A stretch of 40,221 bases of DNA from Sulfuricurvum sp. PD_MW2 (GTDB lineage: Bacteria > Campylobacterota > Campylobacteria > Campylobacterales > Sulfurimonadaceae): positions 1-40,221 of the forward strand of contig NZ_NSIU01000020.1 in the NCBI RefSeq assembly GCF_002633015.1, in the 5' to 3' direction. The first letter of the stretch is position 1. Each line of letters starts with the position of its first letter. Below the pieces are notes generated by a model. The model ran no database searches, was not told the DNA's origin, and saw only the letters and a program-made list of their open reading frames with translations. The position numbers and the translations under genes were made by a program. Of this stretch, positions 1 to 40,221 are shown in pieces.

Positions 1-2
1 AT

Positions 3-116
3 ATTGAGTTATTGCTTCTTGATAAAAAATTGAGTTCAGTTATAGATAATCATGAAAGAATAACTGGTAAGCAAATATGTAACAAACTTTTGAATTTAAC
101 TGACCATAAAGAATAG
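3..116 (+). CDS. C-terminal fragment of an unidentified ORF cut by the window edge
   Basis: A frame is open from base 3 to a TAG at 114-116 and gives about 37 residues of ordinary composition, rich in Leu, Lys, Asp and Asn, including a stretch that could be a short helix-turn-helix (ERITGKQICNKLL). Its start lies outside the window, so it may be the tail of a longer gene. The stop falls directly before the GC-rich structured block. I do not recognise the family. It could also be a chance open frame, because 37 codons is short; accessory-element context makes a phage or plasmid gene plausible. Confidence 0.35.
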   Translation: MELLLLDKKLSSVIDNHERITGKQICNKLLNLTDHKE

Positions 117-268
117 GGGGCTGTCTGCGGGGGAGAATCCCCCTGACCCATAGTACGGAAGCACGAACGTGCGGACACTATTGGTGAGACTGGCTGATGC
201 CGATTGAGCAAGCCGCCTGGGGCGTGCCCCTCCATGCGGCGATTCGGCTATTCAGCCATAGTCACCAC
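115..268. other. GC-rich multi-hairpin block upstream of the Rep gene (possible origin or packaging structure, or structured RNA)
   Basis: Three consecutive foldbacks are readable. Hairpin A has 5 G at 129-133 pairing with 5 C at 139-143. Hairpin B has ATAGT 150-154 pairing with ACTAT 177-181, enclosing GCACG 161-165 with CGTGC 168-172. Hairpin C is a long imperfect stem: GGTGA 183-187 with TCACC 262-266, GGCTGA 192-197 with TCAGCC 252-257, GCCGA 199-203 with TCGGC 244-248, GCCGC 212-216 with GCGGC 236-240, and GGGGC 219-223 with GCCCC 226-230. The block is far richer in GC than its surroundings. Single-strand replication or packaging origins of Rep-encoding elements look like this, but a structured RNA cannot be excluded. 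Confidence 0.6.
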
Positions 269-652
269 ATAAAAATACTTTCCCATTCATAGATAAGCCG
301 TAGGCGTAACCCTGTCGATTAAATTCAAACGTCTTTTTAGGTTGCTCGCTGGTCGAAGCGCCGAGCACTTTGGAGTCATTTTCCCCCATATTGATAAAAA
401 TCTTGCAAAAAAAATTCAACTATTTTGCTACATAGTAAAGTTTTTTGAATTTTACTCCCTGAAATATGGGATTACAGAGCTTCAAGTTTACTATTGTCTA
501 ATTTTTTATTTTTTTATAGCTTTTCGTGTTTGCAAACATTTAGAAAATATTTTCACGTGTTAGAGGTCGAGGTTTTCGACAAGGCTTTCGGAGTGTTTTT
601 GGTAACACTCCGTTCCTCACATCAAATGCTATAAAAATGGAGAAAAAGAAAA
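269..652. other. AT-rich non-coding leader between the foldback block and the Rep gene
   Basis: I see no convincing gene here. The stretch contains a small foldback (GCTCG 344-348 with CGAGC 362-366), long A and T tracts between about 408 and 520, and a hairpin at 589-612 described separately. It probably holds the promoter and control sites of the Rep gene. A 73-codon frame at 342-563 is hydrophobic and AT-driven and was not accepted. Confidence 0.4.
589..612 (+). terminator. 9-bp hairpin in the Rep leader (attenuator or transcription terminator?)
   Basis: CGGAGTGTT (589-597) pairs with AACACTCCG (604-612) around a 6-nt T-rich loop, 40 bases ahead of the Rep start. No U-tract follows, so it is not a classical terminator. 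It may act as an attenuator or as a binding site for the Rep or HTH protein. Confidence 0.35.
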
Positions 653-1750
653 ATGCATTTACTTGATATAAACACACTTTCTGCAACAGCAAAAACTGTC
701 GGTGGAATTGATACCCTTTACTTTTTTTATGAAACAAATGCTGATTACATCAATCTGTTTCTAGATATACTCGATCAGATCGAAGATGGAAAAGCTCACT
801 TTTCAAAAAAAGACATCCCATATAAGAATAACGACATCGCAGTTGAAATCAACGGCTTTAAGTTCTATTACGGCGGATTCAAAGATTATTTTTACTGGCT
901 CAACAGTATAGATAATCTTTTCACATTTGGATTCAAAAGTCCTGATACGGTTCGTCAGCTCAATGATATTCAAGTGCAGATTAACGGAATAGGAAACTAT
1001 AGTATTGGATTAAGTGCAGTGTTGGCACTTGCTGATAATGTAGTCAAAGGATTTATTACGGGATTACGACCCATTACCCGAATCGACTTGAACGTATTTG
1101 TACAAGCTGACTTCTCATGGGTCAATACAGATATGTTTATTGCCCGTCAGTTGAAGCGAGAAACAATCATTAAAGAGATCGCATTAAGTCGTAGAAATGA
1201 AACAATCTATATTGGAAGCAACCCTTTCATGTTCCGTATGTATGACAAACTCACTGAATTGAAAAAGTCAAAGAAAAAAGAGATCATGAACGAATACTTC
1301 TTCAACAATGGTCTTTCTTTGAATGAGCCAATTACAAACATTGAATTTGAAATCCATAGAGCGTATCTAAAGCGTTTCAACATTAAAACTGTTGATGATG
1401 CCCTTGCCAATGCGGAAACACTTTTTAAACAGAGTATGGATGCTATACGCTTAGTTGATCTGAACACTGTAACAGATAAAGAATTGTCATCGGATAATCG
1501 CTATAGAGCAAAAACGCTTCCTATATGGGAACATATTAAAGATAGCTATACCATAAAAGAGTTTTTACAACTCAATTTGCCCTTAGAACGCATGAAGAGA
1601 AAACTCTATGTATATACGGGTGATGATGCTATTAAAGAGTATATGGCATTTGAGCATAAATGTCATTTGAATGGTATACGGCTTGATTATTGGTTTTTTG
1701 AAGAGGCTAAACGTCGTAAAACATTTAAAGAAAACGAACTGGCTTCATAA
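653..1750 (+). CDS. Putative replication initiation protein (rolling-circle/phage Rep-like)
   Basis: The 365-aa protein starts at an ATG with GGAG about ten bases upstream. An N-terminal GIDTLYFF segment (about residues 18-25), a central RIDLNVFV segment (about 143-150) and a later IEFEIHRAYLKRF stretch (about 231-243) fit the beta-strand layout of Rep_trans/phage gpII-type initiators, where the RIDL-like strand and a later catalytic Tyr are typical. I infer that family; I cannot point to a proven catalytic Tyr. It is followed after 10 bases by an HTH gene, as if co-transcribed, and preceded by a foldback-rich region that could be its origin. A basic C-terminus and many Lys and Asn codons match AT-rich accessory DNA. 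An alternative is another single-strand DNA-handling protein of a satellite element. Confidence 0.5.
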   Translation: MHLLDINTLSATAKTVGGIDTLYFFYETNADYINLFLDILDQIEDGKAHFSKKDIPYKNNDIAVEINGFKFYYGGFKDYFYWLNSIDNLFTFGFKSPDTVRQLNDIQVQINGIGNYSIGLSAVLALADNVVKGFITGLRPITRIDLNVFVQADFSWVNTDMFIARQLKRETIIKEIALSRRNETIYIGSNPFMFRMYDKLTELKKSKKKEIMNEYFFNNGLSLNEPITNIEFEIHRAYLKRFNIKTVDDALANAETLFKQSMDAIRLVDLNTVTDKELSSDNRYRAKTLPIWEHIKDSYTIKEFLQLNLPLERMKRKLYVYTGDDAIKEYMAFEHKCHLNGIRLDYWFFEEAKRRKTFKENELAS

Positions 1751-1760
1751 GGGCAGGGCA

Positions 1761-2018
1761 ATGGCAACAATAGATTTGATTACCAAAAGTGACTTAGTTG
1801 CATTTCAAAACAAAGTGATGGAACAATTAAAAGCACTGATACAGCCTGAAAAAGAGTTCATTACCGAAGGGGAGCTAATCACCCTTTTTGCATTTAATAA
1901 ATCGACATTGGCAAAAATGAGAATGAATGGGGAGATTCCCTATTATAAATTCGGCGGAAAACTGTTTTACAAAGCGGTTGAAGTAAATAGAATTATTGAA
2001 AGAAATCAGATTGCTTGA
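1761..2018 (+). CDS. Small helix-turn-helix (excisionase/MerR-type, HTH_17-like) DNA-binding protein
   Basis: The 85-aa protein starts at ATG 1761, chosen because a purine-rich GGGCAGGG ribosome site lies just ahead; an upstream extension would run through the Rep gene. Residues 35-80 read ITEGELITLF...NKSTLAKMRMNGEIPYYKFGGKLFY, the pattern of HTH_17/excisionase domains: a helix-turn-helix then a wing with the typical IPYYKxGxxxxY strand. The N-terminal 30 residues form a short amphipathic helix. Such proteins act as recombination directionality factors or local repressors in integrated elements. Its position between the Rep gene and the tRNA end supports an accessory-element role. The frame stays open for 25 codons past its TGA, which is treated as a finding. 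Confidence 0.7.
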   Translation: MATIDLITKSDLVAFQNKVMEQLKALIQPEKEFITEGELITLFAFNKSTLAKMRMNGEIPYYKFGGKLFYKAVEVNRIIERNQIA

Positions 2019-2037
2019 GAAAACTTAAGGCAAAAAG

Positions 2038-2060
2038 TGGTCACCCAAATGGTCACCCAA
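2038..2060 (+). repeat. Tandem direct repeat TGGTCACCCAA with 12-bp period
   Basis: TGGTCACCCAA occurs at 2038-2048 and again at 2050-2060. In the frame of the preceding HTH gene it encodes V-T-Q twice (VVTQMVTQ), followed by a TAA near 2096. It lies 45 bases from the tRNA-Glu 3' end and may mark the junction of the element or the decayed 3' end of an integrase gene. Confidence 0.6.
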
Positions 2061-2105
2061 CAAAACTTAAAGTGCTTGAAAGTACGGTAAATAGGGAGTT
2101 TAAAG

Positions 2106-2180
2106 TGGTGACCCCAAGGGGATTCGAACCCCTATGGCCAGAATGAAAATCTGGAATCCTAACCATTAGATGATGGGGCC
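2106..2180 (-). tRNA. tRNA-Glu (anticodon TTC), CCA encoded
   Basis: On the minus strand the acceptor stem GGCCCCA (2174-2180) pairs with TGGGGTC (2110-2116) with one G-U pair. The discriminator is A and CCA is encoded at 2106-2108. The anticodon arm is CCAGA-TTTTCAT-TCTGG, giving anticodon TTC (plus-strand bases 2145-2147), which reads Glu codons. The T arm has GGTTCGAATCC. All stems close, so the gene is intact. The accessory segment ends at its 3' side. Confidence 0.95.
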
Positions 2181-2220
2181 ACTTTAATAAAGAAAAGGAA
2201 TCAGGTGAACCTGAGCTGAA

Positions 2221-2226
2221 ATTATA
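2221..2226 (-). promoter_or_regulatory. -10 box (TATAAT) of the tRNA-Glu promoter
   Basis: A perfect TATAAT lies on the minus strand about 40 bases ahead of the tRNA 5' end. No strong -35 is visible, which is usual in Campylobacterota. A 14-bp palindrome, TCAGGTGAACCTGA (2201-2214), sits at or just after the predicted start of transcription. Confidence 0.5.
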
Positions 2227-2291
2227 TTGATTCAATGCTGAAAAAAAGATAAATATGCTTATTTTTCTTCCCAAAACGGGAAGAGGGGAGG

Positions 2292-2843
2292 TTAGTCGTT
2301 GTAAAAAGAGCGTAGAGCGCGGATAATGACCGCATTTTTAGAGATACTTTCCGCTTTTGCATTGTCATCAACTAGTTCATAAACATCTAATGGCAATGAG
2401 ATTGAGAAGGTTTTAGTTTCGATTTTTTTGCGTTTAGCGACTAAGCTAGTGATATTTTGTAACATCTCGAGGATTTTTTTCGTATCGATAGGTTTTTGGA
2501 TAAAGCTGTTCACACCAACTTCGATTGACTCGGAAATTTTTTGGATATCGTTGCTCGCAGAGATAACGATTATGATTTGTGAAGGGTTGATCGCACGAAT
2601 ACGGCGCGCAAGTTCAATACCATCGATTTCAGGCATGATGATATCAACAAAGATAATATCCGGGTTCATTTTCTCATACATACGCAATGCATCTGCACCA
2701 TTGTAAGCTGAACTTACTTCAGCGAAAAAATTCTTGAATGTTGAGCTTAGAAGATCATTTGCAACGACTTCATCTTCTACGACCATTGCAGTCAATTTTT
2801 TAGTTTGTTCAGTAAGTTGAATTAAATCTACGTTTGAAGACAT
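2292..2843 (-). CDS. Response regulator: receiver domain fused to a ribbon-helix-helix DNA-binding domain
   Basis: The 183-aa protein has a CheY-like receiver at residues 17-135: acidic pocket VVEDE near 21-25, phospho-acceptor D67 in FVDIIMPEIDG, and conserved Lys 117 in QKPI. After a short basic linker, residues 144-181 read TKTFSISLPLDVYELVDDN...SISKNAVIIRALRSFY. This is a textbook ribbon-helix-helix (CopG/Arc class): an N-terminal strand with ISLPLDVYE, then two helices. RHH output domains are very uncommon on response regulators. AAGGTG precedes the ATG. It has its own TATAAT promoter and a likely operator, so it may be autoregulated. It lies at the distal end of the chemosensory cluster and probably takes phosphate from one of the cluster kinases. 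Confidence 0.85.
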   Translation of the reverse strand: MSSNVDLIQLTEQTKKLTAMVVEDEVVANDLLSSTFKNFFAEVSSAYNGADALRMYEKMNPDIIFVDIIMPEIDGIELARRIRAINPSQIIIVISASNDIQKISESIEVGVNSFIQKPIDTKKILEMLQNITSLVAKRKKIETKTFSISLPLDVYELVDDNAKAESISKNAVIIRALRSFYND

Positions 2844-2866
2844 GTAACACCTTTTTTATGAATTTT

Positions 2867-2890
2867 AGTGATATGTTAAAAAATATCACT
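2867..2890. promoter_or_regulatory. Inverted repeat AGTGATAT/ATATCACT: candidate operator of the REC-RHH gene
   Basis: AGTGATAT (2867-2874) and ATATCACT (2883-2890) form an 8-bp inverted repeat between the predicted promoter and the REC-RHH start. A third AGTGATA half-site lies at 2951-2957. RHH proteins bind short inverted repeats near their own promoters, so autoregulation is likely but is an inference. Confidence 0.45.
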
Positions 2891-2906
2891 GTGGAATATT
2901 GTTGTT

Positions 2907-2912
2907 ATTATA
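2907..2912 (-). promoter_or_regulatory. -10 box (TATAAT) for the REC-RHH gene
   Basis: TATAAT on the minus strand lies about 65 bases ahead of the start codon in an AT-rich gap; no clear -35 is visible. Confidence 0.45.
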
Positions 2913-2969
2913 TATTGTATTTTTTAGTAGAACCTTAAAAAAACTGATTTAGTGATACGTTTTTTATAG

Positions 2970-3176
2970 TTAATACTGTTTAAACTGTTCAAGCCATTCA
3001 ATGTTGCTTTCGTTTGTTTTTTCTTGCTGCTTTAAGAGTGAATCTATAATGTGCAGAAGAGACTGTCGATCCATGAATTGAAGAAGATCAGGGTTGATAT
3101 AGGTGGGTTTGATTCCATCGTATCGGTTGAGTAGATTTTCTATATCTGAAATAAGTTGTTCTTTCGATGATTCCAT
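2970..3176 (-). CDS. Hypothetical 68-aa helical protein
   Basis: This is a small acidic, mostly helical protein with no recognised domain. Leu- and Ile-rich heptad-like stretches at both ends (LISDIENLL, LLHIIDSLLKQQ) suggest a helical hairpin. It sits between the OmpR-like regulator and the REC-RHH gene, separated by AT-rich gaps, so it may be a separate unit. The ribosome site is weak (TGGATAA). It could be a small adaptor for one of the regulators, but that is speculation. Confidence 0.5.
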   Translation of the reverse strand: MESSKEQLISDIENLLNRYDGIKPTYINPDLLQFMDRQSLLHIIDSLLKQQEKTNESNIEWLEQFKQY

Positions 3177-3215
3177 AATTTATCCATTTTGGTTAACATA
3201 ATATATATTATATTT

Positions 3216-3244
3216 AAAAAATATCATATACGAAAAGCCGTATA
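3216..3244 (-). terminator. Rho-independent terminator after the OmpR-like regulator
   Basis: On the minus strand TATACG-GCTTTT-CGTATA (3227-3244) is followed by TGATATTTTTT, starting directly after the stop codon at 3246-3248. This would end the main chemosensory transcript. Confidence 0.55.
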
Positions 3245-3245
3245 C

Positions 3246-3926
3246 TTATACGAGCGAATATCCGATTTTTGCCAGATTGCGCAGATTGCTGTCATCTCCC
3301 ATTTTTTTACGGATACGTAGTATGAGGTTTTTCAATGCTCCATCTGACATCTCTTCTTCAAAAACGTAGGCAAACGTTTCATAGGTGACGATTTGTTCAC
3401 GGTGGGATAAAAGAAGTTCAATCGCACTGATTTCATTTTTAGTCAACGCTATCTTGTCGCCGTTTGGATAGATAAAGGATTTCGCAAAATAATCATACGA
3501 AACGCTGTCGTTTATTTTCGCAATGAGCATCCCTTGTGATTTGAGACGATCAACTGCCAAATACAGAACTTTAATCAGAGCATTAAACTCGATCGGTTTA
3601 TGAATGTATTCGACAAGATTGAGTTTGCACGCTTCCAGCAAATCTTGTGTTGCAATGGAACCTGAGACAATCACAATGGGAATCTTATCATTTTTTAACC
3701 GTATGGCCTTTGCAACGTCGATACCGCTGATGGAACCCATATGAATATCGAGAATGACAATGTCAATACGATTGTTTTCATAAATACTTAGCGCATCATT
3801 CCCATCACAAACGGAAAAAACTTGTCCGACTACCATTTCCAGTGTTTTTGTAGTGATCTCGCGTAATTGGCTGTCATCTTCAGCATAGAGGACGGAGAGA
3901 TTTTTAAATTCGGTTATTTTAGCCAT
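3246..3926 (-). CDS. Response regulator: receiver plus OmpR-type winged helix
   Basis: The 226-aa protein has a receiver at residues 8-128 (YAEDD at 14-18, phospho-acceptor D60 in IVILDIHM, Lys 110 in IHKPI). Residues 143-226 resemble the winged-helix output of OmpR/PhoB (LTKNEISAIELLL, then ALKNLILRIRKKMGDDSNLRNLAKIGYSLV). The loop after the Asp is HMGSISG rather than the usual MPxxxG, so the receiver is slightly atypical. The protein ends right after IGYSLV, the last strand of the wing. It lies 15 bases after the HD-GYP gene and ends at a terminator hairpin. It is likely the transcriptional output of the cluster; its DNA targets are unknown. Confidence 0.88.
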   Translation of the reverse strand: MAKITEFKNLSVLYAEDDSQLREITTKTLEMVVGQVFSVCDGNDALSIYENNRIDIVILDIHMGSISGIDVAKAIRLKNDKIPIVIVSGSIATQDLLEACKLNLVEYIHKPIEFNALIKVLYLAVDRLKSQGMLIAKINDSVSYDYFAKSFIYPNGDKIALTKNEISAIELLLSHREQIVTYETFAYVFEEEMSDGALKNLILRIRKKMGDDSNLRNLAKIGYSLV

Positions 3927-3941
3927 AAGTGCCCTGCTCTT

Positions 3942-5375
3942 TTAATCTTGCAATTCAGCAGCTATCGATCTGAATTGATCGATATTGTTGATAAACATCT
4001 CTACCAAGTTTGGATCAAAATGTTTCCCTTTTTCATTTGAGATGAATTGTATAATTTGTTCCATAGGCCAAGCTTTTTTATAGACACGCTCGCAACTAAG
4101 TGCATCAAAAACATCGGCTAAAGCAACTATCCGACCATAAATATGGATATTTTCACCATGAAGACCATAGGGGTATCCGCTTCCATCCCATTTTTCATGG
4201 TGTTCTTTTGCAATGATTGCAGCTGCTTGCAAAAGCGGTCTTGATGAATTTTTGAATATATCGTATCCCAGCATACTATGGGTTTTCATTATTTTATATT
4301 CGTTAATATCAAGCTTGCCCGGTTTAAGCAAAATCGCATCCGGAATGCCGATTTTTCCAATGTCATGCATAGGAGAAGCACTGTAGAGAAGACGTATCTG
4401 CTCCTCATCGAGTCCACAAAGTTCACCCAATAATTGTGCGTATTTTGCAACACGACGAACGTGATTGCCTGTCTCATGGGATCTTGTCTCACCTACTTCA
4501 CCGAGCGAAGAGAGTATTTCGTGCTGCGTTTGCCAAATCTCCTCGTTTAGATCAAAGAGTTCGGTAATATCGTGGCTGATGCTGATATATTCAATAATTT
4601 GTTCGAATTCATCCAAAATCGGTTTGATTGTCGTATCGGTGATGTAGTGGTTTCCATCTTTTTTGAGATTTTTGATTATACCTTGCCATGTTTTTCCGGA
4701 ACGGATTGTTTGCCAAAGTTCTTCATAAAATTCAGAATTAATTTCAGGATGTTGCAGTAGTTTGTGACCATCCTGTATCACTTCATCATGAGAGAATCCG
4801 CTGATTTTTGTGAACAATTCATTGGTATAAATAATATTTCCGTATAAATCGGTTTTGATCACGATAGACGAAACATCAACGACTTCTTTGTACTGTTCGA
4901 GCAATGTGGTTTGATGTAATAAATCTTGTTGCAGATGGAGTGTGAATTCACGCACCGTGCGTTCATTATAGAGATTATTGACTACTTCAAGCAAGACACG
5001 AACGATTTGTTCCGATTGGATAGGTTTTAAGAGGAATTGAGCAACGCCAAGGTTGATAAGTTCTAAGAGATAACTGCTCTCTTCACACGCAGATGTAACA
5101 ATGAAATGTTGTTCCGGATAGATCTCTTTTATACTGCGAATCATAATGACACCGTTCATTTCAGGCATCAAGATGTCGGTAATTACAATATCAACAGGGT
5201 GCTGTTGAAACAGATCCAGCCCTTCTCTTCCATTCGATGCAATGATAACTTTTTCAAAAATACCTTCAAGCAAGAGCGATATATTTTCTCGAATGAGCGG
5301 TTCGTCTTCGACATAGAGGACACTCATATCTTTAGCATGTTTTGAAAGATGCTGAATCATTTCTCTAAATTGCAT
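3942..5375 (-). CDS. REC-PAS-HD-GYP protein, predicted cyclic-di-GMP phosphodiesterase
   Basis: The 477-aa protein has a receiver at 16-135 (VEDE at 22-25, D67 in ITDILMPEMNG, Lys 117), a PAS domain at about 165-275 ending in the ISHDITEL signature, and an HD-GYP domain at about 283-470. The HD pair is H337-D338 in MHDIGKIGIPDAIL, and the GYP motif lies in HHEKWDGSGYP (392-402), both intact, so catalysis is expected. HD-GYP enzymes hydrolyse c-di-GMP. The gene overlaps the 3' end of the upstream histidine kinase by 19 bases, which suggests translational coupling and a kinase-regulator pair. The gene lies about 20 kb from pga, whose synthase is c-di-GMP activated in E. coli; a link is inference. 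Confidence 0.9.
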   Translation of the reverse strand: MQFREMIQHLSKHAKDMSVLYVEDEPLIRENISLLLEGIFEKVIIASNGREGLDLFQQHPVDIVITDILMPEMNGVIMIRSIKEIYPEQHFIVTSACEESSYLLELINLGVAQFLLKPIQSEQIVRVLLEVVNNLYNERTVREFTLHLQQDLLHQTTLLEQYKEVVDVSSIVIKTDLYGNIIYTNELFTKISGFSHDEVIQDGHKLLQHPEINSEFYEELWQTIRSGKTWQGIIKNLKKDGNHYITDTTIKPILDEFEQIIEYISISHDITELFDLNEEIWQTQHEILSSLGEVGETRSHETGNHVRRVAKYAQLLGELCGLDEEQIRLLYSASPMHDIGKIGIPDAILLKPGKLDINEYKIMKTHSMLGYDIFKNSSRPLLQAAAIIAKEHHEKWDGSGYPYGLHGENIHIYGRIVALADVFDALSCERVYKKAWPMEQIIQFISNEKGKHFDPNLVEMFINNIDQFRSIAAELQD

Positions 5376-7954
5376 TGAATTCCTTCACACGGGATTGTAA
5401 TCGTGAATGTTGTCGTCTTTTCTATACTGGCGGCTTCAATATGTCCATCACAATGATCTTCAATAATGATTCGGCTCATATATAGTCCCAATCCGGTTCC
5501 ATAAGTTTCATTTTTTGTTGTGAAATAGGGACTGAAAAGTTTGTAGAAGATCTCTTTTGGTATCCCTCCACCGTTATCGCGGATTGATATGATACAAGAG
5601 TTATCCTTTTGAAGTACATGGATGACGATTTCACCGCGCATAATGCCGTTATCCATAAATGCATCCATTGCATTTTTCAGTAATACTAGAATCACTTGAA
5701 GCAGCTCGTTGCGATATGTATATAAAACAGGATTGCATGATTGTTCCATATCAATGTAGATGGAGTGATTTTTTAAGGTGTGGTCGATCAAATTAAGGGC
5801 ATTTTTTATCAACGATAATACATAAAAGCGCTCTTTTGGTTTATCCGGTCGGAAAAAGTCTCGATAATCGGAGATTGTTTGTGAGAGATGGGCGCTTTGC
5901 TGCTCGATTTTTACGAGGTTATCGACAAAGTCATTATCAGCCGTTTCGCTAATCATTGCTTTTAGGCGCATTTGAGTTGTAATGGCATTGATAATAGCCA
6001 AAGGCTGCCGCCATTGGTGCGCGATCATGGAGATCATTTCTCCCATTTGAGCTTGTCGTGCATGTAGGGCAAGAAATTTTTCTTCTTCGACTTTTTGTGT
6101 TATATCTCTCGAAATCATTACGATTCTGTTTTCACCATTGAGTGTAAACGGAGAAAATGAACATTCGACAATCTTGATTCGGTTTGGATCGGTACGTAGT
6201 CTAAATGTACATCGTTTTGAGATGAACTCGCCATTAACAGCGGCTAAAAGGTAATTTTCAAATAAATCATCTTTGCATTCGATTTCATATACCGTATCAA
6301 AAATAGACTCGTCGATGAAGGTTTCTCGTGACATATCAAAGAGTCTGAGTGCTAAATCGTTGCAATCGACAACGATATTATTATGTAAGATAACGATTGA
6401 CTCTTCAATCGCACCCACAACGGTACGATAAAACTCTTCACTCTCTTGAAGCTGCTCTTGAGCGCGTCGTATTTCAGTGATATCTTCTCCTGAACTCAAT
6501 AAACCTATTATTTTCCCCGATTCATCTTTCAAAACACGGTTTCGCCATGCGATTAGCCGTTCTTCACCGCTTTTGGTTCGTATCGGATTTTCATTGTACT
6601 CAAATCTATCGTTTGCATTTTGTATCATATGAAGTGTGATATTGCGAAGCTGTTCATGGATTCTTTGTGGAATAAACAGATCGAAAAAATTTTTGCCGAT
6701 CGCTTCTTCAGCGCTATAGCCAATGATTTCGCATCCTCTGCGGTTTATCAGTTGTATTTTGAAGTGTATATCCAGAACCAAAACCATCACTTCAACGATG
6801 TCGAGATAGCCGTGAGCTTTATTTTTTTCATTTCTCAGGTTTTCGGTGGAGCGTTTGAGGAGTAAACGTTTTTTGAGCAACTCGACAATGATAAGCGCCA
6901 TAAACAAATACATGATAAGCCCAAGCATCGCGAATAAAATAGGATATAAACTATTATTGCGTGCATCAAAATCCGAAGTGCTTGAGTAATAGATATGCCA
7001 TGCCTGTCCGCCTACGTTAATAACTCTATGTGCATGATGTTCGGAAGTATAGGGGGATGTTTTTTGAGATTTATATAGGAGATTATTTTCGTCTCTTTTT
7101 GCTCCGTCATAAATTTCAATATTCATGATGGCATCATGGCTAAAATTGGCTTTGATAAAATCGCCCATTCGAAACGGAGCATAGACATATCCCAACAACT
7201 CTTTGCGACGATTTTCGAGAGTATTTATATTCGTATCTTCTGCATAATAGGGAAGATACATCAAAACACCGGCTTGGATATCTTTTTTGTCAATTTCCTG
7301 CACAAGAGTCACTTTGCCTGATAAAGCAGGTTTACCGGTGTCTCTTGCCCGTTCCATCGCCTCACGGCGAACCGGTTCCGAAAACATGTCGTATCCGATG
7401 GCGGCTTGGTTACGTTGATCGAGCGGTTCTAAATAGATGATAGACGTATAAAGATCTCTTTGCCCTTTCGGTTTGATTTCAAAGGATGCATATCCTTCAC
7501 GGTGGATTTTATCTAGGGTTGAATCGAGCTTGGATGGGGGGATAACCATAGAATAACCCATTCCCTGAATTCCAGGACAATAACGCTTTAAATTGATCGA
7601 TTTGACAAAACGGTACCAATCGGTTCGAGTAACATCATCACTCGCTTCGAAAAAGCCGACACCGCTATGGAGCGTGTTTTCGTACTCTTGGAGACGGTTT
7701 TTGAGTGTTGAAGCTTCTTGATTGACATAATGTTCGAATTTGTTTTGTGCTTGGTTAAAAAAATAGCGCTCAGAAAAATACCAAACACTGACAATAATGA
7801 GGATGGAGAAGAAAAAACTAAAAAATGAGAAATAATGGCTGAGGATGAATTCATTTCCAGCGATTTTATCATTTAACACGATCCTTAATCGCGTATAGAT
7901 TCGTTTGAGACGAATCAAACTAAGATTAAAAAAAGTCAATGTCGCCACCGTCAT
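5357..7954 (-). CDS. Membrane histidine kinase: CHASE sensor, two PAS domains, HisKA-HATPase
   Basis: The 865-aa protein has TM1 at about 41-60, a periplasmic CHASE domain at about 95-310 (SGVGFFEASDDVTRTDWYRF, then GYDMFSEPVRREAM), and TM2 at about 336-358. Two PAS domains follow (about 380-495 and 505-620, each ending in a DIT signature). The histidine box MISMIAHQWRQPLAI has H646, and the HATPase has an N box, DNGGGIP and GTGLGLYMS. CHASE domains bind small extracellular ligands. The ATG at 7954 overlaps the preceding gene by 29 bases without a strong ribosome site, so initiation is probably coupled; a later start is possible. It likely phosphorylates the overlapping downstream REC-PAS-HD-GYP protein and perhaps the OmpR-like regulator. 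Confidence 0.92.
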   Translation of the reverse strand: MTVATLTFFNLSLIRLKRIYTRLRIVLNDKIAGNEFILSHYFSFFSFFFSILIIVSVWYFSERYFFNQAQNKFEHYVNQEASTLKNRLQEYENTLHSGVGFFEASDDVTRTDWYRFVKSINLKRYCPGIQGMGYSMVIPPSKLDSTLDKIHREGYASFEIKPKGQRDLYTSIIYLEPLDQRNQAAIGYDMFSEPVRREAMERARDTGKPALSGKVTLVQEIDKKDIQAGVLMYLPYYAEDTNINTLENRRKELLGYVYAPFRMGDFIKANFSHDAIMNIEIYDGAKRDENNLLYKSQKTSPYTSEHHAHRVINVGGQAWHIYYSSTSDFDARNNSLYPILFAMLGLIMYLFMALIIVELLKKRLLLKRSTENLRNEKNKAHGYLDIVEVMVLVLDIHFKIQLINRRGCEIIGYSAEEAIGKNFFDLFIPQRIHEQLRNITLHMIQNANDRFEYNENPIRTKSGEERLIAWRNRVLKDESGKIIGLLSSGEDITEIRRAQEQLQESEEFYRTVVGAIEESIVILHNNIVVDCNDLALRLFDMSRETFIDESIFDTVYEIECKDDLFENYLLAAVNGEFISKRCTFRLRTDPNRIKIVECSFSPFTLNGENRIVMISRDITQKVEEEKFLALHARQAQMGEMISMIAHQWRQPLAIINAITTQMRLKAMISETADNDFVDNLVKIEQQSAHLSQTISDYRDFFRPDKPKERFYVLSLIKNALNLIDHTLKNHSIYIDMEQSCNPVLYTYRNELLQVILVLLKNAMDAFMDNGIMRGEIVIHVLQKDNSCIISIRDNGGGIPKEIFYKLFSPYFTTKNETYGTGLGLYMSRIIIEDHCDGHIEAASIEKTTTFTITIPCEGIQCNLEK

Positions 7955-8975
7955 CAGCTAAATCTGGGCGAATAATACCGATAATCTGTTGGATACTGAG
8001 CGTGGTTGGCTGATGGATATGATGGATATTTTTCATTGCCATGCTTTCTATCGAAAAACGTTTGACGTAGAGACTCAAATCGATACAGATAGCATCAAAA
8101 AGTGAGAGAATCTGATCGGGTTTTGTGTCGAGTTTTAGAATGAACTCTTTTTCATCTTCAATCACTGAGGCCAGCTCTTCGAGACTTTTTGCCAATGGAT
8201 CTAAAAATGGGGTGTAATGGTACAAAATATTGGCAAGTTTTCCAATGTCTTCACGTACGGTGTGAATATAGCGGACCTCTTTATCGGTCACATATCGAGA
8301 GAGTTGATCGGGGATTTCTCCTAAGATATCAACCATCTCTTCGGTATCATCATTGAGAAAAACAACTTTTTCATTTTCACACTCTTCGTCTTTTGCGAAA
8401 TATTCTTGGAGCATTTGTGATTGATCAGTATGATTGGTTTGAGCATAGAGCTTTTCAATCTGTTCGTTTTTAATCTCAACGGTGCGGAGATGTTGCATCA
8501 GTTTCGTCACAATCTTTTTATATTTTTTATGCTCTTCGTTTAACTCTTCAAAAAGCTGTGCATTCAGATTTTGTGCTGCCGCATCACGACATACTGGATA
8601 GATGATTTGTAAAAGCTCATTCATATTAATCGGTTTGAGAATGAATGTACTGACTCCATTACGCATCATATTGATTAATATGTCTGATTCGTCGTGTGCA
8701 GAAATAGCGATAATCTTTTGTTCAGGATTGATTTCGCGGATATGAGCAATCATCTCAATCCCGTTGATTTTCGGCATATTGATATCGGTAATGACGATGT
8801 CATATTTTTCGTCATTGTATTTTTTGAGCCCCTCTTCTCCGTTATTGGCTAAGTCTACTTTGGCAAACAGGAGTTTAAAAATTTCAGCGGTCTCTTCACG
8901 TACGGTATCATTGTCCTCAACGTAGAGCAACGACAAATCTTGCGAAAACGTTTTTACATCTTTTGGCGATATCAT
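7926..8975 (-). CDS. Receiver protein with coiled linker and uncharacterised C-terminal domain ending in IDFF
   Basis: The 349-aa protein has a receiver at residues 12-130 (VEDND at 19-23, D64 in IVITDINMPKING, Lys 114). A Glu/Lys-rich helical linker (135-225) and a helical C-terminal domain (about 230-349) follow. The C-terminal domain resembles the small protein at 18470-18997: both have a DL[ST] helix start, an FS[IL] then IH segment, a QI[IV]G helix end and a final acidic tail ending DIDFF or EIDFF. No known domain name fits. The tail resembles CheY-binding peptides (EIDALL in FliM), so a CheZ-like or phosphate-sink role is possible. The gene follows cheB after 66 bases with an AGGA ribosome site. 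Confidence 0.75.
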   Translation of the reverse strand: MISPKDVKTFSQDLSLLYVEDNDTVREETAEIFKLLFAKVDLANNGEEGLKKYNDEKYDIVITDINMPKINGIEMIAHIREINPEQKIIAISAHDESDILINMMRNGVSTFILKPINMNELLQIIYPVCRDAAAQNLNAQLFEELNEEHKKYKKIVTKLMQHLRTVEIKNEQIEKLYAQTNHTDQSQMLQEYFAKDEECENEKVVFLNDDTEEMVDILGEIPDQLSRYVTDKEVRYIHTVREDIGKLANILYHYTPFLDPLAKSLEELASVIEDEKEFILKLDTKPDQILSLFDAICIDLSLYVKRFSIESMAMKNIHHIHQPTTLSIQQIIGIIRPDLADDGGDIDFF

Positions 8976-9041
8976 TTCTCATATCCTAGAGTTTTAATTT
9001 TATAATCATAGAGGTATAAAGTCATAAAAAAATCACAGCGT

Positions 9042-10064
9042 TCAAATAGAAGCTAAAATACCTTGTGCGATCTGATCTAACGGCAATTGTTTCTCCACTG
9101 CACCGATGTCATAAGCAACTTTTGGCATACCGTATACCACACAACTTTCTTCGTTTTGTCCGATGGTTTTCGCTCCGGCATTACGCATTGCCAAAAGACC
9201 ACGTGCCCCATCAGCTCCCATTCCTGTGAGAATAACGCCGATGGCATTGGCTCCGGCAATTTTCGCAACGGAGTTGAGCAAGACATCGGCTGATGGTCTA
9301 TGGCCTGAAATCTTTTCACCGCTCCCGATTTCCACATAGTATCTGGCCCCGGATCGACGTACCACCATATGATAATCGCCAGGAGCAATAAGAACAACTC
9401 CCGGTGTGATCGAATCACCGTTACGGGCTTCACGCACTTCCATCGCACACAGAGAGTTTAATCTCTCTGCAAAGGGGCCTGTGAAATTGGCCGGCATATG
9501 TTGTACGATGACCGTTCCAGGGGCATTTCGAGGCAGTCCGATCAATACATCTTTGAGCGCTTCCGTACCACCTGTCGATGCACCGATAGCTAAGATTTTA
9601 TTGGTTGTTTCAGCTAACGAAGTAGCATTCGCTTGTCTCATGTCTTGTAGAATGTGTTGACGTACTTTTGCTTTTGAAGCTAATTTGATTTTAGTGAGCA
9701 GTTCTTCTCGCATTTCATCTTTGCCATCATAGATATGCGAGTGGGGTTTACCGACAAAATCTACTGCACCCGCTTCGAGTGCTTCAAGCGTTGTTTTTGC
9801 ACCTGATTGGGTAAGTGATGAGACCATAATGACCGGTAGAGGCATATAGTGCATCAGCCGTTTTAAAAAGGTGATCCCATCCATACGAGGCATTTCGACA
9901 TCCAAACAGATGACATCCGGTTTCAGTTCAACGATCTTATCACGTGCTACAAATGCATCAGACGCTGTTGCGACCACTTCAATAGAGGGATCACTTTCTA
10001 AGATTTCACGCAATACTGCACGAGCAGTTGCACTGTCATCCACAATTAAAACACGTATTGCCAT
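9042..10064 (-). CDS. cheB: CheB: receiver-methylesterase (chemoreceptor glutamate methylesterase/deamidase)
   Basis: The 340-aa protein has an N-terminal receiver (1-120, phospho-acceptor D55 in VICLDVEMPRMDG, Lys 107) and a C-terminal methylesterase with the serine motif GASTGGTEAL, a catalytic His in IVQHMPANF, and an Asp in GMGADGARG. All catalytic residues are present. CheB removes methyl groups from receptor glutamates after phosphorylation by CheA. AAGGGA precedes the ATG and the gene starts 11 bases after cheD. Helicobacter lacks CheB and Campylobacter jejuni CheB lacks the receiver, so a complete two-domain CheB marks this as a different adaptation system. Confidence 0.97.
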   Translation of the reverse strand: MAIRVLIVDDSATARAVLREILESDPSIEVVATASDAFVARDKIVELKPDVICLDVEMPRMDGITFLKRLMHYMPLPVIMVSSLTQSGAKTTLEALEAGAVDFVGKPHSHIYDGKDEMREELLTKIKLASKAKVRQHILQDMRQANATSLAETTNKILAIGASTGGTEALKDVLIGLPRNAPGTVIVQHMPANFTGPFAERLNSLCAMEVREARNGDSITPGVVLIAPGDYHMVVRRSGARYYVEIGSGEKISGHRPSADVLLNSVAKIAGANAIGVILTGMGADGARGLLAMRNAGAKTIGQNEESCVVYGMPKVAYDIGAVEKQLPLDQIAQGILASI

Positions 10065-10075
10065 TTTATAGTCCC

Positions 10076-10546
10076 TTATAGCTCAGTGCGGGTAGCGTAT
10101 TTCATCAAAACTTTTCCCCGTTCCAGATTAAATTGTATTTTACGTCCAGTTTGCCCTCCGACATCTTCTGCGATGATAGGGATACGATACTCTTTGAGGA
10201 TCTCTTTGGCAACCAAAATATTTTTTTCACCGATCATCATTGTTTCTGAAGCTCCGATATTTAGAGAAGCACCTCCGAAAATTTTGGCTTCCATCGTTTT
10301 GGATGAAGATCCTCTGGCTATCATTTGTTCGATCATTTTCGGGATGGAGATATTGCCGAATTTCGGTGATTGGAGCCCGTTTCCGTTCCAAAAAGGGAGA
10401 AGATAATGATTCATCCCCCCTATTCCCAATTTACTGTCATAGAGGCACACTGATACGCATGATCCAAGCACTGTAGAGATAGCGGATGGGGCTTTATCAA
10501 TATGAATCTGTCCTACATGGATAAATGTTGAATTTCCTTGTATCAT
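10076..10546 (-). CDS. cheD: CheD: chemoreceptor glutamine deamidase
   Basis: The 156-aa protein has the catalytic Cys in STVLGSCVSVCLYD (C30) and the catalytic His in GGMNHYLLP (H47), with a following IFGGAS segment, all typical of CheD. CheD deamidates receptor glutamines and in some bacteria interacts with the CheC phosphatase; no cheC is seen here. The start overlaps the previous stop by one base (TAATG), which indicates translational coupling. Its likely substrate is the chemoreceptor at 15915-17561. Confidence 0.95.
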   Translation of the reverse strand: MIQGNSTFIHVGQIHIDKAPSAISTVLGSCVSVCLYDSKLGIGGMNHYLLPFWNGNGLQSPKFGNISIPKMIEQMIARGSSSKTMEAKIFGGASLNIGASETMMIGEKNILVAKEILKEYRIPIIAEDVGGQTGRKIQFNLERGKVLMKYATRTEL

Positions 10547-11355
10547 TAGAGTTCTATTGCACCCTCAAACGATTCAAACAAGAACTCGTTGGAACCGCAG
10601 GCATCTGAACATGCTTGTTGTCTTTGAATCGGTAACGTAACGCTAAAGGTTACACTGGATGAATCAACATCATAATCGATGTTCCCCTCCATTCTTTCAC
10701 AAAACTCACGTGCGATACTAAGTCCAAGTCCCAAGCCGTGTAACCCTTCCATGCCATGGGCAAAGCGGGTAAATATCTGGGGTTTGAACTCCACATTGGG
10801 TGCTTTACCTTGGTTTTTTATAGCAAAAACAACTTTCTCATCGACCGTTGTTATTGTAATATTTACCGTAGCATTGGAATCTCCATAATCACAGGCGTTG
10901 GCGATTACATTTTTGAGAATAAGATAGAGCTTTTTTGGATCAGATACAATCTTGTCTTCCAGAGTACTTTCAACACTGATAGTTAAATTTTTACGTTTGA
11001 GTTTATATTTGAACCCTGATGTCACTTCATCTATTAATGTCACCGGATCAACGGTTGCGTAGGTTACATCAACCATACCGCTTTCGATTTCAGCTGCTGC
11101 GACAAGATTTTCTATACGGGATTCTAAAAGGAGCACCTCTTCGTGTGCTAATTCAAAGATTCCATAACGCGGATCGTCTGATGGCGGCATGAGATGAGGT
11201 ATCATCCCTAAAAGTGCAGTCATCGGATTGTTCAGTTCACTCGCGATCAGAGACAAAAAATGAGATTTTGCCCTTTCACTTGCCATTAATTGTTTGTTGA
11301 TTTCGAGAAGTTTTCGGCTTAGAAAAGCGACTTCGTTATTTTCAATGGTGCTCAT
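10546..11355 (-). CDS. Histidine-kinase-like protein lacking the phospho-acceptor histidine
   Basis: The 269-aa soluble protein has a HisKA-like helical hairpin at about 20-90 and a HATPase domain at about 125-245 (NVIANACDYG N box, GLGLGLSIAREF). The histidine box reads SHFLSLIASELNNPMTALLG: the position occupied by His in the usual SHELRTPL is Ser 39 (codon AGT), so normal autophosphorylation is not expected. The first G box is IKNQGKAP, an NxG variant seen in some kinases, so ATP binding may survive. It overlaps the upstream gene by four bases (ATGA) and cheD by one, within the che operon. It may act as an adaptor, a phosphatase or an ATP-dependent partner of another kinase. The C-terminal 25 residues contain two Cys (SDACGS region). 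Confidence 0.8.
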   Translation of the reverse strand: MSTIENNEVAFLSRKLLEINKQLMASERAKSHFLSLIASELNNPMTALLGMIPHLMPPSDDPRYGIFELAHEEVLLLESRIENLVAAAEIESGMVDVTYATVDPVTLIDEVTSGFKYKLKRKNLTISVESTLEDKIVSDPKKLYLILKNVIANACDYGDSNATVNITITTVDEKVVFAIKNQGKAPNVEFKPQIFTRFAHGMEGLHGLGLGLSIAREFCERMEGNIDYDVDSSSVTFSVTLPIQRQQACSDACGSNEFLFESFEGAIEL

Positions 11356-12737
11356 TGTGATACTTCCATAGTTTTGATGCGTTCCGATTCACGTTGAAAT
11401 TGATGAATCATTGTCGTAACTGCATTGGATTTTTGAAGAAGAGAACGATTTTCGGTATGAAAATTAATTCCCATTTTTTGCATTTGACTTACCTCTTCTG
11501 AAGTATTTTGAATTAACGATTTTAGTTGGGAAAAAATCCCTTCAAATCCAATGGTCTCATTGTCGTTGCTGGCTGCTTCGATCAATCCATAGACTTGTAT
11601 ATATCCCAAATACATTACCTGTTGTTCTAATTGTTCTAACTGGTTAAGACTCTCTTGGATAAAGCAGTCCATTTTTTGGTGTAACGTATCAAGCTTTTGA
11701 TTATAAAGTAATACCAATGAGACCAATGTATCGAGGTTTTCACTCAGTTCTTGGATAGAGGTATCGTTTTTTTTCTGAATCGTCTCTTGGATAAAATAGG
11801 TCACCATTTCAATCTGAATACGTAGTGAAGAAACGGTAAAGATAAACTCATTCAATGTGTCGGAGAGAGAAAGCGCCAAGGTATGAATGTGTTCGATGAG
11901 TCGATCATTTTCTTTGGCATTGACGCGAATATCACTGGCCAAAACACCGAATGTTTCGCCTCCCGAAGAGACTTTGTAGGATGCTACCGATGCGTTGAGT
12001 GAGAGAAATACAATGTCGCGAGCGAGGTATCTCAGTAAAATACCTTTGGTTTCAAACATCGATTTCACCTCTTCAAACATCTCGATTTTTTCAAACCATT
12101 GCTCGTATCGCTGCATCAACGTTTGGCTGTAATTCAAGAGGATTTTGAGTGTGATACATAAGGGGGAAGAGGAGTGAAATGCTTCAAAATTATCGGATTC
12201 TACATCCGATAAAAGTTTTTTACGTTCATTTAATTCGGATAGAAGCGCACTGGACATGAAATGATCATATCCGCTGAATCCCACTTCTTGGAGTAACTCT
12301 AACATCAAAGGTTCACTCGATTCCATTCCACCCTTGCTTTCAGCGATGAGGAGTTTAAAATAGAGCTCTCGAACGGTAGTAAAAATAGGAGAATTTGGTT
12401 TGATACGGATTGAAACATAGCGTTCTCCCAGAGGAAAGACTGCCGCTAATACCCAATAAAATCCCCCCTCTTTTGTTTTGTTTTTGACATAAGCTACGAT
12501 GGGATTATCATTTTTCAAATGATCCCACAGGGTCTTAAAAACCACTTTTGGCATATCATGATGACGAATGATATTATGAAATTGTCCGATCAATTCTTCT
12601 TTTTGATAGCCGCTGATCCGTACAAATACCTCGTTTCCTGAGAGGATTGTACTTGCATAATCGGTTATGGAGAAAAAAAGTTCATGAGTATCGAATTTTG
12701 CTTCTTTCATCGTTACGGCGCAGCCTCTATTTTCCAC
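11352..12737 (-). CDS. PAS-domain protein with degenerate chemoreceptor signalling hairpin
   Basis: The 461-aa protein has an Aer-type PAS domain at about 20-115 (ITDYASTILSGNEVFVRISGY, then FYWVLAAVFPL). The rest is helical. Residues 240-282 (DIVFLSLNASVASYKVSSGG, then ETFGVLASDIRVNAKENDRL) align by eye with the receptor tip, where canonical receptors have LLALNAAVEAARAGE then GFAVVADEVRNLA. The RAGE residues that contact CheA and CheW are changed. No membrane segment is visible, so it is cytoplasmic. The start is a GTG at 12737 with AAGGGA upstream; an ATG at 12710 lacks a good site. It may be a redox or energy sensor that couples to the same CheA array in an altered way. Confidence 0.7.
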   Translation of the reverse strand: MENRGCAVTMKEAKFDTHELFFSITDYASTILSGNEVFVRISGYQKEELIGQFHNIIRHHDMPKVVFKTLWDHLKNDNPIVAYVKNKTKEGGFYWVLAAVFPLGERYVSIRIKPNSPIFTTVRELYFKLLIAESKGGMESSEPLMLELLQEVGFSGYDHFMSSALLSELNERKKLLSDVESDNFEAFHSSSPLCITLKILLNYSQTLMQRYEQWFEKIEMFEEVKSMFETKGILLRYLARDIVFLSLNASVASYKVSSGGETFGVLASDIRVNAKENDRLIEHIHTLALSLSDTLNEFIFTVSSLRIQIEMVTYFIQETIQKKNDTSIQELSENLDTLVSLVLLYNQKLDTLHQKMDCFIQESLNQLEQLEQQVMYLGYIQVYGLIEAASNDNETIGFEGIFSQLKSLIQNTSEEVSQMQKMGINFHTENRSLLQKSNAVTTMIHQFQRESERIKTMEVSQ

Positions 12738-12747
12738 TATTGATCCC

Positions 12748-13572
12748 TTATAAACGTTGATAAATTGACGAACCGATCAGTTTTAGTGTATCACGATGGC
12801 TTGTCAATGATTCGGAACTCCCTAAAAACAAAGGAGCCCCTTTTGGCAATAGAGTAGTAAATCTCCCTATGAGTTCCTGTCGGGTCGGGTCATCAAAGTA
12901 GATCATTACGTTTCGACAAAAAATCATGTCAAATCTGTTTTTGAAAAAAAACGGATCGGTGACGAGATTGTAAAGACGAAACATCACTTTTTCTCTAAGA
13001 TGATATGTGATTTGGTAGCTTTCTCCTCGTTCGCTTTGGACTTTGTCAAATGCTTTGCGAATCATATCGGGAGAAAGCGATTGCACTGTTTTTGCATCGT
13101 ATTCCCCTTTGATCGCTTTTGAGAGAACTTTATGCGAAATATCGGTAGCGAGGATTTTGATATCCCACTGTTCAAAATCACTTAAATGGTGTTGTAAAAA
13201 CATCAAAATAGTATAGGGTTCTTCTCCGCTGGAACACCCAGCTGACCATATACGGATCTTTTTTTCCCGTTTGGAAGCGATGAGTCCCGGTAGATAGCTC
13301 TCCAGCCACTTCCACTGGGCACTTTCTCGGAAAAATGAGGTAACGTTTGTCGAAATCGCACTGACAAAAAAAGAGAGTTCTTCTCCGCTTTCATCAGCAA
13401 TGAGATAGTTGTAATAATCTTTGAAATTCGAAAGACCCAATTGATTGAGCCGTTTGTTCAATCGCCCTTTGACTAGTGTTGTTTTTTGAGCGGAAAGAGC
13501 GATCCCTACTCTCTCATAGATATAGCTGCGAAAGAGTTCAAACTCTTCTTGTCGAAGTTCGATTTCAACCAT
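12748..13572 (-). CDS. cheR: CheR: chemoreceptor glutamate methyltransferase
   Basis: The 274-aa protein has the N-terminal helical CheR domain and the Rossmann-like SAM-binding domain with IWSAGCSSGEEPYTILMFL and IFCRNVMIYFDDPTR, both characteristic. It transfers methyl groups from S-adenosylmethionine to receptor glutamates. ATG 13572 is chosen because GAGG lies 8 bases upstream; a TTG four codons earlier is possible. The start overlaps the cheA stop by 8 bases. There is no C-terminal receptor-binding extension. Confidence 0.96.
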   Translation of the reverse strand: MVEIELRQEEFELFRSYIYERVGIALSAQKTTLVKGRLNKRLNQLGLSNFKDYYNYLIADESGEELSFFVSAISTNVTSFFRESAQWKWLESYLPGLIASKREKKIRIWSAGCSSGEEPYTILMFLQHHLSDFEQWDIKILATDISHKVLSKAIKGEYDAKTVQSLSPDMIRKAFDKVQSERGESYQITYHLREKVMFRLYNLVTDPFFFKNRFDMIFCRNVMIYFDDPTRQELIGRFTTLLPKGAPLFLGSSESLTSHRDTLKLIGSSIYQRL

Positions 13573-15658
13573 GAACAGCCTCAATCATAGGACGGAGTTC
13601 ATCGACATTGAGGATCAATGCTATGTCACCGCTTCCGAGTATCGCTCCACCGGAGATTTCACGCTGTTTCGCGAGGGCTTTGCCCAGTGGTTTGATAACC
13701 ACCTGCTGTCTACCTACGAGCTCATCTACCATTACTGCGATTCGTCCCGCTTCAGTTTCGACGCACACTAAAATACCCTCCCACGGTTCAATCCGATCGG
13801 TTGTGAGTTCAAATACATCACTGAGCCGGATGACAGGAATATGCTGACCCCGTAAACTGACAAATTCACCTTGTCCTTTGACAACATGGACAATATCACG
13901 TTCCGGTCGAAAGGACTCAACAACGCTCAATGTCGGAATGATATAGATTTCGCCTGCGGCTTGTACCAGCATACCATCAATGATGGCCAAGGTAAGAGGC
14001 AGAACCATGGAAAATGTTGTCCCTTCCCCCTCTTTTGAATCGATTTCGATTTTACCCCGAAGTTTTTCGATCGATGTTTTTACAACATCCAATCCGACTC
14101 CGCGACCCGAGAGATCACTGATCGCATCGGCGGTAGAGAACCCCGGCTGCATAATCAAACCGAAGATTTGGGAATCGGTGAGATTCTCATCTCCCGTAAT
14201 AATACCTCGCTCAATCGCTTTTTTGAACACTTTCTCTTTATTGATGCCACGTCCATCATCACTGACACTGATAACAATACTTCCGCTTTTGTGATAGGCG
14301 CGAAGGGTGATATTCCCCTCCTCTTTTTTACCGACGCTGAGACGTTCTGCCGCATTGGCTTCCAAACCATGATCGATCGCATTTCGTATGATATGGATTA
14401 ATGGATCAGAGAGGCTGTCGATCATCGTTTTATCAATCTCTGTCTCTTCTCCCAATACATGTAGATGGAGTTCTTTTCCTGTTTTTTTAGAGGTGTCACG
14501 CACCACACGTTTCATTTTATCAAATGTATCTCGAATCGCAACCATACGTAAACTCATGACACGATCTTGAATCCGTTTGGTGATCTTTGAAAGCGTTTCA
14601 ATCGTTCGATTGATCGATTCATCTTCGATGGATCGGATTTTATTGTTTTGTGCAATAAAGTTTTGTGCAATCACCAGTTCTCCGACAGAGTCAAACAACT
14701 CATCTAATTTGAACGTATCGATACGAATCGTTGATTTAGCCGAGATCACAGTCGAGCTAGGAGTATTCGTCTCATTTTTTTCTTCTTTTTGCGGAGTTAC
14801 ACTGATTGGTGATGAGGGTTCAATAGGTTGTTCCATAACCGGCAGTGCTATAGGTACAATCTCATGGATACGATATTCATGATCAAAAAGGTATTCAAAA
14901 TTTTCTGCTATATCATCATAACTTGAGACTGTTAAAACAAGAATGACGACATTCTTTATAGTGTTTTCATCATGCTTAAATTCATCAAGCGGTGGAATGT
15001 TTTGCATATCGAAAAAACTCTCAATTGCTAGAGCACGTTCACCCAAAAGTTTTAAAAACAGCAGATGATCAAATCCACGTTTATAACAATCTTCATCGAG
15101 GGTTAAATCAATTCGATAGAGACAAGCCCCATCAGCATTGGGTGTAGTTTGAAGTTTCTGTATGCACTGAACAATCATATTATCAGAGGAGTCATCAAAT
15201 CCGAATTCTGAAGCCAAATCATTCAATTGCATTGGTTCTTCAGATATTTGTATAGAGTTTTGCGGTGATTTTTTTGAATACATCAGCGCTTTGATCTTAT
15301 CCAGACATTCGGCATAACCTGTCGGAAGATTCGGCAGAGCATCAAGCTCACACTCCATTACCTCTTTGATAACGTCTACACTGCCGACAAAAAGTTCAAG
15401 ATGCTCGGGTTCTATCACTTCATGCGTATTTCGGTAATGGTCAAGAACATCTTCAAAATGGTGAACAAACTCACCCAAACGGGTAAATCCGAATGCATTG
15501 GCATTGCCTTTTAACGTATGCACACCGCGAAAGATCTCGTTGAGTAAATCAAAATCGGTTGAATTTTCTTCGAAACGGAGAATATTGATGTCTAGCTTTT
15601 CAATAATTTCTCCAGCTTCTTCGATGAAAATAGCTTTGACTTGTTCTTGTTTAGTCAT
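13565..15658 (-). CDS. cheA: CheA: chemotaxis histidine kinase (no C-terminal receiver)
   Basis: The 697-aa protein has an Hpt domain with H47 in FRGVHTLKGNANAFGF, a divergent middle region (about 150-285), and a linker rich in Ser and Pro. The dimerisation domain begins near STIRIDTFKLDELFDSVGEL. The HATPase has HIIRNAIDHGLE, SDDGRGI and LSGRGVGLDVV, and a CheW-like regulatory domain runs to the end. It phosphorylates CheY and CheB. The main chemotaxis kinase of Helicobacter and Campylobacter is a CheA-receiver fusion; this one stops after the CheW-like domain, pointing to a separate system. The start MTKQEQVKAIF at 15658 is chosen by homology and overlaps the upstream stop by 8 bases; an upstream ATG at 15682 is possible. 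Confidence 0.96.
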   Translation of the reverse strand: MTKQEQVKAIFIEEAGEIIEKLDINILRFEENSTDFDLLNEIFRGVHTLKGNANAFGFTRLGEFVHHFEDVLDHYRNTHEVIEPEHLELFVGSVDVIKEVMECELDALPNLPTGYAECLDKIKALMYSKKSPQNSIQISEEPMQLNDLASEFGFDDSSDNMIVQCIQKLQTTPNADGACLYRIDLTLDEDCYKRGFDHLLFLKLLGERALAIESFFDMQNIPPLDEFKHDENTIKNVVILVLTVSSYDDIAENFEYLFDHEYRIHEIVPIALPVMEQPIEPSSPISVTPQKEEKNETNTPSSTVISAKSTIRIDTFKLDELFDSVGELVIAQNFIAQNNKIRSIEDESINRTIETLSKITKRIQDRVMSLRMVAIRDTFDKMKRVVRDTSKKTGKELHLHVLGEETEIDKTMIDSLSDPLIHIIRNAIDHGLEANAAERLSVGKKEEGNITLRAYHKSGSIVISVSDDGRGINKEKVFKKAIERGIITGDENLTDSQIFGLIMQPGFSTADAISDLSGRGVGLDVVKTSIEKLRGKIEIDSKEGEGTTFSMVLPLTLAIIDGMLVQAAGEIYIIPTLSVVESFRPERDIVHVVKGQGEFVSLRGQHIPVIRLSDVFELTTDRIEPWEGILVCVETEAGRIAVMVDELVGRQQVVIKPLGKALAKQREISGGAILGSGDIALILNVDELRPMIEAVHG

Positions 15659-15914
15659 AATGTATCCAATGAATGGTTCCATACGTTCCGGATCGGTATT
15701 CCCCTTTGTCTAAAAAAGGGATAACGATCTCTCGACGTGTTTTTTTTAAGCTCATTAATAAAGCTAAAAGGGCACTACTTTTCAATTCTCCCCCCTCTCC
15801 TATTTCGATACGATCGATGTAGTCGATACGTGGGCGGACAAACGCTTCGAACTCTTTAATCTCATCTATTCCCATCGATAAATCGATGGTAAGAGCGTCT
15901 CCGTCGAATTCCAT
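15651..15914 (-). CDS. Small STAS-like protein of the chemosensory operon
   Basis: This is an 87-aa acidic protein. The alternating strand-helix pattern and the segment IGEGGELKSSALLALLMSLKK match a STAS fold (strand, loop with D/S-S, helix), where anti-sigma antagonists carry a phosphorylatable Ser; here two Ser occupy that site (about 47-48). The identification is by pattern and is moderate. It starts immediately after the chemoreceptor stop and overlaps cheA by 8 bases, so it is certainly in the operon. STAS proteins occur in some chemosensory clusters that do not control flagella; its partner here is unknown. Confidence 0.6.
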   Translation of the reverse strand: MEFDGDALTIDLSMGIDEIKEFEAFVRPRIDYIDRIEIGEGGELKSSALLALLMSLKKTRREIVIPFLDKGEYRSGTYGTIHWIHYD

Positions 15915-17561
15915 TTAAAACTCTTTCAGATCGTCTTCAGAGAGCGGGAAAACATCACTCGCTTTTTGCGCTGTAGGGATCGCTTTACGTTGAGGCTGCA
16001 TCGTTGGACGACTGGCAATGGAAGGATTCGGATCGAGATGGTGCAGGTTCATTTTTTTAACGGCATGAACCGGCGTATCATTTTGCATTCCAACCATCGC
16101 TGCAAGAATACGAACCGTTTCCATCATAGAGGTTGCTTGTGCATTTAGCTCTTCGGCTGCTGCTGCTGCTTCTTCGGAATTGGCCGCTACTTGTTGTGTC
16201 ACTTGATCGACTTGTCCCATAGCCTGGTTGATTTGACTCATACCTTCTGCTTGTTCTTTCCCTGCGATTGCGATTTCCCCGATGAGATCGGATACTTTTT
16301 TCGATTGTTCAACAATCTCTTGGAATGAGGTATGCGTTGCAAGGGCGATTTCATTCCCCTCTTTTATCTGTCCGACAACTTCTTCAATGATTACGGAAGT
16401 CTCTTTTGCTGCGGATGCCGCACGTTGCGCCAAATTACGAACTTCGTCTGCTACTACAGCGAATCCTAGACCGTGTTCACCCGCACGAGCTGCCTCAACA
16501 GCTGCATTGAGCGCCAAAAGATTGGTTTGAAATGCGATTTGATCAATCGTTTTGATGATTCCTGAGATTTTTGCTGCCGATTCGGTGATCGAATGCATCG
16601 ATTGGGAGAGTTGCTCCCCTTTTTCATATCCGTTACGCGCTGCATCGTTGGCATTTTTTGCCAAAATATCTGCTTGTCGTGCGTTATCGACATTTTGAGT
16701 GTTGATTGCGGTGCTCTCTTCGAGTGTCGCACTCACCTCTTCGACGCTGCTTGCCTGCTCACTCGCACCTTGTGCCAAGGAAGAGGACGAGGATGCCACT
16801 TGATCCGATGCTGAGGTGATTTGCATTGCACCATCTCGGATAGAGGTCACGCTTGATGTGATAGAACGGGTGATTGAGCGAATGATCAACATTGAAAGTG
16901 TAATTGAAATACCAAAAGCGATCAATACGATCATAACGGTCATCTGTACCGCAGAATTTGCATCATTTTGTGCAATTTTAACGGCTTCATCCGCTGTTTC
17001 AGTATTGATTTTAGCGATGGCATCCATCGATTCGAATGCCGCAGTACGGATATCGCGGCTACTATTGATGAAAATATCGATTTGGTCAAAGTAAGCTTTG
17101 AGTGCTACCGGATCAGCTGTTTTAGACATTGGAATGAGCACATTTGATTGCAATTGCAGGCTCATCTCTTTCCATTTGCCAAAATTCTCTTCAAATTTTT
17201 TCCACTCAGCAGCTTCTTCAGGTGTTTGTGGAAGCGGAGCATAGATTTTTAGCCCTTTTTCGTATCGATCAAATCCTTTGGTCATACGTTCTACCGCATC
17301 TTGGAGTTTTGAACTTATTTTCGGATCTCCATCAAGCCCTCGAACACGGTTTTGTTGGATAACAACTTGGTTGATACCGATACGCATCTCCATGATTCCT
17401 ACAATAGATGGGACTTTAACCCCTCCCACGACATGAATACTTTCGTTCCATTTTTGGGTTGTGTTGTACCCTAAAAAACCTAGAAGTGTTAATGCGATCA
17501 TCATAACGGCAGTTAAAAGAATCAACTTGCTTTGCAGTACCATGTTTTCTAACCAGTTCAT
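15915..17561 (-). CDS. Methyl-accepting chemotaxis protein with four-helix-bundle-type sensor
   Basis: The 548-aa protein has TM1 at about 12-32, a helical periplasmic domain of about 170 residues (4HB_MCP-like), TM2 at about 205-227, and a HAMP/adaptation region. The signalling tip is fully canonical (TNLLALNAAVEAARAGEHG, then GFAVVADEVRNLAQRA). Gln/Glu-rich flanking helices offer methylation and deamidation sites for CheR, CheB and CheD. The C-terminus ends SEDDLKEF, an acidic tail common in proteobacterial receptors. ATG 17561 is chosen because AAGGAGAA lies just upstream; a start 21 codons earlier would overlap cheW by 62 bases. It is the only full receptor here and probably defines the input of this pathway; its ligand cannot be told from sequence. 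Confidence 0.95.
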   Translation of the reverse strand: MNWLENMVLQSKLILLTAVMMIALTLLGFLGYNTTQKWNESIHVVGGVKVPSIVGIMEMRIGINQVVIQQNRVRGLDGDPKISSKLQDAVERMTKGFDRYEKGLKIYAPLPQTPEEAAEWKKFEENFGKWKEMSLQLQSNVLIPMSKTADPVALKAYFDQIDIFINSSRDIRTAAFESMDAIAKINTETADEAVKIAQNDANSAVQMTVMIVLIAFGISITLSMLIIRSITRSITSSVTSIRDGAMQITSASDQVASSSSSLAQGASEQASSVEEVSATLEESTAINTQNVDNARQADILAKNANDAARNGYEKGEQLSQSMHSITESAAKISGIIKTIDQIAFQTNLLALNAAVEAARAGEHGLGFAVVADEVRNLAQRAASAAKETSVIIEEVVGQIKEGNEIALATHTSFQEIVEQSKKVSDLIGEIAIAGKEQAEGMSQINQAMGQVDQVTQQVAANSEEAAAAAEELNAQATSMMETVRILAAMVGMQNDTPVHAVKKMNLHHLDPNPSIASRPTMQPQRKAIPTAQKASDVFPLSEDDLKEF

Positions 17562-17562
17562 C

Positions 17563-18057
17563 TTATTCTCCTTGAATGTGTGTTTGTTGAATTTGTTCGA
17601 TACCAATGAGTTCATCGGCTTCAAAAAGCTTTAAAACATCCAAAATCATGATTACTTTCTCATCTATTTGTGCAATTGAACAAATAAAATCTGAATCGAC
17701 ATGACTGCCGAATTTTGGCGGTTCACTCAGATTAGCACTGTCGATACTTGCTACCTCTTCGACACGATCAACGATAAACCCGATATTGACTTTTTCCACT
17801 TCTACGATGACGATAGCCGTATGCATATCTTCATTTTTAGGTTCCATCCCAAAACGCAGGCGCGTATCAACGACAGGGATTATCGATCCTCTTAGGTTGA
17901 TAACTCCGCGCATATACTCAGGTGTTTTTGGAACGTTGGTCACTTTCATAATGGCGATGATCTCTTTGATACGATCAATCGCGATGCCGTATTGTTCCTC
18001 ACCTAGAAAAAACGTTAGATACCGTTCTCTTCTAGACTGGGTTTTAGAGTGTTCCAT
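17563..18057 (-). CDS. cheW: CheW: chemoreceptor-kinase coupling protein
   Basis: The 164-aa protein consists of one CheW domain (RYLTFFLGEEQYGIAIDRIK, MRGVINLRGSIIPVVDTRLRF, VDRVEEVASI), the standard motifs of the family. It links the receptor tip to CheA. AGGAG lies 7 bases before the ATG. It starts 1 base after cheY and ends 1 base before the receptor start, so these genes are co-translated. The last 15 residues are Gln-rich and not part of the fold. Confidence 0.97.
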   Translation of the reverse strand: MEHSKTQSRRERYLTFFLGEEQYGIAIDRIKEIIAIMKVTNVPKTPEYMRGVINLRGSIIPVVDTRLRFGMEPKNEDMHTAIVIVEVEKVNIGFIVDRVEEVASIDSANLSEPPKFGSHVDSDFICSIAQIDEKVIMILDVLKLFEADELIGIEQIQQTHIQGE

Positions 18058-18058
18058 A

Positions 18059-18445
18059 TCAGACTCCTAATACCATTTTGATTGATTTGACAAGTTTCTC
18101 ATCATTGAAAGGTTTCACCATCCATCCGGTAACACCGATCTCTTTTCCTGTCATTTTCATTTGTTCAGAACTTTCGGTAGTTAGGATAATGATTGGTTTG
18201 GTTTTATAGCGATCATCCGATTTGATTGCGCGTGCGAGTTCAAGACCATTCATTTCGGGCATGTTGACATCACTGATTAAAAGGTCAAAATTTTCACTGC
18301 CGTTTTGAAGCGCTCCTAATAGTTCCATAGGGTTCAAATACGATTTGAATTCAATAGATCCACTGCCAATAAGCCCATCCAAAGCGAGCTCTGCCGTTGC
18401 AACAACAGCTCTCGAATCGTCTACGATAATCACTCTTTTACCCAT
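18059..18445 (-). CDS. cheY: CheY-like single-domain response regulator
   Basis: The 128-aa protein is a lone receiver with the acidic pair D9-D10 in IVDDS, phospho-acceptor D59 in LLISDVNMPEMNGLELARAI, Thr 89/90 in ILTTES, and Lys 111 in MVKPF. The Trp-Met-Val-Lys-Pro pattern (GWMVKPF) is that of chemotaxis CheY. AGGAGA precedes the ATG. It is the second gene of the operon, between the IDFF-tailed small protein and cheW. Whether it binds the flagellar switch or another output is unknown. Confidence 0.93.
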   Translation of the reverse strand: MGKRVIIVDDSRAVVATAELALDGLIGSGSIEFKSYLNPMELLGALQNGSENFDLLISDVNMPEMNGLELARAIKSDDRYKTKPIIILTTESSEQMKMTGKEIGVTGWMVKPFNDEKLVKSIKMVLGV

Positions 18446-18469
18446 TTTATATTCTCCTGGTTGTGTGGT

Positions 18470-18997
18470 TTAAAAAAAATCGATTTCATCATCATCGGTC
18501 ATGATCATTTTGTTTCCGACGATTTGTTCAATTTGCATACATGAACTAAAAAACGAACTATCCAAATAATGGATATCTGTTGCATCTTGCAATGAAAATA
18601 TATGTTCCCTCCATGATGTAAGATCGCTCCATAAATGCTTAACAAGCATTATTAACGTATTTAATTTCCTGTGATCAGCTAGGATCTCATTTGCATTTTC
18701 TTTGATAAATGTATTTAACGATGAAAGCGCATACGACAAAGTTTTAAACTCTGCAAGATTGTCGATAGCTTTCACATAAACTTCCATTATTCCGTTTGTA
18801 AATCGATACAGATTTTCCAAAGAGGGTTCGTTATGAACCTTATGAAGAATTTGGCTCCACTCTTCTTCATAATATTGCAGATTATGGATCCCTTTTAGGA
18901 CATTTTGGTCTAGGCTGCTGATATATTCAGGGGCTGTGATCTTTTGGACAAAACTTTGACGTAGAAGTAGTTGTTCATTTGTATCGATAATACGCAT
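18470..18997 (-). CDS. Uncharacterised 175-aa helical protein with acidic EIDFF tail, first gene of the che operon
   Basis: This all-helical protein has no name I recognise. Residues about 60-175 resemble the C-terminal domain of the REC protein at 7926-8975: a long hydrophobic helix pair, DLTSW near 125-129, IFSL and DIHYL, QIEQIVG, then MTDDDEIDFF at the C-terminus. The tail recalls peptides that dock on CheY (FliM EIDALL; the acidic C-terminus of CheZ), and the gene lies 24 bases upstream of cheY. No strong ribosome site precedes the ATG. A CheY phosphatase, sink or adaptor role is a reasonable hypothesis. An alternative is a divergent phosphotransfer domain, though no HxxKG motif is present. 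Confidence 0.65.
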   Translation of the reverse strand: MRIIDTNEQLLLRQSFVQKITAPEYISSLDQNVLKGIHNLQYYEEEWSQILHKVHNEPSLENLYRFTNGIMEVYVKAIDNLAEFKTLSYALSSLNTFIKENANEILADHRKLNTLIMLVKHLWSDLTSWREHIFSLQDATDIHYLDSSFFSSCMQIEQIVGNKMIMTDDDEIDFF

Positions 18998-19044
18998 GTT
19001 TTTATTCGTTTGTATCTTTTTGCCCTCTGCAATCTTCGAACGCT

Positions 19045-19071
19045 AAAAATTGCATTTGTATTACAATTTTT
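19045..19071. promoter_or_regulatory. 8-bp inverted repeat in the leader of the che operon
   Basis: AAAAATTG (19045-19052) and CAATTTTT (19064-19071) flank 11 bases in the short region that must contain the promoter of the chemosensory operon. It may be an operator. Its AT-rich sequence also allows chance formation. Confidence 0.3.
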
Positions 19072-19107
19072 AATTTCATTCTCTCGAATTGCAAGAAGTT
19101 TAATATC

Positions 19108-19142
19108 AAAAAATCACAAAACAATCTCAAAGTATTGTTTTG
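19108..19142 (-). terminator. Rho-independent terminator of the trifunctional kinase gene
   Basis: On the minus strand CAAAACAAT-ACTTTGAG-ATTGTTTTG (19117-19142) forms a perfect 9-bp stem followed by TGATTTTTTG. It lies about 70 bases past the stop at 19212 and cleanly separates the kinase from the che operon. Confidence 0.7.
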
Positions 19143-19211
19143 GAAGCTGAATTACAAAATTATTACACTATCGATGCGAAAGAGAGTCTTATCCAAAAAC
19201 GAGAGGTAAGA

Positions 19212-22200
19212 CTAAAGAGAGTGATGAAGAGGAAAACGGAGTTTGAATGATACACCCGTATCCGTATTTTGGACGGTAATAGTACCTTGACAGTGTTCTT
19301 CGATGATTGTTTTACTCATATACAATCCTAATCCGGTGCCGTTTTCTTTTTTGGTAGAGATATAAGGTTCAAAAAGTGTATCGATGATTTCAACTGCGAT
19401 TCCGCCTGCGTTGTCATCGACTTGGATTAAATTATAGCCATTATATTGATCGGTTGTGATTTTGATCGTTGGGTTATGAATTGATCGTTCTTCGAACGCA
19501 TCTTGGGCATTCTTGATAAGATTGAGTACAACTTGAATGAGCTCATTTTCATACGTAGTGTATTCTTTGTCATGTGCATGTTCGATTTGAATTTGGATAT
19601 TTTTATTCATCAGTGTATGTTCAACAAGCTCAAGCGTTTTTTTGATAATCGTAGAATTTTTTGTTTTAACCATTTGCTTATCGGGTTTGAAAAAGTCTTT
19701 GAAATCGGTAATGGTCTGCGAGAGATGTTGAATTTGTATCTCTACATCATCAAAACTTTTGAGAATATCATCAATACTTGAGCGTTCAAGCATAATATTG
19801 ATTTTTTGGCGGCTCATTAATGCGCTCATAATGGTCAATGGTTGGCGCCATTGATGGGCAATCATGCTGAGCATCTCACCCATTTGTGCCTGACGAGTCT
19901 GCATGAGAAATAATCGATCTTTCATGTTTCGTTCTGTTACGTCATCTTGGATGGTGACGAAATTAATGATCTTGTCTTCGTCATTAATGATCGGAAAAAT
20001 AGTACACTCACAGTCTCTCATATCACCATTTTTCATTCGATTAATGATTGTGCCGCGCCAAAAAGATCGTTTTTTATGGATGGTATTCCATAAATCCTCA
20101 TAAAAAGTTTTCGGATGAATTCCGGAGTTGAATAAACTCATTTTTTGTCCGATCAATTCTGTATTGAAATAGCCGGTTAGTTTCGAAGCATGCGTATTGG
20201 CGTATTCAATGATCCCATCAGGATCGGTAATAATGGTTGATAGAGGAATCTGGTTTACGACCTGAGATAGACGATTAATGATCTCTTCGGTCCGTTTTAT
20301 CTCGGTGATATCTTGTATGGTTCCGGAAAATTTTTGCCGGTCATCTTCCCAAAACACTTCCGCACGCTGATGTACGAGGCGAATGTTGCCTTTGGCAGTG
20401 ATAATTCGGTGTGTTACGTCGTAATACCGTTCCCCTTTGAACGCTTTTTCGACGGCATGATGAATGAGATCGGTATCATCAGGATGGAGATGGGCAAAAA
20501 ACCACTCATTATCTATCGCTCTCGAAAACGGTTCCATCTCATAAATACGATACGTTTCAGCAGACCAGATTATATTGTTGCTGACACTGTCGTATTGCCA
20601 GCTTCCTACATGTGAGATTTGTTGCGCCTTATTGAGTTTCTCTTCATTATTTTTGAGATTTTCATACAACAGTGCATTTTTATAAATAATAATGGCTTGA
20701 GCCAAAAGCAATCGTAATGTTTGAAGGGAATTAGAGTCTAATGGGGTAGATATCTCTTGATTTTCAAGATAGAGAATACCAAGTATTTCCCCTTCGATCA
20801 GGACTGGTATGGCCATAGATGATGCGGGCTTATTAGCAATAAAATAAGGATCATACTGAAATTTTCCGCTATCAGCTGGGCTATTTTGAAATACTTTATG
20901 TTTGGTCTCAATCGCTTCGCTAATAAAAAGGAGAGGCAAGAAACCTGTCTCATGGAAGAGTATGTGATGCAGTTCAATATTTTCGGTTCTAAAATAGATT
21001 TGTGCACTTGTATAAAAAGAGTTCTCTTCTTTTAAGATCAAGACACCTTTGCTGGCAGTTGCATTCTCCAAAATAATTTGCATCAATGTTTGAAGAAGTT
21101 GTTTTTTTTCCATGCTTTGGGAAAGTGCATAGAATGATTTGAGCAAGCTGCGATAATTCGAAGGTTCAGAACGCAAGAGTGAACTGTTTGATGAATAGCC
21201 AAACTCTTCTACAGGTTGTGATCGGTTGAACCGGAGTTGATCTTTGATACGTTCAGCGGCACCGTAAGCACCCCACTGATTTAGCCCTACAAGTGCTTCA
21301 TTAAAATAAAATTGGCTGAGATCCTCAAAATTTTTGGATTTCCAAAAACGTCCTGTACATGCAGCACTCGCAGCAATGGCAAATGGATTGGCCATTTTTC
21401 TTGCTTCGTTTAGCGCTGCATCGTAATATTTAGCAACATCCCAATAATTTTTTGCATTTTTTGCGCTTTTAGCTCGAATGAGTAATTTCCAAAATTTAAA
21501 CTCTTTGGGCGATGAGACAGCGTAGTTCTCACACTGTTTCAAATCTTTCTGCAGTATCAATGTCTCATCGTATGTAAGCGGGCTCGATTTACCGAGTAGA
21601 AGAAGTGCACGAAGCGGATGAAGTCTCAGTTTTGGAAACATGATCACTTCATTGGCATCAGTATAGATATAACGGTGAAGATATTCCAATCCTAGATCTA
21701 TTTCTCCCTCTATCCAGCATGTTTGTGCTTTAATGATTCCATACCATGCTAAAGCGGGGTAAAACTTCTCTTTTTCCCATAGACTAATCGCCGCTTGTTC
21801 ATGAATGTCATCGTGGTTATCTTTGTCTTGCCAGACTCGAATCGTAGATTGGAGTATCTCAAAAATCGCGATCATTTTTTTATCGCCTGAATTGAGAAGA
21901 AAATTAGATTCATTTCGCATATTTTCTTGCAGTGTTTCTAGCGAATTTCCTGAGAGATAATCGCTAAAATGCATTAAAAAATTGGCCCATGTTCCAAAAA
22001 CAATATCGCCATTCATTTTTGATTGGTGAAGACTTTTTTGATACAAAGATAGATTATGTGTAAAGGGCTTAGTATAAGGGCTAATAAAATTTGCCATAAA
22101 ATTGTATATCTTAGGAAGCATCGACACATCGGCAAATTTTTGATTGAGTTTCAATGCAAACTCACCAAAACGATAGGCCTCTTTGTATCGACCTTCGCTG

Positions 22201-24986
22201 ATCATCTGAGCTCCATAGAGTACATAACCGAAAGCAGAACCGCTTGTATGTCCATAGCGCAAAGAGATATCGATAATGGATAGATAGGCCCATTGCATTA
22301 ATTCAATATTCGCAAGATAATAAGCAGCTTCCCAATATTCGACTAAAATAGAAATGATGTGTTGCTTGGATCTAACGGTAAGATTTGGACGCGCAGTTAT
22401 TATATCGGTGTGATGCTTCTTGAGATGATGTTGAATGCTCTCTTTGAGTTGAATGACCGTTTGAACAATTTGATTGGCATCACAAGAGGCTGCAATACCA
22501 AATTGATTGAGCAATCTATTTCCAAACAATAAGAGATCCTCAAACCCTTCCCCTTTTGTGACACATAAATCTTTAAAAAGTGTAAAACAGATTGTCATTT
22601 CCGTTGTTGTACGGGATTCATGAATCAATGTTTGTAAGTAGGAATGCGCCTCTTGATGGTGGGTATTGAGATAAAAGATTTTAATTCGAATCACTTTGAA
22701 CGCAAATTGATCTGCTAGTGTGAGGAGATATATTTTCTCTAATGCACTGTTTGTTTCCAGAGCACGTAATTGACTCAAAGCTAACGCATAGGAGCCGCTC
22801 ATGAGCATTTCATTGAGTGCGATGAGGTTCAGTTTTAAACTCTTTTTATCCCACTCTTTTTTTGCGAAACCGTTATTGAGATGCGATACGATATTGATGA
22901 TGTCAGTGTATGTACCTGTTTTGTAGAGATTTTCGAGAAATTTTCCTATTGTTTGATGTATTTGTACTAATGAAGCGACAGGTATTGATTGGATGATATG
23001 GTTTTGTATAATATCGTGAGAGAATTGATAATAACCATTATAAATTTCAATAAATCCTTTGGATTCAAGATTCAACATAATGGATTTTGGATATTTTAGA
23101 GTTTTCATCAATCGAAATGTCAGTTCAGTATCAAATCGGCTTCCGAGAAGAGAAAGATAGTATAAATAGTATTGTTCGCTGTGATTTAGCTCAGAAAATT
23201 TTGTATGAATGATCTCAGAGATATTAACAATCGAACTGTAGCTGGAAATATGCTCAAGATCAAAAATCCATTTTCCGTTTTTATACGTAATTGCGCTGGT
23301 TTCCATCAAATTTTCGAGAAATGTTTTAATATAAAAGAAGTTTCCTTCGGTTTTTTTGTGGATGAGGTTAGCGAGATGATCGATATCCTTGTCCATAGAG
23401 CCCAGCAGTGAATGGAACATTTCACGCATCTCTTTTTGTGTAAGTGGTTCAAGATCAAAGAAATAGACCTCTTCCGAACGATTTTCTCGAATCGTCTGAA
23501 CAATTTCTGCCGCCATTGGATTCATTTCGATCTCATTGGATCGATAACTAAATATGAAATGGAGATTAGGGATTTCTGATTCTAGAATTACTTTCTGGAT
23601 TAAATCCAAAGAGGCACTGTCTGCCCAGTGCAGATCATCGATAAAAATGACAAGAGGCGAATTATCCATCACGATTTGTTTTAAAAAAGCTCCCAGTGCA
23701 TAAGGAAGCTGATGACGGATATCATCCGTTGTGACAGTATCAAGGGTTGATTTATTAGAAAATAGATCGCGCAACTCAGGAAAATAGTGGCTTAAAATGT
23801 AAGAACTTCGATTATCCAAATGTATGGTGCGTTTTCTAGAGGAAGATAAAAATAACATTTGTTTCAATTGGAGAAAAAGTTGTTTGAAGCTTAAATAGGG
23901 GTGAGATGATCGATTTTGCTCAAATTTTCCTTTTAATATACGGACATTTTTACGGCTTAATTGATGTAATGCTTCTTCGATAAAACGGGTTTTACCAACT
24001 CCCCCTACCCCTGATACGACAAGACGAATAGTTTGTCCAAGCGAAATGTTTTGGATAGCATTATCTAAGACCTTTAATTGTGCATTACGCCCAAAAAGCG
24101 AACTGCCAAAATGTAGCGCCGGTTGATCATGCGTACCGATTTCAAAGTAAGCAATTTGACCTGATCGGGTTAATGTGCGAAGTGCAAGTTTTAAATCATA
24201 GATCAACGCATCATCGCTTTGATAGCGATCTTCGGATTTTTTTGATGTAAGACGTGTGACAATTGAGGATAATACGAGAGGGAAATTTTCTATAATGGAT
24301 TCAATCGGTACAGGGCGAAGAGCAATTTGTTTGTGAACCAATTCGTACCGATCTTTTGCTTCAAAGGGAGCGTGATTCGAAAAGAGATGATATAAACTCA
24401 TGCCAAAACTGTATAAATCACTTCGAAGATCTATGCGTTGCTTTGTTCTTCCAGTTTGTTCCGGTGACATATACATGAGATTGCCGGAAGTACCAACGTC
24501 ATTATCGCTGTTATATTTGAAATGATTGTCGAGTACCGAGTATCCAAAATCAATGATTTGCAGCGCTTTTGTATCAAGATTGTAAATAATATTTTTTGGA
24601 TTGATATCTGCATGGATAATGTGATGTTGATGAATGATTTTGAGTGCCTCAGCAACTTTGATTGCAATATTCAGTGCTTCACTGACGGAGAAACAATGGG
24701 TTAACAAAATATCGTAGAGAGAACTTCCTCCTATATCTTCAAAGACATGCAGATATTCTGATGGAGTTGCAATGATGTCAAGAAGTTTTACGATTTTGGA
24801 TGATTTTAGTTGAGAAAGTATCTGTTGTTCATTCATAAATTGTGATACTCTGTGTTCATTGATCTCACCCGGTTTCAGCATTTTTATAATGACAGATTTT
24901 CCATCGTTTGAGCGAACAGCACGATGAACAACGGTAGAGGTATTTTCATGTAAAGTATCTACAATCTGATAATGACGGCTAAACAT
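19212..24986 (-). CDS. Trifunctional Ser/Thr kinase, NTPase and sensor histidine kinase (1924 aa)
   Basis: Domains in order, residues approximate. Ser/Thr kinase 1-270: K36 in VIIKML, catalytic HADINPKN near 126-133, IDFGYS near 146-151, GTSGNLMYMSPEQ. AAA/STAND-type NTPase: Walker A GVGGVGKT near 327-334, Walker B LVIFIDDLHWAD near 446-457. A long helical-repeat region runs about 600-1230. GAF follows at about 1270-1430, then two PAS domains at about 1450-1690. The histidine kinase has MLSMIAHQWRQPLTI and GTGLGLYMS. The kinase loop has Asn where Lys is usual (HxDxNPxN), typical of this family. No membrane segment is visible. ATG 24986 is chosen because AAAGGGA lies 6 bases upstream; a TTG one codon earlier is ignored. 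It is monocistronic with a terminator. Its input and target are unknown. Confidence 0.93.
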   Translation of the reverse strand: MFSRHYQIVDTLHENTSTVVHRAVRSNDGKSVIIKMLKPGEINEHRVSQFMNEQQILSQLKSSKIVKLLDIIATPSEYLHVFEDIGGSSLYDILLTHCFSVSEALNIAIKVAEALKIIHQHHIIHADINPKNIIYNLDTKALQIIDFGYSVLDNHFKYNSDNDVGTSGNLMYMSPEQTGRTKQRIDLRSDLYSFGMSLYHLFSNHAPFEAKDRYELVHKQIALRPVPIESIIENFPLVLSSIVTRLTSKKSEDRYQSDDALIYDLKLALRTLTRSGQIAYFEIGTHDQPALHFGSSLFGRNAQLKVLDNAIQNISLGQTIRLVVSGVGGVGKTRFIEEALHQLSRKNVRILKGKFEQNRSSHPYLSFKQLFLQLKQMLFLSSSRKRTIHLDNRSSYILSHYFPELRDLFSNKSTLDTVTTDDIRHQLPYALGAFLKQIVMDNSPLVIFIDDLHWADSASLDLIQKVILESEIPNLHFIFSYRSNEIEMNPMAAEIVQTIRENRSEEVYFFDLEPLTQKEMREMFHSLLGSMDKDIDHLANLIHKKTEGNFFYIKTFLENLMETSAITYKNGKWIFDLEHISSYSSIVNISEIIHTKFSELNHSEQYYLYYLSLLGSRFDTELTFRLMKTLKYPKSIMLNLESKGFIEIYNGYYQFSHDIIQNHIIQSIPVASLVQIHQTIGKFLENLYKTGTYTDIINIVSHLNNGFAKKEWDKKSLKLNLIALNEMLMSGSYALALSQLRALETNSALEKIYLLTLADQFAFKVIRIKIFYLNTHHQEAHSYLQTLIHESRTTTEMTICFTLFKDLCVTKGEGFEDLLLFGNRLLNQFGIAASCDANQIVQTVIQLKESIQHHLKKHHTDIITARPNLTVRSKQHIISILVEYWEAAYYLANIELMQWAYLSIIDISLRYGHTSGSAFGYVLYGAQMISEGRYKEAYRFGEFALKLNQKFADVSMLPKIYNFMANFISPYTKPFTHNLSLYQKSLHQSKMNGDIVFGTWANFLMHFSDYLSGNSLETLQENMRNESNFLLNSGDKKMIAIFEILQSTIRVWQDKDNHDDIHEQAAISLWEKEKFYPALAWYGIIKAQTCWIEGEIDLGLEYLHRYIYTDANEVIMFPKLRLHPLRALLLLGKSSPLTYDETLILQKDLKQCENYAVSSPKEFKFWKLLIRAKSAKNAKNYWDVAKYYDAALNEARKMANPFAIAASAACTGRFWKSKNFEDLSQFYFNEALVGLNQWGAYGAAERIKDQLRFNRSQPVEEFGYSSNSSLLRSEPSNYRSLLKSFYALSQSMEKKQLLQTLMQIILENATASKGVLILKEENSFYTSAQIYFRTENIELHHILFHETGFLPLLFISEAIETKHKVFQNSPADSGKFQYDPYFIANKPASSMAIPVLIEGEILGILYLENQEISTPLDSNSLQTLRLLLAQAIIIYKNALLYENLKNNEEKLNKAQQISHVGSWQYDSVSNNIIWSAETYRIYEMEPFSRAIDNEWFFAHLHPDDTDLIHHAVEKAFKGERYYDVTHRIITAKGNIRLVHQRAEVFWEDDRQKFSGTIQDITEIKRTEEIINRLSQVVNQIPLSTIITDPDGIIEYANTHASKLTGYFNTELIGQKMSLFNSGIHPKTFYEDLWNTIHKKRSFWRGTIINRMKNGDMRDCECTIFPIINDEDKIINFVTIQDDVTERNMKDRLFLMQTRQAQMGEMLSMIAHQWRQPLTIMSALMSRQKINIMLERSSIDDILKSFDDVEIQIQHLSQTITDFKDFFKPDKQMVKTKNSTIIKKTLELVEHTLMNKNIQIQIEHAHDKEYTTYENELIQVVLNLIKNAQDAFEERSIHNPTIKITTDQYNGYNLIQVDDNAGGIAVEIIDTLFEPYISTKKENGTGLGLYMSKTIIEEHCQGTITVQNTDTGVSFKLRFPLHHSL

Positions 24987-25124
24987 CAAATCCCTTTAGT
25001 ATGATTAATACGAATGAGCAATAATAAACAAATAATATTAAAAAATTGCCAATGGTGTATGTGATATATTTTTTATACGATAAAGCAGGAATAAAATGTT
25101 ACTTTAGAGAATCAAATGGGTGAT

Positions 25125-25146
25125 ACGGTATACAGAAGTATACCGT
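25125..25146 (-). terminator. 9-bp hairpin after pgaD (possible transcript end)
   Basis: ACGGTATAC (25125-25133) pairs perfectly with GTATACCGT (25138-25146) around AGAA, six bases past the pgaD stop codon. There is no T-tract on the minus strand, so it may be an RNA-stabilising 3' hairpin rather than an intrinsic terminator. Confidence 0.4.
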
Positions 25147-25152
25147 GAGAGA

Positions 25153-25596
25153 TTATTTGGAATTGAGCTCGATATTGTTTTTGAGGTCGAGAATATGTCC
25201 ATGATCATCATGATAGACAGTGACAAGTTGGCTGTTCGAACACTCATTTAGTTTATTCTCATCAATCTGAAAATAATTTGAATAATCGGTTGAATGGTAG
25301 ATTAAATGTTCGCTTGGAGCTTGATGACGACTAAGCCGAGACAATATAAACAAAACAATAGGTGTTCCAATGAGCATATAAACGGCATGGCTAAAGGTAA
25401 CACTATGGATTTCATCAAAAATCCAGTCGGATATCTCTCCCGCAGGCGCATCCAACGTAATAATTCTATAAAATACATGAAATACCGGCTTCCACAGGTA
25501 GATAAAACCTATCCATAAAAAAAGAGTTACGATGTCCCATAAGATTCTTTTTGTTTTTGGGAGCTCACGGCGTTTGTTGATAATTAAAGTTTCCAT
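25153..25596 (-). CDS. pgaD: PgaD-like accessory protein of poly-N-acetylglucosamine synthase
   Basis: This 147-aa membrane protein has two transmembrane segments at about 20-40 and 70-88 and a hydrophilic C-terminal tail. It starts with a Lys/Arg-rich cytoplasmic segment followed by LWDIVTLFLWIGFIYLWKPV, the layout of PgaD/HmsS. In E. coli PgaD forms with PgaC an inner-membrane complex activated by c-di-GMP. It lies 7 bases after pgaC and uses AAGGAT about 11 bases before the ATG. The sequence is poorly conserved in this family, so the call leans on topology and position. Confidence 0.82.
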   Translation of the reverse strand: METLIINKRRELPKTKRILWDIVTLFLWIGFIYLWKPVFHVFYRIITLDAPAGEISDWIFDEIHSVTFSHAVYMLIGTPIVLFILSRLSRHQAPSEHLIYHSTDYSNYFQIDENKLNECSNSQLVTVYHDDHGHILDLKNNIELNSK

Positions 25597-25603
25597 AGAC
25601 GTA

Positions 25604-26896
25604 TTATCCTTTTTTCTTTAATTGCTGATGTGCACCGCGATCCGGGCTAACCCATCGAGCTCGCCCTTTTTTACCTAACAATACTTTTGGAAGAGCCGTT
25701 ACTGCTGTAAACAAATTAAGCAACCAGTACGCAAATGGATACCAAATCATCCAGAAATAATTTTTTCCAAGCCCTTTGTCATAGTGTCCATCCAACCATT
25801 TACTGACCGCAAATTGAACCAGACATGCACCGATCAAAATAACACTGGTCTGATCCGGCAGAATCGGAGAATGATCTGGCATCAAATAACCTATAGGAAA
25901 AAAGAGACTGATCAACCACACCGTAAAGACCAAAAGCATACTGTATGCCCAGACGGTACTAAGCATCAATTCAGTCATTAACCCCCAAAGGTGGGTTTGG
26001 CGGTAAGAGAACAGTACTTTAAAGTTTTTGAGCATAACTTGAGCACCGCCCATAGCCCAACGTAAGCGCTGTTTCCAAAGTCCTTTGAGCGTTTCGGGCA
26101 TAAGAATCCAGACGAGTGCACGCGGTTCAAAACGAACATCCCAACCGTTTCGTTGGAGCTTCCATGTAATATCGATATCTTCCGTCAACATATCCGGACT
26201 CCAGTATCCTACTTCGTGAACAGCCGCTTTTCTAAATCCGGTTATGACCCCTGAAACGGTGAACAAACGGCCAAAACTACGCTGTGCACGCTTGATCATA
26301 CCGACAATAGATGAAAATTCTCCGACTTGGATTTTACCTAATAGCGTTGTACGGTTTCGAATACGCGGGTTTCCTGTTACCGCGGCTACTGCAGGATAAC
26401 GGATAAAGTGTTTAGCCATCCAGTAGAGACAATACTCATCAATGAGGGCATCCCCGTCAATACCGACCAAATATTCGTATTTTGCCACTAGCGCACCGGC
26501 TTGGAGCCCTAGTGCCTTGCCTTGATTTTCAGCAAGATTGACAACTTTTAACTTTGGATTATTTTTTGCCAATTCCAGTAAGATTTCCAGGGTATTGTCT
26601 TTACTACCGTCATTAATAGCAATAACTTCGAATTCAGGATATTTGACATTGAGGGCATAGGTAATTGTTTCTACGGCATTTTCCCCTTCATTATAGCAAG
26701 GGATCAAAATACTCACACCAGGCCATGTTTCATTGTCTCTGAGGGGTGGAATCGTATATTTAGAATAGGGTTTTTCATTTTTGAAATAAAAAAAGATCGC
26801 CCCTACGATCCATAAACTGGACATAAACAGCGGATAATAAAAAACATACCCCAACAGAGTATGCCATAGCAAATGCCAAAAAACTTCAAAAGTCAT
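25604..26896 (-). CDS. pgaC: PgaC: poly-beta-1,6-N-acetylglucosamine synthase (GT2)
   Basis: This 430-aa processive family-2 glycosyltransferase has an N-terminal membrane segment (about 12-36). The catalytic domain has ILIPCYNEGENA, VIAINDGSKDNT, VGIDGDALID (DxD), LTEDIDITWKLQRNGW (TED) and the QRLRWAMGG product-binding motif. C-terminal membrane segments lie at about 305-330, 345-365 and 375-400. It polymerises UDP-GlcNAc into PNAG. AAGGGA lies before the ATG and the gap to pgaB is 11 bases. The final 30 residues are basic (KVLLGKKGRARW). Confidence 0.96.
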   Translation of the reverse strand: MTFEVFWHLLWHTLLGYVFYYPLFMSSLWIVGAIFFYFKNEKPYSKYTIPPLRDNETWPGVSILIPCYNEGENAVETITYALNVKYPEFEVIAINDGSKDNTLEILLELAKNNPKLKVVNLAENQGKALGLQAGALVAKYEYLVGIDGDALIDEYCLYWMAKHFIRYPAVAAVTGNPRIRNRTTLLGKIQVGEFSSIVGMIKRAQRSFGRLFTVSGVITGFRKAAVHEVGYWSPDMLTEDIDITWKLQRNGWDVRFEPRALVWILMPETLKGLWKQRLRWAMGGAQVMLKNFKVLFSYRQTHLWGLMTELMLSTVWAYSMLLVFTVWLISLFFPIGYLMPDHSPILPDQTSVILIGACLVQFAVSKWLDGHYDKGLGKNYFWMIWYPFAYWLLNLFTAVTALPKVLLGKKGRARWVSPDRGAHQQLKKKG

Positions 26897-26907
26897 TACG
26901 ATCCCTT

Positions 26908-28899
26908 TTATTTGCTATGCATACGTATCGATTTTGAGGAAAAAACTTTTTGTATCATATTTGCATCCGGTGTATTGGTATAGATAGTATCGGGATAATA
27001 AGCGATATGATGAACACCCAAACTGTAGAGATGGTTGATAGTATGTTCTAGTTCTTTAGCTGGGAGAGGTTCATTGTTTTTTCTCCAATTGACGGTTTGC
27101 AATTCCATAACAGTCCGATCCATACCACATTCTTCAAGCTTGATATTTTTCACAATATCATCATAAAATTTTTGATGATTTTCTGCTTCTTCCATATACG
27201 GCATTGCCATGATAGCGGTATAGTCGTAATGTTTGATGGATTCACTCAAACTTTGTGCATACCATTCTTCTGAGTTTTTATTCAGAGCAACTTGTGCATA
27301 CATATTTCGCGCCGTTTTAAGTCCTGGCTGTTCATTTCTAACGATTTGTGCCAATTCCATAGCAAAAGAATCTAAATATTCGGTTTTGAGCCGTGTCCAT
27401 TTTGCAAATTGTTTTTTGTCGGCGCGGATTTGAGTGACACTCTCAGAAAGCCCCCATTTTTTATATTGGGCATGTGCTGATTTGCTATCGTCTTCAAAGT
27501 CTGAGAGAGTTACATCATCGTGAAATAAAATTCCATCAATATAAGCAGATTTGGATAAATCTTCATAAATTTCTTTGATCACTTTACGTGCTTTTGGAGA
27601 AAATGGAGATAATCTTGGGTATCCCATATTGAGATGCGTAGGATCAACTTGCAAAGTTACGACAGTATCTTTGGCTGCAGGGTTGTTTTTTGGAAGTTCC
27701 CACGCCATCATCGGCATCCATGCGTAGACACGTTTAACTTGTGTTGTTGTTGAAATTTGCCAAGCTACACGATTAAAGAGATCGGTACGCATTGGGATAT
27801 TGCGATTTGGAAAATAGACATAATCCGCAGCACCGTTGGCATCCGGATCGGCAAATGTTTGCAAATACACGGTATTGACACCTAACGTTTTAATGCGTTC
27901 TAAAAGGATATTTAAATTTTTCTCTTGTTGCGCAGGATTTGGATCATAAATATAGTCTATATCGATGTGTGCTGCTTTGGTTGTACGATCATCATCAGTA
28001 AAGTTGAGATTTCGCGTACGCATATTGTGCTCTAAATCCCCCAGATTCATACGATGTTCTACCAAAATTCGTCGTAATCCCCATAGCGGAGTGAGGCGCG
28101 TATTACTTCCATCATCAAGTGTTAATCCGATAGGCATTCCCAAACTTTCGGCAATTTTACGGACTTCCATGTTGTAACGTCCGTATGGCCAAACCATCAC
28201 ACGAGGTTCTTGTCCTGTATATTGTTTTAAAAATTTGTTGTTTTTTTCCAAGTCATTGTGTATACGCTGTTTATAGGTTTTTTCATCTTCATACTTTTTT
28301 TTGTCACTTAACCAGCGACGTGTGGTTATGGCTGCTTGCATATTCCCCTGAGGATTCCCCTGTATCCCTTCGTGAAACAGATAACTATGGCTTGCGATTT
28401 CTACTAGACCGCTTGCAATCATCTCTTTGATCTCGTTTTGACTCAAAAATTTATTGCGAGGGATAATATGCCGGTTAAAATCAACGTTTTCTTTTGCTTG
28501 TAGCCAGCTTCCGACGAGAGCTATTACCGAAGGGATTTTATATTTTTTTAGAACAGGATATGCATTGGCGTAAACAGACTGATATCCGTCGTCAAATGTG
28601 AGTAAAACTGCTTTTTGAGGAAGAGGAACTCCCTTTTTACGGTAGGCCAAAATATCATTAACACTAATGAAATGATATCCATTTTCAATCAACCAATGAA
28701 TTTGTTGTTCAAAGTTACCAGGAGTAACGGCATAACTTGAATCCAAAGTTTCACTTTTGTCTGCAATCTCGTGGTAGCTCAAAATAGTGAACTCATTCAT
28801 ATTTTGATCACGGCTGCAAATATTTGGCATGTCGTTTGCGATCAAAAAGTTACTTGAGAGAAGGAGTGCCAAAGAGAGGGAATAAAGGGGTTTTAGCAT
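26908..28899 (-). CDS. pgaB: PgaB: PNAG de-N-acetylase with GHL13 hydrolase domain
   Basis: The 663-aa protein has a signal peptide (MLKPLYSLSLALLLSSNFLIA) and no lipobox, unlike E. coli PgaB, which is a lipoprotein. The carbohydrate-esterase 4 domain (about 35-270) has ILSYHEIADKSE, LTFDDGYQSVYANAYPVLKKY and EIASHSYLFHEG, which carry the metal-binding Asp and His residues. The C-terminal GHL13 domain (about 310-640) has HIDIDYIYDPNPAQQEKNLN and GILFHDDVTLSDFED, the acidic residues expected for the glycosidase site. PgaB partly deacetylates PNAG in the periplasm so that it can be exported. The full two-domain form argues for a Gram-negative PNAG system. AGGT precedes the ATG. Confidence 0.95.
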   Translation of the reverse strand: MLKPLYSLSLALLLSSNFLIANDMPNICSRDQNMNEFTILSYHEIADKSETLDSSYAVTPGNFEQQIHWLIENGYHFISVNDILAYRKKGVPLPQKAVLLTFDDGYQSVYANAYPVLKKYKIPSVIALVGSWLQAKENVDFNRHIIPRNKFLSQNEIKEMIASGLVEIASHSYLFHEGIQGNPQGNMQAAITTRRWLSDKKKYEDEKTYKQRIHNDLEKNNKFLKQYTGQEPRVMVWPYGRYNMEVRKIAESLGMPIGLTLDDGSNTRLTPLWGLRRILVEHRMNLGDLEHNMRTRNLNFTDDDRTTKAAHIDIDYIYDPNPAQQEKNLNILLERIKTLGVNTVYLQTFADPDANGAADYVYFPNRNIPMRTDLFNRVAWQISTTTQVKRVYAWMPMMAWELPKNNPAAKDTVVTLQVDPTHLNMGYPRLSPFSPKARKVIKEIYEDLSKSAYIDGILFHDDVTLSDFEDDSKSAHAQYKKWGLSESVTQIRADKKQFAKWTRLKTEYLDSFAMELAQIVRNEQPGLKTARNMYAQVALNKNSEEWYAQSLSESIKHYDYTAIMAMPYMEEAENHQKFYDDIVKNIKLEECGMDRTVMELQTVNWRKNNEPLPAKELEHTINHLYSLGVHHIAYYPDTIYTNTPDANMIQKVFSSKSIRMHSK

Positions 28900-28932
28900 A
28901 GTCTACCTGGTATAAGTTTGAATTAAATAAAT

Positions 28933-28938
28933 ATTATA
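28933..28938 (-). promoter_or_regulatory. -10 box (TATAAT) for the pga operon
   Basis: TATAAT in TGTATAATATT on the minus strand lies about 35 bases before the pgaB start. The nearby plus-strand words GGTATAAG and GGTATACT resemble the GGTATAC arm of the hairpin at the other end of the operon. Confidence 0.5.
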
Positions 28939-28974
28939 CAGCAGGTATACTTCGAAATTACCTTATGAATTACT

Positions 28975-28999
28975 GATGGGAGTGTTTTAACACTCCATC
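28975..28999 (-). terminator. Hairpin spanning the stop codon of the carboxynorspermidine dehydrogenase gene
   Basis: GATG-(G)-GAGTGTT (28975-28986) pairs with AACACTC-CATC (28989-28999), with one bulged base and a TT loop. It covers the stop codon at 28987-28989 and has no following T-tract. Its GGAGTGTT/AACACTCC stem is the same as in the hairpin at 589-612. Confidence 0.35.
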
Positions 29000-30171
29000 T
29001 CGATGACATTCCAAGGCAGCCCTTGGGTATTCATCTCATCCATAAACGGATCCGGATCAAGTTGTTCCATATTAAATACACCTTGACCATTCCAAATGCC
29101 TTGCACCATGAGCTTTGCTCCGATAACTGCAGGTACACCTGTCGTATATGATACCCCTTGAGATTTTACTTCGGCGTAGCACTCTTCATGGTCTTTGACT
29201 TGATAGATATAAATTTTACGTTTTTTTCCGTCTTTTAAACCTTCGGCAACGATACCGATATTGGTTTTCCCCTTCGTACGTGGACCAAGTGATGCCGGAT
29301 CTGGAAGCAATGTTTTCAAAAATTCCATCGGAACAATTTTCATACCTTGGTGTTCGACCGGTTCAATACCGAGCATACCTACGTTTTCAAGGCATTTCAT
29401 GTGGGTAAGGTAGCTTTGACCGAACGTCATGAAAAAGCGAATACGTTTGAGCCCTTTGATGTGCTTGACGAGAGATTCCATCTCTTCATGATAAAGGAGA
29501 TAGCTGTCTTTTGGTCCTACTTCTGGATAATCCCATACTTGCATGATCTCCATCGGAGCTGTTTCGATCCATTCACCGTTTTCCCAATAACGACCTTTTG
29601 CACTTACTTCGCGAAGGTTGATTTCTGGATTAAAATTGGTAGCGAACGGATAGCCGTGGTCGCCTGCATTACAGTCAAGGATGTCAATCGTATGAATCTC
29701 ATCAAAATAGTGTTTTTGAGCATAAGCACAAAATACGTTGGTCGCACCTGGATCAAATCCGCTTCCGAGTAATCCCATGATTCCCGCTTCTTTGAATTTC
29801 TCATCACGCGCCCATTGGAGCTTGTATTCAAATTTTGCTTCATCCGGATGTTCATAGTTTGCGGTATCGAGGTATGGGGTTTTGGTAGCAATACATGCAT
29901 CCATGATTGTAAGATCTTGATACGGCAATGCGACATTGATCAGAATCGTCGGTTGGTATTTTTCGATGAGAGCAATAACCTCTTCTGTTTTGTCCGCATC
30001 CACTGTGGTAATTTCGATTGCCCCTGCAGGGAGTTCACTTTGGATCTCTTCACACCGTTTGAGAGTACGGCTTGCCAAAATAATACGATCAAAAATTTGG
30101 TTGTTCATAACACATTTATGTGCTACGACGCGCCCTACTCCGCCGGCGCCGATAATAAGTGCAGTTGCCAT
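28987..30171 (-). CDS. Carboxynorspermidine/saccharopine dehydrogenase family protein
   Basis: This 394-aa cytoplasmic NAD(P)-dependent oxidoreductase has a Rossmann motif ALIIGAGGVGRVVAHKC at the N-terminus, then the substrate region GLLGSGFDPGATNVFCAYA and DCNAGDHGYPFATNFNPEIN, typical of carboxynorspermidine dehydrogenase in Campylobacterota. The enzyme condenses a diamine with aspartate semialdehyde in the alternative route to spermidine or norspermidine. The decarboxylase partner is not in this window. ATG 30171 is chosen because GAGG lies 9 bases upstream; a TTG two codons earlier is less likely. A lysine-metabolism saccharopine dehydrogenase is the main alternative. Confidence 0.9.
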   Translation of the reverse strand: MATALIIGAGGVGRVVAHKCVMNNQIFDRIILASRTLKRCEEIQSELPAGAIEITTVDADKTEEVIALIEKYQPTILINVALPYQDLTIMDACIATKTPYLDTANYEHPDEAKFEYKLQWARDEKFKEAGIMGLLGSGFDPGATNVFCAYAQKHYFDEIHTIDILDCNAGDHGYPFATNFNPEINLREVSAKGRYWENGEWIETAPMEIMQVWDYPEVGPKDSYLLYHEEMESLVKHIKGLKRIRFFMTFGQSYLTHMKCLENVGMLGIEPVEHQGMKIVPMEFLKTLLPDPASLGPRTKGKTNIGIVAEGLKDGKKRKIYIYQVKDHEECYAEVKSQGVSYTTGVPAVIGAKLMVQGIWNGQGVFNMEQLDPDPFMDEMNTQGLPWNVIEMEC

Positions 30172-30230
30172 AGTCAAAACCTCTGATAAAATATAATGGT
30201 TATTATAAGCAAATATCTCTTACGAGAATG

Positions 30231-30599
30231 TTACATACAAAATGCATTGTAAAGAACAAGTCCCCAAATCAACGCTAACATACTAAGTGAAAGAAAAACC
30301 AAAGCGGCACCTGCATCTTTGGCCCGTTTCGCAAGTTCATGGTGATCGAAGGTGACTAGATCGACCGTACGTTCAACTGAACTATTGATCATCTCAGCCA
30401 TGAGAGGAATAAATAACGAAACGGCTAAGATAGAGCTTTGAACAAAAGAGATAGGCAAAGCCCATGCCATAATCATTCCGACAATAAACAAAAGAATTTG
30501 CAACCGAAAAGATTTTTCGTTTTGACTTACCTCTTTTAACCCTTCCAAAGCATACCGTGTATTTTTAAAAAGGGTATATTTCGGTTTATTCAGCGCCAT
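30231..30599 (-). CDS. dgkA: Diacylglycerol kinase
   Basis: This 122-aa integral membrane kinase, the normal length for the family, has three membrane helices (about 35-50, 57-72, 95-118). The signature AEMINSSVERTVDLVTFDHHELAKRAKDAGAA contains the catalytic Glu and the metal-binding Glu/Asp residues. It phosphorylates diacylglycerol to recycle lipid. The start at 30599 is chosen because GGGAG lies about ten bases upstream; a longer version would overlap the previous gene by 80 bases. The chosen start still overlaps the DUF695-RraB gene by 14 bases, so they are co-transcribed. Confidence 0.94.
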   Translation of the reverse strand: MALNKPKYTLFKNTRYALEGLKEVSQNEKSFRLQILLFIVGMIMAWALPISFVQSSILAVSLFIPLMAEMINSSVERTVDLVTFDHHELAKRAKDAGAALVFLSLSMLALIWGLVLYNAFCM

Positions 30600-31314
30600 G
30601 TGTGTTCTCTCCCATCGTTGTACTCCATCCCTCATATATACCGTGTTCTTGGATAGCGGATTCATAGAGTGATGTCGTAATATCTGAAATAACTTCAGGT
30701 GTGATTGATTCGATTTTGGTTAGAACTGCCCCATAGGCATAGTCGCTTTCATCATCGTTTACATACTCTTTGATTTCATATCCGTGTGAAGCCAGCTGTG
30801 CCACAGCCCGTTCCATCGATGTTTTAGTTTGAAAGAAAAGATAATGTTCTACTTCACGCGGAATAGATAGATCATCTCCCGCTTCCAGAAGAGCGGCAAT
30901 CGTATGGCGGTTTTGGATACTGAGTATTCCATAAGGATCAGGATAGAGATTATCGAGATACATCTCCCATTTCGTATCTTTGGAAACACCTCGTTCGTAA
31001 ACGAATCCCCCATGTCTGTTCATAACATCGGAACTCACATTTTCAAAGCGCTTTGCTTGTGGAGCATAAAAGTAAAATTCTGACCATCCGTCTTTTATGA
31101 CCCGTCCGGCAAATACAGCGTCAAGAGACTCTTGTAAGGTGGAAATCAAATCGTCTGAAAATGGTTCCAACGTGCTGTTGTCCGTATCAGCTTTAATAAA
31201 AAGCCAAAGAAGAGACGGACGATCTTCTTGCGGTGCTTCGTCCAACAGGTCCAACTCTACGTCGCACCGATACGGTACATTATCATCATCCAGAAGCTCG
31301 TAGAATTCAACCAT
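30586..31314 (-). CDS. DUF695-RraB-like fusion protein
   Basis: The 242-aa acidic protein has an N-terminal half (about 1-135) that fits DUF695 (WLFIKADTDNSTLEPFSDD, then GWSEFYFYAPQAKRFE). The C-terminal half (about 150-240) fits the RraB fold (VEHYLFFQTKTSMERAVAQL, then YEGWSTTM at the end). RraB inhibits RNase E in E. coli, yet most Campylobacterota rely on RNases J and Y, so its target here is unclear. ATG 31314 is used; AAGG lies about 11 bases upstream, and a TTG three codons earlier is ignored. It overlaps dgkA. Confidence 0.8.
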   Translation of the reverse strand: MVEFYELLDDDNVPYRCDVELDLLDEAPQEDRPSLLWLFIKADTDNSTLEPFSDDLISTLQESLDAVFAGRVIKDGWSEFYFYAPQAKRFENVSSDVMNRHGGFVYERGVSKDTKWEMYLDNLYPDPYGILSIQNRHTIAALLEAGDDLSIPREVEHYLFFQTKTSMERAVAQLASHGYEIKEYVNDDESDYAYGAVLTKIESITPEVISDITTSLYESAIQEHGIYEGWSTTMGENTHGAE

Positions 31315-31351
31315 TGTTATCAAACCTTATTTTTTTGTCATTATAAGGTCT

Positions 31352-32602
31352 TTATTCTTGATTTTCTCCCAAATAGCTTTTGTGTAGTTTAACTTTGCTC
31401 GCCAGCTCTTGAACATTTTTCGTCTCAAGTAAAGCAAGTGATTCTTTGAGGGGAGCCTCTTTCGTATGGATCTGATCTATCAACAGTTTCATTTGTGCGA
31501 TCGCCTCAGATGCCACTTCTTCGAGGTTTTGTCGAATAGCACGATGTTCTTGATGTTCGTACGATTCGATCGTGATGATAAGCTCATTGAGTTTGCCTTT
31601 TGCATGCACAAACTCATTGTAGAGTGATTGTGCTGAATCGAATAAACGGCTTAGAGGGAGGAGTGAATCTGAAAGTTCTTTGGAATGAACACTCATCTCT
31701 TTCATCTGTTTGGAGGAGAGAACCATTTGCTGCATGATAAGTTCGCTTTGCTCTCGAGAACCTTTTAACAATGCATCATTTTCCATCAAGGACGTAACGA
31801 TCGTTTCGCTTTTTGCTCCAAGCGATTGCAGATGATGAGAAAAATCATGAACGATTTTATCAAGTTCTTTTTGTATCACTGAGATAGTGTATTCCGGTGT
31901 TTTGCGTTGAACCAGTTGATGTAAAAGATCATGCAGTGCTTCTATTTTTGAATGAAACTCTTTTTGTTCAACACAGCTTGATTGGGCAGCTTGTTTGAGC
32001 TGATTGAAGTGGTCTTGTTCAGCTATCCGTAGCATATCGATATGGCGATGGACGACATTATCCAAGCTTGGAAGTTCTGAAAGGGTAAATTCTTCAAATT
32101 TGTTCATTGCAGTCTGTTGTTGAAGAAGAAGTGCTTCCAATTTTGGTATAAAGAATTTTTGGTTCGATTGTATGGTATCAAGCGCTTGAAACTCTTCTTT
32201 AAAAACACTCCGTATTTGGTCGTGGATTGAACTCTCCATTTGAGTTACTAAATTGATTCGATCCTGCAATGTGATGATTGATACGTTCAATTGGGCTAAT
32301 TCATCTCCGATTTCATTAACGCGAACGTGATGCGAGTATATTTCTTGTTTAGCAATGGTTTGATTCATAATGCTCATGACTGAAGCGAGTAAAACCCCAA
32401 CACAGAGTGATAAAAGAGACTCTTTGATGATACTAAGATCATTCGTAGGGCTAAGGATAAAATGAAGCATAGCTCCAATCGTCCCAAGAGCGAGTACTAC
32501 ATGTGCATAATTGATTTTAGTCGGATCTTTATAAACAACGGTATGTCGCAAAAAAATAAGCGACATGAGAACGATGATAATCAATAAATCGATACTAAAC
32601 AC
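31352..32602 (-). CDS. Membrane-anchored coiled-coil protein, unknown function
   Basis: The 416-aa protein has three N-terminal hydrophobic segments (about 3-20, 33-50, 62-80), then about 330 residues of Gln/Glu/Leu/Lys-rich coiled coil. The short MNQTIAKQEIYSHHVRVNE linker enters the cytoplasm if the topology is as drawn. There are no catalytic motifs. The start is a GTG at 32602 with AAGGAT 7 bases upstream. It lies 10 bases after hemH and ends 37 bases before the DUF695-RraB gene. The build resembles bacterial envelope or chemotaxis-like scaffold proteins, but I recognise no family. Confidence 0.75.
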   Translation of the reverse strand: MFSIDLLIIIVLMSLIFLRHTVVYKDPTKINYAHVVLALGTIGAMLHFILSPTNDLSIIKESLLSLCVGVLLASVMSIMNQTIAKQEIYSHHVRVNEIGDELAQLNVSIITLQDRINLVTQMESSIHDQIRSVFKEEFQALDTIQSNQKFFIPKLEALLLQQQTAMNKFEEFTLSELPSLDNVVHRHIDMLRIAEQDHFNQLKQAAQSSCVEQKEFHSKIEALHDLLHQLVQRKTPEYTISVIQKELDKIVHDFSHHLQSLGAKSETIVTSLMENDALLKGSREQSELIMQQMVLSSKQMKEMSVHSKELSDSLLPLSRLFDSAQSLYNEFVHAKGKLNELIITIESYEHQEHRAIRQNLEEVASEAIAQMKLLIDQIHTKEAPLKESLALLETKNVQELASKVKLHKSYLGENQE

Positions 32603-32612
32603 AACTCATCCT

Positions 32613-33560
32613 TTAGCTCATTTTTTCATAAAGTTCTTTAAGAGTTTGGACAAATAAGGGGTGATCGTTGGGGCATCGGCATACACGGTAACTTTCAAAC
32701 TGCAAATGTTGGGCTACTTCGGCGTATTCTATAGAGAGCTCAAAATCGGTTTCGGAGTTGTCTATCGTAAAGGCAATCGGAACAATAATGACCCGTTTAT
32801 TGTTTAGATCATGCAACGCGGTTTCCAATGAAGGTTCAAGCCACTGCATCGGCCCTACTTTGGATTGATATGCTAAATGTATTGCATTAAAATTTAAACC
32901 GTTCTCTTCCATCATTGTTTTAAGTAATTCAACATGTGCGGTCACATGGCGCTGATACGGGTCACCTTGATCGACAATGTTTTGAGGTAATCCATGGGCG
33001 GAAAAGATAATGTCATACGAATTGGCCGCTTCTCCGCTTAACGCTTCTTTGATTCGCTCAATGAGACAGCGGTTATAGGTTGGATGAGAAAAGAAGTGTT
33101 TGATCTCTGTCATGATGACATCCCAACCGATTCGGTGGGCGCTCAATTCGAAATCATCCAGTGAAGATTGCGTTGTGGTTGAAGAGTATTGGGGATATAA
33201 AGGGATGAGATATACTTTTTGAATCCCTTGATCTTTTAATCGACGGCACACTTCATCTGCCATTGGCGGTGTGTAGCGCATGACAAAATCGACAACAATA
33301 TTATTTCCGATCGCTTGTGACAAATGGCTGCACAATGAACGTGTATGATCTACCAGAGGAGATTTTTCTCCTATTTGTTTGTAGATTTCTTGCGATTTTT
33401 TGGTTCGTGTGAGAACAATCATTTTGGCAATAAATCGGCGTAATAAAGCACTTTTCGTCCGAATGATATAGGGATCGTTGAACATGTTATGTAAAAAGAG
33501 TTGAACTTCACCAAGATTATTGGGCCCGCCCATATTTAAGAGTACGATAGCTTCTTTCAT
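32613..33560 (-). CDS. hemH: Ferrochelatase
   Basis: This 315-aa enzyme inserts iron into protoporphyrin IX in the last step of heme synthesis. Motifs are EAIVLLNMGGPNNLGEVQLF at the N-terminus, LIPLYPQYSSTTTQSSLDDF, the iron-binding His in IIFSAHGLPQNIVDQGDPY, and the C-terminal PIAFTIDNSETDFELSIEY with the conserved Glu (the family usually has F..DHxETLxE; here it is F..DNSETDFE). MKEAIVLLN at 33560 is chosen by conservation; no start has a clear ribosome site, and ATGs at 33578 and 33602 are alternatives. Confidence 0.95.
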   Translation of the reverse strand: MKEAIVLLNMGGPNNLGEVQLFLHNMFNDPYIIRTKSALLRRFIAKMIVLTRTKKSQEIYKQIGEKSPLVDHTRSLCSHLSQAIGNNIVVDFVMRYTPPMADEVCRRLKDQGIQKVYLIPLYPQYSSTTTQSSLDDFELSAHRIGWDVIMTEIKHFFSHPTYNRCLIERIKEALSGEAANSYDIIFSAHGLPQNIVDQGDPYQRHVTAHVELLKTMMEENGLNFNAIHLAYQSKVGPMQWLEPSLETALHDLNNKRVIIVPIAFTIDNSETDFELSIEYAEVAQHLQFESYRVCRCPNDHPLFVQTLKELYEKMS

Positions 33561-33652
33561 AAATAGGTTGTTTTCCATTCGTTTTTGAAGAAAGTGTACC
33601 ATAACAAAGTGTTAAAGTTGAGGGTTATAAAAAAAACTAAAGCTTTTTAATC

Positions 33653-33658
33653 TATAAT
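33653..33658 (+). promoter_or_regulatory. -10 box (TATAAT) for the NlpC/P60 gene
   Basis: TATAAT lies 31 bases before the ATG in the divergent gap with hemH; AGGAGG follows at the right distance for translation. Confidence 0.5.
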
Positions 33659-33688
33659 AACCTAAAAGCAGAATAATGAGGAGGTTTA

Positions 33689-34471
33689 ATGCGGATAAAA
33701 CGTACAGTCTTATCACTGGTTTTACTCACCATAGCTGCTCAAGCAGATACATCGAGGCGTGAGCCTTCTCTCTTTTTAGAATATGAACGAGAAGTAAAAA
33801 AAGTTAATGACTCGCTAAAGACAGAAGAAGAATTCGTTAAATCTCTCCCCCTAAAACAAACTCAATCTTCTGAAACTCCTAAACCTATAGCACTTACCGA
33901 ACCGGCAAAAGTGTTGAAAAACACAAAAATCGATGTCGATAAAATCGGTGTTGATGACAAAGCATTTTTAGTCGTTAATAAACCTGAACCTAAAGAAACT
34001 GTAATTGTACGCAGTGAAGATCAGAAAATGGCTGATACCCCTAAAAACACACCTCAAAAAATCGTTAAAAATTTCAAAACGGCAAAAGAAAGAGTACTGG
34101 CACGTGCAAAAGAATTTTTGGGAACACCGTATGGTTTTGGAGATAAAGATGGTGATCGTACCGATTGTTCAGGCTTTACACAGCAAGTTTACAAATCATT
34201 TGGCATTAAGCTGCCGCACAGCGCCACGGAACAAGCTTTATTCGGCGAAAGTGTGAGTATGAATGAACTGCAAGTGGGAGATTTACTGTTTTATCGTACA
34301 TATAAATCGGATCCTTCACATGTAGCGATTTATGCAGGGAATGGTCAAATTATCCATGCATCCTATGCCGCAGGCAGAGTTCAATACGATTCGATCGAAA
34401 AAGGGTATTATAAAAATCGTTTTATGTATGCTCGCCGTTTAGCGTTTAACAATGCTGACCATGATGAATAA
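33689..34471 (+). CDS. Secreted NlpC/P60 cell-wall peptidase
   Basis: The 260-aa protein has a signal peptide (MRIKRTVLSLVLLTIAAQAD) and a Lys/Pro/Thr-rich linker (about 35-130). The C-terminal NlpC/P60 domain has Cys 160 in RTDCSGFTQQVYKS, His 211 in DPSHVAIYAGNGQ and a third polar residue, His 223 in IIHAS. The domain cleaves D-Glu to diaminopimelate peptide bonds in peptidoglycan. An excellent AGGAGG lies before the ATG. The stop overlaps the next start (TAATG), so the two are translationally coupled. The linker has no LysM or SH3 repeat, so wall binding must use other contacts. Confidence 0.93.
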   Translation: MRIKRTVLSLVLLTIAAQADTSRREPSLFLEYEREVKKVNDSLKTEEEFVKSLPLKQTQSSETPKPIALTEPAKVLKNTKIDVDKIGVDDKAFLVVNKPEPKETVIVRSEDQKMADTPKNTPQKIVKNFKTAKERVLARAKEFLGTPYGFGDKDGDRTDCSGFTQQVYKSFGIKLPHSATEQALFGESVSMNELQVGDLLFYRTYKSDPSHVAIYAGNGQIIHASYAAGRVQYDSIEKGYYKNRFMYARRLAFNNADHDE

Positions 34472-34941
34472 TGATGTCGACACTATTGTATTCAACGCTT
34501 GATAAACACTGGCTCTGGAAAGAGGTTTATACCAAGCTCGATATTTCATCACCGGCCTATCAATATTGGAACAACACCCGTCATATAAAACTCAATCGCT
34601 ATGTTTTTCTTGAAAAACACACCCTTCCGGAAAAGTATGCCCACATAGAAGAGGACCTGACCGATCTCAGCGGCTATTTACCGACTCAATACGCCGCTAC
34701 CCAGCTCGGTATTGACAGTCATATTTTTGCCTATAAAAAAATGCGTCTTTACAATCAGTTCGAATACAAATTTGTCAACGACATTAAATTTGTCAATCTG
34801 AAACGGTTTTTTCTCGAAAATGGAATTAAAATCGGGAAAAAAAGCTATGTTCATATGGCCCGACTGGATGAGTTGATTATCACGGCAGATTCACGTTTTT
34901 ACCGTATCGATGATAACTATGGAGTAGTTGTTTACGACTGA
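34471..34941 (+). CDS. Conserved hypothetical 156-aa protein coupled to the NlpC/P60 gene
   Basis: The 156-aa soluble protein is rich in Tyr, Lys, Asn and Leu, with no signal peptide and no motif I recognise. A WNNTRHIKLNRYVFLEK segment and a C-terminal DDNYGVVVYD are visible. The start ATG overlaps the NlpC stop by one base, which implies coupled translation and a related task, but none is proven. The 3' end converges on the FAD oxidoreductase gene with a 10-base overlap. There is no separate ribosome site. Confidence 0.65.
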   Translation: MMSTLLYSTLDKHWLWKEVYTKLDISSPAYQYWNNTRHIKLNRYVFLEKHTLPEKYAHIEEDLTDLSGYLPTQYAATQLGIDSHIFAYKKMRLYNQFEYKFVNDIKFVNLKRFFLENGIKIGKKSYVHMARLDELIITADSRFYRIDDNYGVVVYD

Positions 34942-36074
34942 CGTTTTGCCCAACGGGGAAAAAAACGTGATGGTGATAAAATAGGATCCATCTCTCTTCC
35001 TTCAATCAAAAAATCTCTTAAACGTTTAGCCAGATAAGGTGCGAGGACAAATCCGTATCCCCCGGAGCCGTTAATCATGGTCACATGTGGATAGTAGATA
35101 TATTCCGATGGGTCATTACGTTCACCATGCCGTATACGGGGATATTTTTCCAATGTTGCATCTGCATCGACCAGAGCCCCTAACATCGGGAGATAATCAT
35201 TGGAACCTGATCGCAACCCCATATAGTCGTCAAGAATATTAATATTATTTAATTTTAACGTTTTTGAAGCTTTTTCAAGCAGTTGTGCTCTCCCCTCCTC
35301 CACGTCATAAGGTTCACCCCTAAAAGGCGAATAATGGACATCATGTGTTGCACCGATGGCAACTACTCCGCCTTTTAATGTCGGTGAAATCGAGACATGA
35401 TGATGGAGAATACACGGGATGTGTGCAGCGGTTTCGATATCGATTCGATGTCCCCAAATCCCCCGTAAACCGACATAATCAATCGGAAGAAGTTTTGGAT
35501 AGGCTCCTATGGTGAGAACGAGATGTTTAGCCATCAGATCTCCAACCTGCCACATGTCATCCTTGCGGATTAGACTTTCGACTTTGAGTGGATAAAAATC
35601 GATTCCTTCCGCCATTGCATGACAGACTCCCTGTGCGTCAACGACGGCACCGATGTCAAAATAGATACTAGAACTATTTTGAGCATCATCGCTCAGAAGC
35701 GTTTGGATGCTATGGGGAATGGTAGAGTGCTTTAAGTTGGTTTCGTGTTTGAAGGTTTCGACTTTTTCACCCTCTTTTGGGCTATTAGCGATATGAAGGA
35801 GCGGTTTTACAAGGGTATACGTAGGGAAATGAGCCGTATAAAATTTGAGTGCTTCGGCGTGGGCATCCAGCATGATCTCTTTGAGGTTACCCGCTTTGGA
35901 AATTTTTGGCGAGATAAAGGCACCCGCCGCTCCGCTTCCACCTGATGCGATACCGTCTTGATCGATCAAGGCGACGTTTAGCCCTGCTTGTGCGAGAGTA
36001 TAGGCGCTACAGCAGCCGTTTATCCCCGCACCGATGATGATAACATCATAAGGTGATGTTTTTGATGTCAGCAA
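34932..36074 (-). CDS. FAD-dependent amino-group oxidoreductase (MnmC C-domain/DAO-like)
   Basis: The 380-aa protein has a dinucleotide-binding VIIIGAGINGCCSAYTLAQAG at about 11-31. GSGAAGAFISPKISKAG near 47-63 resembles the second loop in the FAD-dependent domain of MnmC, and a C-terminal INGSGGYGFVLAPYLAKRLRDF closes the flavin site. MnmC oxidises a modified uridine in tRNA. Here the methyltransferase half of MnmC is missing, so the role may be tRNA modification with a separate partner or amino-acid oxidation. The only start in frame before the Rossmann motif is TTG at 36074, which overlaps the end of glyS by 29 bases. Confidence 0.82.
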   Translation of the reverse strand: MLTSKTSPYDVIIIGAGINGCCSAYTLAQAGLNVALIDQDGIASGGSGAAGAFISPKISKAGNLKEIMLDAHAEALKFYTAHFPTYTLVKPLLHIANSPKEGEKVETFKHETNLKHSTIPHSIQTLLSDDAQNSSSIYFDIGAVVDAQGVCHAMAEGIDFYPLKVESLIRKDDMWQVGDLMAKHLVLTIGAYPKLLPIDYVGLRGIWGHRIDIETAAHIPCILHHHVSISPTLKGGVVAIGATHDVHYSPFRGEPYDVEEGRAQLLEKASKTLKLNNINILDDYMGLRSGSNDYLPMLGALVDADATLEKYPRIRHGERNDPSEYIYYPHVTMINGSGGYGFVLAPYLAKRLRDFLIEGREMDPILSPSRFFPRWAKRQS

Positions 36075-38082
36075 TCGAATAAATCTCGGCGTAGATCATT
36101 CCGACCAATGCTTTGCGGTTGGTACGGACGCTCAAATCCTCGGCATTAACCATAACGTTGTCAAAGAAGTTGTCCAACGGTGCTTTGAGAGCGAACAACG
36201 CATCCAGACGTTCTTCAAGAGTTGCATAATCAGCTTCGATAGCTGTTCTGGCTGATGCAAAGAGTGTACGTTCGGCATCATTTTCAAATAAGGATTCGTC
36301 GACATTGAACCCTTTGTCCATCGCTTCGTCTTTGAGAATGTTGCTTACCCTTTTAAAAGTAGAGAATGCTTCGATAAATGAATCGGATGATGCAATAGCA
36401 GCAACGGCGCGAATTTTGCTATCGATATCAAGAATATCGAGATCGACGTGTGAATCTTTTGCAACAACCGATTGGATAATGGATGGATTGATACCGACAT
36501 AGGCTCCGCCGAGACGCTCGATAATAAAGGTCTCGATATTTTTCTTATACTCTTTACCTTCTGGATAAAGTGATGCAAGTTGATCGATCAAGGTAGAGAA
36601 GTTGAGTGGAATTTGATGGGCTACCGCAATTTTGATGATTCCGTTGACGGCTCGGCGAAGTGCGAACGGATCACGTGAACCCGTCGGAATTTCACCGATG
36701 CTAAACATACCGATGAGAGTATCGACTTTCATTGCCATAGCAACGATCGCACTGAGCATCGTAGATGGAAGTGCACTATCTTCACCGCTTGGAAGATACT
36801 GCTCTTTGATAGCTGTTGCGACTTCGGCAGATTCACCGAGTGCCAAGGCGTAGTAATGCCCCATTAGCCCCTGTAGTTCCGTAAACTCATAAACCATTTC
36901 AGACATCAAATCGGCTTTTGCGAACTCCATGGCTCGATCTAGATGGTCAGGATTAATATTATCATATATGAGATTTGCAATCGTCGATGCAACCACTTTT
37001 TCGCGTTTGATTTTCTCTGCCAACGTTCCTAAGCCGTTCATAAAGACGACTTTTTCAAGTCCAGCCGTACTAAGGCCTTTTTTGAGATCGTTTCGGTAGA
37101 AAAAGAGCGCATCGGAAAGACGTGGTCGAAGAACCCGTTCATTCCCCTCGATGACTTTACTGAAATCCTCACACAGCGCATTAGAGACAACGACAAAGGC
37201 ATTGATCAATTTCCCGTCTTTAAAGACCGGAAAATAGCGTTGGTGTTCTTTCATCGAAGTGATGATGACTTCCGGAGGGAGTTCAAGGAAATTCTCATCA
37301 AACTTTCCGAGCAGAGGTGTCGGATGTTCGGTGATGGCGACGACTTCGTCAAGCAAATTTTCATCCACTTCGATGGTAATACCATGCTCTTTTTCTAAAG
37401 TAGCAAATGCATTTAAAATCGATTCTCGGCGGCTTTGCGGATATAGATCAACCGATCCAGTTTTGAGAAGCTCAAAATAGTGTTGAATGGAGTCAACTTT
37501 TTTCGCTTCGAAATGACTGATGCGATGAACATAGGTCTCAGATGATGAACGGACACCAAAGAGTTCCATATCGACCAATTCTTCGCCAAGTGTTACGTTC
37601 ACCCAGCGGATCGGGCGGATAAAGCTCTCTTGATTCGATCCCCAGCGCATGGACTTACCGAAACTAAGGCTTTTGATCCACTGATCAATCATCTCCCCTA
37701 AAATCTCTGAACTGGATCGTCCTTCGACTGTTCGGCTGTAATAGAGAACCTCTTTACCACCCTTTTCGGCATGGCTCAGTTGATCGAATTCAACACCGCA
37801 TTTTTTCGCAAAGCCTAAAGCCGCAGGAGTTGGAACGCCGTCTTTGATTGCAATCTCAACTGGAGCGCCGTAAAACTCTTCCACACGGTCATCTTGCCGA
37901 GTTTTGAATTCACGGTGCCACAATACCAAGCGGCGAGGTGTGTAGTAGAACTCAAATTCACCGACAAGAGCGTTTTTTTCGAGTACCGTGACCCATTTTT
38001 TTTCTATTTCGCTGAGTTCTTTGAGTAGTGGTACTGCCGGGAGTTCTTCAACACCGATTTCAATCAAAAGAGGTTTTAACAT
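36046..38082 (-). CDS. glyS: Glycyl-tRNA synthetase beta subunit
   Basis: The 678-aa protein has the N-terminal KPLLIEIGVEELPA and RRLVLWHREF, the central SMRWGSNQESFIRPIRW, GVRSSSETYVHRISH and PLLGKFDENFLELPPEVI, and GEIPTGSRDPFALRRAVNGI near the anticodon-binding side; together they are diagnostic of GlyS. It works in an alpha2beta2 complex with GlyQ, not in this window. The start ATG at 38082 has AGG nearby. The 3' end overlaps the FAD oxidoreductase start. Length is normal. Confidence 0.97.
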   Translation of the reverse strand: MLKPLLIEIGVEELPAVPLLKELSEIEKKWVTVLEKNALVGEFEFYYTPRRLVLWHREFKTRQDDRVEEFYGAPVEIAIKDGVPTPAALGFAKKCGVEFDQLSHAEKGGKEVLYYSRTVEGRSSSEILGEMIDQWIKSLSFGKSMRWGSNQESFIRPIRWVNVTLGEELVDMELFGVRSSSETYVHRISHFEAKKVDSIQHYFELLKTGSVDLYPQSRRESILNAFATLEKEHGITIEVDENLLDEVVAITEHPTPLLGKFDENFLELPPEVIITSMKEHQRYFPVFKDGKLINAFVVVSNALCEDFSKVIEGNERVLRPRLSDALFFYRNDLKKGLSTAGLEKVVFMNGLGTLAEKIKREKVVASTIANLIYDNINPDHLDRAMEFAKADLMSEMVYEFTELQGLMGHYYALALGESAEVATAIKEQYLPSGEDSALPSTMLSAIVAMAMKVDTLIGMFSIGEIPTGSRDPFALRRAVNGIIKIAVAHQIPLNFSTLIDQLASLYPEGKEYKKNIETFIIERLGGAYVGINPSIIQSVVAKDSHVDLDILDIDSKIRAVAAIASSDSFIEAFSTFKRVSNILKDEAMDKGFNVDESLFENDAERTLFASARTAIEADYATLEERLDALFALKAPLDNFFDNVMVNAEDLSVRTNRKALVGMIYAEIYSIADIKNITL

Positions 38083-38214
38083 TGTTTATATCCATCAATA
38101 CATTTTTAAAGTCCCGATTTTACCCATTAGATGGTTAAAAATCGCTGTTGCTTTGGAAAAAATTAATTCAGAGATAAAATATCTGATTTAGGAGAAGTTA
38201 AAAGTTTAGCGCAG

Positions 38215-38220
38215 TACAAT
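38215..38220 (+). promoter_or_regulatory. -10-like box (TACAAT) for the superoxide reductase gene
   Basis: TACAAT lies 37 bases before the ATG. An imperfect inverted repeat (CAGAGATA/TATCTG, 38169-38185) sits upstream and might be an operator; both calls are tentative. Confidence 0.35.
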
Positions 38221-38256
38221 ACCCCATCATAAATTTAAATTCACGAAGGAACCAAC

Positions 38257-38673
38257 ATGCCAACAATCAATCGTTATGTCGACATCAGTACAGTAGATCG
38301 CGAAGCGAAAAAAGATTATATTGATCGTCATTCACCGTTTATCCACTGTGCAGCAAACGCAAAAAAAGGGGAAAAATTTGCGGTAACCGTTAAAATGGGA
38401 AATGAATATTCTCATCCGGATGATTTTGATCATTACATTGCAAACATTGCGCTCTATAACGGTGAAACGTTATTGGCTCGTGCTGATTTTATCCCTGGAA
38501 CACTCGGAAATGAAAAAAATCATGCGGAAGTGACATTCAATATTGTGCCGACAAGCAAAAAATTAACGTTAGTAGCACACGGATACTGTACAAAACACGG
38601 TGTTTGGGAATCTACTCCAGTTGAAGTAACTGTAGAAGAAGCTTCTTCTTGCTGCGGTGGCGGACACTGTTAG
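38257..38673 (+). CDS. Superoxide reductase (neelaredoxin/desulfoferrodoxin C-domain type) with Cys-rich tail
   Basis: This 138-aa enzyme reduces superoxide to hydrogen peroxide without making oxygen. Iron ligands expected from the family are visible: His in HSPFIHC (H25/H30), H53 and H59 in SHPDDFDHYI, and Cys 111 and His 114 in GYCTKHGVWES. There is no N-terminal rubredoxin-like domain, so it is the one-iron type. It ends ASSCCGGGHC, an extra tail with three Cys and a His that could bind metal or form disulphides. AAGGA precedes the ATG. It lies upstream of a hairpin and the accessory segment. Confidence 0.92.
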   Translation: MPTINRYVDISTVDREAKKDYIDRHSPFIHCAANAKKGEKFAVTVKMGNEYSHPDDFDHYIANIALYNGETLLARADFIPGTLGNEKNHAEVTFNIVPTSKKLTLVAHGYCTKHGVWESTPVEVTVEEASSCCGGGHC

Positions 38674-38691
38674 TAACCTATTTTAGGTGCT

Positions 38692-38715
38692 TTCCAGCCT
38701 TTTTATAGGTTGGAA
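38692..38715 (+). terminator. Possible terminator after the superoxide reductase gene
   Basis: TTCCAGCC (38692-38699) pairs with GGTTGGAA (38708-38715) with one G-U pair and a TTTTTATA loop. An alternative pairing, AACCTAT with ATAGGTT, overlaps it. T-rich sequence follows only about 17 bases later, so the call is weak. Confidence 0.4.
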
Positions 38716-39105
38716 AAATCTCTCTTTAAGTTTTTGTTTTTTTCTTCCAATGTAACTTATGTGTAACAAACGAATATACTTCTATATACTTACCTATACT
38801 AATATTAATAGAATTACTGCTTAACACAAAGATTAAGAGTTAGCTTATTCATAAGTGTTATATATTTTACTAGAGATAGTTAGCATTTACAATGCGACAT
38901 ATATACTTATAAAGTTTAAATACATTATTTTTCAGGTGTTTCAAGAATGCGACAGCGTATTCTTGCAGAAAAGACATGATTCAAATGCCAAATGGATTTT
39001 ATGTGAAAAAACTATTAGTTGATATTAGAGGCTGATAAACTCAGTAAAGTTAAAAAAGCACGTATATGCTCGATATAAATACATTTAATTTACACTCAAA
39101 AAAGA
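38716..39105. other. AT-rich non-coding stretch with short repeats beside the second Rep-like gene
   Basis: No convincing gene is seen on either strand. The word AATGCGACA occurs at 38891-38899 and 38946-38954, and a 9-bp hairpin (AAGAATGCG with CGTATTCTT, loop ACAG, one G-T pair) lies at 38943-38964. It may be part of the origin or boundary of an accessory element. Confidence 0.45.
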
Positions 39106-39217
39106 AGCCCTAAGGACGTGGGCAATGGGCTTACAAGATTACTTGGTTTTGCCTTTTATAACAAAAACTCCTAATGTAATATAAACCATTAGTATTCTAT
39201 GAGTTTTTATTAGGGCT
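39106..39217. other. Nested foldback structure just beyond the 3' end of the Rep-like gene
   Basis: AGCCCTAA (39106-39113) pairs with TTAGGGCT (39210-39217). Inside it AAAAACTC (39163-39170) pairs with GAGTTTTT (39201-39208) and, continuing the same arm, CTAATG (39171-39176) with CATTAG (39187-39192). A competing short pair uses AGCCC with GGGCT (39127-39131). The two main arms are separated by one base, giving a branched structure of 112 nt, consistent with a replication origin, a terminator complex or a structured RNA. Confidence 0.6.
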
Positions 39218-39238
39218 ATTCCCCCTATAGAGTATATA

Positions 39239-40063
39239 CTATCCCATATAGTAACGTAGAGACCGACCCTCAAAAAAATACTTTAGTTGCTCGTTTAAAA
39301 ACTCATAATCTTCATCCGTTTGAGACATAGAACTGACTACATCGCTGATCGGTGTACTGTTGATAACGTAGTCTTTTAAAGTTGACAAAAACATTTTATT
39401 CCATGCCTTAGGCTTTGTATGATGAGGTTCTCTAAACCCAGTATCATTATCTATCCGTAACTCTAGCCGATACCAAAGGCTATTTAAGCCACTTTTACCT
39501 TTTGCCATCTCCTTTTGGGCTTTCCAATAAAGTACAGAATCTTTCTTCCATGCTCCACCGATAGGATCAGCTTCATCACTGTAATCAGCCCCTACGACAA
39601 AATAAGTTGAAGTATCGAAAGTTCCTGCTATTTCTGATGATAAAGCCCTTGCTATAGCTTCCTTATCATTCATTATTTCATTGTCTTGTGCTAAAAAATC
39701 AATTGCATAATCTACCGATTCAATCAGATATTTATTAATCAATTCTGCGATAATTTCATACGTTTCTTTAGCTAATTTTCCATTTGTCGGCTGATGCAAT
39801 CCTGCTATTTCGATACTATAATATCGCTTCTTGCTTGCTTTGCCCACAATCAGATCATTACTCAATTTATTAGGATAACTACTATTGATTTTTACCACTC
39901 TAATAGATTTATCTTGTTCTATTTTCCTTTGCAACGTTTTGCTAGTCAAAGGAGTTGTTTCTACTTTCACTTTCCTAAAACCATGCTTCTTTAGCCACTT
40001 CCGAAAACCCTGTTCAGTGACATCAAAACGTATAGTATCGATTCCAACTTGATTATATTTCAT
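39239..40063 (-). CDS. Putative Rep-like replication initiation protein
   Basis: The 274-aa protein starts MKYNQVGIDTIRFDV, with a GIDT strand like that of the left-edge Rep (GIDTLYF). Later strands YYSIEIAG, VDYAIDFLAQ and LWYRLELRIDN fit the fold of rolling-circle or phage initiators; a conserved Tyr cannot be named with certainty. ATG 40063 is chosen because AGAGGT lies just upstream; a TTG five codons earlier is less likely. It is flanked by a foldback at its 3' end and an inverted repeat upstream. The similarity to the left-edge protein is weak, by motif only. Function is inferred. Confidence 0.45.
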   Translation of the reverse strand: MKYNQVGIDTIRFDVTEQGFRKWLKKHGFRKVKVETTPLTSKTLQRKIEQDKSIRVVKINSSYPNKLSNDLIVGKASKKRYYSIEIAGLHQPTNGKLAKETYEIIAELINKYLIESVDYAIDFLAQDNEIMNDKEAIARALSSEIAGTFDTSTYFVVGADYSDEADPIGGAWKKDSVLYWKAQKEMAKGKSGLNSLWYRLELRIDNDTGFREPHHTKPKAWNKMFLSTLKDYVINSTPISDVVSSMSQTDEDYEFLNEQLKYFFEGRSLRYYMG

Positions 40064-40140
40064 CATACCTCTATTCAAAAGTATCGAAAAAGTACCTCTA
40101 AAAAGCTTTTTATCTCTTTTCCGTACTCGTATTCATTTTA

Positions 40141-40211
40141 AACACGTTTAGCGCTCCTAGAGCTTCCTAGATAGCTTATACGATGTTTATTTTTATTTAT
40201 TTAAACGTGTT
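40141..40211. repeat. 10-bp inverted repeat upstream of the Rep-like gene
   Basis: AACACGTTTA (40141-40150) and TAAACGTGTT (40202-40211) are perfect inverted copies 51 bases apart, with CCTAG twice between them. Rep-binding sites or the element end are possible; the window edge hides further copies. Confidence 0.5.
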
Positions 40212-40221
40212 AAGTAAGCTA

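Follow-up and report, generated by a model that had tools for sequence, protein, structure and literature searches.

A GC-rich hairpin block and its possible role as a single-strand origin in a small integrated element of Sulfuricurvum

Known rolling-circle origins and the Sulfuricurvum locus

The best-studied elements comparable to the one described here are from Firmicutes. In the Rep_trans/MOBT group of initiators, which includes pT181 Rep, NicK of ICEBs1, and RelSt3 of ICESt3, the nic site is CT'AA in the loop of a G/C-rich hairpin (PMC9371924), and in most rolling-circle plasmids the single-strand origin (sso) lies upstream of the dso, or leading-strand origin (PMC4595007). The function of an sso likely depends on structure besides, or instead of, sequence. 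We examined a hairpin-rich block in the window, that is, the whole stretch of 40,221 nucleotides of Sulfuricurvum sp. PD_MW2 DNA analyzed here, which is contig C1 of a 76-contig, 2.26-Mb genome and whose first base is a contig end that falls within a mobile element. An initial annotation had offered an sso, a packaging signal, or a structured RNA as the identity of this block; the sso fits best, and the other two are without positive evidence. With moderate confidence, we read the block as an origin-associated hairpin, probably the sso, of a small integrated rolling-circle element.

Like the sso of rolling-circle plasmids and ICEBs1 (pT181/pBAA1 type, sso1), the block is non-coding, holds several stem-loops that are stable in single-stranded form, and lies near and upstream of a nick-type hairpin (320 bp off) and a Rep_trans-like gene. 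Also as in known sso, hairpins of related elements appear to keep their structure as their sequence changes; the likeness rests on structure and position, and ICEBs1 sso1, unlike the block, is downstream of oriT/nicK. The element family appears to recall Rep_trans/MOBT systems in the TRxDL...YxG...RIYNKxxE-like motifs of its initiators, in the GC-rich hairpin with a CTAGTAA/CTAATAA loop found in relatives, and in comprising integrated elements with an integrase (Int) and an HTH gene. It differs in that its initiators score below the Pfam cut-off, the nick hairpin is directly upstream of Rep, the hosts are Campylobacterota rather than Firmicutes, and the delimited elements are of 6.7-9.7 kb with no conjugation genes seen. 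Rep_trans-relaxase integrative and mobilizable elements (IME_oriT) are similarly small, with an integrase, a Rep_trans protein, and cargo, and they need a helper, as the present family may, but the present family targets tRNA 3' ends in several cases and carries largely anti-phage defence cargo, and its transfer is only predicted. A further parallel is found in filamentous phages, whose intergenic region comprises a packaging hairpin, the minus origin, the plus origin, and gene II; there, as in our locus, hairpins come first, followed by a nick origin (putative in our case) and then a Rep gene. Unlike in those phages, no coat or assembly genes were found, and the Rep family is not in the phage and viral collections.

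The hairpin-rich block and the element around it

The hairpin-rich block is real. As shown in Table 1, it consists of one long imperfect hairpin and two small ones, and the five successive paired segments claimed in the initial annotation are all present, nested in the long hairpin, which has 29-31 pairs. The two smaller hairpins, the GC-rich composition in AT-rich surroundings, and the position directly after an open reading frame were also confirmed: GC content is 61.7% in 115-268, the most GC-rich 154-nt stretch of the whole window, compared with 24.6% in 1-114 and 34.1% in 269-652, and the preceding frame stops at 114-116, at the first bases of the block. The block does precede a Rep-like gene, as had been stated, but not directly, because 384 bp of AT-rich DNA, with the nick-type hairpin inside, intervene before the Rep start at 653.

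The comparison with shuffled sequence favors the long hairpin more clearly than the block as a whole. With DNA parameters, the long hairpin (-20.8 kcal/mol) has the lowest hairpin energy of 1,002 overlapping 160-nt tiles covering the 40-kb window, the next distinct site being at -17.6, and with z values of -2.9 (+ strand) and -3.35 (- strand) it was matched by 0 of 200 dinucleotide shuffles on either strand. The whole block exceeds shuffles only moderately (z -1.9 to -2.95): folded as RNA, it gave z -2.8/-2.95, with 1-2 of 200 shuffles equally good, and folded as DNA, z -2.3 or -1.9, varying with parameters and boundaries. Therefore, much of its absolute stability comes from its 62% GC, and it falls outside the best ranks when 521 tiles are ordered simply by z.

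Table 1. Positions of the features discussed (window coordinates unless a contig or locus is named)
Feature	Position	Strand	Details
Cargo reading frame, 3' end	3-116	+	38 codons visible, cut by contig start; direct reading
26-nt sequence GGGGGCTGTCTGC[GC]GGGGANANTCCC	116-141	+	Common to two other Sulfuricurvum genomes
Small hairpin GGGGGAGAATCCCCC	129-143	+	GGGGGA GAA TCCCCC
Small hairpin GCACGAACGTGC	161-172	+	GCAC GAAC GTGC
Long imperfect hairpin, five stem segments	182-267		Proposed single-strand origin/origin-companion hairpin; folding, shuffles, tile ranking
Stem segment TGGTGA	182-187/262-267
Stem segment TGGCTGA	191-197/252-258
Stem segment GCCGA	199-203/244-248
Stem segment GCCGC	212-216/236-240
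Stem segment GGGGC	about 218-222/230-234
Nick-type hairpin CGGAGTGTT-TTTGGT-AACACTCCG	589-612	+	Full sequence CGGAGTGTTTTTGGTAACACTCCG; proposed leading-strand origin (dso/nic)
Rep_trans-like replication initiator or relaxase	653-1750	+	365 aa; weak PF02486; family profile vs RepDE 4cwe; 31-member alignment
HTH_17 excisionase-like gene	1761-2018	+	PF12728 E 1.4e-6, above its cut-off
Attachment-site repeat	2033-2129		Second copy at C14:1265-1360 beside integrase; 90% identity over 97 bp
tRNA-Glu (TTC), insertion target	2106-2180	-
Open reading frame, 1,925 aa	19212-24989	-	Side observation
Two further Rep genes, same genome (G000)	C33:732-1685; C50:74564-75520		44% identical to the window's Rep
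Relics with the 5' part of the block	L058:7205-8700 (G030); L075:5550-7240 (G013)		One has a GGDEF-type gene
Conserved ~85-aa ORF	L059:8783-9040		Also in 10 other loci
Delimited related elements	L059, L060, L064, L068, L073, L074, L076		Rep_trans-like Rep, usually HTH gene, tyrosine integrase; often at tRNA genes
AACAACGAG...CGAGGCGTTAG motif	L112-L118		Genomes G007, G008, G016, G036, G136, G432, G509

The order in the window is cargo end, block, nick-type hairpin, Rep, HTH gene, and tRNA-Glu. The attachment-site repeat covers the tRNA 3' end and its downstream flank, and its copy on C14 adjoins a tyrosine integrase that reads away from the repeat. Because this 97-bp copy adjoins an integrase, the element appears to bridge the gap between C1 and C14, with its middle part (cargo) outside the sequence read. 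We have intermediate confidence in the preferred reading as a whole, by which the block would be a non-coding stretch bordering the origin region in a small rolling-circle element integrated in the Sulfuricurvum tRNA-Glu gene.

The window's Rep scored 15.5 bits against PF02486, below the curated cut-off of 29.6, and we therefore call it Rep_trans-like and not a PF02486 member. PF02486 was weakly matched by 7 of 31 members of the Rep family (best E 1.1e-4), and the 31-member profile aligned, weakly (E 0.054), to residues 105-188 of RepDE 4cwe, the region that holds TRxDL...YxG...RIYNKxxE. Of 200 related genomes, 35 had Rep relatives, which were about 33-51% identical where full-length, and further ones were found at the family and order level. 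At the sensitivity used, searches of 72,556 plasmids, 50,697 phages, and 2.9 million viral contigs gave no Rep relatives, and the genome, viral, plasmid, and phage collections held no close Rep homologue. At 365 aa, the window's Rep is shorter than most relatives (428-470 aa), the C-terminal ~75 residues being absent, as they are in two other members.

Related elements and their putative origin hairpins

A nick-type hairpin stands upstream of Rep in 30+ relatives, and in the window the segment around it (530-620) folds with z -3.8. Most relatives have a GC-rich hairpin directly upstream of Rep, for example TCAGGGGGTTCTAGTAACACCCCCTGA or GTCTGGGGATTCTAATAACATCCCCAGAC, and the loops of their nick hairpins, such as CTAGTAAC or CTAATAAC, contain CTAATAA or CTAGTAA in many cases, so that these hairpins appear to resemble Rep_trans/MOBT nic sites. 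The window's own loop (TTTTTGGTAAC/TTTTTGGTAA) is without an exact CT'AA, and its TTGGTAAC loop recurs in close relatives such as those at L083 and L089. The hairpin at 589-612, which the initial annotation did not name, is the likely leading-strand origin.

Members of the family as a rule have a strong hairpin before the nick hairpin. In 43 of 46 relatives, the best hairpin within 160 nt upstream of the nick hairpin was stronger than 95% of controls, and the median was -16.2 kcal/mol for the 46 elements compared with -3.9 in 511 control segments (p 1e-27, a value that ignores relatedness among the elements and comes from controls that are mostly coding DNA). These 46 elements come from 61 loci, 15 of which were left out because a strict search gave no nick hairpin that could be used or because the upstream sequence was too short; hairpin energy separated family from control more cleanly than the base-pair count of the longest hairpin. 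In many relatives, this companion hairpin is 0-20 nt from the nick hairpin. The window is an outlier: about 320 bp separate its strong hairpin from the nick hairpin downstream, and the immediate 160 nt fold only weakly (-4.5). Because of this displacement it is by analogy that the block may be a displaced counterpart of the family's companion hairpin. Companion hairpins differ in sequence between subgroups, with pairing kept: both sides changed together at 3 pairs in one subgroup (5 sequences) and at 2 pairs in another (3 sequences). The compensatory changes looked for are thus suggestive, not strong, in the relatives' hairpins, few pairs and sequences being involved, and the window's hairpin itself is without an alignable homologue.

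The sequence relatives of the block are few. The 26-nt pattern at its 5' end (Table 1) occurs in 3 of 41 genus genomes, with 0 control matches, and similarity to the block was confined to two genomes of the genus, G030 (79% over window 108-197) and G013 (27 bp at 93%), which share only its 5' part; the long hairpin was not alignable in either and had no orthologue in the collections searched. In the genome collection, the 26-mer matched these two loci and, by chance, two sites in GC-rich, apparently coding DNA of unrelated bacteria, and an exact motif scan of the viral contigs gave no match. Both loci read as relics that adjoin tRNA-Glu or its remnant, hold apparent integrase remnants and, in G013, the apparent end of an HTH gene, and have lost Rep. 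The outcome that would have refuted the initial annotation was seen only in part: the only two sequence homologues of the block sit in elements lacking Rep, but pairing changes on both sides do occur in the relatives' hairpins.

In the related elements, the order is cargo, often an ORF of ~85 aa, intergenic region, Rep, (HTH), and tyrosine integrase. Seven such elements in Campylobacterota are delimited by direct repeats of 19-53 bp and measure 6.7-9.7 kb. As judged from sequence, most of their cargo serves anti-phage defence, and it includes HaeII-type restriction together with a methylase and Vsr, GmrSD-like and HEPN proteins, Thoeris (ThsA-Macro and TIR), AAA ATPases, and a Shedu-like protein. 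In two further loci, which are not delimited, retron-type RT and Septu-like ATPases are upstream of Rep. Capsid, assembly, and conjugation genes were absent among the proteins scanned from the delimited relatives. With an integrase, direct-repeat ends, a relaxase-like gene, and no conjugation machinery seen, the elements would qualify as integrative and mobilizable elements.

Further features of the family were observed. The conserved ~85-aa ORF, whose family is unassigned, lies directly upstream of the origin hairpins, and it is often preceded by a recurrent ~365-aa protein without a Pfam match. A AACAACGAG...CGAGGCGTTAG motif, the ends of which we take to resemble integron attC boxes, occurs once per genome in seven relatives, just upstream of Rep, with no control match; the window's genome has no exact copy.

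Candidate functions of the block

If the block is the sso, the tyrosine integrase would excise the element, and Rep would nick the hairpin at 589-612, so that copying of the leading strand would proceed across Rep and around the remainder of the circle. The block would be the last part of the displaced single strand to be exposed, and its long stem would then fold and serve as the sso, at which host RNA polymerase or primase would lay the second-strand primer. We infer Rep nicking at 589-612, the nicked strand, sso function, and rolling-circle replication from these comparisons, and the direction of the nick because CTAA is on the Rep-coding strand in some relatives.

Three other functional readings draw on little beyond the position of the block. 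Because no transfer or capsid genes were seen in the delimited elements, these may need a helper, and the block could be a signal recognized by a conjugative element or a phage, either as an oriT accessory site or as a signal for packaging, in a satellite-like or mobilizable element unable to move on its own. The two Rep-less relics, which retained the 5' part of the block beside tRNA-Glu, would agree with this, although two relics make a very small sample. Filamentous phages have a packaging hairpin upstream of the origin as well. However, no helper was identified, 20 cargo proteins of related elements gave 0 matches to coat or assembly genes such as pI/Zot (the window's own cargo being outside the contig), and no member of the Rep family turned up in the phage records and viral contigs searched, so that we consider a helper-recognized signal unlikely. 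The packaging signal of the initial annotation is likewise without support: the scanned proteins of the delimited relatives include no phage morphogenesis gene, and the phage, plasmid, and viral-contig collections are without the Rep family. More doubtful is the wider proposal that the block is the transfer or packaging signal, read by a helper, of an undescribed class of Campylobacterota rolling-circle satellites that spread defence genes between tRNA sites.

The block could instead be a binding or cruciform site for Rep or the HTH protein, acting in origin recognition and not in second-strand priming, which we also regard as improbable. The companion hairpin is frequent in the family, and it also counts for this reading that the inverted repeat bound by a MOBT relaxase can lie some way from nic (PMC9371924). 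However, the bind site of RelSt3 and that of Rep_trans plasmids are downstream of nic (PMC9371924), whereas the window's hairpin is upstream, and because hairpin sequences differ strongly between members, they are ill-suited to sequence-specific binding.

A transcribed Rep leader that sets copy number in the manner of pT181-type plasmids, either as an antisense target or as an attenuator, appears less probable still. The block is on the Rep-coding strand upstream of Rep and has a strong RNA fold, but it lies 385 bp before the start codon with the nick hairpin between, has no promoter-like match upstream and no terminator-like site, and is without an Rfam match, and in relatives as well it is the nick hairpin, and not the start of Rep, that follows the hairpin. 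At curated and permissive thresholds, Rfam returned only the tRNA, plus a chance U12 match (E 3.5), and the proposal of a structured RNA is thus left unsupported.

Least probable by our estimate is a functionless chance remnant rich in GC (for example, a decayed gene or terminator), with which the moderate whole-block z and the few homologues would agree, but against which stand the shuffle result for the long hairpin, the regular presence of a strong hairpin before the nick hairpin in the family, and the retention of the 26-mer in three elements whose adjoining cargo contexts differ. Three further candidates were rejected: a retron ncRNA, because three different cargo contexts precede the block, with no RT seen next to it; a mobile repeat (MITE), because each of the 3 genomes (of 41) that have it carries a single copy, at an equivalent position; and an intrinsic terminator, because the region has no terminator-like site.

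Overall, an origin-associated hairpin, probably an sso, is the reading of the block that we prefer. Its structure is of a known kind, and the element family with its defence cargo is the more interesting result; we found no description of this family in the open-access literature, which is weak evidence of novelty. The block leads to a Campylobacterota family of compact integrated elements with restriction-modification, Thoeris, GmrSD/HEPN, and other defence genes as cargo, and if their hairpins are second-strand origins, the family would provide a tractable model for the replication and movement of small defence islands outside Firmicutes.
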